Positions 1 through 64,000 of a stretch of DNA of 64,000 nt are shown in pieces. The notes beneath the pieces are model-generated. The model did not search any database, was not told the DNA's origin, and saw nothing but the letters and a program-made list of their open reading frames with translations. Positions within the stretch are counted from its first letter, which is position 1, and every line of letters begins with the position of its first letter. The stretch lies in NCBI RefSeq assembly GCF_000597725.1, contig NZ_JFBL01000012.1:1-64000 (forward strand), given 5' to 3'. A program made the position numbers and the translations under genes. The DNA comes from Sulfurospirillum arcachonense DSM 9755. GTDB lineage: Bacteria; Campylobacterota; Campylobacteria; Campylobacterales; Sulfurospirillaceae.

Positions 1-306
1 ATACTACTACTGTTGAAGTTGTTTGAGCTGTTGCTCCATCATCATCTGTTGTAGTAAGTGTAATTGTTGCATCACCATTAAAGTTTTCAGCTGGTGTGAA
101 TGTATATGTATTATCAGCATTTACTACTACTGTTCCTTGCTCTGCTGGTACTGTAGCTGTTGTTGATACGATTGTTCCATCTACATCTGCTGGAGTAAAT
201 GCTACTGTTACACTTGTATCTTCATCTGTTGTACTATTATCTGCAGTGATTGTTGGTCCATCATTTACATCTGATACTACTACTGTTGAAGTTGTTTGAG
301 CTGTTG
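1..306. repeat. Tandem adhesin repeat, 273 bp period
   Basis: Bases 1-33 recur exactly at 274-306, a spacing of 273 bp or 91 codons, in frame with the adhesin. One full unit is visible and the array appears to continue leftwards. Near-identical DNA, not only protein, implies recent duplication or conversion among units. Confidence 0.85.
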
Positions 307-772
307 GAATTATAGTTTCTATAGGTTCATTATTGCCATCAACTAAAGGTGAAGTTCTTTGAAATTCTGTTCTATCTAATTCATATCCATCATCACCAAA
401 ATTTAATCTATCATGATAGTATGCACTTCCTAATCCACCTGCAACTGCACCTTCTTGACCTGCTGCTGTTCCTTCTTCGTCATTTGCTAATAAATCTTCT
501 ACGGCTTTTATGTCATTATCCGTACTTGTTACAGCTACTTCAGGGGTAAATGAGTTTATATATTCATCAGTTAAAACTGTTGATGTATCTCCATCAATTA
601 TAACTTCTTTTCCATTATTTAATGTTATCGTTGCCTGGCTTGAAACCATTGCATCTATTATGTCATTTTCATGGATTTGATCACCCATTGAAAGTATTTT
701 TACTGCTCCATCTTCTGTTGTAACCTTGATAGTCCCAATTATTTCTTTTACTATTCCTATAACTTTTGACAT
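1..772 (-). CDS. Giant LapA/RTX-type surface adhesin, N-terminal part (partial)
   Basis: This frame runs from ATG at 772 off the left edge, giving 257 codons with no stop. Residues 1-80 (MSKVIGIVKEIIGTVKV, then a GDQIHENDIID segment) resemble the retention module of LapA-like type I secreted adhesins, which holds the protein in the outer membrane. Residues 102-105 read TAAG, the site cut by LapG-type proteases in known members, at nearly the position known for LapA. From about residue 157 the protein becomes Thr/Val/Asp-rich cadherin/VCBS-like repeats of 91 residues (DVNDGPTITADNS, TYTFTPAENFNGDATITL). The C-terminal secretion signal and any secretion genes lie outside the window. The family call is confident; the total length and ligand are unknown. 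Confidence 0.85.
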   Translation of the reverse strand, partial: MSKVIGIVKEIIGTIKVTTEDGAVKILSMGDQIHENDIIDAMVSSQATITLNNGKEVIIDGDTSTVLTDEYINSFTPEVAVTSTDNDIKAVEDLLANDEEGTAAGQEGAVAGGLGSAYYHDRLNFGDDGYELDRTEFQRTSPLVDGNNEPIETIIPTAQTTSTVVVSDVNDGPTITADNSTTDEDTSVTVAFTPADVDGTIVSTTATVPAEQGTVVVNADNTYTFTPAENFNGDATITLTTTDDDGATAQTTSTVVV

Positions 773-801
773 AAAACAGCCTTTTATTAGTTTTTATAAC
801 T

Positions 802-807
802 ATTATA
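802..807 (-). promoter_or_regulatory. Putative -10 element for the adhesin gene
   Basis: The minus strand reads TATAAT, followed about 30 bases later by the adhesin ATG at 772. No clear -35 is seen, which is usual for Campylobacterota sigma-70 promoters. The 141-base gap to hisD also holds an inverted repeat (AAGTTG at 861-866, CAACTT at 878-883) that may help end hisD transcription. Confidence 0.4.
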
Positions 808-913
808 TTACTAAAATACTACTTTATTATCTATTGTACTAAGGTACATATATGAAGAAGAAGTTGAGAATTTATCCCAACTTTTTTATAGAGGTATTAA
901 ATACTTTTTTGCC

Positions 914-2203
914 TTATTTCAATCTTTCCAAAACAGCAGCAGCATGTGCACCCAATCCCTCTGTTTTTGCAAGTAATGCACACTCTTTTCCAATGTTACT
1001 TATACCTTCTTTGCTCATACTTATTATTGAAGATTTTTTTATAAAATTTTCTACACCAAGAGGAGAATAAAACTTTGCAGTTCCTCCTGTTGGTAAAGTA
1101 TGATTTGGTCCAGCTATATAATCACCTATTGGCTCAGGAGTATATCTTCCCATAAAAATTGCCCCTGCGTGTTTTATAGTAGGCAATAAATCAAAAGGAT
1201 GTTCTGTCATAACTTCTAGATGTTCTGGTGCGATTTCATTCATAAGCTCAATCGCTTCATCCATATCTTTTGTCACAATGATTGCACCTCTGTCTTTTAT
1301 AGAAGCCATAGCAATATCTTTTCTATTTAATTTTTCTAACCACTCATATACTTTTTTACTTGTCTCATCAGCAATACGTTGTGAAGGAGTTATCAAAATC
1401 GAACTTGCCATTTCATCGTGTTCTGCTTGACTTAACAAATCTATCGCTAAAAAGTTTGTATCAGCACTCTCATCAGCTAAAATACCAATTTCACTAGGAC
1501 CTGCTATCATATCGATATGTACTTCACCAAAAACTAGTTTTTTTGCAGTTGCTACAAAAATATTACCTGGGCCTGTAATAACATCCACTTTAGGAATACT
1601 CTGTGTTCCATAAGCCATAGCTGAAATTGCACTAGCACCTCCAACTTTATAAGCTTTTTTAATGCCACAAAGATGCATAGCAGCGAGTAAAAGTGAGTTT
1701 AATTCATTATTTGGAGCCGGTGTACATACTACTATCTCTTTTACACCTGCTACTATTGCAGGAATTGCATTCATGAGTAAAGAACTAGGATATGCTGCTT
1801 TCCCTCCAGGAATATATAAACCTGCCCTATCTACAGGAGTTACTTTTTGTCCTAGAACATTACCATTTTCTTCAAAATCTAACCAAGATGTAGGTTTTTG
1901 TTTTTCATGATAAGTTTTAATTCTATCATAGGCTAGTTGCAAAGCATCTTTTAAATCTTTATCTAAATCTTCATAAGCATTTTTCATAGAAATTTGTGAT
2001 ATTTCTAAATCTTCATCATTTTTTGGTAACCACATATCAAACTTTTCTATATGATTTTTAAGAGCTTCATTTCCATCTTTTTTTATCTCAGAAATTATAT
2101 TTAAAACTATTTTTGAGACATTATCCATGTCCATATGTCCACGTTTTAATAGTTCATTAAACTCTTCTTTAAAATTATTATTATTTGTTGCTATTTGTTT
2201 CAT
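914..2203 (-). CDS. hisD: Histidinol dehydrogenase
   Basis: The product oxidises L-histidinol to L-histidine in two NAD-dependent steps, the last reactions of histidine synthesis in the cytoplasm. It has 429 residues, close to the usual length. The expected active-site landmarks are present: Q259 and H262 in LLSQAEHD and D361 and H420 as zinc ligands, and the catalytic Glu-His pair in APEHLEVM (about 327-328). The glycine-rich segment RAGLYIPGG is also intact. The ATG at 2203 follows a GGAAG ribosome site. The gene lies 16 bases after the PLP-enzyme gene on the same strand, so the two may share a transcript. No other his genes are in the window. Confidence 0.97.
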   Translation of the reverse strand: MKQIATNNNNFKEEFNELLKRGHMDMDNVSKIVLNIISEIKKDGNEALKNHIEKFDMWLPKNDEDLEISQISMKNAYEDLDKDLKDALQLAYDRIKTYHEKQKPTSWLDFEENGNVLGQKVTPVDRAGLYIPGGKAAYPSSLLMNAIPAIVAGVKEIVVCTPAPNNELNSLLLAAMHLCGIKKAYKVGGASAISAMAYGTQSIPKVDVITGPGNIFVATAKKLVFGEVHIDMIAGPSEIGILADESADTNFLAIDLLSQAEHDEMASSILITPSQRIADETSKKVYEWLEKLNRKDIAMASIKDRGAIIVTKDMDEAIELMNEIAPEHLEVMTEHPFDLLPTIKHAGAIFMGRYTPEPIGDYIAGPNHTLPTGGTAKFYSPLGVENFIKKSSIISMSKEGISNIGKECALLAKTEGLGAHAAAVLERLK

Positions 2204-2219
2204 TTTCTTCCTTATAATC

Positions 2220-3092
2220 TCAAATTATACCATACTTGCGTTTATATCTCTCAAGCATAGATTCATTGCCTTTAACTCCTCCTTGATGAATAAAGATAGG
2301 AGTTCCATTTATTTGCTTTACATGTAACAAAAATTTCTTCCAGCCAACAGGGTCATACATCAAATCAAATGTTATTCCCATATCGCTTTTTAACTCACTC
2401 CAAAGTGCATATAACTCTTTGTCTAATTTACCATAATGATACTTCTTTGGACTACTTAAAATTATAGGAAATATACTCTCATCATCTTCTACCATTTTCC
2501 ACTGTTCTTTTAAGTATTCATCACTTCCAACGCAGCTACATGTAAAGACTCTAAATGGCAAATGCTTTTGTAAATACAAGGCTGTTGTTCCTGTTCCTGA
2601 TGGCAGATAAATATAAGGATTTGTGATGCCTTCATTTTGTATATCTTTTATAAGTTCTTCAGCCAAAATTTTCACTCCAAACTCAGCCTCTTTTTGTCTG
2701 CCACCCTCTTCTATGATAAGATCATTTTTTGAAGTATACAGGTAAGCATCATCTTTTCTGTTTTTACTCTCTAAAATTTGCATACCATTTTGCAGAGCAT
2801 ACTTGTAATTACCAATGGGATTTTCTTTTAAAAAGTGAGGGATATGGTCACAAAAATAGATAAATTCCCAGCCTCGAAGTTGCGCCATAACAGAAAGTGA
2901 ATACATTGCATTTGATTGATTGGAACCAAAAGATATGACTCTTTTTATATTTGTAAATTCTTGATTTAAAAACCAATGAAATTTTCTTGCTTTATTACCG
3001 GAAAAATCTATATGTAAAAGATCGTCTCTTTTTATATATATTTGTTGATTTTTAAAATTATATTTTTCAAAAGGAGATGGATTGAATGTCAT
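2220..3092 (-). CDS. PLP-dependent ACC deaminase/D-cysteine desulfhydrase family protein
   Basis: This 290-residue protein has the fold-type II PLP signature of this family: YIKRDDLLHIDFSGNKARK near residues 19-37, with the PLP-binding lysine expected in GNKARK. FGSNQSNAMYS (about 75-85) matches the cofactor/substrate loop, and LPSGTGTTALYL matches the phosphate-binding loop. Members deaminate 1-aminocyclopropane-1-carboxylate or break down D-cysteine to pyruvate, sulfide and ammonia. The substrate cannot be chosen from sequence here. The ATG at 3092 has no good ribosome site, and the only nearby purine-rich run is on the opposite strand. The gene lies between fba and hisD on the same strand. 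Confidence 0.8.
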   Translation of the reverse strand: MTFNPSPFEKYNFKNQQIYIKRDDLLHIDFSGNKARKFHWFLNQEFTNIKRVISFGSNQSNAMYSLSVMAQLRGWEFIYFCDHIPHFLKENPIGNYKYALQNGMQILESKNRKDDAYLYTSKNDLIIEEGGRQKEAEFGVKILAEELIKDIQNEGITNPYIYLPSGTGTTALYLQKHLPFRVFTCSCVGSDEYLKEQWKMVEDDESIFPIILSSPKKYHYGKLDKELYALWSELKSDMGITFDLMYDPVGWKKFLLHVKQINGTPIFIHQGGVKGNESMLERYKRKYGII

Positions 3093-3101
3093 AAGGAGTG
3101 A

Positions 3102-3123
3102 AGAGCCTACATAAATAGGCTCT
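3102..3123. terminator. Hairpin between fba and the PLP-enzyme gene
   Basis: An 8-bp stem (AGAGCCTA / TAGGCTCT) with a 6-base loop lies in the 38-base gap. The T-rich tract (3124-3132) follows the stem on the plus strand, although the neighbouring genes are on the minus strand. It may act as a hairpin that reduces read-through or protects the fba mRNA 3' end. Its use as an intrinsic terminator for the minus strand is uncertain. Confidence 0.5.
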
Positions 3124-3130
3124 TTTATTT

Positions 3131-4207
3131 TTAATTTCTATCTAAACAGTTTAAATCAGAAAATGCACGTTTAAGTCTAGCTATAGTAGCTTCTTCACCT
3201 GCTCTTAACCATTTTCTAGGGTCATAATATTTTTTATTTGGTTTATCGTCACCCTCTGGATTTCCGATTTGACCTTGAAGATATGCATCATATTTTTCAA
3301 CATATTCTTTAGTACCTTCCCAAAATGACCACTGCGTATCTGTGTCAATATTCATTTTAATAACACCATACTCAATAGCTTCTCTAATATCAGCTAATTC
3401 ACTTCCACTTCCACCATGAAAAACAAAATTAACTGGTTTTTCTAAAGTTCCAAATTTTTCTTGAATATACTTTTGTGAGTTATCTAAAATCTTTGGAGTT
3501 AGATGAACATTTCCTGGTTTATATACACCATGTACATTTCCAAAAGAAGCCGCAATAGTAAAGTTAGGGCTAATTGCATTTAGTCTTTCATATGCATATG
3601 CAACATCTTCAGGTTGAGTATAAAGTGCTGAATTATCAAGATGAGTATTATCAACTCCATCTTCTTCACCACCAGTACAACCAAGTTCAATCTCTAAAGT
3701 CATACCAATTTTACTCATTCTTTTATGATACTCTACACACGTATTGATATTATCTTCTAAACTCTCTTCTGAAAGATCAATCATATGTGAGCTATAAAGA
3801 GGTTTACCAGTTTTTGCAAAATGGTCTTCACTCGCTTCTAAAAGAGCATCTATCCAAGGTAAAAGTTTTCTTGCTGCATGGTCTGTATGAAGGATTACAG
3901 GAACACCATAAGCTTCAGCTACGGTGTGTACATGTAAAGCTCCACTAATAGCTCCTAAAATACCTGATTTTATAGTATCTAATCCTTTACCTGCATAAAA
4001 TTGTGCTCCACCGTTTGAGAATTGCACAATAACAGGTGAATTTACATTTTTTGCAGATTCCATAACAGCATTTACCGAGCTAGTACTTACTACATTTACT
4101 GCAGGCAAAGCAAACTTATTTGCTTTGGCTACTTCAAAAACTTTTGTAACATCATTGCCACATAAAACACCAGGTTTTACAAAATCAAATATTTTAGAAC
4201 TTGTCAT
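3131..4207 (-). CDS. fba: Class II fructose-1,6-bisphosphate aldolase
   Basis: The enzyme reversibly cleaves fructose-1,6-bisphosphate to dihydroxyacetone phosphate and glyceraldehyde-3-phosphate, mainly for gluconeogenesis in this lineage. Its 358 residues match the long E. coli-type class IIA form. ILHTDHAARK carries the catalytic Asp and a zinc-binding His. Further zinc-site histidines are expected in ASFGNVHGVYKPGN and FVFHGGSGS. The C-terminal YDPRKWLRAGEE is typical. The ATG at 4207 follows AGAAGGT. The gene lies 10 bases after the peb4-like gene, an order I recall from C. jejuni (Cj0596-Cj0597). It could also receive DHAP from the GlpD pathway near 44-52 kb. Confidence 0.97.
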   Translation of the reverse strand: MTSSKIFDFVKPGVLCGNDVTKVFEVAKANKFALPAVNVVSTSSVNAVMESAKNVNSPVIVQFSNGGAQFYAGKGLDTIKSGILGAISGALHVHTVAEAYGVPVILHTDHAARKLLPWIDALLEASEDHFAKTGKPLYSSHMIDLSEESLEDNINTCVEYHKRMSKIGMTLEIELGCTGGEEDGVDNTHLDNSALYTQPEDVAYAYERLNAISPNFTIAASFGNVHGVYKPGNVHLTPKILDNSQKYIQEKFGTLEKPVNFVFHGGSGSELADIREAIEYGVIKMNIDTDTQWSFWEGTKEYVEKYDAYLQGQIGNPEGDDKPNKKYYDPRKWLRAGEEATIARLKRAFSDLNCLDRN

Positions 4208-4217
4208 ATAATACCTT

Positions 4218-5030
4218 CTACTTAATTACTATTTTAGCTTTTTTTCTTAAATCTTTTGCTTTTGCTGCAACATCTTTACGAAATTGTTCCATTTTTAGTC
4301 CATTTTCAATTTGAACTTTTGCATCTGCAAACTTCACTTTTTCTCCACCTTTTTTGTCTTCTGTTAAAATAACATGATAACCAAATTGAGTTTTTACTGG
4401 AGTTTTTGTAATTTCACCTTTCTTTTGTCCAAAAGCAGCGTCACTAAAAGGTTTTACCATCTGTTTTGCATTAAACCAACCTAAATCACCACCATTCTTA
4501 CCACTAGGACCTGTTGATTTTGTTTTAGCTAACTCGATGAATTTTTTTGTTAATGCCTCACCTTTTAAGCCTTTTAACTCTTTGATAATTGCTTTTGCTT
4601 CAGCTTCACTTTTCACTAAAATATGTCTTGCTTTTGTAGTTGCTTGTTTAACAAATTTATCTTTATTTTTATCAAAATATGCTTTTGCATCTTTTTCAGA
4701 AATTTTAATCTTTTCAAAAACTCTTTTCATCCAAATTTCAAGTGCTAAATCACCTTTAATAGATGATAAAGTCTTTTTATATTCAGCATCTTTTTCAATA
4801 CCACTTTTAATAGCTTCTTTTGATAAAAGTTTTCTTTCTATTGCTTGATCAATAACACGTTTTTGTTGATCTTTTTGTAGTGCCTCAAACTTTGCACCTG
4901 GCATTGCTCTTAATAAACTAGCTACATCTTTATCTGTAACTTCTGTACCATCTACAGTTGCATAAACTGCCGCATTTAGACTCATACTCATAGCAATAGT
5001 TGCTAAACTTCCAATAATAACTCTTTTCAT
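4218..5030 (-). CDS. Periplasmic parvulin-type peptidyl-prolyl isomerase (PEB4/SurA-like)
   Basis: The protein is a probable periplasmic chaperone that helps outer-membrane proteins fold. A Sec signal peptide ends near residue 22 (MKRVIIGSLATIAMSMSLNA). The N-terminal part is a SurA-like helical region. The parvulin domain lies about 130-225, with TTKARHILVKSEAEAKAII at its start and GGDLGWF and FGYHVI as the diagnostic motifs. The 270-residue length and the position just upstream of fba match C. jejuni PEB4 (Cj0596). The lysine-rich C-terminus is normal for the family. The start is the first ATG, followed immediately by the signal peptide. Confidence 0.9.
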   Translation of the reverse strand: MKRVIIGSLATIAMSMSLNAAVYATVDGTEVTDKDVASLLRAMPGAKFEALQKDQQKRVIDQAIERKLLSKEAIKSGIEKDAEYKKTLSSIKGDLALEIWMKRVFEKIKISEKDAKAYFDKNKDKFVKQATTKARHILVKSEAEAKAIIKELKGLKGEALTKKFIELAKTKSTGPSGKNGGDLGWFNAKQMVKPFSDAAFGQKKGEITKTPVKTQFGYHVILTEDKKGGEKVKFADAKVQIENGLKMEQFRKDVAAKAKDLRKKAKIVIK

Positions 5031-5131
5031 CTGATTCCTTCGTAGTATTCATAAATTTACATTATTTTACTAATGTTTGAATTAAAGTATGATTATATAT
5101 TACCAATTTAAACAATTAATTAACATTTTGA

Positions 5132-5137
5132 TATAAT
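5132..5137 (+). promoter_or_regulatory. -10 element six bases before the nth start
   Basis: TATAAT is followed by exactly six bases (GCACAA) and then the nth ATG at 5144. Transcription would be expected to begin at or within a base of the start codon, which suggests a leaderless mRNA. No ribosome site precedes the ATG, which agrees. Confidence 0.55.
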
Positions 5138-5143
5138 GCACAA

Positions 5144-5791
5144 ATGAAAAAAGCTACTAAAAAAGAAATTTTAGAAATAAAAGAAATTTTAATTTCAAAT
5201 TATAGTGATGCCGTAACAGAATTAAATTATAATAATTTATATGAACTTCTCATATCTGTAATGCTCTCAGCACAGTGTACTGATAAAAGAGTAAATATAA
5301 TTACGCCTAAATTATTTGATAAATATCCTAACGTAGAAAAATTAAGTCAAGCTAATTTGGATGATGTAAAAGAGTTAATTAAATCTTGTTCATTTTTCAA
5401 TAATAAAGCAGTAAATCTTATAAAAATGGCAACAGCTGTGATGGAAAATTTTGAAGGTGAAATTCCTCTTGATGAAAAAAGTCTTGTTACACTTGCAGGT
5501 GTTGGTCAAAAAACTGCTCATGTTGTTATGATTGAGTATGCTGGTGCAAACTTGATGGCCGTTGATACACATGTATTTAGAGTTGCACATAGACTAGGAA
5601 TTAGTTCTGCAAAAACTGCTATTTTAACGGAAGTAGAACTTACAAAAAAATTTAAAACAGATTTACATATACTGCATCAAGGAATGGTTCTTTTTGGTAG
5701 ATATGTATGTAAGGCAATAAAACCAGAATGCGAAGAAAAATGTTTTTTAAAAGAGTATTGTAAAAGCAAAGGAAGTTTTAAAGTTGGATAA
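5144..5791 (+). CDS. nth: Endonuclease III (DNA glycosylase/AP lyase)
   Basis: The enzyme removes oxidised pyrimidines and cleaves abasic sites in base excision repair. The 215-residue protein has the helix-hairpin-helix motif LAGVGQKTAHVV with the catalytic lysine, then AVDTHVFRVAHRLG with the catalytic aspartate. Four C-terminal cysteines for the 4Fe-4S cluster are present (CKAIKPECEEKCFLKEYC), but the spacing is C-X6-C-X3-C-X5-C rather than the usual X6-X2-X5. The stop codon lies inside the following kinase gene, so the two are probably cotranscribed. Confidence 0.95.
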   Translation: MKKATKKEILEIKEILISNYSDAVTELNYNNLYELLISVMLSAQCTDKRVNIITPKLFDKYPNVEKLSQANLDDVKELIKSCSFFNNKAVNLIKMATAVMENFEGEIPLDEKSLVTLAGVGQKTAHVVMIEYAGANLMAVDTHVFRVAHRLGISSAKTAILTEVELTKKFKTDLHILHQGMVLFGRYVCKAIKPECEEKCFLKEYCKSKGSFKVG

Positions 5792-6749
5792 TAAAAATGA
5801 AAAAACACTTTTTTGGCAAATAACTTCTTTTATACTATTCGCTATGTTTTTAGTTTTTGTAGGAGCAAATTATATTTTTAACAACTGCCATAACAGTATT
5901 TATTGTTTAGAATATAGAAATAATATACTCTATCTCATAACTTTTTGTGGATTTATGTCTATTGTTCTTTTTGTTAAGTATAAATTAAAGACCTTATCTT
6001 TTATGAAAAAAGAATTAGAACAACAATTGGAAAAACAAAAAAGAGAGTTTGAAAACCAATTTAATATAAAAAAAGACTCACTATTAAATGAAATAAAAGA
6101 TAGAGAAGAAGCTGAAGAAAAACTTGAAAATTCCTTGAACGAAAAAGTTATTCTTTTAAAAGAAATTCATCATAGAGTCAAAAACAATCTTGCTATTATT
6201 ACAGGTCTCATAAGAATGCAATGTAGACAGATTAAAGATGAAAATATAAAAGATATATTTAAAAGTCTTCAAAACCGTATAAAAACAATGGAACTTATAC
6301 ACACAAACCTTTATAGCTCAACTGACTTTACTCAAGTTAATTTCAATTCTTATATTCATTCTTTAGTTCAAAACCTAAAAAAATCATTTGACACTGAAAA
6401 TAATGTCACTTTCCAAGTTTCTTGTACTGACATAAGTCTTACTATAGAACAAGCAATTGCCTGTGGGCAAATAGTAAATGAACTTATTACAAACTCTTTT
6501 AAACATGCCTATACAGATAATAAAAAAGGTACTATTACTATAGAACTTATACAAAAAGAAAATCTCTTTACACTTATTGTTGCTGATGATGGCAAAGGTG
6601 TAAAACATTTATCTCAAAAAACACAACAACCTTCTTCTTTAGGGATGACTCTTGTGTATGAACTTGTGAAATATCAATTAAAAGGAAAATTAGAAATTAT
6701 AAATTTAAATGGAATTAAATATCAAATAGATTTCAAAAAAACTCAATAA
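5784..6749 (+). CDS. Membrane sensor histidine kinase, HisKA_2 family
   Basis: Two hydrophobic segments (about 10-30 and 46-63) flank a short outer loop containing two cysteines (NCHNSIYC). A charged coiled coil follows (about 70-120). The HisKA_2 phosphorylation motif KEIHHRVKNNLAII supplies the phospho-accepting His. The ATPase domain has NELITNSFKHAY (N box) and VADDGKGV (G1). The 321-residue protein has no large sensor domain, so the signal may be sensed in the membrane or by the loop cysteines. The start is TTG at 5784, overlapping the nth stop by 8 bases with GGAAG upstream; no better in-frame start precedes the first membrane segment. The convergent response regulator is the likely partner. 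Confidence 0.9.
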   Translation: MDNKNEKTLFWQITSFILFAMFLVFVGANYIFNNCHNSIYCLEYRNNILYLITFCGFMSIVLFVKYKLKTLSFMKKELEQQLEKQKREFENQFNIKKDSLLNEIKDREEAEEKLENSLNEKVILLKEIHHRVKNNLAIITGLIRMQCRQIKDENIKDIFKSLQNRIKTMELIHTNLYSSTDFTQVNFNSYIHSLVQNLKKSFDTENNVTFQVSCTDISLTIEQAIACGQIVNELITNSFKHAYTDNKKGTITIELIQKENLFTLIVADDGKGVKHLSQKTQQPSSLGMTLVYELVKYQLKGKLEIINLNGIKYQIDFKKTQ

Positions 6750-6887
6750 TGGCACAATTTTAACTAAAATGGCACAAAATGCATACTTTTTTCTTGTATA
6801 ATTTTCACTAGGAAGAGGAACTTTACACTTATCCACAATCCATAATCCGCTGCCTCTTCCGAACTTCACTTACAAATATCGTTGTAA
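6748..6887 (+). promoter_or_regulatory. Intergenic region with direct repeats, promoter-like site and stem-loop
   Basis: Between the convergent kinase and regulator genes lie two exact 10-bp direct repeats, AATGGCACAA at 6748-6757 and 6768-6777, spaced 20 bp. TATAAT follows at 6797-6802. An inverted repeat, GGAAGAGG (6811-6818) and CCTCTTCC (6853-6860), begins where transcription would start. Its loop holds a perfect DnaA-box sequence, TTATCCACA (6829-6837). A second small inverted repeat, TTACAA/TTGTAA, lies at 6870-6887. No ORF is present. The layout would suit a regulator-activated small RNA, but that is inference. Confidence 0.35.
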
Positions 6888-7574
6888 TTACTTAGCTATT
6901 ATCCTATACCCTTCAGAAGAAACATTTTCTATCAAATCATCATTGAGTTTATCTCTAACTCTTCGTACTAAGCTTCTAAGCGTTGAAGTAGGAACATCAT
7001 CATTATCCCATAACTCTTTTATGATTTTATTATAATGAACAGCTTTATTTCTATTTGATACCATAAAAAAGAAAAACTCTCCCTCTTTTTTAGTTAAATT
7101 CACCTTTTCATTTAAATGATATAAATTTTTTTCTTTTAATGCATATTCATATTCACTGTTTAATTGTATTACTTCACCATTGTTACTGTTTTCTTCTTCT
7201 TCAAATCTTGATAAAGCTATAAGAATTGCACTATTTAACTGCTTTTCATCAACTGGTTTAACTACATAACCATACGGTTTGGTTGATTGAGCTTTTTTTA
7301 AAGTTTCATTATCGGTAAAAGAAGTTAAATATACTACTGGAATATTGAACTTTGTTTGTATTAAATCAACTATCGTTGTTCCATCAGCACTGTCATTCAA
7401 TTTAATATCCATCAAAACTAAATTTGGTAAATATTTTTCTATATAAAACATTGCTTCATCTGTCGTAGTAGCTACCTCATCAACAACATAACCAAAATCC
7501 ACAAGACAATGCTGTATATCCATAGCGATAATAGCTTCATCTTCTACTATAATTATATGTTTATTTTCACTCAT
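6888..7574 (-). CDS. Response regulator with CheY-like receiver and winged-helix output
   Basis: The receiver (about 5-120) has the acidic pair in IIIVEDEAIIAMDI, the phospho-acceptor Asp in LVLMDIKLNDSADG, a Ser/Thr switch in VVYLTSF and the Lys in YGYVVKPVD. This receiver type usually pairs with HisKA_2 kinases. The C-terminal domain (about 160-228, including LTKKEGEFFFFM and TLRSLVRRVRDKLND) looks like an OmpR/PhoB-type DNA-binding domain. I chose ATG 7574, which overlaps the upstream stop as ATGA. An alternative in-frame ATG at 7607 would add 11 unconserved-looking residues. The neighbouring convergent kinase is the likely partner. Confidence 0.88.
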   Translation of the reverse strand: MSENKHIIIVEDEAIIAMDIQHCLVDFGYVVDEVATTTDEAMFYIEKYLPNLVLMDIKLNDSADGTTIVDLIQTKFNIPVVYLTSFTDNETLKKAQSTKPYGYVVKPVDEKQLNSAILIALSRFEEEENSNNGEVIQLNSEYEYALKEKNLYHLNEKVNLTKKEGEFFFFMVSNRNKAVHYNKIIKELWDNDDVPTSTLRSLVRRVRDKLNDDLIENVSSEGYRIIAK

Positions 7575-8134
7575 CCTGTTACTGTATCTATCCATTTTAT
7601 AGAACATCCTTGGGCATTAAATTGTTTCGTAGGAGCCTCTTGTTTGCCAAAAAGAGAAATTACTGCTTCTCTTAAATCTTCATCTTTAACACTTTTAGGA
7701 TCATGCCAGTTATCATCTAAACGACCATGATAATATAATGCACCTTCACCATCAAATAAAAATATATCTGGAGTACAAACTGCACCGATTGATTTTGATA
7801 CTTTTTGATCAAAATCTACTAAATAAGGAAAGCTCAAACCAAATTCGTTGATTTTATCAATCATATGTGCAGGACTATCTTCAGGATAATTTGGATGGAT
7901 ATTTGGATTGATTGCGACTGTATTGATATCAAGCTTTTTAGCAAATGATGCTACTTTTTCTAATCTTTCCCAAATTGCATTCGAATAAGGACAATGATTA
8001 CACATTACAGCGATTATCATTCCATCTTTACCATAAGATTCTTTTGAATCAAACTTTTCGCCAAAAGAGTCTTCTAACACAAAATATTCTAATTTTGTGC
8101 CGATTTTTATATCGGCTGATTTCATTAGTGCCAT
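7571..8134 (-). CDS. Thioredoxin-fold redoxin family protein
   Basis: The 187-residue cytoplasmic protein has the peroxiredoxin-like thioredoxin fold. The start of the active-site helix reads MCNHCPYSNAIWERL, with a CxxC pair near residues 45-48. GAVCTPDIFLFD supplies the cis-proline loop. No signal peptide is present. Members are annotated as thioredoxin-family or AhpC/TSA-related proteins, and the substrate is not known. The start lies 2 bases from the dipeptidase stop, and the stop overlaps the response regulator start, so it sits in a likely pepD-redoxin-regulator operon. Confidence 0.82.
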   Translation of the reverse strand: MALMKSADIKIGTKLEYFVLEDSFGEKFDSKESYGKDGMIIAVMCNHCPYSNAIWERLEKVASFAKKLDINTVAINPNIHPNYPEDSPAHMIDKINEFGLSFPYLVDFDQKVSKSIGAVCTPDIFLFDGEGALYYHGRLDDNWHDPKSVKDEDLREAVISLFGKQEAPTKQFNAQGCSIKWIDTVTG

Positions 8135-8135
8135 A

Positions 8136-9413
8136 CTATAATCCCTCCACTATATTTTCTACAACTTTACTAATTCGCTCCACCGAAGATAAATCGCACT
8201 CTTCTCTTAATGAGTGTGGATATTTTATAGTTGGACCAATTGCTACTGCTTCTATTTTCTTAGATTGTCTTTGCATTAGTATACCACACTCTAAACCAGC
8301 ATGAATAGCACAAAAATTTGCATCATCATATACTTTTGACATCTCTTTTTTGACAATATTTGCAAACGTACCAACATCAGGAACCCAAGGCTCATGTCCA
8401 TCTTTTTGAGATGTTTCGCAACCTATAAGTTGAAAAAATGACTCTGTTTCATATGCTAAATTTACTAAATCACTGTTTTTCATTGCCCTAGCAGAACAAT
8501 CTATCTTTAAAACACCCTGCGTTATTCTAAGTACACCTAAGTTGATACTCGTTGAAGGTATCATATAGCTTTTATCAAAACTTCTTACTCCTTGAGCAAA
8601 AGAGTGTAAAGCTTTTATAATATTAACACCATCTTTAATATACTCTTTTTTATGCTCAATTTTCTTTACATGTAAAGCACTATTGTAAGCTTTAAACTCT
8701 TTACATGTAGCAATTACCGCCTTAGCATTTTTAGCAATAGAGTTTCTTAACTCTCCACCTTCAATATGCAAAAGTTTACAATCATGTTTTATAAGTTCTG
8801 CTGCTAATACTTTTGTTGCACAATCTATTCTCTTATCTATGTCCACACCTGAGTGTCCACCAGATAAATCAAAAATACCCACTTCATAAATAAACTCTTC
8901 ATCTTTTAGAGGAAGATACTCTAAGTTGCGTGTAGAGATAACATCAATACCACCTGCACAACCAATATAAATCTCTTTTTCCTCTTCACCATCAAGGTTT
9001 AACAAACAAGATGAACTAAACTGTAAATCTAAATTAGAAGCTCCTATAAGTCCAACTTCTTCATCATTGGTAAAAAGACACTCCAAATCAGTGAATTTTT
9101 CCATACATGTAAACATAATAGACATACCCATACCATTATCTGCACCAAGTGTAGAGTTTTTTGCTTTTAGTATTCCATTGTCTTCTACTAACTCTATATT
9201 TGCAACATCACCTAAACAAACCATATCATAATGAGCTTGTAAACATACTTTTGGATTGCCTTTTTTACATAAAATATTGCCACTCTTATCAACACTGACC
9301 TCATAGCCTAACTCTTTTGAAATCTCTATAATTTTTTCTTGCATAAAATCTGTTTTAAAGCTACATCTTGGAGTTTGTGTTATAGTTTTAAAATACTCTA
9401 AAACTCGATTCAT
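8136..9413 (-). CDS. pepD: Aminoacyl-histidine dipeptidase (M20C family)
   Basis: The enzyme is a cytoplasmic metallopeptidase cleaving Xaa-His and other dipeptides. Metal-site motifs are in order: QAHYDMVCLG, NSTLGADNGMGMS, TNDEEVGLIGA (catalytic Glu and metal ligand), LLNLDGEE, and IHAGLECGIL plus YPHSLREEC near the C-terminus. The protein has 425 residues, shorter than the roughly 485 of E. coli PepD, with compact inserts rather than a truncation. In C. jejuni a peptidase of this kind also lies close to cmoB. It probably supplies histidine and other amino acids from peptides. Confidence 0.92.
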   Translation of the reverse strand: MNRVLEYFKTITQTPRCSFKTDFMQEKIIEISKELGYEVSVDKSGNILCKKGNPKVCLQAHYDMVCLGDVANIELVEDNGILKAKNSTLGADNGMGMSIMFTCMEKFTDLECLFTNDEEVGLIGASNLDLQFSSSCLLNLDGEEEKEIYIGCAGGIDVISTRNLEYLPLKDEEFIYEVGIFDLSGGHSGVDIDKRIDCATKVLAAELIKHDCKLLHIEGGELRNSIAKNAKAVIATCKEFKAYNSALHVKKIEHKKEYIKDGVNIIKALHSFAQGVRSFDKSYMIPSTSINLGVLRITQGVLKIDCSARAMKNSDLVNLAYETESFFQLIGCETSQKDGHEPWVPDVGTFANIVKKEMSKVYDDANFCAIHAGLECGILMQRQSKKIEAVAIGPTIKYPHSLREECDLSSVERISKVVENIVEGL

Positions 9414-9508
9414 TATTTACCTTTTTATTTTTATATGATTTTACTATTAATTTACTGATATTAATATGATGTTTTTCTTCTTTAATTATATTATAAATGT
9501 TTAACAAA

Positions 9509-9514
9509 TATAAT
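9509..9514 (+). promoter_or_regulatory. -10 element six bases before the lipoprotein start
   Basis: TATAAT is followed by GCTATT and then ATG at 9521, the same arrangement as at nth (5132-5144). This makes the upstream in-frame ATG at 9497 unlikely, since it would lie ahead of the promoter, and suggests a leaderless or near-leaderless transcript running into cmoB. Confidence 0.5.
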
Positions 9515-9520
9515 GCTATT

Positions 9521-9763
9521 ATGTTGCTCATGAAAAAAATATTAATCCTAATTTTACCATTTTTATTTTCTGGCTGTCTTTATGTCAATGATAGAGGCAT
9601 TAGTACAAGATATTACAACGACTGTAAAGAGTACTATGATGCTGTAGGAATGTACCACAAAGTATGTGATGAAAACCTCATTGAATACCAAAAAATTAAA
9701 GATGGCACTAAAAGAATTATTAAAAAAGTAAAAGACACCACAAATAATTCCATACAAGAATAA
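9521..9763 (+). CDS. Small lipoprotein of unknown function
   Basis: About 80 residues. A signal peptide with the lipobox LFSGC predicts cleavage before Cys and lipid anchoring. The mature part is short, with two further cysteines (NDCKEYY and HKVCDEN) that could form a disulfide, and a basic C-terminus. ATG at 9530 (MKKILILIL) is also possible. No ribosome site is evident. It lies 13 bases before cmoB. I recall a small lipoprotein in the equivalent place in C. jejuni (Cj0978c), but orthology is not proven. No function can be assigned. Confidence 0.72.
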   Translation: MLLMKKILILILPFLFSGCLYVNDRGISTRYYNDCKEYYDAVGMYHKVCDENLIEYQKIKDGTKRIIKKVKDTTNNSIQE

Positions 9764-9776
9764 GTAATATAATAAA

Positions 9777-10676
9777 ATGAATTTAAATAACATCAGAAAT
9801 GAACGCCAAAAATGTTTTGGCTGGAAAGATAATAAAGTTAGAAAAGCTATAGTTGATAATCTTCCTGAAATAAAAAATGTTGAATTTTCTTTAGGAGACA
9901 CCCTAAATATAACAAATTCTCATATAAGCGTTGATGATAAAGAAAAAATTCATCAAGCAGCTTTAGGTTTACGCCCTTGGAGAAAAGGACCTTTTCAAGT
10001 TTTTGATACTTTTATAGATACTGAATGGAAAAGTTATATTAAATACAATCTTATAAGACCTTATTTTAATTTAAAAGATAAAATTGTTGGAGATATAGGC
10101 TGTAACAATGGCTATTATCTTTTTAGAATGTTAGAAGATAAACCTAAAAGGCTCATAGGTTTTGACCCTAGTGCCTTATGTAAAATGCAATTTGATTTTA
10201 TTAATCACTTTGCAAAAACAGATATTAAATTTGAACTTTTAGGGGTTGAGCATCTTCCTTTTTATGAACATAAATTTGATATACTATTTTGTTTAGGTGT
10301 TCTCTATCATAGAAGTGATCCTGTAAATATGCTCAAAGAGTTATACAAAAGTCTTAATAAAAATGGTGAGGTAATACTTGATACTTTTATGATAGATGGT
10401 GATGAACCCCATGCTTTATGTCCTGGTCTTACATATTCAAAAATACCAAACATATATTTTGTGCCAACTATAAAAGCCTTAGAAAATTGGTCCCAAAAAG
10501 CAAAATTTAGCTCTTTTGAAGTTCTAGAAGTTAAAAAAACGGAATTAAATGAACAAAGAAGAACAGATTGGATTTTAGGTGAAAGTTTAGGTGACTTTTT
10601 AGACCCTAACAATCTAGATATTACTATTGAAGGATATCCTGCACCTAAACGAGTCTACATTAAATTAAAAAAATAA
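9777..10676 (+). CDS. cmoB: tRNA U34 carboxymethyltransferase
   Basis: CmoB transfers the carboxymethyl group of carboxy-SAM to 5-hydroxyuridine at tRNA position 34, giving cmo5U and wider wobble decoding. The 299-residue protein has an N-terminal helical region including LRPWRKGPFQVFD (about 63-75). The Rossmann methyltransferase domain starts with VGDIGCNNGYYLFRML and includes LGVLYHRSDP. The C-terminal half carries LNEQRRTDWI and GYPAPKR, typical of the family. CmoA, which makes the carboxy-SAM, is encoded at 29833-30534. A sigma-28-like promoter for the next gene is embedded in the last codons. Confidence 0.93.
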   Translation: MNLNNIRNERQKCFGWKDNKVRKAIVDNLPEIKNVEFSLGDTLNITNSHISVDDKEKIHQAALGLRPWRKGPFQVFDTFIDTEWKSYIKYNLIRPYFNLKDKIVGDIGCNNGYYLFRMLEDKPKRLIGFDPSALCKMQFDFINHFAKTDIKFELLGVEHLPFYEHKFDILFCLGVLYHRSDPVNMLKELYKSLNKNGEVILDTFMIDGDEPHALCPGLTYSKIPNIYFVPTIKALENWSQKAKFSSFEVLEVKKTELNEQRRTDWILGESLGDFLDPNNLDITIEGYPAPKRVYIKLKK

Positions 10677-10687
10677 TTAACCGATAT
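10661..10687 (+). promoter_or_regulatory. Sigma-28 (FliA)-type promoter
   Basis: TAAA at 10661-10664 is followed by exactly 15 bases and then ACCGATAT (10680-10687), matching the TAAA-N15-GCCGATAA flagellar sigma-28 consensus at six of eight -10 positions. Transcription would start near 10695, with GGAAG ahead of the ATG at 10719. The C. jejuni counterpart of the next gene (Cj0977) is reported to be sigma-28 dependent. Confidence 0.75.
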
Positions 10688-10718
10688 ATAAAGTATAAAC
10701 GAAAGCAAGGAAGCTTAT

Positions 10719-11246
10719 ATGAGTGAAGAAATCACAGAAGAATTGGCAGAAATAGAAGAAGAAAATTTTGATGATGCCTTTGATGAAAATGAAGAAGAGA
10801 CTTCTTTACATGCAATTGATGATAAAAAAGAAAATTTACAAACACATGGTAAAATAAAAAGCAATTTATGTGGAACTATTATAAGCTTAGAAGCAGGATA
10901 TTCAAAAACTACTTTATTGACAACAAAAGAGATGATTGTAGATGAGCTCGGACTCATCCATAGTGGATTTATTTTTGGCGCTGCTGATTATGCTGCTGCG
11001 GTTGCGGTCAATGAGCCTAATGTTGTTATTATTGGCTCACGCTCAAAGTTTTTAGCTCCAGCAAAACTAGACGATCTTGTAGAGTTTGAAGCAAAAGCAA
11101 AGTTTGAAGATAGTAGAAAACGTGAAATTAAAGTAATGGGTTTTATAAATGAAATAAAAATATATGAAGGAATATTTCACGCTATAGTTTTAGAACAACA
11201 TATTTTTAAAACAAAAATTAAAAATGCTGATCGTTCGTATAAATAA
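10719..11246 (+). CDS. Hotdog-fold thioesterase-like protein (Cj0977-type)
   Basis: Residues 1-40 are an extremely acidic, probably disordered leader (EEITEELAEIEEENFDDAFD). Residues about 45-170 form a single PaaI-like hotdog domain, with LIHSGFIFGAADYAAAVAVN matching the central hotdog helix. Acyl-CoA binding is typical of the fold, but no catalytic residue is obvious, so enzymatic activity is uncertain. The position directly after cmoB matches C. jejuni Cj0976-Cj0977, where Cj0977 is a flagellar-regulon, non-flagellar virulence factor. The upstream sigma-28 site supports the same regulation here. It is convergent with the MBL hydrolase gene. Confidence 0.8.
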   Translation: MSEEITEELAEIEEENFDDAFDENEEETSLHAIDDKKENLQTHGKIKSNLCGTIISLEAGYSKTTLLTTKEMIVDELGLIHSGFIFGAADYAAAVAVNEPNVVIIGSRSKFLAPAKLDDLVEFEAKAKFEDSRKREIKVMGFINEIKIYEGIFHAIVLEQHIFKTKIKNADRSYK

Positions 11247-11266
11247 ACCTTTACATGTAGAGGTTT
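11245..11266. terminator. Palindromic hairpin between convergent genes
   Basis: AAACCT at 11245-11250 and AGGTTT at 11261-11266 flank TTACATGTAG, so the whole 22 bp is an inverted repeat with one wobble pair. It overlaps the stop of the hotdog gene and precedes the stop of the MBL gene. T-runs are weak. It probably acts as a bidirectional hairpin and is one of the recurrent TACATGTA sites. Confidence 0.5.
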
Positions 11267-11271
11267 ACTCT

Positions 11272-11865
11272 TTAAATCATATTTATCCACATAGGTAAAA
11301 CTTGTTTTTCTGCAAATACTGTTGTTGATTCACCATGACCTGGGTAAACAATCCAATTTTCTTCTACATGTAAAAGCTTTTGTATACTTTTTTTCATATC
11401 TTCAGGACTACTGTAAGGGAAATCTACTCTACCAATAGAGCCTTTAAAAATAAAATCCCCACTAAAAAGAGAATTTTCTATTAAAATAGCACTACATCCT
11501 GGTGTGTGACCTGGAAAATGCATATATGTAATCTTTAACCCTGCTATATCAAATTCTTGATCACCTGTTACTAAAACATCTGCTTGACTTGAAGGTGTCC
11601 CTTGCCCAAAAGGATCATCTTTTAGCATAAATGCATCATCAATAGGAACATAAATGGGAATATTTAATTTTTCTTTTAACTCTGCATTAGACCACACATG
11701 ATCAAAATGCCCATGTGTATTTAAAATTGCTATTGGATTTTCAACATTCGCTAGTACCCAATTAGTAGCTTCTATGCCTGGATCTATAATAATTTCTTTA
11801 CCATCATTTTCAATAATATAACAATTTGTTTGAAGCATACCCATAGGTTGGCATGTAATATTCAT
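11272..11865 (-). CDS. MBL-fold metallohydrolase (glyoxalase II-like)
   Basis: The 197-residue protein has the metallo-beta-lactamase motif THGHFDHV at about 49-56, the further metal ligands HFPGHTPGC and FSGDFIF, and VYPGHGESTT. Members of this length include hydroxyacylglutathione hydrolase-like thioesterases, and the exact substrate is not known. No signal peptide is present, so it is cytoplasmic. It is divergent from nadE, the arrangement I recall for Cj0809c-Cj0810. The ATG at 11865 is preceded by AAGGAAG, a good ribosome site. Confidence 0.88.
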   Translation of the reverse strand: MNITCQPMGMLQTNCYIIENDGKEIIIDPGIEATNWVLANVENPIAILNTHGHFDHVWSNAELKEKLNIPIYVPIDDAFMLKDDPFGQGTPSSQADVLVTGDQEFDIAGLKITYMHFPGHTPGCSAILIENSLFSGDFIFKGSIGRVDFPYSSPEDMKKSIQKLLHVEENWIVYPGHGESTTVFAEKQVLPMWINMI

Positions 11866-12025
11866 TTTGTCTTCCTTTAACTTACACTATCTTCACTAAG
11901 AATTTTATTCTACTTGATAGTACTTAAAAACACTTAAAACTTAAATTAAGAACTTATATATAAAAGAAATAATTAATATTTTCTTTAGTATAATTATTTA
12001 AATTAAATTTTGAAAGAAAAATACT

Positions 12026-12829
12026 GTGAAAAAGTACGAGCTTATAGAAAATTATCTTGTTAAATTTTTAAAAGATGAAGTCTATAAGACTGGTCTAAAA
12101 AGTTCTATTATAGGACTTAGTGGTGGTATTGATTCTGCTGTAGTTGCCGTACTTGCACAAAAAGCTTTTGGAGAAAATTTTCGCGCAGTTATGCTTCCAA
12201 GTTCTAGTTCAAGCCAAAGCAGTTTTGATGATGCAAATGAACTTTGTACAAAGTTTAATATTATAAATCAAACTGTATATATCGGTGATTTAGTCGAAAT
12301 TTATTTTAAAGACAAAGAAAAAACAAATCTAAGAATAGGTAATTTTAGTGCAAGAATGAGAATGTCAGTCTTGTATGACTTATCTGCAAAATATTCTAGT
12401 TTAGTCTTAGGAACAAGTAATAAAAGTGAACTTCTTTTAGGCTATGGTACAATGTTTGGAGATTTAGCTAGTGCAATTAATCCTATTGGAGATATGTATA
12501 AAACTGAAGTATTTGAATTTGCAGAGTACTTAGGTGTACCAGATTCTATAATCAAAAAACCTCCTACAGCAGATTTATGGGAAGGCCAAAGTGATGAAGA
12601 AGATTTAGGTTTTACTTATGCACAGCTAGACCTTGCTTTAAAAGCATTTGTAGATGAGAGATTAAGTAAAGAAGAGTTGTTAGAAAATAAGTTTGATAAA
12701 GAATTAGTAGACTTGATTACTCAAAAAATTTATCAAAATCAATTTAAAAGAAAACTACCAATAATTGCGAAATTAGGGCATAGAACCATAGGTCATGATT
12801 TTTTATACCCTCGTGATATAAAAATGTAA
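12026..12829 (+). CDS. nadE: NH3-dependent NAD+ synthetase
   Basis: The enzyme amidates nicotinic acid adenine dinucleotide to NAD+ using ATP and ammonia. The 267-residue form lacks the glutaminase domain. The PP-loop is GLSGGIDSAVVAV (about 29-41). LGTSNKSELLLGYGTMFGD and PPTADLWEGQSDEEDLG are the substrate-binding signatures. The start is GTG at 12026. A TATAAT near 11989 is the probable -10. It is the first gene of a same-strand run through kdsB. Confidence 0.95.
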   Translation: MKKYELIENYLVKFLKDEVYKTGLKSSIIGLSGGIDSAVVAVLAQKAFGENFRAVMLPSSSSSQSSFDDANELCTKFNIINQTVYIGDLVEIYFKDKEKTNLRIGNFSARMRMSVLYDLSAKYSSLVLGTSNKSELLLGYGTMFGDLASAINPIGDMYKTEVFEFAEYLGVPDSIIKKPPTADLWEGQSDEEDLGFTYAQLDLALKAFVDERLSKEELLENKFDKELVDLITQKIYQNQFKRKLPIIAKLGHRTIGHDFLYPRDIKM

Positions 12830-12838
12830 AGGACACAT

Positions 12839-13972
12839 ATGAAAGAAATTCCGTTTTATAAACCATTGATTGACAATACTGAAAAATCACTTATTAATGA
12901 AGTATTAGATTTTGAAGACTCATCAAAAATTGAGGAACTAGAAAGTAATTTTTCAAAGTACGTAGGAGTAAAACACTCTGTATCTACATGCAATGGAACT
13001 GCTGCTATGCATCTTGCAATGTGTGCTCTTGATTTAAAACGAGGAGATAAGATTATCTGTTCTGTTAACTCTTTTCCTGCAGTTGCTGAAGTCGTAAGAC
13101 ACTTTGATGCAGAGCCTATCTTTGTTGATATTGATAAAGATGATTTCAATATGGACGTCAATGAGTTAGAAAAAGTATTAGAAAAAAGTAACCATAAAAA
13201 ACTCAAAGCTATTTTTGTTTCACATGTAGCAGGACAAATAGCGAATTTAGATAGAATATATGAACTTGCTAATATCTATAATGTCAAAGTAGTAGAAGAT
13301 GCTACTCAAGCATTAGGTGGAAATTATAACAATAAAAAAGTAGGAACTACTGGTTCTGATATTACTATTTTTAGATTTTCTCCTCAAATGAAAAATGCAA
13401 TTGCAAATGCTGGTATTATGACTACTAATGATGATAATTTAATGCAAAGAGCAAGGCTCCTTAAAAATCACGCTATTGTAAGCGATGGTTGGGATAGATT
13501 TGGTAACCTTGGTTATGTATATGATGTTGTTGATATTGGATTTAAGTATGATCTTAATGAACTCAATGCGGCTTTTGCGATAGGTCAATTAAAGAAAAAT
13601 GATTATTCGATAAAAAGAAGACTTGAAATTGCAACTATTTATGATAAAGAGCTAAAAGATTGCCCACATATTTCTCTTCCAGTTAAAAAAAGTAATCATA
13701 CATATGACCAATATATAATTAAAGTTGATAAAAATAGAGATGGTTTTGCAAAAGAATTAAAAGAAAATGGTATTTATACCTCTCTTCATTTTATACCTCT
13801 ACATCTCTTAAGCTATTATAAACAAAAATATAATTTAAGAGTAAATGACTTTCCAAATGCTCTAACAAATTACCAACAAATTCTTTCACTTCCAATATAT
13901 GCAGGATTAAATGATAAAGATGTACACTATATTTGCGAACAAATAAAACAAATTGCCAAGAATCGTGTTTAA
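12839..13972 (+). CDS. DegT/DnrJ/EryC1/StrS-family sugar aminotransferase
   Basis: These PLP enzymes aminate keto-sugar nucleotides. Supporting motifs in the 377-residue protein are STCNGTAAMHLAM (about 50-62), VVEDATQALGG with the cofactor-binding Asp, and FRFSPQMKNAIANAGIM with the Schiff-base lysine. DVVDIGFKYDLNELNAA is the family motif near residue 235. It lies 9 bases after nadE and overlaps lpxK, whereas nadE and lpxK are adjacent in C. jejuni as I recall. The neighbours lpxK and kdsB make a role in lipid A or LPS amino-sugar synthesis plausible, for example GnnB-like, but the partner oxidoreductase is not in the window. Confidence 0.87.
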   Translation: MKEIPFYKPLIDNTEKSLINEVLDFEDSSKIEELESNFSKYVGVKHSVSTCNGTAAMHLAMCALDLKRGDKIICSVNSFPAVAEVVRHFDAEPIFVDIDKDDFNMDVNELEKVLEKSNHKKLKAIFVSHVAGQIANLDRIYELANIYNVKVVEDATQALGGNYNNKKVGTTGSDITIFRFSPQMKNAIANAGIMTTNDDNLMQRARLLKNHAIVSDGWDRFGNLGYVYDVVDIGFKYDLNELNAAFAIGQLKKNDYSIKRRLEIATIYDKELKDCPHISLPVKKSNHTYDQYIIKVDKNRDGFAKELKENGIYTSLHFIPLHLLSYYKQKYNLRVNDFPNALTNYQQILSLPIYAGLNDKDVHYICEQIKQIAKNRV

Positions 13973-14882
13973 ACAAAACTTTATATCTTGGGTAGAAAAG
14001 TATCTTTTCTACCCCTCCTCCAAACTTCAATTTTTTCTAGCATTTTTACTTTTTCCACTGAGTCTTATTTATTCTTTTATAGTTTTAACAAAAAGAATTA
14101 CCGCAAAAAAAATAAAACTTTCGATTCCTATAGTGAGTATTGGTAACTTAACTATTGGAGGTAGTGGTAAAACTCCTTTTCTTATCTCACTTGCTAAAGA
14201 TTATGAAAATATTGCTATTGTGTTAAGAGGTTATGGTAGAAAATCAAAAGGTTTACATGTAGTAACAAAAGAGACTGATATAAAAACAAGTGGTGATGAA
14301 GCTATGCTATATGCTTTAGCCCTTCCAAAAGCTACTGTAATAGTTAGTGAAGATAGAGTAGAAGCTATCGAATACGCTTATCAAATAGGCTGTAAGGCTG
14401 TTTTTTTAGATGATGGCTTTTCTAAAGCACACATAGAAAAATTTGATATCCTTTTACGTCCAATTCCTGAGCCAAAACTTAACTTTACACTACCAAGTGG
14501 AGCCTATAGAGAACCTAAGTTTTTATACAAATATGCTCATTTAGTTGTAGAAGAAAATAAAGATTTTACTAGATCTGTTACACTCTCAAATGAAACTAAA
14601 AAAATGCTTCTTGTTACTGCTATTTCAAAACCTCAAAGATTGGATGAATATCTTCCTAAAAATTTAGTAGGTAAAGTTTATTTTATAGACCATTACATGT
14701 ACACAAAAGATGAATTAGAAAAGCTTCTAAAAAATTATGAAGCCACTTCAATTTTAACTACAGAAAAAGATATGGTAAAAATGCAAGATTTTAACCTCCC
14801 ATTATCTATTTTACACTTAAGTGTAAACATAAATCCTGATATAAAAAAACAAGTAAACACTTTTTTAGCTGAATTTAGATAA
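13965..14882 (+). CDS. lpxK: Tetraacyldisaccharide 4'-kinase
   Basis: LpxK phosphorylates the 4' position of the lipid A disaccharide at the inner membrane. A membrane-associated N-terminal helix (FLAFLLFPLSLIYSFIVL) precedes the P-loop GNLTIGGSGKTPF. VLRGYGRKSKG and VFLDDGFSKAH are family motifs. I chose GTG at 13965 (MFKQNFISWVEKYLFYPSS), which overlaps the aminotransferase stop by 8 bases. An in-frame TTG at 13953 is the alternative. At about 305 residues it is slightly shorter than E. coli LpxK (328). Confidence 0.93.
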   Translation: MFKQNFISWVEKYLFYPSSKLQFFLAFLLFPLSLIYSFIVLTKRITAKKIKLSIPIVSIGNLTIGGSGKTPFLISLAKDYENIAIVLRGYGRKSKGLHVVTKETDIKTSGDEAMLYALALPKATVIVSEDRVEAIEYAYQIGCKAVFLDDGFSKAHIEKFDILLRPIPEPKLNFTLPSGAYREPKFLYKYAHLVVEENKDFTRSVTLSNETKKMLLVTAISKPQRLDEYLPKNLVGKVYFIDHYMYTKDELEKLLKNYEATSILTTEKDMVKMQDFNLPLSILHLSVNINPDIKKQVNTFLAEFR

Positions 14883-14973
14883 AATTAGCCCTTAAAAAAC
14901 AAAGAATTAAGAATATTCTTCCTAATACAAGAAGAATTTAACTTGGACTTTGTTCAAGTTAAAGGAGAAATAT

Positions 14974-15840
14974 ATGAAAACTAAACTTGCACAAGTAAAA
15001 ACATTATTAGATGCTCTTCCTTATATAAAAAGTTTTAGAAAAAAAACTATTGTAATAAAATATGGTGGTTCAGCTCAAATAAATCCTGTCTTAAAAGATA
15101 AATTTGCTCAAGATATTATTCTCTTACATCTCATAGGATTAAAACCTGTTATTGTTCATGGTGGTGGAAATAAGATTAGCTCTTTACTAGATAAGTTAGA
15201 TATAAAAAGTGAATTTGTAGATGGACTTCGTGTAACGGATGAGCAAGTTATGGAAGTGGTTGAAATGGTTCTGAGTGGAAGTATCAATAAAGAAATAACA
15301 ACTTTATTAAATCATCATGGTGCAAAAGCTATAGGTATAACAGGAAAAGATGCTAACTTTATCAAAGCAGAACCTTTAGATAATGGTAAATATGGATTAG
15401 TTGGAAATATAACCAAAGTAGATAAAAAAGTTATTAAAAATCTCATAAAAGAAGGTTTTATCCCGGTGGTTGCTCCAATTGCTTCTGGTAATGACTCAAC
15501 ACATGCGGGATACAATATCAATGCAGATTTTTGTGCTAGTAAAATAGCTGCTGCTTTAAAAGCAGAAAAAATTATTTTCTTAACAGATACAAAAGGGATC
15601 TTAGATAAAGAAGGTAAACTTATCACAAAACTTAATAAAGAAGAAGTACAAAGACTCAAAGATAATCAAACTATTACTGGAGGAATGCTTCCTAAAGTAG
15701 ATGCTTGTTTAGAAGCACTAAATAGTGGTGTCAAAAGTGCTCAAATTATAGATGGAAGAGTAGAACACTCTATATTACTCGAGCTTTTTACGAGTGAAGG
15801 TATATGTACTCTTATAGAAAATGAAATAAAGGAAAAATAA
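14974..15840 (+). CDS. argB: Acetylglutamate kinase
   Basis: The enzyme phosphorylates N-acetylglutamate in arginine synthesis. The 288-residue protein has IKYGGSAQINP (nucleotide-binding start), VIVHGGGNKIS (substrate loop), and the conserved NINADFCASKIAAAL and GGMLPKVDACLEAL. ATG 14974 is preceded by AAGGAG at 14962-14967, which decides the start over an in-frame TTG at 14950. The leader holds a small inverted repeat, AACTTG (14940-14945) and CAAGTT (14955-14960), and the palindrome AAGAATATTCTT further upstream. No true ArgR box can be claimed. Confidence 0.96.
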   Translation: MKTKLAQVKTLLDALPYIKSFRKKTIVIKYGGSAQINPVLKDKFAQDIILLHLIGLKPVIVHGGGNKISSLLDKLDIKSEFVDGLRVTDEQVMEVVEMVLSGSINKEITTLLNHHGAKAIGITGKDANFIKAEPLDNGKYGLVGNITKVDKKVIKNLIKEGFIPVVAPIASGNDSTHAGYNINADFCASKIAAALKAEKIIFLTDTKGILDKEGKLITKLNKEEVQRLKDNQTITGGMLPKVDACLEALNSGVKSAQIIDGRVEHSILLELFTSEGICTLIENEIKEK

Positions 15841-15841
15841 T

Positions 15842-17320
15842 ATGTTTATAGAGACAAGAGGAAATGATGGAAAAAAGAAAAGTAAAGTAGAATTTTCTTA
15901 TGCTATCATGAACCCAAGTGCAAGTTTTGGAGGTCTTTATGTTCCTGAAAATTTACCGAAAATAGATTTAGAATTTTTGCAACTTGCCACTCAAAAAAGT
16001 TACAAACAAATTACACTTGATATACTAGAACTTTTCAATATTGATATTGACAAAGATGTTTTAGAAGATGCAGTAAAACTCTATGATAATTTTGATGATA
16101 AAAACAATCCTGTTCCTCTAGCACAAATTAAAAATGATCTTTTCGTAAACGAACTTTATCATGGACCTACTCGTGCTTTTAAAGATATGGCTCTTCAACC
16201 TTTTGGACATATACTCTCAGATCTTGCAAAAAAACAAAATCAAGAGTATCTAATATTAGCTGCAACAAGTGGAGATACTGGACCTGCTACACTTGATACA
16301 TTTGCAAATAAAGAGAATATCAAAGTTGCTTGTTTATACCCAAGTGGTGGAACAAGTGATGTGCAACGTCTTCAAATGGTAACAGAAGCTGGTAAAAACT
16401 TAAAAGTTATAGGAATAGAAGGAAATTTTGATGATGCACAAAATGCTCTTAAAAACCTTTTAGCTTCTGCTTCTTTTAAAGAAGAATTAGTAAAAGATAA
16501 CATTAAACTGAGTGCAGCAAACTCTGTAAACTTTGGACGTATAATATTTCAAATCATTTATCATGTATTTGCATATATTTCATTACTCAAACAAAATCGT
16601 ATAAGTCTAGGTGAAAGCTTTTACCAAATAGTACCAAGTGGTAACTTTGGGAATGCACTTGGTGCTTATTATGCTAAAAAAATGGGTTTACCTATTGAAA
16701 AAATTCTTATTGCTTCAAATATAAACAATATTCTTACTGATTTAATTACTAAAGGTGAATATGATTTAAGAGAACGAGAACTTTTTTTAACAACAAGTCC
16801 TGCTATGGATATACTTATCTCTTCAAATGTTGAGAGAGTTTTATTTGATAAATATGGAGCTTCAAGAACAAAAGAGATGATGGAAGAGTTAAAAGAAAAT
16901 AAATATTACAAACTGAGTGATGAAGAATTAAAAGAGTTACAAAAAGATTTTTCTGCTGTATATTGTGATGACAATTTTGCTAAAAATACTATTAAAGAAT
17001 TTGCAAATGATGGATATATTATGGATCCTCATACTGCTACATGTATAAAAGCATACAATGAGCTAAAAGAAAAAAATATTCCTTCAGTCCTATGTTCAAC
17101 CGCAGAGTGGACAAAATTCGCTCCTACTATGTTTAATGCTATCAATAATGATAACAATACTTATAGCGATAAAGAAGCACTTAAAGGGATACATAAATCT
17201 TTACATGTAAAGATTCCTGAGTCTATAAATTCACTTTTTGAAAAAGAGATTTTGCATGATAAAGTTGTTGATAAACAAGATATAGAAGAATCGATACTTG
17301 GTTTTATAAAGGGTAACTAA
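15842..17320 (+). CDS. thrC: Threonine synthase
   Basis: PLP-dependent conversion of O-phosphohomoserine to threonine. At 492 residues this is the long form typical of Proteobacteria. HGPTRAFKDMALQPFG (near residue 105) contains the PLP lysine. AATSGDTGPATLDTF and VPSGNFGNALGAYYAKKMG are substrate- and phosphate-binding loops. The gene starts 1 base after argB stops and ends 1 base before kdsB. A perfect 20-bp palindrome centred on TACATGTA lies inside it (17196-17215). Confidence 0.97.
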   Translation: MFIETRGNDGKKKSKVEFSYAIMNPSASFGGLYVPENLPKIDLEFLQLATQKSYKQITLDILELFNIDIDKDVLEDAVKLYDNFDDKNNPVPLAQIKNDLFVNELYHGPTRAFKDMALQPFGHILSDLAKKQNQEYLILAATSGDTGPATLDTFANKENIKVACLYPSGGTSDVQRLQMVTEAGKNLKVIGIEGNFDDAQNALKNLLASASFKEELVKDNIKLSAANSVNFGRIIFQIIYHVFAYISLLKQNRISLGESFYQIVPSGNFGNALGAYYAKKMGLPIEKILIASNINNILTDLITKGEYDLRERELFLTTSPAMDILISSNVERVLFDKYGASRTKEMMEELKENKYYKLSDEELKELQKDFSAVYCDDNFAKNTIKEFANDGYIMDPHTATCIKAYNELKEKNIPSVLCSTAEWTKFAPTMFNAINNDNNTYSDKEALKGIHKSLHVKIPESINSLFEKEILHDKVVDKQDIEESILGFIKGN

Positions 17321-17321
17321 T

Positions 17322-18029
17322 ATGATAATTATTCCTGCTCGTATGGCATCTAATAGATTTCCAAATAAAATTTTAGCTGATATAAATGGTCTTCCTATGG
17401 TTATTGCAACAGCAAAAAGAGTTCATGAATTAGATACCGTTGTCATAGCTACAGATTCACAAGAAGTTATAGATTTAGCAAAAGAGTATGGATATAAAGC
17501 TGTTATGACAGGGACAAACCATCAAAGTGGAACAGATAGGATAAATGAGGCTGCTAGCAAGCTTGATATTGATGAAAATGAAGTTATAGTAAATGTTCAA
17601 GCTGATGAACCTTTTATTGAGCCTGAAGTAGTACAAAAAGTTATTGATAGAGTTAAAAATAGTGATGCTATGATGGTAAGCTGTTACAAACTCATAGATA
17701 AAACATTTGCAAATGATCCTAATCATGTAAAAGTTATAAATGATGCAAATGAAAATGCTATATACTTTTCAAGAAGTAAAATCCCTTATGATAGAGAAGA
17801 ACACTTAGAGTACTTTGGACATCTAGGCATTTATGGATTTACTAAAAAATCATTAAAAGAGTTTTGTGCATTAAGCCCTGCCCCACTTGAAAATATAGAA
17901 AAACTAGAACAATTAAGAGCTATTTACTACGGTAAAAAAATTGCTATGGTACGAGTTGAGAGTGAAAGTTTTGGAATAGATACTGCAGAAGATTTAAAAA
18001 AAGCATTAGATTATTTTAAAGAAAAGTAA
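17322..18029 (+). CDS. kdsB: 3-deoxy-manno-octulosonate cytidylyltransferase (CMP-KDO synthetase)
   Basis: KdsB activates KDO with CTP for the LPS inner core. The 235-residue protein begins IIPARMASNRFPNKIL, the nucleotide-binding signature. VNVQADEPFI carries the metal-binding Asp, and GHLGIYGFTKKSLKEF is typical. Together with lpxK and the aminotransferase it makes this stretch partly an LPS cluster. The stop codon lies within a terminator stem. Confidence 0.96.
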   Translation: MIIIPARMASNRFPNKILADINGLPMVIATAKRVHELDTVVIATDSQEVIDLAKEYGYKAVMTGTNHQSGTDRINEAASKLDIDENEVIVNVQADEPFIEPEVVQKVIDRVKNSDAMMVSCYKLIDKTFANDPNHVKVINDANENAIYFSRSKIPYDREEHLEYFGHLGIYGFTKKSLKEFCALSPAPLENIEKLEQLRAIYYGKKIAMVRVESESFGIDTAEDLKKALDYFKEK

Positions 18030-18049
18030 GAAGAATACCCTCTTCTTAC
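18026..18049. terminator. Bidirectional intrinsic terminator after kdsB
   Basis: A perfect 9-bp stem, GTAAGAAGA / TCTTCTTAC, with a 6-base loop includes the kdsB stop codon. On the minus strand the stem is followed by TTTTCTTT, a good U-tract for the 18061-18354 gene. On the plus strand only a weak T-run follows. Confidence 0.75.
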
Positions 18050-18060
18050 TTATTGAAAAA

Positions 18061-18354
18061 CTAACTTACACTTACACCACTAAAAGTGTTTTCTCTTTTG
18101 TTAAATTCATATGCTTCCATAGCATTATCTCCTACTTGAAAAATAATTTTACAAGTTTCAAAATTTGTTTTTTGAAGTCCTTTAGTTACTACCTCTACAA
18201 TATATGCTTTTGTATTATTTAAATGTGTTGTAGTTTCACCTTCATAAGCAAATTCTTCATCTTCGATAGGAGAAAATCCCTCTTTTAACAAATGCTTTTC
18301 AAATAAATCTTTATCTTCTAAACCTTTTACATCTATAATTAGAATTACTTTCAA
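18061..18354 (-). CDS. Conserved-looking small protein of unknown function
   Basis: 97 residues, slightly acidic, no signal peptide or membrane segment. It begins MKVILIIDVKGLEDKDLF and has alternating strand and helix character (AYIVEVVTKGL, CKIIFQVGDNAMEAYEF), suggesting a small alpha/beta fold. AAAGGA lies upstream of the ATG, and codon use matches its neighbours. I do not recognise the family. The neighbours, kdsB (convergent) and dsbD (same strand), do not suggest a role. Confidence 0.6.
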   Translation of the reverse strand: MKVILIIDVKGLEDKDLFEKHLLKEGFSPIEDEEFAYEGETTTHLNNTKAYIVEVVTKGLQKTNFETCKIIFQVGDNAMEAYEFNKRENTFSGVSVS

Positions 18355-18422
18355 AAAAAATCCTTTAGTTATTTGTATATTAAAGTTTTAATTATACAAA
18401 AATTTTACTGATATAATAACCA

Positions 18423-20180
18423 CTAAATATTTATTATATGTTCTAAAAATTCTTTTGCATTTTTATATCCAATGACTCTTTTATTTTTTAACTCTGTATT
18501 ATTTTTAAAAAACATGATAGCAGGAGGTCCAAAAAGCCCAAACTCTTTTAAAAGCTTTTTATCTTCCTCCGTATTTTTAGTCACATCAATTTGTAAAAGA
18601 GTAAAATTTTGAAGTTTTTCTTTTACACTCTTATCTGAAAAAGTATAATGTTCAAGCTCTACACAACTCACACACCAATCAGCATAAAAATCAACCATTA
18701 CTGGTTTTGTAGACTCAGCTATAAGTATTTTTAATTCTTTAAGTGTTACAACTTGTTGAAACTCTGTCTTTTTACTTACTTTTTTAAAATTAGAAGAGGT
18801 TGTCATAGTAGAAAATTTTTCTAGTGGGTTTAGAGGATTCGTTGCATTTGTCATAGAACCAATAAAAAGCATAATACCATAAATAAAAACAATCACACCA
18901 AAGCTTTTTATTAGTTTTTTCCAACCACTTGCATCTTGCTCCAAGCGTTCTAATGCACCAAGGTATACTGCGGAACTGATAACTAATGCCGTCCACATAA
19001 ACATAATAATATCTGCAGCAAAAACACGAGATAGCATCCAAACAGCAAGAGCCAACATAATAACACCAAAGACAGCTTTTATAGAATCCATCCAAGCTCC
19101 TGGTTTTGGCATATATTTACCAGCTCCTGTGCCTATAATAAGAAGAGGTAATCCCATCCCCATACTCATAACAAACAAAGCAGATCCACCTAAAAGTGCG
19201 TCTCCACTTTGTCCTATATATATCAAAGCTCCCGCAAGTGGTGCAGCAACGCAAGGCCCAACTATAAGTGCTGATAAAAATCCCATAATAGCAACACCAA
19301 GAATACCTTGTCCTTGCATTTCATCTGATTTTTTTGTTAATTTAGATTGTATAAATGAAGGCATTTGAATTTCATAAAATCCAAACATAGAAAAAGCCAA
19401 AGTAACAAAAATCAAACTAAAAACACTTATAACCCAAGGGTCTTGAAGTACTGCTTGTATGTTTGAGCCAAATAATCCAGCTAATACACCTGCTATTGTA
19501 TAAGCAACTGACATTGCTAAAATATAAACTAATGAAAGAATAAAAGCTCGTTTTGTTGACATGTTTTCATTTGATTGTGAAACAATAATGGAAGAGAGTA
19601 TTGGTATCATAGGGAAAATACAAGGTGTAAGTGAAAGTAAAATTCCAAAACCAAAAAAAGTTAGTAAAACTATCCAAATACTACTATTAGTTAAACTTTG
19701 AGCTATTGAATCTTGTTCTGAAAGATCTCCTTTAGTATTGCCATTTATATCGACTCCACCCAAATCAAACTCAAAATGACTTTTTAATGGCTGATAACAT
19801 ATACCTGAAGTTGCACATCCTTGATATTGCACTTCTAATTTAAACTTACCACTTTGTACATATTTTTTAATAATAGAAATAGGAATGAGAAGTTTTATAG
19901 GTTTATTATATATTTTATGATCATCATCCTCTATTGGTTTTGGCTTTTTAATATCGTTATCTAAAGAAATTTTTATTGGATGAATTATATTAATTTTTAA
20001 TTTATCAGCATAAATATAAATATCTTTACCAAGTTCAATATTAATAAAAACTACATCACCACTACGTTTTGCACTTATTTGAAATGCTTCTTCAGGAGAT
20101 AAAACCTTTTTTTGTGTGATAGCTTCCATAGAACTTACAAAAATTAATATCAATAAAATTAACTTAAAAAAATACTTCAC
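18423..20180 (-). CDS. dsbD: Thiol:disulfide interchange protein DsbD
   Basis: DsbD carries electrons from cytoplasmic thioredoxin across the inner membrane to periplasmic thiol proteins. The 585-residue protein has a signal peptide, an N-terminal periplasmic domain with the cysteine pair in YQGCATSGICYQPL, and a central eight-helix membrane domain with LTPCIFPMIP and VGPCVAAPLAGAL. The C-terminal thioredoxin domain has VDFYADWCVSCVELEHYTF. All three cysteine pairs are present. It may reduce periplasmic proteins such as the CGYC protein at 34045-34443 or support cytochrome c maturation. Confidence 0.96.
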   Translation of the reverse strand: MKYFFKLILLILIFVSSMEAITQKKVLSPEEAFQISAKRSGDVVFINIELGKDIYIYADKLKINIIHPIKISLDNDIKKPKPIEDDDHKIYNKPIKLLIPISIIKKYVQSGKFKLEVQYQGCATSGICYQPLKSHFEFDLGGVDINGNTKGDLSEQDSIAQSLTNSSIWIVLLTFFGFGILLSLTPCIFPMIPILSSIIVSQSNENMSTKRAFILSLVYILAMSVAYTIAGVLAGLFGSNIQAVLQDPWVISVFSLIFVTLAFSMFGFYEIQMPSFIQSKLTKKSDEMQGQGILGVAIMGFLSALIVGPCVAAPLAGALIYIGQSGDALLGGSALFVMSMGMGLPLLIIGTGAGKYMPKPGAWMDSIKAVFGVIMLALAVWMLSRVFAADIIMFMWTALVISSAVYLGALERLEQDASGWKKLIKSFGVIVFIYGIMLFIGSMTNATNPLNPLEKFSTMTTSSNFKKVSKKTEFQQVVTLKELKILIAESTKPVMVDFYADWCVSCVELEHYTFSDKSVKEKLQNFTLLQIDVTKNTEEDKKLLKEFGLFGPPAIMFFKNNTELKNKRVIGYKNAKEFLEHIINI

Positions 20181-20284
20181 TTATAAACCTTAATAATAAT
20201 TTGACTAATTGTATCAAATAACTCTAAACATTTCATTAATATAAACGATGTATAATATACTATCTTCTAAAAAAAGGACTACTA

Positions 20285-21103
20285 ATGGGTGAAAATAGAG
20301 AAAATAAAGTACAAATTTGGGTAAAAAAAGAAACTTTGGAATACGAGGAAGAATTAAGAAGTCTACAAGTAGAACTTTTAAAATTCCAAAATCATGTAAA
20401 AGCAGAAGGACTTAAAATACTCATGATTTTTGAAGGAAGAGATGCTGCTGGAAAAGGCGGAACAATCAAAAGAATAACTGAGCATCTAAATCCAAGAGGT
20501 GCAAGAGTAGTAGCCCTTGAAAAACCTAGTGACACAGAAAGAACTCAATGGTATTTTCAAAGATATGTTGAACATTTACCTAGTGCTGGTGAAATTGTAT
20601 TATTTGATAGAAGTTGGTATAACAGAGCAATGGTTGAACCTGTTATGGGATTTTGTACAGAAAGACAACACCATAAATTTTTAAAAGATGCTCCAAAATT
20701 CGAAGTTATGATTAAAGATGAAGATATTCAAATCTTTAAATTTTATTTTTCTGTTTCAAAAGAAGAACAAAAAAGAAGGTTTAAAGCAAGAGAAACAGAT
20801 CCACTCAAACAGCATAAACTTTCTCCTGTAGACAAAGAATCTCAAAAGTATTGGGACAAATATACACTAGCTAAATTTATGATGTTAAGTGCAACTCATA
20901 CAGAAGCAGCCCCTTGGACTGTTGTTAAAAGCGATAATAAGAAAAAAGCTAGACTCAATGCTATAAAACATATTTTAAATCATGTTGATTATCCAAATAA
21001 AATATCTTCTAAAAAAATAACTGTAGATCGAAAAATAGTGGTCTATGGAAGAGATGAATCAATAAAAATGGAAAAACAATTCCAATTTACAATAAAATCA
21101 TAA
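20285..21103 (+). CDS. ppk2: Polyphosphate kinase 2
   Basis: PPK2 enzymes move phosphate between polyphosphate and nucleoside diphosphates, usually making GTP or ATP from polyphosphate. The Walker A motif EGRDAAGKGGTIKRI (about 50-64) and the Walker B/lid segment FDRSWYNRAMVEP (about 107-119) are intact. At 272 residues this is a single-domain, class I-type protein. The ATG at 20285 follows AAGGA, with TATAAT near 20250. It stands alone between divergent dsbD and convergent dnaK. Confidence 0.93.
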   Translation: MGENRENKVQIWVKKETLEYEEELRSLQVELLKFQNHVKAEGLKILMIFEGRDAAGKGGTIKRITEHLNPRGARVVALEKPSDTERTQWYFQRYVEHLPSAGEIVLFDRSWYNRAMVEPVMGFCTERQHHKFLKDAPKFEVMIKDEDIQIFKFYFSVSKEEQKRRFKARETDPLKQHKLSPVDKESQKYWDKYTLAKFMMLSATHTEAAPWTVVKSDNKKKARLNAIKHILNHVDYPNKISSKKITVDRKIVVYGRDESIKMEKQFQFTIKS

Positions 21104-21108
21104 AATAT

Positions 21109-21137
21109 AGTATGAGCTAGATTTTCTAGCTCATACT
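21109..21137. terminator. Strong bidirectional terminator between ppk2 and dnaK
   Basis: A perfect 13-bp stem, AGTATGAGCTAGA / TCTAGCTCATACT, with a 3-base loop is followed by TTTATAAAA on the plus strand and TATTTTATG on the minus strand. It separates the convergent genes. Confidence 0.88.
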
Positions 21138-21146
21138 TTTATAAAA

Positions 21147-23027
21147 TTATTCTACTTCTGCGTCAATTACGTCTTCGTCTTTTTTTGCACCTTTAGGTTC
21201 AGCACCTTCAGCACCACCTTCGTCTTTTTTATACATAGCTTCTGCTAATTTATGACTTGCTTCTGTAAGAGCTTTAACTTTTTCATCAATTTGCTCTTTT
21301 GAAGAGTTTTCATCAGCTAAAGTATCTTTTAAATCTTTTAAAGCACTTTCGATTTTTTCTTTATCTTCAGCACTTATTGAATCACCCATTTCAGAAAGAG
21401 ACTTTTCTGTTTGGTGAGCAAGAGCATCAGCTTGATTTCTAGCATCTACTGCTTCTTTACGCTTATTATCTTCTTCTTTATGAAGTTCAGCATCTTTTAC
21501 CATTTTTTCTATTTCTGCTTCATCAAGTCCAGATGAACCAGAAATTTTAATTTCTTGAGCTTTTCCTGTTGCTTTATCAGTTGCACTTACAGTTAAAATA
21601 CCATTTGCATCAATATCAAATGCAACTTCAATTTGAGGAACACCACGAGGAGCTGGTGGAATACTTTCTAGATTGAATTGACCTAATGATTTGTTATCTC
21701 TAGAAAATTCACGCTCACCTTGTAGTGCATGAATAGTAACAGCTGGTTGATTATCTTCAGCAGTTGAGAAAGTTTGAGTTTTCTTAACAGGTATAGTTGT
21801 ACCTTTTTCAATTAACTTAGTCATAACTCCACCAAGAGTTTCAATTCCAAGACTTAAAGGAGTAACGTCAAGTAAAAGTACATCTTTTACATCACCTTTG
21901 ATAACAGCACCTTGAATAGCAGCACCAATAGCAACAACTTCATCAGGGTTTACAGATTTATTTAATTCTTTTCCAAAAAATGCTTTAATTTTTTCTTGAA
22001 CTAAAGGAACACGAGTTGAACCACCAACCATAATGATTTCTTTAATTTCATCTTTACTTAAATCACTATCTTTAACAACTGTAGCAATTTTTTTGATAGT
22101 TTCATCTACTAAATCCTCAATCATAGATTCAAATTTAGAACGAGTTAATTTTTTAACTAAATGCTTAGGTCCACTTGCATCTGCAGTAATAAATGGTAAG
22201 TTAACTTCTGTTTCTGTTGATGAAGATAACTCTTTCTTTGCATTTTCTGCTGCTTCTTTTAGTCTTTGAAGAGCCATTACATCATTTTTTAAATCAATTG
22301 AATTATCAGCTTTAAATTCACTTGCTAACCAATCAATTAAACGGTTGTCAAAATCATCACCACCTAAAAATGCATTACCACCAGTTGCTAAAACTTCAAC
22401 AACGTTATCACCAGTTTCTAAAACAGTAACATCAAATGTACCACCACCTAAATCATAAACAACGATTTTTTCAGCATCTTTTTTATCAAGACCATATGAA
22501 AGTGCTGCTGAAGTAGGCTCATTAATAATTCTTAAAACATTAAGACCAGCGATTGTACCAGCTTCTTTTGTTGCTTTTCTTTGAGAATCATTAAAATAAG
22601 CAGGAACTGTAATAACTGCGTCAGTTACTTCTTCACCTAAAAAGCTTTCAGCATCTTCTTTTAGTTTCATAAGTACTTTTGCAGAAATTTCTTGAGGAGT
22701 ATACACTTTACCTTCAATATCAATTGCACAAGCACCATTTCTATCTACGATAGCATATGGTAATCTTTTTTTCGCTTCAAGTGTATTTTCTTCATCACTC
22801 ATAAGACCCATAATTCTTTTAATAGAATAAATTGTTCTTTTAGGATTAGTTACCGCTTGTCTTTTTGCAGTTTCACCAACTAAAACTTCATCTTTATCTG
22901 TAAAAGCTACAATTGAAGGAGTTGTATTTCTTCCTTCTTTATTAGCAATAACTTTACTTTCACCACGCTCATATATTGCAACACAAGAGTTTGTTGTTCC
23001 TAAATCAATTCCAATTACTTTTCCCAT
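21147..23027 (-). CDS. dnaK: Hsp70 chaperone DnaK
   Basis: ATP-driven chaperone for folding and stress recovery. The 626-residue protein has the full Hsp70 layout: [15 protein letters not shown] at the N-terminus, [32 protein letters not shown], and the interdomain linker [18 protein letters not shown], then the substrate domain and lid. The tail ends in an acidic DAEVE-like motif (VIDAEVE). It is third in hrcA-grpE-dnaK, with a 107-base gap to grpE holding weak hairpins that may tune expression. Confidence 0.99.
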
Positions 23028-23134
23028 TTTTTATCCTTTGTTATCATTTTATTGTTTTCTTTTTAAAGAAATAATCCTTTAAAAATTTATTGCACTAAAG
23101 CACAACTTTGCAGTCGTCTTTATTTTTATCTCGC

Positions 23135-23686
23135 TTACTTAACTATACTAACCATTGCTGGTCTTAATACTCTATCTTTTATTTTGTATCCCTTTTGGAA
23201 TACTTGTAGAATCTCCCCAGAATTTTTCTCTTCACTTTCAACTTGCATAACAGCTTCATGAAAGTTAGGATCAAATTCACCACTAATATCAACTAACTCT
23301 ATACCATGTTTTTCAAAAGATTTTTTAAACTGATCTACTGTTAAATCAATACCTTCTTTTACTTTTTCAAACAACTCTTCTGGTTTTATATCTTCACTAT
23401 TTTTAAGTGCAGAAGCAGAATCAAGTGCATCAATAATAGTAAGCATATCTCTTGCAAAAAGCTCATTTGCATAAGAAACTGCATTAAATTTTTCTTTTTC
23501 TAATCTTTTTTTCATATTTTCAAATTCAGCATTAGCTCTTAGATACTGATCTTCAAGCTCTGCAACTTTGGCTTTTAATACCTCAATTTCATCTTCTTCA
23601 GTAATTTCCTCTTCAGTCGTTACTTCTTCTTCTACCTCTATATTATCTTCTTCAAGAGGTTCTTTATTTTCAACATCTTCACTCAT
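23135..23686 (-). CDS. grpE: Nucleotide exchange factor GrpE
   Basis: GrpE releases ADP from DnaK. The first 40 or so residues are acidic and disordered. A long coiled coil follows (EIEVLKAKVAELEDQYLRAN), then the beta-wing domain with FDPNFHEAVMQVE and the C-terminal KGYKIKDRVLRPAMV. I chose ATG 23686 because GAGGAG lies 7 bases upstream; an in-frame ATG at 23719 has no such site and would add 11 residues. That gives 183 residues. hrcA ends 43 bases upstream. Confidence 0.95.
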   Translation of the reverse strand: MSEDVENKEPLEEDNIEVEEEVTTEEEITEEDEIEVLKAKVAELEDQYLRANAEFENMKKRLEKEKFNAVSYANELFARDMLTIIDALDSASALKNSEDIKPEELFEKVKEGIDLTVDQFKKSFEKHGIELVDISGEFDPNFHEAVMQVESEEKNSGEILQVFQKGYKIKDRVLRPAMVSIVK

Positions 23687-23729
23687 ATATTGCTCCTCAT
23701 TTTCAACTTCTTTTTTCATAAAACTATAC

Positions 23730-24527
23730 CTACTTACATGTATAGTTCATAAAACTTTCAAAATCACTATCTATTTTGCCAAAACAAAAAAGATTTGCAT
23801 CATTTTCTTCTATAGTAGCTAACTGTTTTATTGCCATACATCCATTTGGAACAAAACCATCAAAATATACACCTTCTTTTAAACCAAAAGAAAATTCATA
23901 ATTTAAAAATTGGTTAATAAAACTTCTATCTTCTTGTTCTTTTGCAATTTCATATAACTGACTTTCACCAGCTAATAAAATAGGAAAAGAGCTCAATATC
24001 TGATGTAATTTATCATGGAGTTCATACAAACCTACCTGAGCAGAGATATTTTTTAACTCTCTTATCTCACATCCTATTAAATTAGATAGAAACCTTTTAA
24101 CTTGTTCACTATATTTTAAGACTACCTCTTGTGTATCAAAAGATAAAATAAGAAATCTATCACTTACTTCGATAATTTCTCTAAAAAACTCACGCGTACT
24201 TTTTTGAGCAATACAAAAGAGTCCATGTTCATTTACTGAATCTTCCATATTTTCTATACTACTTATTTCTAAAGTTTTTGTGGGATTTAATCTATCTTTC
24301 CAATAATTAATCAAGGCATCATTTGTAGGAACACGTCCACTACTAACGTGCAATTGAACTAAAGCGCCCTCTTCAGAGAGTTTTTTAAGATAAATTCTTA
24401 TTGTAGAAGGAGATATTTCCATATCAATTTTCATTTGAAGCTCATTAGAACCAATAGGCTCTCCTGAATTCAAATACTCTTGAATAATAGCTTCTAAAAT
24501 AATGTCTCTTTTAGATATTCTCTTCAT
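23730..24527 (-). CDS. hrcA: Heat-inducible transcription repressor HrcA
   Basis: HrcA binds CIRCE sites to repress chaperone genes. The N-terminal winged helix includes AIIQEYLNSGEPIGSNEL and ISPSTIRIYLKKLSEEGAL. A GAF-like core and dimerisation region follow. The 265-residue protein is shorter than the roughly 340 of Firmicute HrcA, as I recall for Helicobacter and Campylobacter proteins. A CIRCE-like element lies 1 base upstream of its ATG, so it probably represses its own operon. Confidence 0.94.
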   Translation of the reverse strand: MKRISKRDIILEAIIQEYLNSGEPIGSNELQMKIDMEISPSTIRIYLKKLSEEGALVQLHVSSGRVPTNDALINYWKDRLNPTKTLEISSIENMEDSVNEHGLFCIAQKSTREFFREIIEVSDRFLILSFDTQEVVLKYSEQVKRFLSNLIGCEIRELKNISAQVGLYELHDKLHQILSSFPILLAGESQLYEIAKEQEDRSFINQFLNYEFSFGLKEGVYFDGFVPNGCMAIKQLATIEENDANLFCFGKIDSDFESFMNYTCK

Positions 24528-24528
24528 A

Positions 24529-24555
24529 TTAGCACTCTTTATGTTTAATTGCTGA
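24529..24555 (-). promoter_or_regulatory. CIRCE operator, one perfect and one degenerate arm
   Basis: The plus strand has TTAGCACTC (perfect arm) at 24529-24537, a 9-base spacer, then AATTGCTGA, matching GAGTGCTAA at six of nine positions. It covers the expected transcription start and leader of hrcA, so bound HrcA would block initiation. Confidence 0.75.
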
Positions 24556-24559
24556 TAGC

Positions 24560-24590
24560 ATTATACAACATTGAGTGTATTGTTGTCAAG
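24560..24590 (-). promoter_or_regulatory. hrcA operon promoter with HAIR-like (HspR) site
   Basis: On the minus strand TTGACA (24584-24589) and TATAAT (24560-24565), separated by 18 bases, form a near-consensus sigma-70 promoter. The spacer and -35 overlap ATTGAGT-N7-TGTCAAG (24570-24590). This matches the HspR HAIR consensus CTTGAGT-N7-ACTCAAG at 10 of 14 positions with the exact spacing. In H. pylori and C. jejuni HspR and HrcA control chaperone operons. No hspR gene is in the window. Confidence 0.6.
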
Positions 24591-24723
24591 TAAGATAGTT
24601 TAGTCTATTTGACTAAAGTATATTTAGTTACAATAATATTTCTATAAAGTACGATAAAAAGCCATTGATGTGTATATAAAAAATAATAGGGAAATTTTAG
24701 AAGTGTAATTTGTATGTAGAAAT

Positions 24724-24888
24724 TTAATAATGTTTTTGATTTAACTTTTGGTTTTTTAGGATTGTTTTAAAAATACGTATCATTTCTTTTCTAGAATTAC
24801 GTAATTTTGTAAGAAAGTCTCTTTTTTCATTCATCGTTATAAATAACTCATCCAATGCTTGTCTTTCTGTTTTTGTCAATGTGCTCAT
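24724..24888 (-). CDS. 54-residue protein coupled to the helix-turn-helix regulator
   Basis: ATG at 24888 overlaps the regulator stop as ATGA and has a strong GGAGG site 7-12 bases upstream, so translation is well supported despite the size. The product starts MSTLTKTERQALDELF and is basic and helical, with many Lys and Arg, no Cys and no membrane segment. I do not recognise it. Possible roles include a co-regulator or anti-repressor of the upstream protein, or the partner of a toxin-antitoxin-like pair, although neither protein resembles a known toxin. Confidence 0.65.
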   Translation of the reverse strand: MSTLTKTERQALDELFITMNEKRDFLTKLRNSRKEMIRIFKTILKNQKLNQKHY

Positions 24889-25136
24889 TTAGTTTCCTCC
24901 AAAAAACCACGACGAATTCTTCTTACAACATGTAAGACATCTTCATCATCCAGTTCTGTTAACATTTTAAAAATAGCAACGGCTGATTGTGGCTGTGAAT
25001 TACCAAGCTTCCAATCTTGATATGTTCGCATAGATACATCTAATCTATTTGCCATTTCTCGCTGACTAATTTTTTTACCAAGGAATTTTGATTCAACTGC
25101 ATTGTGAAGCAGATTAAATATATCTTTTGTCTTCAT
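24885..25136 (-). CDS. XRE/Cro-type helix-turn-helix regulator
   Basis: An 83-residue single-domain DNA-binding protein. The helix-turn-helix is ISQREMANRLDVSMRTYQDW (about 23-42), followed by KLGNSQPQSAVAIFKMLTEL. I chose ATG 25136 (MKTKDIFNLLH); in-frame codons further upstream would add an unlikely hydrophobic stretch. TATAAT on the minus strand at 25196-25201 is a likely -10. Repeated TATACG sites lie further upstream. The gene is coupled to the 54-residue protein. Its target is unknown, and autoregulation is the usual pattern. Confidence 0.85.
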   Translation of the reverse strand: MKTKDIFNLLHNAVESKFLGKKISQREMANRLDVSMRTYQDWKLGNSQPQSAVAIFKMLTELDDEDVLHVVRRIRRGFLEETK

Positions 25137-25250
25137 GCAAATGATTTTAACCAAAATTGTTTTAATTACACCTAAATATAAATAAAACATGATAAATTAT
25201 ACCAAAAATAATTACTTTTATAGCTATTTAAAACATTTTTTTTTGTTTTT

Positions 25251-25309
25251 TATACGTTTTTTGATATTTTATAGTAAAAATTATATATATTTATACGGTT
25301 TTTCGTATA
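25251..25309. promoter_or_regulatory. TATACG inverted repeat plus half-site, possible operator
   Basis: TATACG-GTTTTT-CGTATA at 25292-25309 is a perfect 6-bp inverted repeat with a 6-base spacer. TATACG at 25251-25256 followed by TTTTTT and a poor second arm is a degenerate copy 41 bp away. They lie 50-110 bases upstream of the regulator's probable promoter and downstream of rpsO. The size suits a dimeric XRE protein, but the link is inferred. Confidence 0.4.
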
Positions 25310-25374
25310 TTTATTGCTGGGTCGAAAAATAAATTATTAAATGAAGAAATTTTAGTGGGATGGAAACTGGAGAT

Positions 25375-25392
25375 GGGACTCAAATGAGTCCC
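25375..25392 (-). terminator. Hairpin after rpsO
   Basis: GGGACTCA / TGAGTCCC with a 2-base loop lies 5 bases beyond the rpsO stop. No U-tract follows on the minus strand, so it may be an mRNA 3'-end hairpin or a weak or factor-dependent terminator. Confidence 0.6.
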
Positions 25393-25397
25393 TAAGA

Positions 25398-25670
25398 TTA
25401 TTTAACTCTTATAGAAAGCTTTGTAGCTATTTCATTATACTTAGTATAATCTTTTCTTTTAAGATATTTCATCAATCTTTTTCTTTGACTAACAAGTTTT
25501 AATAGACCTAGTCTAGAAGAGTGATCTTTCTTGTTAATTTTTAAATGCTCAGTTAACTCAACAATTCTAAATGTAAGTAGAGCAATTTGCACTGCTGGTG
25601 AACCTGTATCAGTTTCACTAGCACCATATTCTTTTGCGATTTCTAATTTTTTCGCCGAATCCAAAGCCAT
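25398..25670 (-). CDS. rpsO: 30S ribosomal protein S15
   Basis: S15 binds 16S rRNA early in 30S assembly. The 90-residue product is the normal length. It has [42 protein letters not shown] and the usual C-terminus. ATG 25670 has a GGAGGT site 5 bases upstream, which decides it over an in-frame start at 25682. It is divergent from the Rrf2/flhA genes, as I recall for C. jejuni Cj0884/Cj0883c/Cj0882c. Confidence 0.98.
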
Positions 25671-25851
25671 AATGACCTCCAAATTGGTATAATCTCCCTA
25701 AAAAAAGGGGAGATGAATTATATCTAAACAAACAAAATCTATCTTTAAACGAGATAACTAAACTCAAAAGTCTATATTTTCTACATAAAGTTAAAACAAG
25801 TAAATATTTAGTACAATAATTATCCGATTTAAAACAGCAAGGATTATATGT

Positions 25852-26253
25852 ATGCTATTGACTAAGGCAAGTGAATATGCTCTTTTATCATTAATAATGA
25901 TTTCACAAAAAGACACCCCACAAGATGTTGATACTTTATCGACACAACTTGGCATATCAAAAAGTTTTTTAGCAAAAATACTTCAATCACTAGCAAAAGA
26001 AGGTATCCTAAAATCTTTTAAAGGTGCTCATGGTGGTTTTCAATTAGCCTGCGATCCTAGTGAATTTAGTCTCAAACAAATTGTGGCATGTGCAGAAAAA
26101 AAACCTACTATGGTATTAGAATGCACAACTGAGTTTGGACGTTGCCCTAATAATAGAGCAGATTTTTGCAAAATTTTGCCATTTTTAAACAAACTTCAAT
26201 CTAAAATTGATGATTTTTTAGATAATATGTCACTTAAAGATATAATTACTTAA
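25852..26253 (+). CDS. Rrf2-family transcription regulator
   Basis: The 133-residue protein starts LLTKASEYALLSLIMIS, the typical Rrf2 N-terminus, with a winged helix (GISKSFLAKILQSLAKEG) and the wing KGAHGGFQLA. Three cysteines (CTTEFGRCPNNRADFC, about 97-112) follow the IscR-like arrangement, so iron-sulfur or redox sensing is likely. It lies directly before flhA as in C. jejuni, but whether it controls flagellar genes cannot be seen. Confidence 0.9.
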   Translation: MLLTKASEYALLSLIMISQKDTPQDVDTLSTQLGISKSFLAKILQSLAKEGILKSFKGAHGGFQLACDPSEFSLKQIVACAEKKPTMVLECTTEFGRCPNNRADFCKILPFLNKLQSKIDDFLDNMSLKDIIT

Positions 26254-26306
26254 TGTAATAGACTTTTATACAAGTTTATTACTATCAAAATGTTTAAAAG
26301 GCTACC

Positions 26307-28514
26307 ATGGCAACCAATAAAAAAAGTATGCTAGTTCGTATTGCTCCTTTTTTAGAAACAATTGTTAAAGCAAAAGACTTAACGATAGTTGCTTTTATAG
26401 TAGCTATTATGGCTATTATTATTGTTCCATTGCCTAGTGGTGTTTTAGATTTTTTTCTTACAATTTCTTTGGCTACTTCAGTTCTTATTATTCTTATATC
26501 ACTTTATATACCTAAACCGACTGATTTAACCACTTTTCCAACTTTAATTTTGATTATAACTCTTTATAGACTTTCATTAAATATTGCAACAACAAGAATG
26601 ATTTTAAGTAAAGGTCATTTAGGAACTGATGCAGTAAGTGATATCATCTCTAGTTTTGGTCAATTTGTTGTTGGTGGTAACTATGTTATAGGTGTTATTG
26701 TCTTTTCTATTTTGGTTTTAATTAACTTTATGGTCATTACAAAAGGTTCTACTAGAGTTGCAGAGGTTGCTGCTCGTTTTACACTTGATGCAATGCCAGG
26801 TAAACAAATGGCAATCGATGCAGATTTAAATGCTGGACTTATCGATGAAAAATCAGCACGTGAACGTCGTGAAGCTATTATTCAAGAAGCTAACTTTTAT
26901 GGAGCAATGGATGGTTCTAGTAAGTTTGTTAAAGGTGATGCCGTTGCTGGTATAATTATTACTATTATTAACATTATTGGTGGTTTTTTAATTGGTGCAT
27001 TTCAATATGACTTAGATGCTGCTGTTAGTGCACAAACTTATACAATACTTACTATTGGAGATGGTTTAGTTTCTCAACTTCCTGCACTTATTAGTTCAAC
27101 TGCAACTGGTATTATTATTACACGTGCAAGTAAAGGTAATGATGGTCAAAACTTTTCTGAAGGTGCAATTGAACAGCTATTTAGTGAGTATAAAACACTT
27201 CTTATTGTTGGTTTTATTCTTATGATGTTTGCTTTAGTACCAGGCTTACCAACACTCTCTTTGGGTTTTGTTGGTCTTATCTTTTTAGGGCTGGGTTATC
27301 TTGTTAAAGTTACCCACGATGGAACATTTTCTTTAGATAAATTCTTTTTAAAACATATAGAAACAAAAGAGCCAAAAGCAGGAACAAGATTAAACCAAGC
27401 AGCAGAAGGGCAAACTCCACAATCAGCACCAAGAAAAAGTCCAGAAGAAGAGAAAAAAGAAGAAGAAACTGCACTTAATGATATATTAAAACTAGAAATT
27501 CTAGAGTTAGATTTAGGTTACCAACTCATTAAATTAGCAGACCCTGCTCAAGGTGGTGATTTACTAGAACGTATTAAAAGTATGCGTCGTAAAATAGCTG
27601 GTGACTTTGGTTACCTTATCCCACAAGTAAGAATAAGAGATAACCTACATCTCAATCCTAACCAATACCAACTACTTTTAAAAGGTATTTCTATAGGTGA
27701 AGGTGAGATATATCCTGATAAATATTTAGCAATGGATAGTGGACTAGTTTCTGAAGAAGTCGAAGGTATGCCTACTAAAGAGCCTGCCTTTGGTTTAGAT
27801 GCTCTTTGGATTGATCCAAAAATAAAAGAGGATGCTATTATAAAGGGATATACTGCTGTTGATCCAGCTACTGTTATATCTACACATATGAGCGAACTTA
27901 TTAAGAAACATTCGGAAGAATTACTCACTCGTCAAGAAGTTCAAAGTCTTGTTGACAAACTCAAAGAGACTTATCCTGTAATTGTAGAAGATTGTCTAAA
28001 AGTTGCTACAATTGGTCTTATTCAAAAAGTACTAAAAGCCCTTCTACATGAAAAAATACCAGTAAAAGACTTATTAACCATTCTTGAGACCATAAGTGAT
28101 GTAGCAGAGATAACAAAAAATATAGATATAATTGTAGAACAAGTACGTTCTAAACTATCCCGTATGATAACAAGACAGTATAAAGATGAAGATGGGATAT
28201 TGAAACTTCTTACTTTTAATGCTGCTACTGAGCAAAAACTATTAGATTCATTACATGAGCGTGATGGAATTAGAGAATTACTCCTGAATATTGGGCAAAT
28301 AAATACTTTAGTTCAAAGTGTAAGTGATGAAGCAACAAAACTACTTCAAAGAGGAATTGCACCTGTTGTTATTATAGTTGATCCAATGCTAAGGAAATCT
28401 CTTACTGATATTTTTGAAAAATTTGGACTTGATATAGTAGTACTTTCACATGCAGAAGTTGACTCAAGTGCTAATTTTGAAGTCATGAGTAGTATAGAAA
28501 TAGAAAATTTATAA
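26307..28514 (+). CDS. flhA: Flagellar type III export protein FlhA
   Basis: FlhA is the large inner-membrane export-gate subunit of the flagellar type III system. In the 735-residue protein the N-terminal half has about eight membrane segments, with TTFPTLILIITLYRLSLNIA and the cytoplasmic FHIPEP-region motif KGSTRVAEVAARFTLDAMPG. A charged linker (EEEKKEEETALND, near residue 380) leads to the cytoplasmic ring domain that binds chaperone-substrate complexes. Expression is probably part of the early flagellar hierarchy, but no special promoter is clear. Confidence 0.97.
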   Translation: MATNKKSMLVRIAPFLETIVKAKDLTIVAFIVAIMAIIIVPLPSGVLDFFLTISLATSVLIILISLYIPKPTDLTTFPTLILIITLYRLSLNIATTRMILSKGHLGTDAVSDIISSFGQFVVGGNYVIGVIVFSILVLINFMVITKGSTRVAEVAARFTLDAMPGKQMAIDADLNAGLIDEKSARERREAIIQEANFYGAMDGSSKFVKGDAVAGIIITIINIIGGFLIGAFQYDLDAAVSAQTYTILTIGDGLVSQLPALISSTATGIIITRASKGNDGQNFSEGAIEQLFSEYKTLLIVGFILMMFALVPGLPTLSLGFVGLIFLGLGYLVKVTHDGTFSLDKFFLKHIETKEPKAGTRLNQAAEGQTPQSAPRKSPEEEKKEEETALNDILKLEILELDLGYQLIKLADPAQGGDLLERIKSMRRKIAGDFGYLIPQVRIRDNLHLNPNQYQLLLKGISIGEGEIYPDKYLAMDSGLVSEEVEGMPTKEPAFGLDALWIDPKIKEDAIIKGYTAVDPATVISTHMSELIKKHSEELLTRQEVQSLVDKLKETYPVIVEDCLKVATIGLIQKVLKALLHEKIPVKDLLTILETISDVAEITKNIDIIVEQVRSKLSRMITRQYKDEDGILKLLTFNAATEQKLLDSLHERDGIRELLLNIGQINTLVQSVSDEATKLLQRGIAPVVIIVDPMLRKSLTDIFEKFGLDIVVLSHAEVDSSANFEVMSSIEIENL

Positions 28515-28522
28515 GGAAAAAA

Positions 28523-29563
28523 ATGAACTACAAAATATACCATCTATCCCATACAGACTTGGATGGTTACGGTTGCCAAATGGTAACAAATTACTTTTTT
28601 AAAAATATTGAGTTTTTTAACTCTAATTATGGAAAAGAAATTAATGAAAGAATGAACCAAATAACTCAAGCAATAGCAAATAGTGATATTGAGAACAATC
28701 TTGTATTAATAACGGATTTAAATCTTACTTTAGAACAAGCAAAAGATTTAGAAGGCAAAATAAAAATAAATCAAAAAGATGTCAAACTTTTACTTTTAGA
28801 CCACCACAAAAGTGGACAAGATTGTGCAAATGAATATGACTGGTATTTTTTAGATGCTACAAGAAGTGCAACTAAAATAACGTACGACTTTTTTAGCTCA
28901 ATTCTCAATGAAAATAAAGACCTTTCAAAACTAACCGATGTTATAAATGCTGTTGATATATGGCTAGATGATGATAAGGAATTTGAACTAGGAAAAGTTT
29001 GCCTAGGAGTTATTAGTGCGGCTAGAGAAATAAATAGAGTTATGTTTCCAAAAGAAAATTCTCAGTATATGTTTGCAATTTTAGAAAAAATTCAACCATT
29101 TTTTAATAAAGAAAATCCTCATATAATTTTAGATGAAGCTATCCATAGTATAAAAAAATCTTTTTTTCAACTAGATAAAAATGATACATTAAGTAACCTA
29201 GTATCAACATATAATGTTAATATGCTAACAAAAAATAAAGAAAAAATGCAAATCAACTATGGTGAATATAAAGGGATATTAACATATAACATAGGAAATG
29301 TTTCTATTATTGGAAATGATTTTTTAAAGAAAAATCCTGACTTTGATTTTTTCATGGATATTACTTCTCGAAAAACTATTAGCCTAAGAGCTGATGGTAA
29401 GATAGATGTAAGTAAAATGGCAGCACGTTTAGGAAATGGTGGTGGTCATCCAAATGCAAGTGGTGGTTTGTTAAATAGCTTTAAAGATAGTTTTGTATAT
29501 GATAATGTAAGAAAACAGGTTATGGATATAATTGCAACTAAAGGGGTAAACAATGGCAAATAA
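28523..29563 (+). CDS. DHH/DHHA1-family phosphoesterase
   Basis: Residues 7-20 (HLSHTDLDGYGCQM) hold the first metal motif, ITDLNLT the second, and LLLDHHKSG the DHH motif. The C-terminal DHHA1 domain has LGNGGGHPNASGG. Members cleave short RNAs, phosphoadenosine phosphate or cyclic dinucleotides, and this 346-residue subtype cannot be assigned further. It lies 8 bases after flhA and overlaps the next gene by 11 bases, so the three are probably cotranscribed. Confidence 0.85.
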   Translation: MNYKIYHLSHTDLDGYGCQMVTNYFFKNIEFFNSNYGKEINERMNQITQAIANSDIENNLVLITDLNLTLEQAKDLEGKIKINQKDVKLLLLDHHKSGQDCANEYDWYFLDATRSATKITYDFFSSILNENKDLSKLTDVINAVDIWLDDDKEFELGKVCLGVISAAREINRVMFPKENSQYMFAILEKIQPFFNKENPHIILDEAIHSIKKSFFQLDKNDTLSNLVSTYNVNMLTKNKEKMQINYGEYKGILTYNIGNVSIIGNDFLKKNPDFDFFMDITSRKTISLRADGKIDVSKMAARLGNGGGHPNASGGLLNSFKDSFVYDNVRKQVMDIIATKGVNNGK

Positions 29564-29816
29564 AAATTTAAAAGATGAATTAGAAGAAGCAGAATTTGAG
29601 ATAGAAGAGATTGCAATGCAACTAGCTGATATGTTAGGAGCTGCTTTACACTTTGCAGGAGTTAAAGATGATAAAATTCCTGATGCTGTTGATGCATATC
29701 TTAAAGGCTTAGATGAAGTTTTTGAAGATGATGAAGCAGTAGCAGAAATGGGATATGAAGAAGTTATTCAGGTAATAGAGTCTTTAAAAAATTCTCATAA
29801 ACATCTTTTTAAGTAG
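29553..29816 (+). CDS. Small acidic protein of unknown function
   Basis: 87 residues, strongly acidic and helical (KDELEEAEFEIEEIAMQLAD), with no Cys, signal peptide or membrane segment. It overlaps the DHH gene by 11 bases, so translation is probably coupled. I do not recognise a family. The position suggests a partner or regulator of the DHH phosphoesterase, which is inference only. Confidence 0.7.
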   Translation: MANKNLKDELEEAEFEIEEIAMQLADMLGAALHFAGVKDDKIPDAVDAYLKGLDEVFEDDEAVAEMGYEEVIQVIESLKNSHKHLFK

Positions 29817-29841
29817 TAGGGATTTCCCCCTTCTACTTTTT
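29811..29841 (+). terminator. Intrinsic terminator after the flhA operon
   Basis: AAGTAG (29811-29816) pairs with CTACTT (29833-29838), with an inner GGG/CCC stem, and TTTTT follows at 29837-29841. It includes the stop of the acidic-protein gene and overlaps the end of convergent cmoA. Confidence 0.75.
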
Positions 29842-30534
29842 AGCTAAAAATGTCACAAAATTTCCATATTTAAAAAGTGACTCTACAGATTTAAAACCAG
29901 CATTTAAAATCATTTTTTTATTTTCTTCTTCTGTATAAGGAACAAGCACGTTTTCTAAAGCTTCTCTTTTTTGAGAAATTTCAAATTCACTATATCCTTG
30001 CTTTTTCTTAAATTCATAATACATATCTATCATCTGTTTATTTAAAGTTTTATCTTCAAAAATTATTTTTTCACTAAAGATAAAAACACCATCAACTTCT
30101 AAAGAGTCATATATCTTTTTTACAAAAGTATCTCTTACTAAAGGACGTATAAATTGAAGCATATAATTAGCTATGATAACATCAGAGCCATTTAAATCTA
30201 CTTTTGTAATATCTCCATTAATAAGTTCAATATTTGCTCCATAAGCGTTTATTTTTTTACTAGCATTTTCTAGCATTGCTTCAGAATTATCTATTCCTAT
30301 AAGATTATAATCATGTGATTTTTTATAAAGATTTAAAAGAGTATTTGCAGTAGAGCACCCCAAATCTATAACTTTAGCATCATCTTTACAGTGAAGTTCC
30401 ACTAAATCACAAACTAAAGCGATAACATCTTTATAAAAAGGAATAGAACGCTCAAGCATATCGTCAAAAACAGTTGCTACACTTTCGTCAAACTCAAATT
30501 GCTTTTTTATTGGTTTTGAAAAAACTTTATCCAT
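29833..30534 (-). CDS. cmoA: Carboxy-S-adenosyl-L-methionine synthase
   Basis: CmoA makes carboxy-SAM from SAM and prephenate, the donor used by CmoB (9777-10676) for tRNA wobble uridine modification. The 233-residue protein has the methyltransferase fold with [16 protein letters not shown] and [16 protein letters not shown], and [13 protein letters not shown] near the N-terminus is typical. It overlaps ribF by 8 bases. It ends the ligA-tlyA-ribF-cmoA run found in C. jejuni. Confidence 0.93.
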
Positions 30535-31325
30535 TTAAAACACTTCTTGCACTATTTATATCTATTTCAATCTGTTTTTTTAAAATTGATAAATCATCAA
30601 ATTTTTTATTTTCTCTTAAATACTTTACAAAATATATCTCTATTTCATCTTCAACTACAATATTTTTATCTAAAATATGTGTTTCTATAGAAAAGTTTCC
30701 ATCTGTACTTACTCTATTTCCTATAAAAGAGACAGAATCATATATTTTTTCTCCTACTTTTGTTCTTGAAGCGTATACCCCATCACTTGGTAGAAGATAA
30801 TCTTGTATTTTTATATTTATTGTAGGAAAAAGTTCTTTTTTTCCAAGTCCTTGACCTTTTACTACTTTTCCACAAACAGAGTATTCTCTTCCAAAAAAAA
30901 CATTTGCTTCATCAACTTTTTTTGTTGTTAATAATTCTCTGATTATAGAAGAATGAACAGAAACTCCTTTATAGAAAAACTCTTCGACTATTTCTATTTC
31001 ACCATCATATAGAGTTAATAAATCATTTGCTGTACAAGATCGTTTTCTCCCAAATTGAAAATCATAACCAACTATTATCTTTTTTAGATTTGAAAACTCT
31101 TTTTTTATTATCTGTATAAACTCTTCACCACTTAAATTTTTAACTTTCAAAAAATGATAAAACATACAAGGGACTTTTGAATATTCTGTTCTTTTTAATC
31201 CAGGGGTTAGATTTGAATGATCTTTATCTATTACTAATAAAGCTCCATTTTCCCCAAGTCTATTAATAAGTTGCATGTGTCCCAAATGGATACCATCAAA
31301 ACTACCAATAGCTATAGTGTCTATT

Positions 31326-33985
<2,660 letters not shown>

Positions 33986-34044
33986 TTAGGATATCAAAAT
34001 AATGTTTAAAACTTAATTTGCATCATTACTTACTATATTTAATG

Positions 34045-34443
34045 CTATTGAATTTGAAATTCTTGTTTGTATACTAAATCCAACAAGCCAATAAAATCTG
34101 TAGCTGGCATATAACCAGTAAATTCATCAACTATTTCCATTTTTTTAGGATCTACTATGACATTAGTAGGAAAATATTTTATTTGTAAAGTACGAGGCAA
34201 ACTTGTCTCTTCTACATAAATTATTTTTTGTACATAATTTTTAGCAATTTGTGCTGCATAAATATTAGAGCTAAAAATTTCTTTATTCATCTTAACACAA
34301 TAACCACAATTCCTACTTTCAACACTTAGAAGTACTAACTTATTTTCACTTATTGCTTTTTTTGACTCTTCACTTATATCTAAAGCATATAAAGAACTAA
34401 AAAATCCTAAAAGTAAAACAATCAAACTGATTTTTTTCCACAT
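34045..34443 (-). CDS. Periplasmic thioredoxin-fold protein with CGYC site
   Basis: About 132 residues. A signal peptide (MWKKISLIVLLLGFFSSLYA) predicts export. The active site is RNCGYCVKMNKEIF, and IKYFPTNVIVDP supplies the cis-proline loop. It resembles SoxW/DsbE-like thiol reductases that would be kept reduced by DsbD (18423-20180). I chose ATG 34443 over an in-frame TTG at 34458 because it starts directly with the signal peptide. It follows the TSUP permease gene by about 30 bases on the same strand. Confidence 0.83.
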   Translation of the reverse strand: MWKKISLIVLLLGFFSSLYALDISEESKKAISENKLVLLSVESRNCGYCVKMNKEIFSSNIYAAQIAKNYVQKIIYVEETSLPRTLQIKYFPTNVIVDPKKMEIVDEFTGYMPATDFIGLLDLVYKQEFQIQ

Positions 34444-34475
34444 ATGTCCACCCCACAATTTTATTTTAAGTAATA

Positions 34476-35240
34476 TTAATTTGCTAAATAACTATCATAT
34501 AAAAGTTTCAGTATAGTAATCCCTACGATACTTAGAAAAAATACTCTTATAAATGTCACATCTTTTTTAACGACTAAGGTTGAACCAGTATAAGCCCCAA
34601 GTATTTGACCTATTCCCATAAGAATACCTACTGTCCACAATACTTGTCCACCTATAATAAAAACTCCTAAAGAGACTACATTACTAGTAAAATTCATAAT
34701 TTTTGTTTGGGCCGTTGCACTTTTTAAATTAAGTCCTAAAAGCATTACAATAGCAATAGTCCAAAATGAACCTGTTCCTGGCCCAAAAAAACCATCATAA
34801 AAACCAAGGCTAATACCAAATATAAAATAAAAAAGATTTGGTTTTAAAATATGGTGTCTATCTTCTTTACCAATTTTTGGAGTAAAAAAAGTGTATAAAA
34901 AAATCAAAACTAACATGATTGGTATAATTTTACTCAATAAATCTGCATTTAAAAGTAATATGCTATATGTTCCTAAACATGCACCTATAAAAGTAAATAT
35001 AATTCCCATATAAACATCTTTTATACTCACTAATCCTTTTTTTATATAATTAGCAGATGCTGTAAAACTTCCAAATGAACTTTGAAGTTTATTTGTAGCA
35101 AGTGCAATATGAGGTGGCATACCAGAAGCTAAAAGAACAGGAACAGAGATAATTCCACCACCACCAGCAATACTATCTACAAAACCAGATAAAAAACCAG
35201 CCCCTAAAAATATAAAGTAATAATAAGTTTCAAATTCCAC
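34476..35240 (-). CDS. TSUP (TauE/SafE) family membrane permease
   Basis: 254 residues with about seven to eight membrane segments and the family motif GGGGIISVPVLLASGMPPHIA (residues about 26-46), repeated in part as FDGFFGPGTGSFW-type sequence (actual GFYDGFFGPGTGSFW). TSUP proteins export or import sulfite, sulfoacetate, taurine or other organic anions. The substrate is not readable from sequence. Translation starts at GTG, overlapping the upstream stop codon by one base, with AAGGAAG ahead. Confidence 0.88.
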   Translation of the reverse strand: MEFETYYYFIFLGAGFLSGFVDSIAGGGGIISVPVLLASGMPPHIALATNKLQSSFGSFTASANYIKKGLVSIKDVYMGIIFTFIGACLGTYSILLLNADLLSKIIPIMLVLIFLYTFFTPKIGKEDRHHILKPNLFYFIFGISLGFYDGFFGPGTGSFWTIAIVMLLGLNLKSATAQTKIMNFTSNVVSLGVFIIGGQVLWTVGILMGIGQILGAYTGSTLVVKKDVTFIRVFFLSIVGITILKLLYDSYLAN

Positions 35241-35674
35241 TAAACTTCCTTATAAATATCATAAGTATTTAGTCTTATATTTGCAAGTATTGCACGTCTT
35301 ATTACACTCAATGCATATTTTCTATCACCCCCAACAATACGACCAACTTCTCTTTCATCGCATTTATCACAAACAAAAAATGTTATTTTATCACCTAAGT
35401 TTTGTGTTGTTCTACAGTTTTCATCATCTACATGTAACATTGATTTACAAACAGGACAATAACACCATAATTCAACAATATTTTCGCCCTTATATTTCCA
35501 CTGCCAAACCATATTATGAAAAATATCTTTTTTATATAATTTGTATTTTGGTTCTAATATTTTAACTACTAAAACAATTATAAAAATTATCATAAAAAAA
35601 AGCGATATTGGAGTTACTATAATTACCCATTCTGGGAAATTATACTTTTGGGCTAATTCTGTTATGTATTGCAT
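35240..35674 (-). CDS. Membrane-anchored protein with zinc-ribbon-like cysteines
   Basis: 144 residues. One hydrophobic segment at about 18-40 (IIVTPISLFFMIIFIIVLVV) is followed by a soluble domain with CYCPVC near residue 71 and CDKC near 101. These four to five cysteines could bind zinc as a ribbon. The C-terminus is basic and helical. The family is not recognised. It lies between folP and the TSUP gene with 0-1 base gaps, so it belongs to the same transcript. A link to sulfur or redox chemistry of its neighbours is speculation. Confidence 0.72.
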   Translation of the reverse strand: MQYITELAQKYNFPEWVIIVTPISLFFMIIFIIVLVVKILEPKYKLYKKDIFHNMVWQWKYKGENIVELWCYCPVCKSMLHVDDENCRTTQNLGDKITFFVCDKCDEREVGRIVGGDRKYALSVIRRAILANIRLNTYDIYKEV

Positions 35675-36820
35675 CTAAATTAATGCCTCTTGTATTGATT
35701 TTTGCACTTCTATTGCTTGAACATGTTCTTTTACATCATGGACTCTTACAATACTTGCACCCTCTTCTATTGTTTTTAAATGTATTGCTAATGTGCCTGG
35801 TAATCTCTCATTAACTTCACTTTTACAAATCTTATCTATCATAGACTTTCTGCTAGCTCCTATAAGAAGTTCATAACCAAAATGTAAAAAATGTGCGTGG
35901 TGTTTGATTAAAAGTAGATTATGCTCTAAAGTTTTTCCAAAACCAATACCAACATCTAATATTATCTTTTTTATTCCAAAACTTTGAGCTTTTTGTATTC
36001 TTTCTTCAAAAAATGCATCTACTTCAAGTATAACATTGTTATATTGTGGATTTTTTTGCATTTCATGAGTATCTCCAATCTTATGCATTAAAACCACTGT
36101 AGCATCATATTTTGCTACTAATCTTGCCACATCATCATTTTCTAAAGCTGTTATATCATTTATTATACTAAAGCCTTTTTGTAAAGCATACTCCACACAT
36201 AAAGGAGAATAACTATCTAATGAAAATTCTGCTTTTTGATAAAGTTTTTCTTCATATATAGCATCGATAACAGGTTTTACACGACTTAACTCTTCTTCAT
36301 CACTAACACCAATGCTTCCTGGCCTTGAAGATACGCCACCAAGGTCTATAATCTTCGCTCCATCTTCTATCATTTCTTTTACATGTAAAAGCGCCTGATC
36401 TCCATCAAATCTACTTCCTTGATAAAAACTATCTTCATTGGTATTTAATATACCCATAACTTTGACATCACGATTACTCTTTATCAAAAAATCAGTTAAT
36501 TGATTTGCTAACTTTTTTAAACCAAAAGGTTGGGCTAACTCTTTTTTACTGAGTATTTTCATTTGTGCATCATTTGCAATAAGAATAGCATCAGTAAATT
36601 CATCTTTACATGTAATAGTATCACGGCTTACAGCTAAATCTGCCCCAATAGACAAGGCATCTTGTTTAAGTATATTTGCTGCTGGTGTTTTTATATCTTT
36701 TATATATATTAAATTTAAATTTGCTTTATCTTTTAAAATAGCATTGCCCATATTTGTGGAGCCTACTTTTTTAAATAGTTCTTCTTTACATGTAGAACTA
36801 TCTAACTTATAAAACTCCAT
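35675..36820 (-). CDS. folP: Dihydropteroate synthase
   Basis: FolP joins p-aminobenzoate to the pterin in folate synthesis and is the sulfonamide target. The TIM-barrel core has VMGILNTNEDSFYQGSRF, IIDLGGVSSRPGS, ILDVGIGFGKTLEHNLLL and LIGASRKSMIDKI. At 381 residues it carries about 110 extra N-terminal residues compared with E. coli FolP (282), as I recall for H. pylori and C. jejuni. It starts where holB stops. Confidence 0.95.
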   Translation of the reverse strand: MEFYKLDSSTCKEELFKKVGSTNMGNAILKDKANLNLIYIKDIKTPAANILKQDALSIGADLAVSRDTITCKDEFTDAILIANDAQMKILSKKELAQPFGLKKLANQLTDFLIKSNRDVKVMGILNTNEDSFYQGSRFDGDQALLHVKEMIEDGAKIIDLGGVSSRPGSIGVSDEEELSRVKPVIDAIYEEKLYQKAEFSLDSYSPLCVEYALQKGFSIINDITALENDDVARLVAKYDATVVLMHKIGDTHEMQKNPQYNNVILEVDAFFEERIQKAQSFGIKKIILDVGIGFGKTLEHNLLLIKHHAHFLHFGYELLIGASRKSMIDKICKSEVNERLPGTLAIHLKTIEEGASIVRVHDVKEHVQAIEVQKSIQEALI

Positions 36821-37440
36821 TAGTCTCTCTTTCTTTTCATAATAGAAATTAAAAGAGTAAAAAGAAGATTTTGAGGGCGAGAATTAAGTTGTGCTAATTC
36901 TAATAAAGTTTGAAAATGGCTTAATTCTTCGTGTGTAAAAGATATACTATGTTCTAAAACAGCCTCACTCACTATGTTTTGAAGAGTATCTTTTAATTGG
37001 TTTTTATCTATACGAGAATTTGCTTGAACAAATTCGAATATATCTTTTTCACAAAGGTTTTTTAAATTTAAACCGCTATGAAGAACTGTTTTTTCTATTT
37101 TTAACTCTTTAAGACTAAGTCTAGAGCGAATAGTTGGTAAAAGAACTGTTTTTATTGGAACAATTACAATAAAAATTATATTTCTAGGAGGCTCTTCTAA
37201 AATCTTAAGAAGTGAATTTTGAGTTTCAACTCTATAACCTTTTGCACCTAAAACCAATATCTTTGGCTTTATTTCTGCTATATAAGCTTCTTTCACAACC
37301 GCTTTTGCATCTTCTAAAAGAAAATCATCTTTCTCTTTAATAAAAGGACAAATTCTAAATTCACTATATTGTTCTTGTACATATTCATAAGCTTTTTCTA
37401 TATCAGGACATACTAAGATATGACTTGGTATATCATTCAT
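36820..37440 (-). CDS. holB: DNA polymerase III delta' subunit
   Basis: HolB is part of the clamp loader. The 206-residue protein is short, as in Helicobacter. It keeps the AAA-like core with LVLGAKGYRVETQNSLLKIL, EEPPRNIIFIVIV and LLPTIRSRL (sensor 1 region), without a functional P-loop. It is encoded between hobA and folP with overlaps on both sides, the order I recall from H. pylori HP1230-HP1232. Confidence 0.9.
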   Translation of the reverse strand: MNDIPSHILVCPDIEKAYEYVQEQYSEFRICPFIKEKDDFLLEDAKAVVKEAYIAEIKPKILVLGAKGYRVETQNSLLKILEEPPRNIIFIVIVPIKTVLLPTIRSRLSLKELKIEKTVLHSGLNLKNLCEKDIFEFVQANSRIDKNQLKDTLQNIVSEAVLEHSISFTHEELSHFQTLLELAQLNSRPQNLLFTLLISIMKRKRD

Positions 37441-37984
37441 CTTCTAAGCTTACCTCAGCAAAAAGCACTGCATCAATACTCTTATCTAAAAGTCTAAAAA
37501 GTTGAATGAGTTTTATATCCAACAAATCATCACCACTTGAAAGATAAAAACTATTTTGTAAATGCTCATCCAAAACCCATGAAAAACTTTCATCATTTCT
37601 TTTTGCTAATTGCATTTTAATATCATTACTTTTCCCAATATAAAAAAATGTATACCCATTTAAAAAAGATTGTGAAAGCATATCTTCTAATAGTTCAATA
37701 TCCTCTTTATTTTTAAGCTGATGGATATTTGGAAAAAATGTCTTTATTGAGACAAAAGGTAAAAGTGGACGATTTTTATTTCCTAAATTGACAGTTTTTA
37801 AAATATATTCACCAAACCAATCTCTATCATCATCGGTAATTACAATAATAGATTGCCCTGCTAAAAGTTTTTGTAGCATAGAGGAAGCAAGAGGTACCCA
37901 CTCAAACCTCTTCTCTTCCATCCAACTCATCATAGAACCATCTTTTCTTATGGTTTTTAATGTCCACTTTAAGAATCTTTGCAT
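37433..37984 (-). CDS. hobA: DnaA-binding replication initiation regulator HobA
   Basis: HobA tetramers bind domain I of DnaA and promote orisome assembly in Campylobacterota, the counterpart of DiaA. The 183-residue protein shows MSWMEEKRFEWVPLASSML near the N-terminus and IIVITDDDRDWFGEYIL, both characteristic. It has an SIS-like fold without a catalytic role. It overlaps holB by 8 bases and follows lysC by 3 bases, matching H. pylori gene order. It is strong support for the lineage assignment. Confidence 0.9.
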   Translation of the reverse strand: MQRFLKWTLKTIRKDGSMMSWMEEKRFEWVPLASSMLQKLLAGQSIIVITDDDRDWFGEYILKTVNLGNKNRPLLPFVSIKTFFPNIHQLKNKEDIELLEDMLSQSFLNGYTFFYIGKSNDIKMQLAKRNDESFSWVLDEHLQNSFYLSSGDDLLDIKLIQLFRLLDKSIDAVLFAEVSLEDE

Positions 37985-37987
37985 ATA

Positions 37988-39190
37988 TTATTTATCCAGC
38001 TCATAAGCAGCATGAAGTGCACGTACAGCTAACTCGCCATATTTTGCAGCAATAACCATTGAAATCTTAATTTCACTTGTACTAATCATCTCTAAATTGA
38101 TTCCTTCTGCTGAGAGTGTATCAAATGCTTTACAAGCTACACCACTATGGCTCTTCATTCCAACACCAACAATAGATACTTTTACAATATCACTATCATA
38201 TTCAACACTTTGTGAAGCATTTAAATTTAACATAGCATCTTTAGTCATTTCTAATTCATTTTGAGGAACTGTAAATCCTAAGTTTGTTGTTCCATCATGC
38301 CCAACATTTTGAATTATCATATCAACATTAATATTTTCACTTGCTAGTTTTCTAAAAATTTCAGCTGCAATACCTGGTTTATCTGTTACACCTCTTAGTG
38401 TTACTCTCGCTTGATTTCTATCCAATGCTACACCACTTACTACTGGTTGTTCCATAATATTCTCTTCCTTTGTTATCAATGTACCTTCATTGTCATTAAA
38501 ACTACTTCTTGTTACAAGATTTACATTTAATTTTTTTGCCATTTCAACTGAACGAGTTTGTAGTACTTTTGCTCCAAGACTTGCTAACTCTAACATTTCA
38601 TCATAAGAAATTTTTTCCAATTTTTGAGCTTTTGGCTCAATCCTAGGATCTGTTGTATATACACCATCAACATCTGTATATATTTCACATAAATCTGCTT
38701 CTAAAGCTCCTGCAATTGCTACCGCACTCAAATCACTTCCACCACGTCCAAGAGTTGAAACTTCGCCAAGTTCCGTTATGCCTTGAAAACCAGCTACTAC
38801 AACAATCTTTCCTTCGGCAAGTTTTTTTTCGATACATTTTCTATCAATATTTTCAATTCTTGCTTTCGTATGAGACTTATCAGTTCTTATACCAGCTTGT
38901 CGTCCTGTCATACCAATGGCAGGGTATCCTAATTCAGAAAGAGCAATAGCTAAAAGAGCACTCGTTACTCTTTCACCAGAACTCAATAACATATCCATCT
39001 CTCTTTGCTGAGGAGATTTACTAAAATGCTCCGCATAGCTTATTAGTTTATTTGTTTCCCCACTCATAGCAGAAACTACAACAACTACATCATTGCCTTC
39101 TTTTCTTGTTTTGGCAACTCTTTTTGCAACGGCTTCTATTCTCTCAAGTGTACCAACACTTGTACCACCGTACTTTTGTACAACCAACAT
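37988..39190 (-). CDS. lysC: Aspartate kinase
   Basis: The enzyme phosphorylates aspartate for lysine, threonine and methionine synthesis. The 400-residue monofunctional form starts VQKYGGTSVGTLERIE. VVAGFQGITELGEVSTLGRG is the central catalytic segment. Two ACT domains (from about 265; ARVTLRGVTDKPGIAAEIF and VSIVGVGMKSHSGVACKAF) imply feedback control. It supplies the pathway ending in ThrC (15842-17320). Confidence 0.97.
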   Translation of the reverse strand: MLVVQKYGGTSVGTLERIEAVAKRVAKTRKEGNDVVVVVSAMSGETNKLISYAEHFSKSPQQREMDMLLSSGERVTSALLAIALSELGYPAIGMTGRQAGIRTDKSHTKARIENIDRKCIEKKLAEGKIVVVAGFQGITELGEVSTLGRGGSDLSAVAIAGALEADLCEIYTDVDGVYTTDPRIEPKAQKLEKISYDEMLELASLGAKVLQTRSVEMAKKLNVNLVTRSSFNDNEGTLITKEENIMEQPVVSGVALDRNQARVTLRGVTDKPGIAAEIFRKLASENINVDMIIQNVGHDGTTNLGFTVPQNELEMTKDAMLNLNASQSVEYDSDIVKVSIVGVGMKSHSGVACKAFDTLSAEGINLEMISTSEIKISMVIAAKYGELAVRALHAAYELDK

Positions 39191-39191
39191 T

Positions 39192-39662
39192 TTAAATGTA
39201 TCCCTCTTTTCTAAAATATTCTAAAACTTTTTTATAAACCGGTCTTTTAAAATATGTAATAAATTTAAAAGCCTCTTTAAATTTAACAAATTTATATTCA
39301 CTAAATTCTGGTTCTTTTGTATCTAAGTTTATCTTCGCATCATCTTTTAATCTTACTAAAAAATACTTTTGCGTCTGCCCATCAAATGGGTACATCTTTT
39401 TTGCAACAGTCCCAGGAAAATCATAACTCAACCACTCAGGATACTCAGCTAAAATTTCGACTTCATCGGTTCCTATTTCTTCTTCAAGCTCTCTTAGAAG
39501 TGCTTCTTTAGGAGTTTCTCCCTTATCAATCCCACCTTGCGGAAATTGCCAAGCATCTTCTATATCATTGCGTAACGCAACAAACAATTCACACTCAAAT
39601 GGATATTTAGAAGAGACTATAACTGCTGCAACATTTGGACGATAACGTTTATTATTATGCAA
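39192..39662 (-). CDS. rppH: RNA pyrophosphohydrolase (Nudix)
   Basis: RppH removes pyrophosphate from mRNA 5' ends to start decay and also acts on dinucleoside polyphosphates. The 156-residue protein begins [13 protein letters not shown] and has the RppH-type [20 protein letters not shown] with the Nudix box continuing to the LEEEIG. It lies 1 base before lysC and is divergent from hemW across a 61-base gap. Confidence 0.94.
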
Positions 39663-39723
39663 CCTCTCTCCTTTTTTGATAGAATGGTATCCAAAAAGTC
39701 ATTAAATAATCATAAGGAATATC

Positions 39724-40764
39724 TTGTTAATATACTTACATATACCATTTTGTGATTCAAAATGCCACTATTGCGCATTTAATTCATATGTTGATAAATT
39801 TTCATTAAGAGAAAATTATATGAAAGCAATCACTGTACAACTCAAAAAAGAAATAAAAAAATTTGCACCAAAAGCTCACTCTATAAAATCACTTTTTATT
39901 GGAGGAGGAACACCTTCAACCATAAGTCCATACATGTATGAAGAATTTTTTGATATATTACGTCCTTATTTAAAAAAAGATGCAGAAATAACAACCGAAG
40001 CCAATCCTAATTCAGCTTCATTAGAATGGCTTGCAGGGATGAAACAATTAGGCGTTAATCGTGTCAGTTTTGGAGTGCAAAGTTTTGATGAAAAAAAATT
40101 ACAAATTTTAGGAAGAAATCATTCTGCTAAACAAGCTATAGAAGCCATCAACAACGCACATCAAATAGGTATACAAAACATATCATGCGATTTAATCTAT
40201 GCCACCTCATTTGATGTAGAAGAAGATATAAAAAAAGCTCTAAACTTACCTATTAATCACATAAGTTCATATGCTTTAACACTTGAAGAAAATACACCAT
40301 TTTATGGCAAAGAAACTCTTATAAATAATAGTAGTACCCTAGCACAAAATTTTATAAACCAAATAGCACAAAAATTTGAGCAATATGAAATTTCAAATTT
40401 TGGTAATTACCAAAGTGTTCATAATCTTGGTTATTGGAGTGGTGATGATTATATAGGTATTGGTGCTGGAGCTGTAGGTTTTTTGAAAGATGAAAGATAT
40501 TATCCACATAAAGACATTGAAGAATATATAAAAAATCCTTTACATGTAGAAGTAGAAAAACTAACAAAAGAAGAATTAAATACAGAAAAAATCTTTTTAG
40601 GTTTACGAAGTAAAATTGGTATTAGTATTGATACTCTAACTCCCCAACAAAAAATAAAAACTGATATTTTAATAAAAGAAAAAAAACTTATATGTAAACA
40701 TAATAGACTCTACAATACAAACTTTTTGCTCTCTGATGAGATAGCTCTTTACATAATTTCTTAA
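39724..40764 (+). CDS. hemW: Radical SAM heme chaperone HemW
   Basis: HemW (HemN-like) inserts heme into respiratory proteins. The N-terminus has LHIPFCDSKCHYCAFNS, with the C-X3-C-X2-C iron-sulfur motif. FIGGGTPSTIS and GVNRVSFGVQSFDEKKL are family motifs, and the C-terminal HemN-type domain follows. The product has 346 residues. The start is TTG at 39724 with AAGGA upstream. The order tatC-tatB-hemW-rppH-lysC is conserved with C. jejuni, but the tat genes here follow hemW on the same strand. Confidence 0.93.
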   Translation: MLIYLHIPFCDSKCHYCAFNSYVDKFSLRENYMKAITVQLKKEIKKFAPKAHSIKSLFIGGGTPSTISPYMYEEFFDILRPYLKKDAEITTEANPNSASLEWLAGMKQLGVNRVSFGVQSFDEKKLQILGRNHSAKQAIEAINNAHQIGIQNISCDLIYATSFDVEEDIKKALNLPINHISSYALTLEENTPFYGKETLINNSSTLAQNFINQIAQKFEQYEISNFGNYQSVHNLGYWSGDDYIGIGAGAVGFLKDERYYPHKDIEEYIKNPLHVEVEKLTKEELNTEKIFLGLRSKIGISIDTLTPQQKIKTDILIKEKKLICKHNRLYNTNFLLSDEIALYIIS

Positions 40765-40810
40765 GCATATTTTAGCTAAAATTCAAACCTTATTATGTAA
40801 AGGATAATGT

Positions 40811-41218
40811 ATGTTTGGAATGAGTTTCGCAGAAATAATGATCATAGCTGTAATAGCTATACTATTTTTAGGACCAGATAAACTTCCATCAACTATGGTA
40901 CAAATAGCAAAATTTTTTAAATCATTCAAAAGCAGTGTAAATGATGCAAAAACTTCATTTGAACAAGAAATAAAACTTCAAGAATTAAAAGAAGAGACTG
41001 TTGAATATAAAAAGAAATTAGATGATGCTGCTACAAGTGTTAGAAAAACTGTTTCATTTGATGAACTAGAAGAGATAAAAAAATCAACAACTGGTGTAAC
41101 AGATACTTTTAATGATATAAAAAACAGTATGGATAAAGTAAACGATATGAAAAATGATCCTCTTGGTGTAAAAAAAACATTTGATAGTACTAGTACAAAA
41201 GAAAAAGGTGAAGATTAA
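40811..41218 (+). CDS. tatB: Twin-arginine translocase subunit TatB
   Basis: TatB works with TatC to bind twin-arginine signal peptides. One N-terminal membrane helix (MSFAEIMIIAVIAILFLGPDKLP) carries the conserved Glu and the GPDKLP hinge, followed by an amphipathic helix and a long charged tail. 135 residues. The stop overlaps the tatC ATG. TatA is not in the window and is probably encoded elsewhere, or this protein may serve a TatA-like role. Confidence 0.88.
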   Translation: MFGMSFAEIMIIAVIAILFLGPDKLPSTMVQIAKFFKSFKSSVNDAKTSFEQEIKLQELKEETVEYKKKLDDAATSVRKTVSFDELEEIKKSTTGVTDTFNDIKNSMDKVNDMKNDPLGVKKTFDSTSTKEKGED

Positions 41219-42138
41219 TGTTTGACGAGTTAAAACCTCATTTAGTTGAGTTAAGAAAGCGTTTAGGTATTTCTGTTGCTGTTCTTTTTGTTATGTTTTT
41301 TGCATGTTTTTCTTTTTGGGAACCAATCCTTGCATTTATGATAGCTCCTCTTGAAAGTGTACTTCCTACTGGTTCAGAAGTTATTTTTACTAAAGTACAA
41401 GAGCCTTTTTTCACTGCGTTAAAAGTTGCATTTTTTTCTGGCTTTATAATTTCTTTACCTGTTATATTTTGGCAATTTTGGCTTTTTATAGCTCCAGGTC
41501 TTTATGAAAACGAGAAAAGATTAGTTATTCCTTTTGTTCTTTTTGCAACAATTATGTTTCTCTCTGGAGCGACATTTTGTTATTATATAGTCGTACCTTT
41601 AGGTTTTGATTTTCTTGTAAACTTTGGTTCTCAACTATTTAAAGCATTGCCAAGTATAGGTGAATATGTTAGCTTTTTTACAAAATTACTTTTTGGTTTT
41701 GGTTTAGCGTTTGAACTTCCTGTTATTACTTTCTTTTTTGCAAAACTTGGTTTTGTGACAGATAGAAGTTTAATAGAATTTTTCAGATATGCAATTGTTA
41801 TTATATTTTTAGTAGCAGCACTCCTTACACCTCCTGATTTATTGACTCAGTTTTTGATGGCTGGTCCTCTTATCATCCTTTATGGTGTTTCAATTTTAGT
41901 TGCACGCGCAGTTAACCCTGCAGGCGAAGAAGATGATGACGACGATGATGGTTCTGATGAAGAAAAAACTGATGCCAATGAAGAAAAAAACGAAGATGCT
42001 AAACAAGATGATAATACAAATGAAACAAATAACGATGACATAGACGATGATGACTACGATGACTATGATGATGAAGATGACGACGACATAGATGATGACT
42101 GGCCAAAAGATACAAATAGACCAATCCTTGATTTCTAA
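41218..42138 (+). CDS. tatC: Twin-arginine translocase subunit TatC with long acidic tail
   Basis: TatC is the receptor of the Tat pathway, which exports folded proteins. Residues 1-233 form the usual six-helix protein with PHLVELRKRL, GLYENEKRLV and FGLAFELPV. Residues 234-306 are an extra cytoplasmic tail made mostly of Asp and Glu (for example GEEDDDDDDGSDEEK), making it about 50 residues longer than E. coli TatC (258). The tail is encoded by Asp/Glu-codon-rich DNA that also contains the queA start. Confidence 0.95.
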   Translation: MFDELKPHLVELRKRLGISVAVLFVMFFACFSFWEPILAFMIAPLESVLPTGSEVIFTKVQEPFFTALKVAFFSGFIISLPVIFWQFWLFIAPGLYENEKRLVIPFVLFATIMFLSGATFCYYIVVPLGFDFLVNFGSQLFKALPSIGEYVSFFTKLLFGFGLAFELPVITFFFAKLGFVTDRSLIEFFRYAIVIIFLVAALLTPPDLLTQFLMAGPLIILYGVSILVARAVNPAGEEDDDDDDGSDEEKTDANEEKNEDAKQDDNTNETNNDDIDDDDYDDYDDEDDDDIDDDWPKDTNRPILDF

Positions 42139-43135
42139 TTACGATTATACATTACCGGAATCTCTCATAGCAGAGTTTCCGGCAAATCCAAGAGATAGTG
42201 CAAAACTGCTTGTATACAATAGAAATGAAGACTCTATAACACATACGACATTTAATAAACTTTTTGATTTTTTAGATTCAAAGACAGCTGTACTTTTAAA
42301 CAATACAAAAGTCATTAAAGCAAGAATATTTGGGCAAAAAATAAGTGGAGGAAAAATTGAGCTTTTATTAAACTCTCCATTACAAAATGAAAAATTTTCT
42401 GTTTATATTAGAGGAAAAGTAAAAATAGATACAAAACTTGAATTTGACCAAGGATTAAGTGCTCAAGTTATTTCACTTCAAGAAGATGGAACCCGTGTTG
42501 TCTCTTTTTACCATCAGGATAAAAAAATCAATACTGATGAACTATTTGATATTTTAGATAAAATCGGACATATTCCACTTCCTCCATATATAAAAAGAGA
42601 AGATAATGAAGAAGACTCCGTAGAATATCAAACAGTTTTTTCTAAAGAAAAAGGAGCAGTAGCAGCTCCAACTGCTTCCCTACATTTTACTAATACTATG
42701 TTTGAAGAATTAAAAAAACAATACGATACACATTTTTTAACTTTACATGTAGGGGCTGGAACCTTTAAACCCGTTGATGTTGAAGAGATAAAAGATCATA
42801 TTATGCATTCAGAGTTTTACAATATACCTCAATCCACTTGTGATATTATTGATTCAAAAAAACCTATACTTGCTGTTGGAACAACCGTAACGAGAACAGT
42901 AGAATATTATGTAAGAGAACATCAAAGTGTTGGTAAAAGTAATCTATTTTTACATCCTAAGAATAAACCTCAAAGAGTAACTCATCTTCTAACAAATTTT
43001 CATCTGCCAAAATCTACGCTTATCATGCTAGTTGCTTCATTCATTGGTATAGAAAAAACATTAGAAATATATAAAATTGCTGTAGAAAAAAAGTATAGAT
43101 TCTTTTCTTATGGTGATGCTATGTTAATTATCTAA
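42092..43135 (+). CDS. queA: S-adenosylmethionine:tRNA ribosyltransferase-isomerase
   Basis: QueA adds the cyclopentene ring in queuosine synthesis on tRNA position 34. Conserved motifs are YDYTLPESLIAEFPANPRD near the start, LLNNTKVIKARIFG, APTASLHFTNTMFEEL and LTLHVGAGTFKPV. ATG 42092 gives 347 residues and a 47-base overlap with the acidic TatC tail. A TTG at 42128 would reduce the overlap to 11 bases. The conserved domain begins after both, so the start is not settled. Confidence 0.94.
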   Translation: MMTGQKIQIDQSLISNYDYTLPESLIAEFPANPRDSAKLLVYNRNEDSITHTTFNKLFDFLDSKTAVLLNNTKVIKARIFGQKISGGKIELLLNSPLQNEKFSVYIRGKVKIDTKLEFDQGLSAQVISLQEDGTRVVSFYHQDKKINTDELFDILDKIGHIPLPPYIKREDNEEDSVEYQTVFSKEKGAVAAPTASLHFTNTMFEELKKQYDTHFLTLHVGAGTFKPVDVEEIKDHIMHSEFYNIPQSTCDIIDSKKPILAVGTTVTRTVEYYVREHQSVGKSNLFLHPKNKPQRVTHLLTNFHLPKSTLIMLVASFIGIEKTLEIYKIAVEKKYRFFSYGDAMLII

Positions 43136-43416
43136 ATAGATAAATCTAAAAGAGAACCTATCATATCATCATAAGATTTAATAGCTTTTGTTTGTGCTTC
43201 ACTCCCTTTTTCAATAGGAATCTGTTCAGTAAGTTCACGAGCCAAGTTTGTACTTGCTTGCGTATCAGAAGATACAGCTTGAACACTCCCTTCACTAGGG
43301 TTTTGTAATGTTGTCTGAGTAGCACTAAAGTCCTCTGTATTAACATTTGCCACATTATGAGAGTTATTTGCCATCCAATTTGAGTGAGCCGCCATAGAAT
43401 TTGCATTTATTTGCAT
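43132..43416 (-). CDS. Small flagellar rod/hook-like protein
   Basis: 94 residues. The N-terminus (MAAHSNWMANNSHNVANVNT, from residue 8) looks like the basal-body rod N-terminal motif shared by FlgB/C/F/G and FlgE. The C-terminus (TKAIKSYDDMIGSLLDL) looks like the matching C-terminal helix. The middle domain is missing, so this is either a minimal rod-like protein or a relic. A strong AAGGAG site argues that it is expressed. It is convergent with queA and divergent from the ArsC-like gene. Confidence 0.7.
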   Translation of the reverse strand: MQINANSMAAHSNWMANNSHNVANVNTEDFSATQTTLQNPSEGSVQAVSSDTQASTNLARELTEQIPIEKGSEAQTKAIKSYDDMIGSLLDLSI

Positions 43417-43494
43417 AATAACTCCTTTTTAAAGTATTTATATGTATACTATACTCTTCTTAAATTAAAATATATATAAAATGTTAGGATTACT

Positions 43495-43833
43495 ATGAAA
43501 ATATATGGTATAAAAACTTGTGGTAGTGTCAAAAAAGCTATTAAATTTTTTAATGAAAACAGTATAGAATTTGATTTTATTGATTTTAAAAAAACATCCG
43601 TTGAGGAAAAAACTATAAATTCTTGGTTAAAAAAAGTTTCTATTGATACACTTTTTAACAATCGAGGGACAAAGTATAGAACGCTAAAACTAAAAGATTT
43701 GAATCTTGATGATGCAGGTAAAAAAGAGTGGCTTATAAAAGAAAATATGCTTATTAAAAGACCTGTTATTGAATTTCAAAACGATGTTATAGTTGCTTTT
43801 GATGAAGAAAAATACAAAGAAATTTTTAGCTAG
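43495..43833 (+). CDS. ArsC/Spx-family thioredoxin-like protein
   Basis: 112 residues with the thioredoxin-like ArsC fold. KTCGSVKKAIKFFNEN near the N-terminus has a single active-site cysteine, followed by FIDFKKTSV and LIKRPVIEF, the family signature. It is closest in outline to YffB-type proteins, whose substrate is unknown; true arsenate reduction is unlikely to be assignable. Its 3' end overlaps convergent ruvX by 8 bases. Confidence 0.85.
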   Translation: MKIYGIKTCGSVKKAIKFFNENSIEFDFIDFKKTSVEEKTINSWLKKVSIDTLFNNRGTKYRTLKLKDLNLDDAGKKEWLIKENMLIKRPVIEFQNDVIVAFDEEKYKEIFS

Positions 43834-44215
43834 ACAACCATCTTTCTAGAATTACTTTTGCAGCCATGGAGTCCACTTTACCATCTCTTTTTTGTTTTGT
43901 GACTCCTTTCATCATCTCTTTTGCTTCACTACTTGATCCATACTCATCACAGTACTCAACAGAGCCAGTAAATTCTAATAATGAAACAAAATGCTCTATT
44001 CTTCGCTTCATTTCTTCTTCACTCGATCCTCCTTTAGGAAGTCCAACAATAAGAGTGTCTATTTCCCACTCTTTTAAAAAACTATCTACATCATGTGCTG
44101 CTTGATTTCTATTTTTACGAAGTATTGCATTTTGAGGGCTCACGATATCTTTTCCCAAAGATATCGCAACCCCTATACGTTTTAAACCTATATCAATTGA
44201 TGCTATTTTTTTCAT
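43826..44215 (-). CDS. ruvX: Holliday junction resolvase-like RuvX (YqgF)
   Basis: YqgF-family nuclease implicated in pre-16S rRNA processing and possibly recombination. The 129-residue protein has ASIDIGLKRIGVAIS with the catalytic Asp, LIVGLPKGGSSEEE and DSMAAKVILERWL. It starts directly after the chemoreceptor stop. In H. pylori it follows dprA (HP0333-HP0334, from memory), but here an 8 kb block separates the two. Confidence 0.92.
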   Translation of the reverse strand: MKKIASIDIGLKRIGVAISLGKDIVSPQNAILRKNRNQAAHDVDSFLKEWEIDTLIVGLPKGGSSEEEMKRRIEHFVSLLEFTGSVEYCDEYGSSSEAKEMMKGVTKQKRDGKVDSMAAKVILERWLSS

Positions 44216-46099
44216 CTATGATTTAAACTTACCGAGTTCATTATTTAGCTTTTCAGTCATTGAGTGTAAATGATCTGAAGCAGTTGAAACATTTTGAACA
44301 CTCTCTACATTACTTGCTGATATATTACTTACTTCGTTCACTTCATCAACCATAGATTGAACTTTTATAGATGTATCTGCAAAATCATCAACAGTTTTAC
44401 TTGCATCACTTATTGTTTGATGAATTACAGTTGAAATCTCTACCATTTGTTCTTGAAGTTTCACTGAATCATTTGCCAGTTCATGTACTTCATTGGCATT
44501 TTCTGAAATTTCTGTATTTGCTTCCATGATTGATTGTACTACAATATTGATAGTTGCATCAATTTCTACAAGACTTTTTTGAGTACGTTCCGCTAGTTTT
44601 CTTACTTCGTCAGCAACAACAGCAAATCCACGTCCATGCTCACCTGCACGAGCTGCTTCAATCGCAGCATTTAGTGCTAGTAAATTAGTTTGATCTGCAA
44701 TATCTTTGATTATATTTAAAACTTCTTTAACTTCATTTGCATTTTGACTTACTTGATTAAGTTTTTCTGCGAGCGCTTGTTCTTTTTGAGAAGTAGTTTG
44801 CATAGTATTTTCTAACTCTTCAACTTTTCCTTTTACCTCATTTACACTCGTATATGTTTTTTCAAGTTCTACTTGAGAAGATTTAGCTTTTTCTACAGAT
44901 GTATTAAGATAAGAGTTTAACTCTTCACCTTTTTCCCTTGTTTTTGAAACAATTAAAGACTCTTTTTCTACATTTTTTCCTACTTCTACAGCAGTACTAG
45001 ATAATTCTTCCGAAATAGCAGAATTTTCTCCACTAATCTCTTTAGAAGCTTGAACAATTCTTTGTAATTTTTCTATAAAAAGATTTATATTTGTTGAAAC
45101 TTCTCCAAACTCATCTTGATTTTTTATTTCTAATCTTTGTCTTAAATCCCCATCAGATGTTCCTAACTCTTTTGCAAGTTTATTTAAATTATCCAACGGC
45201 TTCATCATTACTTTTGTACCAAATATAACTATAATTAAAGCAATTACTAAAATAATTCCACCAAGCATAAAAAGCTTTGCTGTAAGAGAATTTAAAAAAG
45301 CATATGCTACTTTTTTATCAAAAGTAACTGCTATTGTCCATGGAGTCTCTTTTGATTTAAGATATACAAGTATTTTACCATCATCGTTATATACATATTC
45401 AATTAAACCAGAATCTGAACTTTTCATTTTCTCTTTTGATCCAGGTATAAGCTCATAAACTTCTTTTCCTAAAAATTCTTTGTTAGGATGTGCTATTAAA
45501 ACACCTTTCCCATCAAGTAAAAGTCCATATCCACCTTTAAAACTAACCTCTTTCACAGCTTTCATTAAATCATCTAATCCAAGATCAATCCCATATACAC
45601 CAATGAAAACATTGTCTTTATTAAATACAGGTGCTGCTATAGAAACTATATATTTTTTTGTAAATGAATCAACATATGCATCTGTAATATTTACTTTTTT
45701 ATTTGCTTTTGTTTCTTTATACCATGGACGAACACGAGGATCATACCCTTCAGGAAGCTTAGTTTCTGACGCAAGAAGCATTCTACCATCTTCTAAACCA
45801 ACATACCCTTCCATACCACCTGCAACTAGAAGATGTTTTATTAATTGATTGTGAACGTCATTTTCTACCATATCTGCTGAATTTTTCATCTCTTTTGCAC
45901 TGGTGAAGACTATATGTTTTTTTGATTTTATCCAAACATCTATATACTTCGTTAATCCTTTGGTTTGAGCATTTAAGTAAGCTTCAACTTGTAAAATACT
46001 TTTCGCTTTTACTTCTATATAACTAAACCCACCAAATATTCCTAATCCTAACAACATCATTACTGAAATTGCAAGGGCTACTTTAGTTTTGAAGCTCAT
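44216..46099 (-). CDS. Methyl-accepting chemotaxis protein, dCache sensor
   Basis: 627 residues. The first membrane helix is at about 7-25. The periplasmic dCache domain (about 35-275) has [36 protein letters not shown] and [12 protein letters not shown], similar to amino-acid-binding dCache_1 motifs. A second membrane helix (about 278-300) and a HAMP region follow. The cytoplasmic signalling tip is [19 protein letters not shown] with [13 protein letters not shown]. The ligand is uncertain. It has 98 bases upstream of its own, including a sigma-28-like site, and abuts ruvX. Confidence 0.94.
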
Positions 46100-46169
46100 T
46101 ATTTATCCTTTAATTTAATTTGTGACATAATACCCAACCTAAGATAAAAGTACTATCTATTTTAACTTT

Positions 46170-46177
46170 TATCGTCA
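46170..46177 (-). promoter_or_regulatory. Possible sigma-28 -10 element for the chemoreceptor
   Basis: The minus strand reads GACGATAA, seven of eight bases matching the GCCGATAA consensus. The -35 at the correct 15-base spacing is poor (AAAT instead of TAAA). AAAGGA lies close to the ATG. Flagellar sigma factors often drive chemoreceptors, but this site alone is not decisive. Confidence 0.4.
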
Positions 46178-46197
46178 ATAAATATAAAATTATTTTC

Positions 46198-47004
46198 TTA
46201 AAAATCCGTAAATATTGACTTTGCCCCATTATTCCATAGTTTTTCCATATCTTTTTTATCATTCACAGTAAAAATATTCACAAAAATACCTGCATTGCTA
46301 AGATTTTGTATCAAATCTGTATCTGCTATATTAAACTCTGGATGATAACTTCTCACCCTTAAACGCTTTAAACGCTTTACCAAATCTTTTGGATGTTCAT
46401 TCTCTTGTAGTGCAGCTATGTCTATATTGTTATTGAGTTTATGTACTTGTCTTAAGTATTTATGATTAAAAGATGAAAGTAGCACATAATTTACCATAAC
46501 ATTATCTTCAATAATATCTACAATTGTTTTTGCAGCCGTTTTATCAAATGGTGTTCTAACAGCATCTTTTATTTCTACATTTACAGGAAAATTATGTTTT
46601 CTAAGAAATCTTAATACTTCATCTAATGTTAAAATTCTTTGAGTTTTTAATGCTTTTAACTCTTCAATATCAACGGTACCATCTTTAATAGTTCCAAAAG
46701 GATCATCCCTTAAAAACCAAGAGCCAAAATCTAATTTTCTTAATTGTTTATAAGTATAATCAATAACCTTATAAGGTTTTTTAAACTCAGCAAAATCCTT
46801 CACATTTGAAGTTCTTTCTAATGTATTATCATGAATAATAACAGCAACACCATCTTTTGTAAATCCGACATCTAATTCTATAAAATCACTTTTTTTTATA
46901 GCTTCTTTAAAAGCAGACATTGTATTTTCAGGTCTTATAGCTCTAGCTCCTCTATGAGCAACTATAAGTTTTTTATCTTTTTTAAAATTTTCCCAAAATC
47001 CCAT
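46198..47004 (-). CDS. ugpQ: Cytoplasmic glycerophosphodiester phosphodiesterase
   Basis: The enzyme hydrolyses glycerophosphodiesters such as glycerophosphocholine to glycerol-3-phosphate and an alcohol. The 268-residue GDPD TIM barrel has LIVAHRGARAIRPENTMSAF (catalytic His and metal-site Glu), FIELDVGFTKDGVAVIIHDN (metal and second catalytic His), and VNVEIKDA. No signal peptide is present, so it is UgpQ-like rather than periplasmic GlpQ. It lies 10 bases after the importer gene potC, implying that the diester is taken up intact. GlpD of the same block would use the product. Confidence 0.92.
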   Translation of the reverse strand: MGFWENFKKDKKLIVAHRGARAIRPENTMSAFKEAIKKSDFIELDVGFTKDGVAVIIHDNTLERTSNVKDFAEFKKPYKVIDYTYKQLRKLDFGSWFLRDDPFGTIKDGTVDIEELKALKTQRILTLDEVLRFLRKHNFPVNVEIKDAVRTPFDKTAAKTIVDIIEDNVMVNYVLLSSFNHKYLRQVHKLNNNIDIAALQENEHPKDLVKRLKRLRVRSYHPEFNIADTDLIQNLSNAGIFVNIFTVNDKKDMEKLWNNGAKSIFTDF

Positions 47005-47014
47005 TATATTCTCT

Positions 47015-47869
47015 CTATTGTTCTTTTTTTGTAAATATTAAATTTATAATTGCCATTAAAGACGTAGAGACTATAAGTAAAAATGAAATTGCATTGATGA
47101 TTGGAGTACTACCATCTCTTACTTGTAAATATAAATTTATAGGTAACGTTGTATCTGAGCCTATTAAAAACAGTGTTGTATTAAAGTTTTCAAAACTCAT
47201 TAAAAAAGCGACTGCTCCGGCTCCAATAAGTGCTGGTTTTAAGTAAGGCAAAGTAATCAACCTTATAACTTCAAATCTTGTTGCACCCAAATTTAGAGCT
47301 GCTTCTTCTAATGATTTATCAAACTTTTTTAACCTAGCACTTACAACAAGTAATACAAATGTAGAGATAAAAGCAAACTGTCCAATGACAACTAACCAAA
47401 AACTTGGTCTAAAAAATTCCACATCTATACCAAAAGTATTCTCCATATATGTCCCTGCTGTATTTGTAGAGAGTAAAAGAGATATACCTAAAATAACACC
47501 AGGAATAACTAAAGGAGTCAATGCTAAAAAATAAAACCCTTGTTTAAATTTAAAATTTTCTTGTTCAAATAAAAATGCCCCCATTGTTCCTAGTGTTAAT
47601 GAAAAAATAGAAACAAAAAATGCCGTTTTTATACTTATCCAAATGCTTGTTAAATTTGAGCTATCATTAAATATCCCAACTCTATCATTCGTATTGGAAA
47701 AGAACCAATCCAAAGAGAATCCATTCCAAGGCAAAGTAGGAAACTCTGAATCATTAAAAGCTAACACACAAGTAACAACTAAAGGTGCAAATAAAAATGT
47801 ATAAAACAAAACCATATAAATTATAAAGGAGATATCATAACCTTTTGATTTAGGAAGTGATCTTATCAT
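47015..47869 (-). CDS. ABC importer permease, PotC type
   Basis: 284 residues with six membrane segments and the permease EAA loop EEAALNLGATRFEVIRLITL, which contacts the ATPase. The real start is ATG 47869 (MIRSLPKSKG), which overlaps the potB stop as ATGA; open codons upstream to 47974 lie within potB. It pairs with the PotB-type permease. By family this resembles polyamine or putrescine transport, but the gene neighbours suggest glycerophosphodiester import. Confidence 0.9.
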   Translation of the reverse strand: MIRSLPKSKGYDISFIIYMVLFYTFLFAPLVVTCVLAFNDSEFPTLPWNGFSLDWFFSNTNDRVGIFNDSSNLTSIWISIKTAFFVSIFSLTLGTMGAFLFEQENFKFKQGFYFLALTPLVIPGVILGISLLLSTNTAGTYMENTFGIDVEFFRPSFWLVVIGQFAFISTFVLLVVSARLKKFDKSLEEAALNLGATRFEVIRLITLPYLKPALIGAGAVAFLMSFENFNTTLFLIGSDTTLPINLYLQVRDGSTPIINAISFLLIVSTSLMAIINLIFTKKEQ

Positions 47870-48723
47870 GATAACGCCTTTGCAAGATTTTGTTTTGTGA
47901 GTTTTAAACCAATCCAAATTATCAATGAAGATAAAAGAAGAAGTAAAAATCCAAATGCAGCACCTTGGTTCCAATTAAAACTTGCTATAAATTGATTATA
48001 AATTTGTTCTGTAAACCAAAGTGAATTTTTCCCACCCATAAGATTTGGTGTAAGATAATTTCCAAGTGTTAACATAAAAACAACGATAGAACCAGAAACT
48101 ATGCCAGGAGCCGTATAAGGAATCACTATTTTAAAAAATATAATAAATTTTGAAGCACCCAAATCATGGGCAGCTTCTATATAACTATCATCCATACCAT
48201 CAAGTGAAGATATAAGAGGAACTACCATAAAAAGCATAGAAGTATAAACCAATCCCATTATCATACTCACATCATTATAAAGCATCTCTATTGGCTTATC
48301 TAGTATATGTAAGCTTACTAAAAAATAATTGATTACACCACTTTCACGAAGAAGTATCATCCATCCATATACACGCACAAGTTCACTCACCCAAAAAGGC
48401 ATTAAAAGTAAAATAATGAGAAAACCTTTATATTTTGGTGACACTACTTTTGTAATATAAAAAGCGATAGGAAAAGTAACTACAAAAGTCAAGAATGTAA
48501 CTAAAATAGCATACAAAGCAACACGTAAAAAAGTAAGCCAATATATCTCTTCAGAAAAAAATTCTTTATAATTTTGTAAAGACCAAACCATCTCACCCAT
48601 ATCATTTTCATACTTTAAAGACATAAATAAAAGTTCTATATGAGGTAAAACTATAAGCAAAAATAACCACAAAAATACAGGAATAAAAAAGATATAAAAT
48701 CCGAATTTAGTATGTTTATTCAT
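47866..48723 (-). CDS. ABC importer permease, PotB type
   Basis: 285 residues with six membrane segments. The N-terminal helix is FYIFFIPVFLWLFLLIVLP, and the EAA loop is IEAAHDLGASKFIIFFKIVI. I chose ATG 48723, overlapping the ATPase stop by 8 bases; a GTG at 48738 is in frame but less likely. It forms the heterodimeric channel with the PotC-type protein. Confidence 0.9.
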   Translation of the reverse strand: MNKHTKFGFYIFFIPVFLWLFLLIVLPHIELLFMSLKYENDMGEMVWSLQNYKEFFSEEIYWLTFLRVALYAILVTFLTFVVTFPIAFYITKVVSPKYKGFLIILLLMPFWVSELVRVYGWMILLRESGVINYFLVSLHILDKPIEMLYNDVSMIMGLVYTSMLFMVVPLISSLDGMDDSYIEAAHDLGASKFIIFFKIVIPYTAPGIVSGSIVVFMLTLGNYLTPNLMGGKNSLWFTEQIYNQFIASFNWNQGAAFGFLLLLLSSLIIWIGLKLTKQNLAKALS

Positions 48724-49783
48724 AGCACTTACAATCACTTACATGTACACCAGCTCTGACTACTTCACCCTCTTTTATATGTGCAAACCTTCTATTTTGA
48801 GGTAAAGAAACCATTATTTCATGATCACTTTTATCTACATTAGCTAATACTTTCGTATTGGACCCATCAAACAAAATAGTTTTTATAGTCAAATCAAAAT
48901 AATTCATATCTTCCATACCATCATCTACCAATAAAACAACAGCTTCAGGTCTGATAAAAAGTTTACAAAAAGTTTGTATTTTTTCATCTACTAAAAAAAC
49001 TTTAAAATTCATACCCTCTTTTGTTAATACTGATTTTCTATCTTCATTAAGACGTGCCTCAAATATATTTGTTTCTCCAACAAAACTTGCTACAAAACTA
49101 GTTTTTGGGTTTGCATATAAATTTTCAGGAGTGTCAATTTGTTCAAACTTTCCATTATTCATTACTGCTACTTTATCACTCATAACAAGAGCTTCACTTT
49201 GATCATGCGTGATATATATAAAAGTTGTACCAAACTCATGTTGCAATTTTTTAAGCTCTATCTTCATCTGTTCACGAAGTTTTAAATCAAGTGCTCCAAG
49301 AGGCTCATCTAAAAGTAATATTGAAGGTTCAAGTACAAGTGAGCGTGCAATCGCTACTCTTTGTTTTTGTCCACCAGATAAGTCAGAAACATTTTTGCGC
49401 TCATACCCACCTAAATGAACTTTTTCCAATATATTTTTTACTTTTTCTTCTATTTCACTTTTGCTACAATTTTGTCTTTTAAGTCCAAATGCAATATTTT
49501 CACCCACATCCATCATAGGAAAAAGCGCAAGATTTTGAAAAACAAGATTCACAGGTCTTTTGTTGGGAGATATACCTATCATCTCATCTCCACGTATTTT
49601 AATTGACCCAGAAGTTGGTTCTAAAAATCCAGCTATCATTCTTAAAAGTGTTGTTTTACCACATCCAGAAGGTCCTAATATAGAGAAAAACTTTCCCTCT
49701 TCAACATAAAAATCAACTCCATCTACCGCTTTAAAGTCTTGAAAACTTTTTTTTAACTCTTTAATCTCTAAACTATGATTCAT
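48716..49783 (-). CDS. ABC importer ATPase, PotA type
   Basis: 355 residues. Walker A is LGPSGCGKTTLLRMIAGF, the signature is LSGGQKQRVAIARSL, Walker B is LLLDEPLGALD, and the switch His is in ITHDQSEAL. The C-terminal TOBE-like regulatory domain (from about 245) is typical of PotA/MalK-type importers. AAGGGATAAG precedes the ATG. A strong hairpin in the gap from the receptor gene probably lowers its expression relative to the receptor. Confidence 0.93.
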   Translation of the reverse strand: MNHSLEIKELKKSFQDFKAVDGVDFYVEEGKFFSILGPSGCGKTTLLRMIAGFLEPTSGSIKIRGDEMIGISPNKRPVNLVFQNLALFPMMDVGENIAFGLKRQNCSKSEIEEKVKNILEKVHLGGYERKNVSDLSGGQKQRVAIARSLVLEPSILLLDEPLGALDLKLREQMKIELKKLQHEFGTTFIYITHDQSEALVMSDKVAVMNNGKFEQIDTPENLYANPKTSFVASFVGETNIFEARLNEDRKSVLTKEGMNFKVFLVDEKIQTFCKLFIRPEAVVLLVDDGMEDMNYFDLTIKTILFDGSNTKVLANVDKSDHEIMVSLPQNRRFAHIKEGEVVRAGVHVSDCKCYE

Positions 49784-49793
49784 CTTATCCCTT

Positions 49794-49818
49794 GAAAAAG
49801 GAGGGAAAACCCCTCCTT
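49794..49818 (-). terminator. Intrinsic attenuator between receptor and ATPase genes
   Basis: On the minus strand AAGGAGGG-GTTTT-CCCTCCTT is a perfect 8-bp stem followed by TTT and a C. It lies 9 bases after the receptor gene's stop and just before the ATPase ribosome site. It would let most transcripts end after the receptor, a common way to make excess binding protein. Confidence 0.8.
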
Positions 49819-49826
49819 AATATATT

Positions 49827-50888
49827 TTATTTTGCAGATTTAATTTTATCTAAAATCTTGCCTTCTATCTTTTCTAACACTGCTGGTACTGGTGGATACC
49901 ATTTTATATTGTCAATATCAGCTTTAGAAAAACTTCTTTGAAAATTAGCTTTTTTCTCAGCATCTAAAAGTGCTGTTGCTCCCTTTGAAGCAGTACCATA
50001 CGCTTGGTCATTTGTAAAATATGCTGCATTTTCAGGTTTTAGCATAAAGTTAATCCACTTATATGCACCTGCAACATTTTTAGCTTTTGCAGGAATTGCA
50101 AAAGTATCAATCCAACCTAATGCCCCACTTTTTGGTGCAACAAAGTCTAAATCAGGATTTTCTTTGTGGAGTTTCCAACCACCATTATCCCAACCCATAG
50201 CAACTGTTACTTCACCACTTCTTAACATACTTAAAAGTGCATCACCATTTGCATAATAATTTTTAGCTAAAGGTTTTGCTTTAATCAAATCAGCTTGAAC
50301 AGAATCCATAAGTGCTTTATATGCTTTTGTATCACCATATTTTGCAAATGGGTCATCACCTTTAGCAAAAGCAACACCTATAAGAGTAGGACGCTTCAAT
50401 CTATAAGAGATTTTTCCTTTATACTCAGGATTTAGTAAGTCACTATAATCTTTTGCATTTGGCGCTAATTTTTTATTTACAATCAAGCCTGAAGTTCCAT
50501 AACAAAAAGGAACACCAAATGAATCTTCCCCTACTTTTGTGTTTTTCTTCACAGCATCTAACATTGATGTAATAATTTGTTTAGAGTCAATTTTAGAATA
50601 ATCAAGTGCTTTATATATTTTATATTTTGCTTGAACTGAACTTATTCTATCTTGTGAAGGTTGTGCTACATCAAATCCAGCACCTCTTGTTGCACGAAGT
50701 TTTGATATCATCTCTTCATTATTTGAGTAAGTAAGCTCTACTTTAATACCTGTTTGCTTTTCAAACTTTTCCACTAATGCCTTTGGAGCATAACCTTTCC
50801 ATGTTAATATCTTCAAAGTATCTGCGTTTAAAACACTTCCAGATAATAATGCAACTGCTGCAACTGATGTGATAGCCAATTTCTTCAT
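49827..50888 (-). CDS. PotD-like periplasmic substrate-binding protein
   Basis: 353 residues with signal peptide MKKLAITSVAAVALLSGSVLNA cleaved near 22. It has the PotD/F fold landmarks ILTWKGYAPKALVEKFEKQT and GWIDTFAIPAKAKN. Aligned from memory with E. coli PotD, aromatic ligands W30, W233 and W259 and D261 are kept. The acidic amine ligands corresponding to E36, D168 and E171 appear replaced by G32 and by RLKRPTLIG (163-171). This argues against a polyamine and for an anionic ligand such as a glycerophosphodiester. It lies 55 bases after glpD with GGAG upstream. Confidence 0.9.
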   Translation of the reverse strand: MKKLAITSVAAVALLSGSVLNADTLKILTWKGYAPKALVEKFEKQTGIKVELTYSNNEEMISKLRATRGAGFDVAQPSQDRISSVQAKYKIYKALDYSKIDSKQIITSMLDAVKKNTKVGEDSFGVPFCYGTSGLIVNKKLAPNAKDYSDLLNPEYKGKISYRLKRPTLIGVAFAKGDDPFAKYGDTKAYKALMDSVQADLIKAKPLAKNYYANGDALLSMLRSGEVTVAMGWDNGGWKLHKENPDLDFVAPKSGALGWIDTFAIPAKAKNVAGAYKWINFMLKPENAAYFTNDQAYGTASKGATALLDAEKKANFQRSFSKADIDNIKWYPPVPAVLEKIEGKILDKIKSAK

Positions 50889-50943
50889 ATTTCTCTCCTT
50901 AAATTTATTGATTTCATTCTAGTTTTTAATTATTACAGTTTTA

Positions 50944-52518
50944 TTACAAATTTTTATCTAAAATATTTTTTGCTTCTTTTACATGTAAAGTATATTCTTC
51001 TTCATTCCAACTAAATTTATCTTTGAATATCTCTGTAGTACTTTCTAAACACTCTTTAGCACCTTTTTTATCAATGAAGCCCAATCCTATACGCCTTACT
51101 AAAAAATCCAAAGGTTTACATGTAAACTCATGATCAATACTATAATACACTTCTGCTTCAACATAAGGATACTCTTCATGAAGTTTCTTGGTTCCAAACT
51201 TTTCTATATATTTTACGACGTCTAAAGAACAATCTCCATAAGAAGAAATCAAATGTTTAACTAATTTATTATTATAATTTAATCCATTTAATTTTTCTTG
51301 AATATTTATAATATTTTTATTATTTCCAACAAGTTTATACTCTTTTGTACCACAATCTTGAAGGTTTCTTTTATCTTTAAATGAAAAATCAAGTATCTCT
51401 TCTGCCATTTTTCTGTAAGTCGTCCATTTACCACCTACAATACTAATAAGCCCAGATTCTGCTTTACTTATAACATGTTCTCTTACTAACTCTTTTGTAC
51501 TTTGCACATTTTCATTAATAACAAGAGGACGAAGACCAGACCAAGAAGATAAAATATCACTCTTAGAAACTTTGACATCAAAATATTTATCTATATGTCT
51601 TAATAAATACTCAATATCATCGTTGCTTACACAAGGATGTTCTTCTACTTTTGATTCTTCATCTGTAGTTCCTACAAGGCATTTTCCAAGATAAGGTAGC
51701 ATAAAAAGAACTCTACCATCTTCTGTCTTAGGAATCATTATACCTTCATTATTAGGTAAAAACTTTTTATCTAAAACAATATGTATACCTGAACTCACTT
51801 TTAGCATCTCTTTACTATTTTTATCATCAAGTTTTCTTACTTGATCACTAAATACTCCTGTTGCATTAATTATACAGTCTGATGTTAGCTCATACTCTAT
51901 GTTTTTCAATTTATCAAAAAGCCTTACACCCCTTAGTTTTGTATCTTCATATAAAAAATCTATAACTTCTGTGTAGTTTTTAACTTCACAACCTTTCTCT
52001 TTTGCACTTTGTAGCAATGATATTATCATTTTAGCGTCATTAAAAGCACCATCATAATACCTCACACCACCTTTGAGATTTTTCTTTTTTACAGCTGGAA
52101 AAATATCCATAATCTCTTTTTTACCTACTATTTTACTTGTGCCAAGTCTTCTATTTCCTGATATTAAATCATAAAGAACAAGACCAATATACATGTAAGG
52201 AATTTCATACCATTTGTAGAGTGGAGTTACTAAAGTAATAGGAGAAGCTAAATGAGAAGCATTTTTCAAAAGTCTGTAACGCTCTTTAAGAGCTTCTTTA
52301 ACTAAATTATATTGAGAAGAATCAAGTTTTTTAACAGCACCTTCAAGATATCTTACGCCACCATGAACAAGTTTTGTACTTCTACTACTTGTTCCTTCCC
52401 CAAAATCATTTTTTTCAACTATTAAGGTTTTTAAACCCCTTAATGTTGCATCAAGTGCAATGCCACTACCTGTAGCACCGCCTCCAATTATAATCAAATC
52501 AAAGTGTGTCTGTTCCAA
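50944..52518 (-). CDS. glpD: FAD-dependent glycerol-3-phosphate dehydrogenase
   Basis: GlpD oxidises glycerol-3-phosphate to dihydroxyacetone phosphate and passes electrons to quinone at the inner membrane. The 524-residue protein has the FAD site LIIIGGGATGSGIALDATLR and TSSRSTKLVHGGVRYLEGA. Further motifs are KGGVRYYDGAFNDAKMI and IVGGKWTTYRKMAEE. The start is TTG at 52518 with AAAGGAAAG upstream, after a likely -10 (TATACT). It heads the block potD-potA-potB-potC-ugpQ and contains three TACATGTA sites. Confidence 0.94.
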   Translation of the reverse strand: MEQTHFDLIIIGGGATGSGIALDATLRGLKTLIVEKNDFGEGTSSRSTKLVHGGVRYLEGAVKKLDSSQYNLVKEALKERYRLLKNASHLASPITLVTPLYKWYEIPYMYIGLVLYDLISGNRRLGTSKIVGKKEIMDIFPAVKKKNLKGGVRYYDGAFNDAKMIISLLQSAKEKGCEVKNYTEVIDFLYEDTKLRGVRLFDKLKNIEYELTSDCIINATGVFSDQVRKLDDKNSKEMLKVSSGIHIVLDKKFLPNNEGIMIPKTEDGRVLFMLPYLGKCLVGTTDEESKVEEHPCVSNDDIEYLLRHIDKYFDVKVSKSDILSSWSGLRPLVINENVQSTKELVREHVISKAESGLISIVGGKWTTYRKMAEEILDFSFKDKRNLQDCGTKEYKLVGNNKNIINIQEKLNGLNYNNKLVKHLISSYGDCSLDVVKYIEKFGTKKLHEEYPYVEAEVYYSIDHEFTCKPLDFLVRRIGLGFIDKKGAKECLESTTEIFKDKFSWNEEEYTLHVKEAKNILDKNL

Positions 52519-52551
52519 AACTTTCCTTTGTTTTTTTTAAAGTATACTCAC

Positions 52552-53325
52552 TTAAAATAAAACTATAATGAAATTATTTTCTATTGCTATTTTACCCTCT
52601 AATTCATACTCATAGACTATATTACCAAACTTCAATAAAGCCTCATTCAAAGTTGGTTTTTTTCTGCAATACTCTAAAAAATCATCATTACAAATATCAG
52701 TTTTAGTTCCAAATCCACATAGGAATTCATCTATATCATAAATTGCTGTAGCCAATGAATTTTTTAAAAGATAATTTGTCCCTTCACTTTCACCAAGTCT
52801 ATGCGGCAATACAAAAATTTCTTTATTCATTTTTAAAGCAAACTCAACACTTCTCATACTTCCACTTTTTAAGTCTGCTTCACTTACTATAAGTTTATCA
52901 CCTAAGGACACTACCACTTCATTTCTTACTACAAAACTCCAAGGAGTAGCTTTAAAACCAGATTCAAATTGGCTTAGAGTTAAACCTTCCTGTTCAATCT
53001 TTTCTATAATAGATTTATTAACACTTGGATACTTTATATCTAAACCATTAGCCATAACAGCAATAGTATTTTGACTCCCAGCATTTTGATGGGCTATACT
53101 ATCTATTCCCATAGCAGCACCACTAACGATACAAATACCTCGATTAGAGAGTCCTGCTGCTATTTTAGCTGTGAGTTGTTTTGTGTAAGTAAGAGGCCTA
53201 CGAGTTCCGATGATAGATATTTTAGGCTTTTTTAAAAGTTCCAAATTACCTTTATAAAAAAGCTCTTTAGGATACTTTTTCATTGAATTTAACTCATCTA
53301 TATTAAACTCAATTTTTTGTATCAT
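52552..53325 (-). CDS. dprA: DNA processing protein DprA
   Basis: DprA loads RecA on incoming single-stranded DNA in natural transformation. The 257-residue protein keeps the Rossmann core with ISIIGTRRPLTYTKQL, CIVSGAAMGIDSIAHQNAG and NEVVVSLGDKLIVSEADLKSGSM. It is short, lacking a SAM domain, as is usual here. It overlaps the deacetylase gene by one base and is followed by glpD after 33 bases. Confidence 0.93.
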   Translation of the reverse strand: MIQKIEFNIDELNSMKKYPKELFYKGNLELLKKPKISIIGTRRPLTYTKQLTAKIAAGLSNRGICIVSGAAMGIDSIAHQNAGSQNTIAVMANGLDIKYPSVNKSIIEKIEQEGLTLSQFESGFKATPWSFVVRNEVVVSLGDKLIVSEADLKSGSMRSVEFALKMNKEIFVLPHRLGESEGTNYLLKNSLATAIYDIDEFLCGFGTKTDICNDDFLEYCRKKPTLNEALLKFGNIVYEYELEGKIAIENNFIIVLF

Positions 53326-54395
53326 TACAAATCTTTTAAATAAACTAAATCAACATCTTTTAAAATGTTTTTTGCATTTATGAGTACTTTAAGAGTATTC
53401 TCATGAGGATGTCCAATTGCAACTGCAATACCATGCCGTTTTGCTATAGCTATTGCTTTTTTTAATTGCTTTTTTATCAACTTTTTATCTATTGAGTTAT
53501 CTAAAAATATATCCCTTTGATAAAGATGTACATTATACTTTTTAGCTACTACAGGACCTTTTGTCTGTGCTGTTGTTCTACTATCTACAAAATGAAGTTT
53601 TTCCTCTTTCATAACTTTTATCAATTTATCCATAGACTTATAATCTGCAGTAAATTTACTTCCTGTATGATTATTATAATATGTTATAAAAGGGAACCAA
53701 TTTTTTATTTGTCTAATTCTTTTTCTTATAGTTTCAATTGAATCACGGACCATAAGAGTATCAGGTTCTGGTCTACCAAAATGTAATGCTTCTGTTGGTA
53801 AATGAATCATTGAAAATTTAAACTCTTTTGCTAAGTTTATTGTATTAGGATGTAATTTGGTTGGAGGAAAAAATGATGGGGATACTTTAAATGGTATCTT
53901 CTTTATCAGTCTAGTTTGATGAGCAAAAGCAACATCATCTATAATAATAGCTAGTTTTGCTTTCCCCTTAAAAATAATTTTCTTTTTATTTACATGTGAA
54001 GGTTTTTTGATTTTTTTATCTACATTTTGTAGACTTTTTTTATAATCTTCTATTTCTGAAAGATGTGTTTCTTTTGGTGGTTTTTTCTCTTTTATCACTT
54101 CTTGTTGTTTTGTTACAGGAGGAAGTTTTTTTGCTTCTTTTATATAGGGATAAGAATCTATTCGATTTTTTTCATCATCAAGCATTTTCTTCATTTTATC
54201 CATTAAAATTTCTGTTGATTTATCATTATTCTCTTGTTTTTTCTCTTTAAACGTTTTAAAAAGTTGAAAATAATTCACTGCATACACAACTGCAAAAGAA
54301 GTAAAAAAAATCAATAAAATTATAGCTATTTTCTTTTTAGAGAAGAACCCTTGTGACTTACTTGGTTTTCTCTTTTTACGACTACTTTTTGCCAA
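53325..54395 (-). CDS. Divergent polysaccharide deacetylase family protein
   Basis: 356 residues. A single N-terminal membrane helix (about 24-45) is followed by a Lys/Glu-rich stalk to about 140, then a divergent deacetylase domain (YibQ type, Pfam Polysacc_deac_2). This has KLAIIIDDVAFAHQ, NHTGSKFTAD and AIGHPHENTL, with the metal-site Asp/His residues present. The catalytic domain should be periplasmic, and the substrate is unknown. It overlaps minE by 14 bases and dprA by 1, so it is in the min operon. Confidence 0.88.
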   Translation of the reverse strand: MAKSSRKKRKPSKSQGFFSKKKIAIILLIFFTSFAVVYAVNYFQLFKTFKEKKQENNDKSTEILMDKMKKMLDDEKNRIDSYPYIKEAKKLPPVTKQQEVIKEKKPPKETHLSEIEDYKKSLQNVDKKIKKPSHVNKKKIIFKGKAKLAIIIDDVAFAHQTRLIKKIPFKVSPSFFPPTKLHPNTINLAKEFKFSMIHLPTEALHFGRPEPDTLMVRDSIETIRKRIRQIKNWFPFITYYNNHTGSKFTADYKSMDKLIKVMKEEKLHFVDSRTTAQTKGPVVAKKYNVHLYQRDIFLDNSIDKKLIKKQLKKAIAIAKRHGIAVAIGHPHENTLKVLINAKNILKDVDLVYLKDL

Positions 54396-54624
54396 GGAGT
54401 ATCTCTACTTCTAGCATATCTACACTTTGATTATTATGTGTTGTTATCTTGACATCATCAACGGAAGTATATTTTTTAATAACCTCAATCAAATCATTTC
54501 TTAAATCATCAAGATAAGGTAACTTACAATCAACTCTTTCATGAGCTAGCATAATAGTAAGTCTATCTTTTGCAACACTTGCACTACTCTGTTTCTTCCC
54601 AAATAATTTACTTAAAAGACTCAT
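54382..54624 (-). CDS. minE: Cell division topological factor MinE
   Basis: 80 residues. The N-terminal membrane-binding helix ([10 protein letters not shown]), the MinD-contact segment ([13 protein letters not shown]) and the C-terminal dimer domain are visible. MinE stimulates MinD ATPase and drives pole-to-pole oscillation. It overlaps minD as ATGA. No minC is adjacent. Confidence 0.92.
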
Positions 54625-55430
54625 TTGAACATACTTTTTAATGTTTTAAACAATCCCTTTTTTGCACGAATATCTAAAAACTCAACTTCTTCTCCAAGTA
54701 TTCTTTTTGATATTCTTCTATAACTCTCTGCAGAAAGTGATTTTTCTTTGTTGATAATTGGGATACCAATGTTCGTTGAACCAATAATATCTTCATCATC
54801 AGGGACTACACCAATCAAAGGAAGTGCTAAAATACTTAAGACATCTTCGGTACTAAGCATATTACCCAAATCAACCATTTCTGGTTTAATACGGTTTATA
54901 ATCACATGTTTTTCAACTTCTTTACCCTCTTTTGCTTTTTCGCTTTTAGCATCTATAATACCAATAACACGATCAGCATCACGAACAGAACTCACATCAG
55001 GAGTAGAAACAATTAAAGCACGATCGGCTAAAAATATTGAGTGTTCAAAACCACTCTCAATTCCAGCAGGAGAATCTATAAGTATTATGTCAAAATCTTC
55101 TTTAAGTGTATTTAGTAATTTTTTTACTTTATCACGTTCAAGTATATCTTTATCTTTCGTTTGACTTGCAGGTAAAAAATATAAATTTTTTGCTTTTTTA
55201 TCATTTATAAGAGCTTGTGAAAGGTTACAACGCTCTTCCATAACATCTACTACATCATAAACAATACGGTTTTCAAGTCCTAAAATCATATCTAAATTTC
55301 GTAGACCTATATCAAAGTCGATTGCTACTACTTTTTTTCCAAGATTTGCCAATCCAACTGCTATATTTGCAGTTGTTGTAGATTTACCAACACCACCTTT
55401 TCCTGATGTTACAGTAATAATAGTACCCAT
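54621..55430 (-). CDS. minD: Septum site-determining ATPase MinD
   Basis: 269 residues. The deviant Walker A is [19 protein letters not shown], followed by [18 protein letters not shown] and [12 protein letters not shown]. The C-terminal amphipathic membrane-targeting helix is [13 protein letters not shown]. MinD and MinE position the division site. It is the first gene after ilvC, from which an 81-base gap with a 12-bp inverted repeat separates it. Confidence 0.97.
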
Positions 55431-55465
55431 TAATTCTCCATTGATTTATAATTGTAGAAATAGAA

Positions 55466-55499
55466 CTTTACATGTAGAGAATAATCCCTACATGTAAAG
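55466..55499. repeat. Inverted pair of TACATGTA palindromes between ilvC and minD
   Basis: CTTTACATGTAG (55466-55477) and CTACATGTAAAG (55488-55499) are perfect reverse complements with a 10-base loop, and each arm is itself centred on a palindrome. No U-tract follows on the minus strand. It could be a hairpin limiting ilvC read-through into minD or a paired protein-binding site. Confidence 0.8.
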
Positions 55500-55511
55500 A
55501 TTAATATTATA

Positions 55512-56537
<1,026 letters not shown>

Positions 56538-56688
56538 CTAAACCCTTTTATATTTAATTAAATTGCGATATATTACCCAAAATATACTTAGTTACCTATA
56601 AAGGAAATTATTAAATAAGTGATAAAGGAAACTATAAAGTGAGTACTGATAAAATGAACTTAAAATTTAAAGATAATAGGAAAAAGTT

Positions 56689-57501
56689 ATGGATAGTAAC
56701 ATACTAAAAAAAATAAAAGCTCTTCCACCCCTTGATGATACTATTACTAAAATACAAAGAATTTGTACTGATAAAGATAGTTCTTTAAATGATTTGGTAA
56801 AGGTTGTAGAAGGTGATCCTATGCTTACTGCAAACATACTAAAATCTTCAAACTCTCCTCTTTATGGGTTTAGCCGTGAAATAAAAAACATATCTCATGC
56901 AATATCACTTTTTGGTATGGCTACGATAAGAGGTTTTGCACTCTCAAGTGCAATAAAACAAAATATTAAAATTGATCTTTCCCCATATGATTTAACAAAC
57001 CACAAATTTTTAGAAATTAGTATTGCACAAAGTGCATTAACTTTTAACTGGTTTTCAAAAGTTGATAGAGAAATGCTTGACATATTGGTACCTGCTTCAT
57101 TTATGATGGAAGTAGGAAAAATAGTTATTGCACATGAACTTATTGAAAAAAATCTTACTGAAAAATTTCAAGCAAAACTAAAAACACTTTCTTCTCCTGA
57201 TGAAGTCTCACAACTTGAAAAAGAATTTATAGGTTTTGACAATGAAGAGATCACTGCAAAAATATTTGAACAATGGAATTTAGAAGAAGAGTTGGTAGAA
57301 ACTATTAGATACTCTAATACCCCATCAGAGGCTGATGAACATATACAACCATATGCAACAGCATTACAAATAATCAAAAAATGTATCAATATATTTGGTC
57401 AATTACAAGATAATAATATCGCTTCATCTTTAGAAGTTCTTGCACAACATAACCTTAACCAAGAAGTTTTTTTAAATGCAATAGAAAAAGTTAAACAGTG
57501 A
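56689..57501 (+). CDS. HDOD domain signalling protein
   Basis: 270 residues made almost wholly of one HDOD domain, an HD-related fold without the catalytic HD residues. Typical segments are DDTITKIQRICTDKDSSLND, GDPMLTANILKSSNSPLYG and ISHAISLFGMATIRGFALS. Such proteins often bind signalling partners and affect motility or stress in this lineage. Its stop overlaps the rnr GTG start (GTGA), indicating cotranscription. Confidence 0.88.
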   Translation: MDSNILKKIKALPPLDDTITKIQRICTDKDSSLNDLVKVVEGDPMLTANILKSSNSPLYGFSREIKNISHAISLFGMATIRGFALSSAIKQNIKIDLSPYDLTNHKFLEISIAQSALTFNWFSKVDREMLDILVPASFMMEVGKIVIAHELIEKNLTEKFQAKLKTLSSPDEVSQLEKEFIGFDNEEITAKIFEQWNLEEELVETIRYSNTPSEADEHIQPYATALQIIKKCINIFGQLQDNNIASSLEVLAQHNLNQEVFLNAIEKVKQ

Positions 57502-59438
57502 AAAAATTTCTCCTCGCATTAAGCCAAGGAGTGGCATACGAGGAGGTTCCTTCTGATTTTACCTCTCTCGTGAATGACTTAGTAAGACTTAAAGCTATCA
57601 AACTTAAAAATGGTACCTACATAATGGACTCTCGATATAGAGCAGGAACTATTGATATCTCTTTTAGTGGAACTGGTTTTGTTAAAACATTTGCTAATAA
57701 ACAGATGAAAGATTTACTTGTAGAATCTACTGACATCAATGGTGCTATGAAAGATGATATTGTAATTATCAAAAGATTGCATACTAAACAGGGTCGACCA
57801 AAAGCAAAAGTTATCTTAATTGCACAAAGAAAACATGACACAAGTATCGTTTACACAAAAATCCAACATAAAAGAGTAGTTGGGATAAACATAAAAAATA
57901 AATTTGCCCAAGATATCGCTGCTTCTCAAAAATCACTTAAACAACTTCCAGAAGGAAGTGTACTTAAAATAAACAATGAAACAGGTTCAATAGAAGAAGT
58001 ATTAGGTGTTTTAAGTGACCCTAGAGTTGATGAAAAAATTTCAATGGAACTCTTTGAAAAAACTGAATTTTTTAGTGAAGAAGCTGAACTCGAAGCAAAA
58101 GCTCATGGTGACTATGTTGATAAATCATTTTATCCAAATCGTATTGATTTAACACATTTACCATTTTGTACAATAGATCCAGTTGATGCTAAAGATTTTG
58201 ATGATGCTATCTATTTTGATGAAAAAGAGTGTGCTTTATATGTAGCAATTGCTGATGTAAGTGAGTATCTATTTGATATGGGTAATATTGATAAAGAAGC
58301 AAAAATGAGAGGCTTTTCTATCTATTTTCCTCATAAATCAATTCCTATGTTACCAAGAAGTTTAAGTGAAAATATATGCTCACTTAAACCAAATGAAGAT
58401 AGACTTGCCTTTACGTTTAAAATAACATTGGATAAAACTACTTATGAGCCTATCAAAGAAGAATTGATGAATGCAATTATCCACTCACAAAGAAGATATA
58501 CTTATGATGAGATAGATAAGTTTTTAGACAATGATTTTTCTAAAGCAAAAGCAATAGACAAAGATATATGGAAATATTTGAGCCCTCTTAATGAGTTTTT
58601 GAAAAAAGTAAGGGAAAAAAGACTAAAAGATTCTTTTGAATTTCGCTCAACTGAAATCAGAATGAAAATAGATGAACATCAAAACTTATTGGAAACATAT
58701 ACAGAAAATCAAACACTGTCGCACTCTTTAATAGAAGACTGTATGCTTTTAGCCAATAAAGCAGCTGCAAAAAGATTGGATTATGGTATATTTAGAACAC
58801 ATGGTGATCCTAGTTTTGAAAAAATAGAAAAATTACTTAATGATTTAGTATTAGTTGGTATTAGTGTTAAATTTAATCCAAACATCCCTATGTTAATCAA
58901 ACAAATTCAAGAAAAAGCTGATGCTATTGGGATTAGAGAAGAAGTCGATAAACTTATAATTAGAAGTCAACAAAAAGCTGTTTATGAACCAGAAAACAAA
59001 GGTCATTTTGGACTTGGATTTGATAGCTATACTCACTTTACTTCACCCATTAGAAGATATAGTGACTTAACCTTACATAGGCTTTTAAAATCTGATTTGG
59101 AACATAATAAAAAAAGAAAAGAGTATTTACTCAAAAACATAGACTCACTTTGCGAACAAATTAGTAATTTGGAGAGAGAAAGTGATAAGGTTGCTTGGGA
59201 TTATATGGATAGAAAATATGCTAGATGGGCAAGTGAAAGAATTGGTGAAGACGTAAAAGCCATTGTTACTGATGTAACAAAATCTCCTGTTGCTAAACTC
59301 CAAGATGAAGTAATTGGTGCAAGAATATTTTTACTTGATGAAGATGCTGAACTCTTTGATAAAGTCATAGTTAAAATCGTAGAAGCAGACATTGCAACTT
59401 CTAGAATTTATGCCAAAATAGTGAGAGTGGATGTATAA
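57498..59438 (+). CDS. rnr: Ribonuclease R (RNB family exoribonuclease)
   Basis: A 3'-5' exoribonuclease degrading structured RNA and rRNA. The 646-residue protein has OB-type cold-shock domains (about 60-190) and the RNB catalytic core with CTIDPVDAKDFDDAIYFDE. FGLGFDSYTHFTSPIRRYSD follows, then a short S1-like C-terminus. It is shorter than E. coli RNase R (813), as is usual for Campylobacterota, and lacks the long basic tail. GTG start at 57498. Confidence 0.95.
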   Translation: MKKFLLALSQGVAYEEVPSDFTSLVNDLVRLKAIKLKNGTYIMDSRYRAGTIDISFSGTGFVKTFANKQMKDLLVESTDINGAMKDDIVIIKRLHTKQGRPKAKVILIAQRKHDTSIVYTKIQHKRVVGINIKNKFAQDIAASQKSLKQLPEGSVLKINNETGSIEEVLGVLSDPRVDEKISMELFEKTEFFSEEAELEAKAHGDYVDKSFYPNRIDLTHLPFCTIDPVDAKDFDDAIYFDEKECALYVAIADVSEYLFDMGNIDKEAKMRGFSIYFPHKSIPMLPRSLSENICSLKPNEDRLAFTFKITLDKTTYEPIKEELMNAIIHSQRRYTYDEIDKFLDNDFSKAKAIDKDIWKYLSPLNEFLKKVREKRLKDSFEFRSTEIRMKIDEHQNLLETYTENQTLSHSLIEDCMLLANKAAAKRLDYGIFRTHGDPSFEKIEKLLNDLVLVGISVKFNPNIPMLIKQIQEKADAIGIREEVDKLIIRSQQKAVYEPENKGHFGLGFDSYTHFTSPIRRYSDLTLHRLLKSDLEHNKKRKEYLLKNIDSLCEQISNLERESDKVAWDYMDRKYARWASERIGEDVKAIVTDVTKSPVAKLQDEVIGARIFLLDEDAELFDKVIVKIVEADIATSRIYAKIVRVDV

Positions 59439-60405
59439 AAGAGAATTTGAAAATTTATTCAATAATAATAACTTACCAAAAACCATGCTTTTTTATGGAG
59501 AATGTAACTATCAAAACAACTACTATGCCGATAAAATCATCCAAATATGGAGCCAAGTAGATGATGAGAAAATGCTCCTTCATTATGATGAATATAACTA
59601 CACTGTAGCAAAAAACCATTTAAGCCAATCTTCTCTTTTTGGTGGGCAAAATATCGTTATTGTAAAAACAGACAAGGTAATCCCAAAAAAAGAGTTAGAT
59701 GTTCTAGTTGAAATTTGTGAAAAAAGTGATAATAGTTATTTTTTATATCAATATTTTGGAGAATCTAATAAAGCGAAAAATCTAGCAAAATCATTTAAGA
59801 AAAACTTTGTAAGATTTTTTAAACCAAATCTCAGTGAAGCTTTAACACTTTTACATGTAAAAGCAAAAGAAGTCAATCTTAACATCAATGGATATACCTT
59901 ACAACATCTTTATCTTTTACATCTAGAAGATTTATCATTATGTGTCAACGAGTTTGAAAAACTATCTCTTTTAAATCGAGAAATACAAGCTGTAGATATT
60001 GACAGACTTGTATATGGACTAGGTTCTGTTGGTCTAGATCAGTTCGTTGAAAAATTATTAAAAAAAGAAGATATAAAAGAATCTTTTTCAACTTTAAATC
60101 AAAGTGGTGGGGGAGATGAAATTAGAATTATAAATTCTACACAAAACTATCTTTCACAACTGCTTCTTTTTCACATGTATATAAAAATCCATGGAACATT
60201 TGATGCAAGAGCAATCTTAGGTTACCCTCTTCCTCCTCAAATCGCTAAACAAAGGGCAGACCAGAGTATTAGAATAGATTTAAATAATTATAAAAATATT
60301 TTAGAACACTTAGCAAAAACAGAATTAAAACTCAAAAAGATGAAAAACATAGATAAAAACTCGTTACTTCTATCTTCTTTAATAAAACTTCAAAGTTATT
60401 TATAG
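59431..60405 (+). CDS. holA: DNA polymerase III delta subunit
   Basis: HolA opens the sliding clamp during clamp loading. The 324-residue protein has the divergent AAA fold: TMLFYGECNYQNNYYADKII at the P-loop position without GKT, YFLYQYFGESNKAKNLAKSF and DIDRLVYGLGSVGLDQFVEK. It overlaps rnr by 8 bases, an order I also recall from C. jejuni (rnr Cj0631c, holA Cj0630c). It precedes rpsF. Confidence 0.88.
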   Translation: MYKREFENLFNNNNLPKTMLFYGECNYQNNYYADKIIQIWSQVDDEKMLLHYDEYNYTVAKNHLSQSSLFGGQNIVIVKTDKVIPKKELDVLVEICEKSDNSYFLYQYFGESNKAKNLAKSFKKNFVRFFKPNLSEALTLLHVKAKEVNLNINGYTLQHLYLLHLEDLSLCVNEFEKLSLLNREIQAVDIDRLVYGLGSVGLDQFVEKLLKKEDIKESFSTLNQSGGGDEIRIINSTQNYLSQLLLFHMYIKIHGTFDARAILGYPLPPQIAKQRADQSIRIDLNNYKNILEHLAKTELKLKKMKNIDKNSLLLSSLIKLQSYL

Positions 60406-60436
60406 TATAATCCGCGTTCGTACTGTTCAGCAGTAC
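60406..60436 (+). promoter_or_regulatory. rpsF operon promoter and leader hairpin
   Basis: TATAAT at 60406-60411 overlaps the end of holA and would start transcription near 60418. The leader then has GTACTG (60420-60425) and CAGTAC (60431-60436), a 6-bp stem with a 5-base loop, and later CTCTTTAATTAGAG. AAGGAG precedes the ATG. A ribosomal-protein autoregulatory leader is possible, but the known S6:S18 motif could not be confirmed. Confidence 0.45.
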
Positions 60437-60479
60437 TATTCTTGCTCTTTAATTAGAGTTAAATCCATAAGGAGAAACA

Positions 60480-60896
60480 ATGACAAGACATTATGAATTG
60501 CTTTTTGTTCTAAAACCAACTTTGGTTGAAGAAGAATTACAAGCAAAAGTTACTTTTCTAAAAGAAATTTTAGAAAAAAATGGCGCAGAAATTGCTGCAT
60601 TACAAGATATGGGAACTAAAAAACTTGCTTACCAAGTTCAAAAGTTTGAACGTGGATATTATGGGGTATTTTATTTTACAGCACCAACAGATTCTATCTT
60701 AGAAGTTGAACGTAACCTTCGTATTAGTGAAGACTTTCTTAAATTTATGACTGTTAAATATGAAAAACAAAAAGAGATTAGACACTGGAATAAAGTAGTT
60801 GAAAAGTTTACTGCTAAAGAAGAAGTAGTAGTAGCTAAAGAAGAAACTCCAGCTGAAACAATTGTAGCTAAAGACGAAACAACAACTGAAGCTTAA
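60480..60896 (+). CDS. rpsF: 30S ribosomal protein S6
   Basis: S6 pairs with S18 on the 30S platform. Residues 1-105 are the normal fold (RHYELLFVLKPTLVEEEL, MGTKKLAYQVQKFERGYY). An extra tail to 138 is rich in Ala, Lys, Glu and Thr with near-repeats of VAKEE. It is first in the rpsF-ssb-rpsR operon, a conserved bacterial order. Confidence 0.97.
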   Translation: MTRHYELLFVLKPTLVEEELQAKVTFLKEILEKNGAEIAALQDMGTKKLAYQVQKFERGYYGVFYFTAPTDSILEVERNLRISEDFLKFMTVKYEKQKEIRHWNKVVEKFTAKEEVVVAKEETPAETIVAKDETTTEA

Positions 60897-60911
60897 TCTA
60901 AGGAGCCATGT

Positions 60912-61430
60912 ATGTTTAATAAAGTAATTTTGGTAGGTAATCTAACAAGAGATTGTGAATTAAGATATTTACCAAGTGGAAGTGCTGTGTGTACAACAGG
61001 TATTGCTACGAATAGAAAATTCAAAAATCAGATGGGTGAACAAAAAGAAGAAGTATGTTTTATAGATATTACTTTTTTTGGTAGAACTGCTGAAATAGCA
61101 AACCAGTACCTTAGACGTGGTGCAAAAGTACTTGTTGAAGGACGTTTAAAACTAGACCAATGGACAGACCAAAATGGTGGCAAGAGAAGTAAACACTCTG
61201 TAACTGTTGATAATCTTCAAATGCTAGATTCTAAAGGTTCAAATAATAACGCTGATGGTAATAGTAACTATAATCAGCCACAACAAAACAGTGGTTATAA
61301 TAGTGCTCCTGCTGCACAACCTAGTTATCAACAAGAAACACAACCAAGTCATCAACAACCACAAGCTCCAAAGCATACTGGTCACGAAATACCTGACATC
61401 GATATCGATGAAGATGAAATACCATTTTAG
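60912..61430 (+). CDS. ssb: Single-stranded DNA-binding protein
   Basis: SSB coats single-stranded DNA in replication, repair and recombination. The 172-residue protein starts MFNKVILVGNLTRDCELRYL, the OB fold, followed by a Gln/Asn/Ser/Pro-rich linker (about 110-155) and the acidic partner-binding tip DIDIDEDEIPF. It lies between rpsF and rpsR, 15 bases from each. Confidence 0.97.
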   Translation: MFNKVILVGNLTRDCELRYLPSGSAVCTTGIATNRKFKNQMGEQKEEVCFIDITFFGRTAEIANQYLRRGAKVLVEGRLKLDQWTDQNGGKRSKHSVTVDNLQMLDSKGSNNNADGNSNYNQPQQNSGYNSAPAAQPSYQQETQPSHQQPQAPKHTGHEIPDIDIDEDEIPF

Positions 61431-61445
61431 TAAAAGGAAGAAATA

Positions 61446-61715
61446 ATGGCACCAGAAAGAAGAAAATACGCTCGTAAATATTGTAAATATTGTGAAGCAA
61501 AAATTGAATATATTGACTATAAAGATACAAAACTTTTAAAACAAGCTCTTTCAGAGCGTTATAAAATCATGCCACGTCGTTTGACTGGTAACTGTAAGAA
61601 ACACCAAGAGATGGTTGAACTAGCAATCAAACGTGCAAGACACACAGCTCTTATTCCTTACATCATTGATAGAAAAAAAGTTGTTGCTCATCCATTTGAC
61701 CAACTTCAAGCATAG
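61446..61715 (+). CDS. rpsR: 30S ribosomal protein S18
   Basis: 89 residues. The conserved [19 protein letters not shown] carries the two cysteines of the possible zinc-binding form, and [20 protein letters not shown] is the core. AAGGAAG precedes the ATG. It ends the rpsF-ssb-rpsR operon and is convergent with lon. Confidence 0.98.
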
Positions 61716-61728
61716 TCTTATTAAAAAA

Positions 61729-61753
61729 GTAAGTGAGTCTTTGACTCACTTAC
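61729..61753. terminator. Terminator between rpsR and lon
   Basis: An 11-bp perfect stem, GTAAGTGAGTC / GACTCACTTAC, with a 3-base loop includes the lon stop codon. On the minus strand it is followed by TTTTTT, a clear intrinsic terminator for lon. Plus-strand function for rpsR is weaker. Confidence 0.85.
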
Positions 61754-64000
61754 ACTAACGCATATTTTAAAACCTCTTCTACTCTTGTAACTGGAATTAA
61801 TTCCATCTTTGATTTTACCTCTTCTGGTATATCTTTTAAGTCATTTTCATAATTTTTCTTTGGAATTAACGCAGTTGTAATTTTTGCTTTAAACGCTGCT
61901 ATCAATTTTTCTTTAAGTCCACCAATAGGCAATACTTTTCCCGTCAAAGTAAGCTCACCCGTCATAGCTATATCACTTCTAACTTTTTTATTAGAGAGTA
62001 TTGAAGCCATTGCTGTTGCCATTGTTATTCCGGCACTTGGACCATCTTTTGGAGTTGCCCCTTCTGGAACATGTACATGTAAATCAAATCTTCTATAAAT
62101 TTCACTTGCTTCTAAATCTGTTTTATTTTCTTCTAGTTCTTTATTTGATAAAGGAATAAGAGACATATCTACATCTAATTTTTTCTCATCAATTAAAACT
62201 TTTACAACACTTAAAGCAATTCTTGCTGATTCTTTCATAACATCGCCTAAAGAACCTGTTATTTGCATAACTCCTTTGCCTTTTATTTTAAGAGTTTCTA
62301 TTTTTAAAACATCTCCACCTACACTAGTCCAAGCAAGTCCATTTACTTGTCCTACAACATCTTTTCTATCTCTCTCTTCGATTTCAAATGTTTTCTTTTC
62401 TAAATACTCTTCAAGATTTTTATGGCTAATTGATATCTTTTTGATACTTGGATCAATAAGAAGTTGTTTTGCTACTTTTCTTAATATTTCAGCCACTCTA
62501 CGTCTAAGGTTTCTTACACCAGACTCTCTTGTATAATTTGCTATGATTGTTTCTAAAGCACTTTTTGTAAAAGAGATTTCTGCAGATTTAAGACCATGTT
62601 TTTTTAACTCTTGAGGAACAAGATATTTTTTCATAATTTCAAATTTTTCTTGAGGTGTGTATGAACTTAAAAATATAAATTCCATTCTATCACGAAGTGG
62701 TGCAGGAATTGATCCTACATCATTTGCAGTTGCTATAAAAACCACTTTGCTCAAATCAAGATTAAAGTTTAAATAATAATCTCTAAATTTGTTATTTTGT
62801 TCAGGATCGAGTATCTCTAAAAGTACAGCCGTTGGATCACCTCTAAAACTTTTAGCTACTTTATCAATCTCATCTAAAACCACTACAGGATTCATTTGAG
62901 TAGCCTCAATGATACCTTGAACAATACGTCCAGGCATTGCTCCTATATAAGTTCTTCTATGTCCTCTAAGCTCATTTACATCTTCAAGTCCACCAAGGGC
63001 TATACGAACCAACTCTCTTTTTAAAGCTTTTGCAATTGAGTTTGCAAGTGAAGTTTTACCAACACCTGGAGGTCCTGCAAAACAAAGAATAGCTCCCTGC
63101 CCTTCTTTATCTTTAATCCCTCTTTTAGAAAGAAGTTCTCGAACAGCAAAATACTCTTCTATTCTATCTTTTGGTTTTTCAAGAGAGTAATGATCTTTAT
63201 CAAGTTGAGACCTTACTTCTAAAATATCAAGTTGTTTTTTAGACAAAGAATCAAAAGGGATTTCAACAACCCAGTCAAGATAACTCTGGATCATATTGGC
63301 ATCACTTGAATCTGGATGCATACGAGAAAGTTTATCAATTTGTTTGTTTATCTCTTTATAAGCATCTTCACTCATGCCTGCTTTTTTTGCCTCTAACTTC
63401 TGTCTATACTCTTCTATCTCTTCTTCTCGTTGGGTGTCTGAGCCTAATTCTTGTTGAATCTGTTTTAATTGTTCTTTTAAGAAATACTCTTTATTGACTT
63501 TTTCAATTCTTGAATGTACTTTTGTTTTTATCTCTTTTTGTAATCTACTTGTTTCAATAGCTTCTATTAAATGCTCAATAAGCATCAAAACTTTTGCTTC
63601 AGCATTTGTCTGAGAAAACAGCTCATATGCATGCTCTTTTTTTAACTTCATTGCGCTTGAAATCAAATCACACACTCTATTTATATCACTATTTTCTTCT
63701 ATAGTTTTTAGTAAATCTGGAGGGAAAAGATTGCTTACAAGAGATAAAGCATTTACTTTTTCTTTTAATACTGAAAGAATAGCGTCACTTTTAGGAGTTT
63801 TTTCAAATTTGCTATCTAAAATTTCTACTGTAGCCATCAATGGATTGGTACTTTTTTGCTCGAGAATTTTTCCCTTTGCCATACCTTGAAATAGTATTTT
63901 GACTCTACCATCAGGCAATGCTACTTTTCTCATCACAGAACCAATAACACCTGAATCATAAATAGCCTCAAAATCTCTATGGTTTTCTTGACCACTTTTT
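61750..64000 (-). CDS. lon: ATP-dependent protease Lon (partial, N-terminus missing)
   Basis: Lon degrades misfolded and regulatory proteins. The frame is open to the right window edge, beyond the in-frame GTG at 63936, so the start lies outside. The visible roughly 749 codons include part of the N-terminal domain, the coiled linker ([15 protein letters not shown]), and Walker [21 protein letters not shown]. Walker B is [11 protein letters not shown]. The protease site has [18 protein letters not shown] with the catalytic Ser and [13 protein letters not shown] with the catalytic Lys. Confidence 0.97.

Follow-up and report, generated by a model that had tools for sequence, protein, structure and literature searches.

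Does the gap between a histidine kinase gene and the response regulator gene converging on it encode a small RNA, and, if so, is this RNA controlled by its two neighbours? The original prediction proposed that an OmpR/PhoB-like regulator binds direct repeats in this gap, that a stem-loop RNA is transcribed from there on the plus strand, and that the transcript runs antisense into the 3' end of the regulator gene as a possible feedback. We analysed the locus in a window of 64,000 nt (64 kb) from Sulfurospirillum arcachonense DSM 9755 and compared it with the corresponding loci of relatives.

Anatomy of the locus

The locus comprises nth (5144-5791) and a HisKA_2-type histidine kinase gene (5784-6749) on the plus strand, followed on the minus strand by an OmpR-type response regulator gene with Response_reg and Trans_reg_C domains (6888-7607), a redoxin gene (7571-8134) and a peptidase gene (8136-9413). 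The labels nth and peptidase are tentative and are based in part on a domain match. The kinase gene lies 5' of the stem-loop element and the regulator gene converges towards it, with a gap of 138 bp between their stops (6749 and 6888). No open reading frame of at least 80 aa was found within this gap, in agreement with the original prediction. On the minus strand, the redoxin gene starts 1 bp past the end of the peptidase gene, and the regulator gene begins before the redoxin gene has ended, the two sharing 37 bp (7571-7607). Because the three genes form such a tightly packed set, control of redoxin translation could extend to the regulator.

Two exact copies of the 10-bp direct repeat AATGGCACAA are present on the plus strand at 6748-6757 and 6768-6777, 20 bp apart from start to start, and this sequence is absent from both strands elsewhere in the 64 kb. 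As had been claimed, these boxes overlap the -35 region of a TATAAT at 6797-6802, the predicted -10 element. The TGGCAC of the two copies starts 47 bp and 27 bp 5' of TATAAT, respectively, and the 47-bp distance is also observed in the related genome G003. A TTG directly precedes TATAAT, and the resulting 9-mer TTGTATAAT is not rare, with four occurrences in the window against a chance mean of 2.8. From the position of the -10 element, transcription would start at 6809, as initially suggested, or at the A at 6810. We also considered a sigma-54 promoter, whose consensus has GG and GC 10 bases apart. This candidate was rejected on spacing: the GG of TGGCAC is followed by a GC at a distance of 8 bases (window) or 9 bases (genome G016), and in G003 no GC is found near the GG.

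Immediately downstream, the arms GGAAGAGG (6811-6818) and CCTCTTCC (6853-6860) form the 8-bp inverted repeat that had been described, enclosing exactly 34 bases (6819-6852) that are predicted by folding to be unpaired. This is the sole such pair in the window, even with up to three mismatches allowed. An equally good inverted repeat was obtained in 6 of 100 shuffles, and the stem is therefore only mildly surprising from a single sequence. The plus strand of the window folds with a z-score of -2.8. The loop contains three consecutive heptads that all end in ATCC, namely CTTATCC (6828-6834), ACAATCC (6835-6841) and ATAATCC (6842-6848), whose complements are GGATAAG, GGATTGT and GGATTAT.

Conservation of the element among relatives

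We searched for the element across the 44 genomes of the family. A 30-nt loop pattern with at most three mismatches was found in three genomes, with no match for the reversed control, and a covariance model identified the element in four (E of 3e-8 or better). The fourth copy, in G016, was found with an E of 2.5e-13 by a covariance model built from two sequences. The element-bearing genomes, i.e., that of the window (G000), G003, G016 and G042, represent three of the five genera of the family. All four copies are located just 3' of nth, with the kinase gene intervening in the window only, and the order of GCAC box, TATAAT, stem and loop is kept at near-equal spacing. The core of the loop is identical at 23 of 23 bases in the four genomes (6829-6851, which together with 6828 includes the three heptads), and the longest strings in common measure 23-33 bases. 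For the same genomes, nth presents 40-53% identity at fourfold-degenerate sites and 67-78% identity at the protein level. The conservation of order, spacing and loop bases in four genomes indicates that the element is beyond chance, with the reservation that this comparison relies on single sequences from four genomes, of which at least three are drafts. The comparison with relatives that the original prediction had proposed thus found both repeats and stem to be conserved.

The predicted promoter shows a similar pattern of conservation. A box ending in GCAC starts exactly 27 bp 5' of TATAAT in G000, G001, G003, G016 and G042, and TATAAT precedes the element in all four genomes that carry it and is also present in G001, which lacks the element. 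A spacing of 21 free bases between box and TATAAT is observed in the window and at the loci checked (L040, L041, L169 and L005). Relative to this box, the second one is shifted by 20 bp upstream in G000 and G003 and by 11 bp downstream in G016 and G042, such that box spacing varies by genus (20 bp in one, 11 bp in two others). Without mismatches, the arrangement AATGGCACA-N11-AATGGCACA was found among the six genomes of the genus at this locus only, in the genome of the window and in G003.

The conserved stem consists of nine model pairs (eight in the window), with 34 of 36 cells paired (94.4%). Double changes are observed at the two outermost pairs, both in G042, where another pair is broken and one is turned into G-U. 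Sliding the register of the stem by 1-3 columns yielded no double change and at most 73% pairing. The observed pairing and covariation scores were matched by 34 of 500 shuffles, and this result, together with the availability of only four sequences and the origin of the covariation from G042 alone, makes covariation a support of the stem rather than a proof. The three relatives present folding z-scores of -2.6 to -3.6. Folding leaves the loop free of pairs in the window, G003 and G016, and pairs part of it in G042. The element therefore combines a conserved structure, the nine-pair stem, with a conserved and mostly unpaired seed, the 23 invariant loop bases. In G042 (L041, 1500-1545), the other strand of the 3' arm of the stem encodes the last codons of the regulator; a single stretch of DNA would then serve both as RNA stem and as regulator codons.

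The element is narrowly distributed. Across the phylum, the loop pattern was found in 3 of 397 genomes, as was the covariance model R2 (G016 was outside this draw). Applied to another 30 loci of nth or the regulator, R2 returned just three matches, with an E of 0.4. Marginal matches of the covariance model occurred at six places (E of 0.028-0.24) and do not keep the core. Genome G005 is uninformative because its contig breaks off at the regulator gene's 3' end. A mobile or phage element was rejected: no exact 22-mer or 19-mer was found in viral contigs, no plasmid matched, phage matches were weak and partial (E of 0.1 or worse), and the locus is always the same. A protein-coding function was likewise rejected, since the 23-base core is without substitution and no ATG is seen at the predicted 5' end of the RNA. 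Judging from the conserved sequences, it is likely that the plus strand itself carries a small RNA gene, which would constitute an unrecorded and narrowly distributed candidate of a known kind of small RNA.

Relation to the adjacent regulator

The comparison gives good support to a putative, regulated plus-strand RNA with a stem-loop, but not to its control by the two-component pair. In G003, whose regulator orthologue is 60% identical (search within the genus), the entire unit is located on the 3' flank of the regulator gene and the kinase gene is absent from the locus. In G016, the element keeps two GCAC boxes and is followed by the redoxin gene; the locus has neither a regulator nor a kinase gene. 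Conversely, at locus L080 (992-4206), a kinase and a regulator of the same kind are separated by an aminotransferase-like gene and no element is seen there. Co-occurrence of the element and the regulator gene thus fails in both directions: the G016 locus has the element without the regulator gene, and L080 has the regulator gene with no element at the locus. In the sequences compared, the element is independent of the regulator gene at the locus, and control by the adjacent OmpR/PhoB-like regulator is unsupported since G016 keeps RNA and boxes without its gene at the locus. A family search at an E of 1e-36 detected no regulator elsewhere in G016; a distant copy may nevertheless exist, as the same threshold also missed the contig-truncated copy of G042.

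These results bear on the hypothesis that binding of the OmpR-type regulator to the repeats turns on an RNA that feeds back by running antisense into the regulator's own gene. In G000, G003 and G042, the element touches the regulator gene at its 3' end or lies close to it, and the absence of any terminator-like site in 6700-7650 leaves room for an antisense run. In addition, a contig of G001 (L005/L226, 1-160) starts with the box and TATAAT, directly followed by regulator 3' sequence without the element, and the regulator frame has internal stops. Regulator and element look jointly decayed in this genome, although an assembly fault at the contig ends may account for the pattern. The occurrence of element and boxes without the regulator in G016, and of regulator and kinase without the element at L080, both argue against feedback. 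Moreover, antisense overlap would not account for the invariant loop, and it is not a general function of the element since the downstream gene in G016 encodes the redoxin. We therefore consider regulator feedback improbable.

Candidate function of the loop

The invariance of the loop suggests that it is the working part of the RNA. The short stem and open, invariant loop are probably used to find and control mRNAs. A promoter regulated through the GCAC boxes and TATAAT would start the RNA at about 6809-6810, and within its first 51 bases or so, a stem of 8-9 bp would keep the 34-nt pyrimidine-rich loop open to act in trans by base pairing. The three tandem NNNAUCC heptads would pair with Shine-Dalgarno regions of the form GGAUNNN and block translation, without Hfq as far as is known for the phylum, and the neighbouring redoxin mRNA would be the first candidate target. 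We regard base pairing as having about an even chance of being the mode of action. The overall reading from these alignments, in which a plus-strand small RNA pairs in trans through its loop heptads with Shine-Dalgarno regions, is plausible but falls a little short of that.

We searched for targets at several levels. The loop complements resemble Shine-Dalgarno regions followed by AT-rich bases. Long targets (18 bases, at most three mismatches) were as numerous in the four genomes as with the reversed control (42 in each case, counting the four elements themselves). In stretches of three genomes, the genes whose start region has at least seven complementary bases numbered 19 of 125, 7 of 85 and 9 of 83, relative to shuffled-loop means of 8.6 (sd 4.8), 6.3 and 5.4; this excess is weak and clear in one genome at most. 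For 67 start regions of the window, duplex energies were no better than those of shuffled loops.

The redoxin gene is a weak lead. Its Shine-Dalgarno region contains GGATTAT (8138-8144, minus strand), complementary to the third heptad of the loop, and a 7-nt complement to one loop heptad is found at the same site in G000, G003 and G016. The heptad differs in each genome (GGATTAT, GGATTGT and GGATAAA), and GGATTAT is also present at the redoxin gene of G005. Out of 44 reciprocal orthologues, 37 are present in all three genomes and redoxin is the only one of these with seven matched bases in all three. A result of this type was obtained at least once in 3.9% of column shuffles (p = 0.039), the lead being post hoc. 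We treat redoxin as a lead only. A more specific proposal is that the RNA is a minimal, Hfq-free multi-target riboregulator, with one stem presenting three slightly different anti-Shine-Dalgarno heptads. This proposal is unlikely as it stands; if true, each heptad could catch a different class of GGAUNNN ribosome-binding site, and redoxin could change heptads in the course of evolution while the loop remained nearly frozen, as the different heptads of the three genomes suggest.

Other functions of the same sequence must be weighed against base pairing. The invariant loop of a plus-strand small RNA might instead be a protein-binding site, acting as a decoy or sponge through three evenly spaced AUCC motifs. 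The regular heptad spacing, the invariance of the spacers between the ATCC motifs and the failure to find a strong mRNA target are all consistent with this possibility. However, the GGAU complement fits ribosome-binding sites and we know of no RNA-binding protein of Campylobacterota that matches such an AUCC motif, which makes a protein site rather unlikely. It is also conceivable that the minus strand is the one at work, as a 3' UTR hairpin of the peptidase-redoxin-regulator mRNA whose loop (GGATTAT, GGATTGT, GGATAAG) offers three GGA to CsrA. The minus strand folds well (z-score of -2.7), and in all four genomes no more than about 35 nt separate its hairpin from the stop of the last gene, with an overlap in G042. 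Yet it is the plus strand that preserves TATAAT and the GCAC box, always the same distance apart, and a 7-nt spacing of GGA is tight for CsrA, such that we find this hypothesis decidedly improbable.

Finally, the element might function as DNA instead of RNA, as a DnaA box or as a site of recombination or maintenance. It is single-copy and its loop contains TTATCCACA, a perfect DnaA box by the E. coli standard (PMC5043019). However, the boxes described for Epsilonproteobacteria, including Sulfurimonas denitrificans, require T at the fifth position (core TTCAC; PMC5043019). TTATCCACA has C at this position and was rejected as a DnaA box of Campylobacterota. It also occurs three times in the window, a count reached in 6 of 100 shuffles, and absence from 40 of 44 family genomes would be unexpected for a genome-maintenance site. 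A DNA site is thus a highly implausible reading.

Comparison with known RNAs

No match was found in the window against Rfam 15 at gathering scores. Relaxing the threshold to an E of 10 added snoRNA matches alone (minus strand, 6862-6957), all far below gathering scores. A limited search of the literature, mostly at the level of abstracts, returned no description of the element RNA. Apart from 6S RNA, the non-coding RNAs of Epsilonproteobacteria have been reported to be common only to strains or close species (PMC3847290), and the species of the phylum covered in these reports lack Hfq (PMC3847290, PMC8322730). A loop frozen over three genera would therefore represent an unusually old regulatory RNA for Epsilonproteobacteria, and a size of about 51 nt would suit a simple test case of Hfq-free base pairing.

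Several characterized small RNAs resemble the candidate in part. RepG (HPnc5490) of Helicobacter pylori is likewise a short small RNA, lying between hp1043, which encodes an orphan response regulator, and a second gene, and its C/U-rich loop pairs with a G-rich mRNA leader in a member of the phylum without Hfq (PMC8295292). In RepG, the C/U-rich loop belongs to the terminator and acts on a homopolymeric G repeat (PMC8295292), whereas the element presents a single stem at its 5' end, a 34-nt loop and three AUCC heptads, with no Rho-independent terminator of the RepG type seen in 6700-7650. No Rfam match links the two. CncR1, also from H. pylori, is controlled by the OmpR-type orphan regulator HsrA and provides a precedent within the phylum (PMC8322730), but the occurrence of the element in G016 casts doubt on such control by the neighbouring regulator. 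In Xanthomonas, sX13 acts independently of Hfq through several unpaired C-rich motifs that pair with G-rich motifs near translation starts, but it is 115 nt long and has three stem-loops with CCCC-type motifs (PMC3771888), in contrast to the one stem and one long loop observed here. RepG, CncR1 and sX13 are the nearest analogues of the element in the way they work, and we assign the element to none of them.

Follow-up and report, generated by a model that had tools for sequence, protein, structure and literature searches.

The solute-binding protein encoded at positions 49827–50888 on the minus strand of the window (the whole 64,000-nucleotide stretch analysed here, from Sulfurospirillum arcachonense DSM 9755) is probably the receptor component of an ABC importer of intact glycerophosphodiesters; the likeliest ligands carry an amine head group and would be glycerophosphoethanolamine or glycerophosphocholine. 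We infer the ligand, its orientation in the binding pocket, and the transport itself from the observed sequence, clade, operon, and gene co-occurrence. The importer is best read as having arisen from a polyamine receptor.

Organization of the operon

The genes of the putative operon, all on the minus strand, follow one another in the order GlpD-like dehydrogenase, receptor, PotA-like ATPase, PotB-like permease, PotC-like permease, and glycerophosphodiester phosphodiesterase (GDPD). The first gene (50944–52518), with a TTG start, encodes a FAD-dependent glycerol-3-phosphate (G3P) dehydrogenase of the GlpD type (NCBIfam PRK12266, 302 bits with a cut-off of 360; Pfam DAO and DAO_C). The PotA/UgpC-like ATP-binding subunit is encoded at 48716–49783 (TIGR01187, 346 bits with a cut-off of 355.6) and is followed by the PotB-like permease at 47866–48738, recognized by its NCBIfam and Pfam profile matches, and by the PotC/PotI-like permease at 47015–47869, whose likely ATG start at 47869 overlaps the stop of the preceding gene; the mechanically listed open reading frame has its start farther upstream. 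The last gene (46198–47004) encodes a UgpQ-like GDPD, the only one found in the genome (PF03009). Its N-terminus, MGFWENFKKDKKLIVAHRGA, contains no signal peptide; therefore, an external substrate must be imported intact. An ABC importer is thus encoded together with a cytoplasmic glycerophosphodiesterase and a G3P dehydrogenase. Between the receptor and ATPase genes a G+C-rich hairpin, AAGGAGGGGTTTTCCCTCCTT, followed by a T run, is present at 49794–49818 (minus strand). It resembles attenuators located after other binding-protein genes and is possibly an attenuator favouring receptor expression; hairpins of this kind are no more numerous in the region than in shuffled sequences.

The gene of a methyl-accepting chemotaxis protein (MCP), located at 44216–46099 on the minus strand, belongs to the same cassette. 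In relatives lacking the operon (L144, L139, and L125) dprA and ruvX are adjacent, and in the window and in genome G223 (L160) the operon and the MCP gene lie between them, an arrangement suggestive of a cassette that was acquired or lost at a single site. The MCP of G223, encoded at 3483–5360 of L160, at the other end of the cassette, is 67% identical to that of the window. By this association, the MCP may be a chemoreceptor for the imported nutrient or for one related to it.

The receptor and its binding pocket

The open reading frame described in the first-pass annotation is real, and its residues and their numbering were given correctly (minus strand, 353 amino acids). The protein has a signal-peptide-like start at its N-terminus and belongs to the Pfam family SBP_bac_8. 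Its top NCBIfam profiles are PotD (116 bits, cut-off 582) and PotF (101.8 bits, cut-off 636), both far short of the equivalog cut-off for a polyamine receptor. The nearest solved structures by sequence are those of Lmo0810, Vibrio PotD1, and E. coli PotD, and the match to 1pot (phmmer E 2e-30) indicates homology and a PotD-type fold. Structure prediction, proposed as a check in that annotation, bore out this fold: the AlphaFold2 model, built on an alignment of 40 relatives, has a mean pLDDT of 92 and a VIA-align Z of 29 against PotD, and polyamine receptors are its top matches by both Foldseek (E 4.5e-26) and VIA-align, including SpuD with Z 33.5 and 2.2 Å over 317 residues. UgpB is absent from the 32 sequence hits in solved structures, and Mycobacterium tuberculosis UgpB (4mfi), with a VIA-align Z of 26, is placed behind the polyamine receptors. 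UgpB and GpxB were set aside as the family of the receptor, since polyamine receptors match it best in both sequence and structure; a protein missing from the list of hits may nevertheless be kin.

The pocket and signature residues of the protein are W30, K31, G32, Y33, S78, D80, R81, R163, K165, R166, T168, W233, W259, D261, Y297, W330, and Y331. In the alignment with PotD (the PotD and PotF reference sequences were taken from the E. coli MG1655 record) seven of them are kept, W30 (W34 in PotD), Y33 (Y37), S78 (S83), W233 (W229), W259 (W255), D261 (D257), and Y297 (Y293), and six are changed, K31 (T35), G32 (E36), D80 (Y85), K165 (D168), T168 (E171), and Y331 (Q327). The aromatic box of the polyamine receptors (W34, W229, W255 or F276) is therefore present as W30, W233, and W259. 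Of the amine-binding acids of PotD, E36, D168, E171, and D257, three are lost (G32, K165, and T168) and D261 alone is kept, D80 being a new acid with R81 directly beside it. The retention of the box with one Asp and the replacement of the Glu near the first Trp by Gly had been noticed earlier and are confirmed by this alignment. Being below the equivalog cut-off and devoid of three of the four acids, the receptor should not be filed as PotD, despite its fold and aromatic box.

In PotF the pocket was divided into a proximal group, S38/D39/D247, the aromatic box W37/W244/F276, and a distal group, S85/S87/A182/E185/D278/L348, and putrescine was no longer bound when either the proximal or the distal group was altered; the distal pocket of PotD comprises S83, Y85, D168, E171, and Q327 (PMC8666671). 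Read against this grouping, the proximal amine site of the receptor is without its acid, as G32 replaces E36, and at the distal site two acids are gone, one (D261) remains, and one acid (D80) and one lysine are new. The sequence and alignment place the clade-defining motif Y-R-L-K-R-P (residues 162–167, codons at 50388–50405, minus strand) where PotD has L-T-D-D-A-R (165–170). According to the first-pass annotation, the D168/E171 segment had turned basic and Arg/Lys stood in place of the amine-binding acids. This is accurate for D168, which became K165; E171 became Thr (T168), and of the basic residues only K165, together with K31, replaces a published pocket residue. The PotD counterparts of R163 and R166 are T166 and A169, neither of which is listed among the PotD/PotF pocket residues. 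D80 and the adjacent R81 had been overlooked. Acids from elsewhere occupying the same sites, which that annotation named as evidence against its own reading, were found in part, as D80 aligns with Y85 of the distal pocket group of PotD (PMC8666671). In the model a helix (166–175) begins directly after K165, and the helix end with K165 could be the place where a phosphate is held.

Conservation and phylogeny of the receptor clade

The relatives were drawn from one genome-collection scan (80 loci, 63–86% identity), from the order of the organism, and from plasmids. The 101 receptor relatives cover Campylobacterota, Desulfobacterota, and Gamma-, Beta-, and Alphaproteobacteria. Plasmid-borne relatives are 52–58% identical to the receptor in Roseobacters and 45% in Shinella and Paraburkholderia, followed by a gap down to about 31%. 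Among the 101 relatives D80, R81, R163, and R166 are identical in all 100 readable rows. Position 165 is occupied by K in 98 sequences and by R in two, and G32 is found in 94 of 100. W233, W259, and D261 are kept in all 101 and W30 in essentially all of them; K31 and Y297 are not universal. Conserved to this extent, the residue pattern of the receptor is not a matter of chance. In a quick maximum-likelihood tree, in which the places of the long outgroup branches are unsure, the relatives group together in a single clade (SH-aLRT 99, branch 0.99), separate from PotD, PotF, Lmo0810, and several PotD-like proteins lacking the motif.

Four loci (L023, L151, L152, and L153) encode members of another PotD-like clade, which differs from both PotD and the receptor clade: its motif segment reads V-R and S-A/S, and W-M-D/E occurs further on. 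At L021 (genome G015), in the match to the receptor at 1489–2529, the frame is open except for a TGA in place of the W30 codon, and there is no ATG at the aligned start; the TGA may reflect either a recent nonsense mutation or an error in the sequence.

Gene context and co-occurrence

Among 20 Campylobacterota genomes, chosen for the presence or absence of the receptor and scored for GDPD as PF03009, GDPD was found in 11 of the 12 receptor-bearing genomes and in none of the eight lacking the receptor (hypergeometric probability of about 7e-5, kinship ignored). Gene contexts were counted at the 46 of the 80 loci that have full flanks. A phosphodiesterase, either GDPD or GpdQ-like, is located near the receptor gene at 25 of them, and any G3P-related gene at 27; the remaining 19, mainly from Desulfobacterota, have neither a G3P nor a phosphodiesterase gene within the scanned flanks. 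No phosphodiesterase was detected among ten neighbours scanned with Pfam, most of which come from loci without Glp genes. In one set of loci GDPD is encoded downstream of the receptor and in another upstream, the latter being about 31% identical to the GDPD of the window; at eight loci, mostly of Desulfobacterota, GDPD and an amidotransferase directly precede the receptor gene. At six of the 80 loci a GpdQ-like metallophosphoesterase is encoded near the receptor; it has a match (2e-39) to 2dxl, the phosphohydrolase structure of GpdQ. The phosphodiesterase accompanying the receptor is thus not one inherited gene, its kinds and positions being different. Other relatives are located near genes of GlpK, GlpR, or a GlpA/GlpO-like oxidase, with GlpK and GlpR adjoining L065. 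Two Sulfitobacter plasmids carry the receptor operon directly after ugpBAEC, another tie to phosphoglycerol compounds; the contexts in Shinella, Ruegeria TM1040, and Tritonibacter are uninformative. It is also worth mentioning that at L101 (1265–10542) GDPD, an amidotransferase, a GlpA/GlpO-like oxidase, a FAD partner, the receptor operon, and a GpdQ-like enzyme are encoded in one run.

Some contexts concern the head group. At L048 and L049 genes running divergently from the operon encode a ligase resembling glutamine synthetase, an aldehyde dehydrogenase, an iron alcohol dehydrogenase, and a glutamine amidotransferase of class I. Enzymes of these kinds make up the gamma-glutamyl ethanolamine pathway. 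In the Marinovum algicola plasmid pMaD4 a complete cluster of a regulator, amidohydrolase, TRAP transporter, glutamine-synthetase-like gene, aldehyde dehydrogenase, and iron alcohol dehydrogenase lies directly ahead of the receptor operon, the same set in the same order as in the ethanolamine operon of Phaeobacter MED193 (PMC10132767). Between L048 and Marinovum the glutamine-synthetase-like proteins are 27%, the aldehyde dehydrogenases 42%, and the iron alcohol dehydrogenases 44% identical; the amidohydrolases are unrelated. In the genome of the window only a weak match to the gamma-glutamyl amine ligase was found (33% over part of its length), and for this reason we do not attribute the gamma-glutamyl route to the organism. 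No match to CutC was found in this genome. EutB is encoded there, with EutC-like and ethanolamine-permease-like open reading frames adjacent, the latter two named from reading the sequences. This ethanolamine cluster (EutB, EutC-like, and APC-type permease; L158, 2381–6102, contig C9 of G000) is located elsewhere in the genome, and a second MCP gene is found near it, at 7557–9695 of L158. The head-group evidence leans towards glycerophosphoethanolamine, with glycerophosphocholine or a broad specificity as further candidates.

Proposed function and alternative explanations

Glycerophosphodiesters freed from phospholipids would be the source of the substrate. The cationic amine would be held, as in PotD, by the retained aromatic box and D261, perhaps with the help of D80, and the phosphate end would be carried by K165 with K31, possibly also by R81, R163, or R166, where the acids were lost. 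The intact diester would then enter via the PotABC-like transporter and be cleaved by the cytoplasmic GDPD to G3P and an alcohol; GlpD would convert G3P to DHAP for central metabolism, and the amino alcohol would be used where the genome permits; the window's genome has EutB with EutC-like and ethanolamine-permease-like genes. Several observations count against this assignment: a cation could still be accommodated by the acids D80 and D261, K31 and Y297 vary among the relatives, 19 of the 46 full-flank loci lack G3P and phosphodiesterase genes in the scanned flanks, and the Shinella, Ruegeria TM1040, and Tritonibacter contexts are uninformative. The phosphate-bearing, perhaps choline-like ligand suggested in the first-pass annotation can be upheld only in part: the GDPD and G3P dehydrogenase of the operon, a context repeated in relatives with non-homologous phosphodiesterases, speak for it, but D80 had been left out, K165 (with K31) is the sole basic replacement of a published pocket residue, and some relatives indicate ethanolamine in place of choline.

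Of the other explanations, import of G3P or glycerol-1-phosphate only, with GDPD serving internal lipid turnover, is unlikely, although slightly less so than the other two discussed here. The G3P dehydrogenase within the operon, the GlpK and GlpR genes adjoining L065, and ugpBAEC preceding the Sulfitobacter relatives would all be in keeping with it; however, the only GDPD of the genome is in the operon and GDPD is absent from the receptor-less relatives, which ties the diester to the importer, the amine-suited aromatic box and D261 are kept throughout the 101 relatives, and ethanolamine genes accompany some of them. Phosphoethanolamine, phosphocholine, or another small zwitterionic amine-phosphate, rather than a glycerol diester, would present an identical charge pattern, and the ethanolamine pathway genes adjoining the receptor in Marinovum and at L048/L049 would suit such a ligand, yet GDPD and G3P dehydrogenase would have no role on a glycerol-free monoester, and this reading is considered improbable.

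It is equally improbable that the protein is a polyamine receptor of the usual kind whose distal site has been rearranged, with GDPD/GlpD surroundings that are coincidental or secondary. PotD and PotF are its best profile matches, polyamine receptors are its nearest solved structures, and the distal pocket contains the acids D80 and D261; on the other hand, the scores (116 of 582 bits for PotD and 102 of 636 for PotF) are far under the curated cut-offs, E36, D168, and E171 are lost with K/R at position 165 fixed across phyla, a change in the proximal or distal group sufficed to abolish putrescine binding by PotF (PMC8666671), and the GDPD/GpdQ/Glp context recurs. Import of the intact glycerophosphodiester is the preferred explanation.

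Comparison with known systems

UgpQ is a cytoplasmic GDPD acting alongside the Ugp importer. UgpB-UgpAEC with UgpQ, an importer of G3P and glycerophosphodiesters, therefore resembles the operon of the window in combining phosphoglycerol import with a cytoplasmic GDPD. E. coli PotD (1POT) and PotF, with PotABC and PotGHI, share with the receptor system the fold (VIA-align Z 29–32, about 27% identity), an ATPase with two permeases, the aromatic box (W34/W229/W255), D257, and Y293, and differ in the six substitutions given above (E36 to G, D168 to K, E171 to T, T35 to K, Y85 to D, and Q327 to Y), in belonging to a separate clade, and in the operon, which contains GDPD and GlpD instead of polyamine genes. 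UgpB differs in belonging to the CUT1 (D-I) family, with another phosphate site, and GpxB, a G1P/G3P receptor of the PhnT family, is likewise a separate family independently recruited to phosphoglycerol ligands, but is of the PhnD type and binds phosphate through Gly, Thr, Tyr, Ser, Asn, and His, not through a Lys/Arg motif; the G3P/G1P receptors described there are credited to these two families (PMC12718374). No PotD-type receptor for glycerophosphodiesters or glycerophosphoethanolamine was found in the open-access literature, to which the search was confined.

There is about an even chance that the clade represents a third independent route to phosphoglycerol recognition, in which a polyamine-receptor clade of marine and sulfidic bacteria, annotated as a spermidine/putrescine transporter, became a dedicated receptor for glycerophosphoethanolamine or glycerophosphocholine, with a zwitterion pocket composed of the aromatic box and Asp for the amine and Lys/Arg for the phosphate. 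If so, the polyamine receptor family would join CUT1 and PhnT, the two families in which phosphoglycerol receptors are reported to have evolved, and a gene family whose name denotes import of polyamines in numerous genomes of Campylobacterota, Desulfobacterota, and Roseobacter would instead recycle phospholipid debris, changing the use of carbon, nitrogen, and phosphorus inferred from those genomes.

The ethanolamine gamma-glutamylation (Eto) operon of Phaeobacter MED193 is of the same gene-set kind as the cluster directly preceding the receptor operon in pMaD4, but the receptor of that operon, EtoX, is of the TRAP type and serves free ethanolamine (PMC10132767). In the same strain a PotA/PotD pair (MED193_11419/11424), with GlpR (MED193_11439) nearby by locus number, is induced by phosphate stress (Table 1 of PMC10132767); MED193_11424 may be a member of the receptor clade, and its induction may be an experimental hint.
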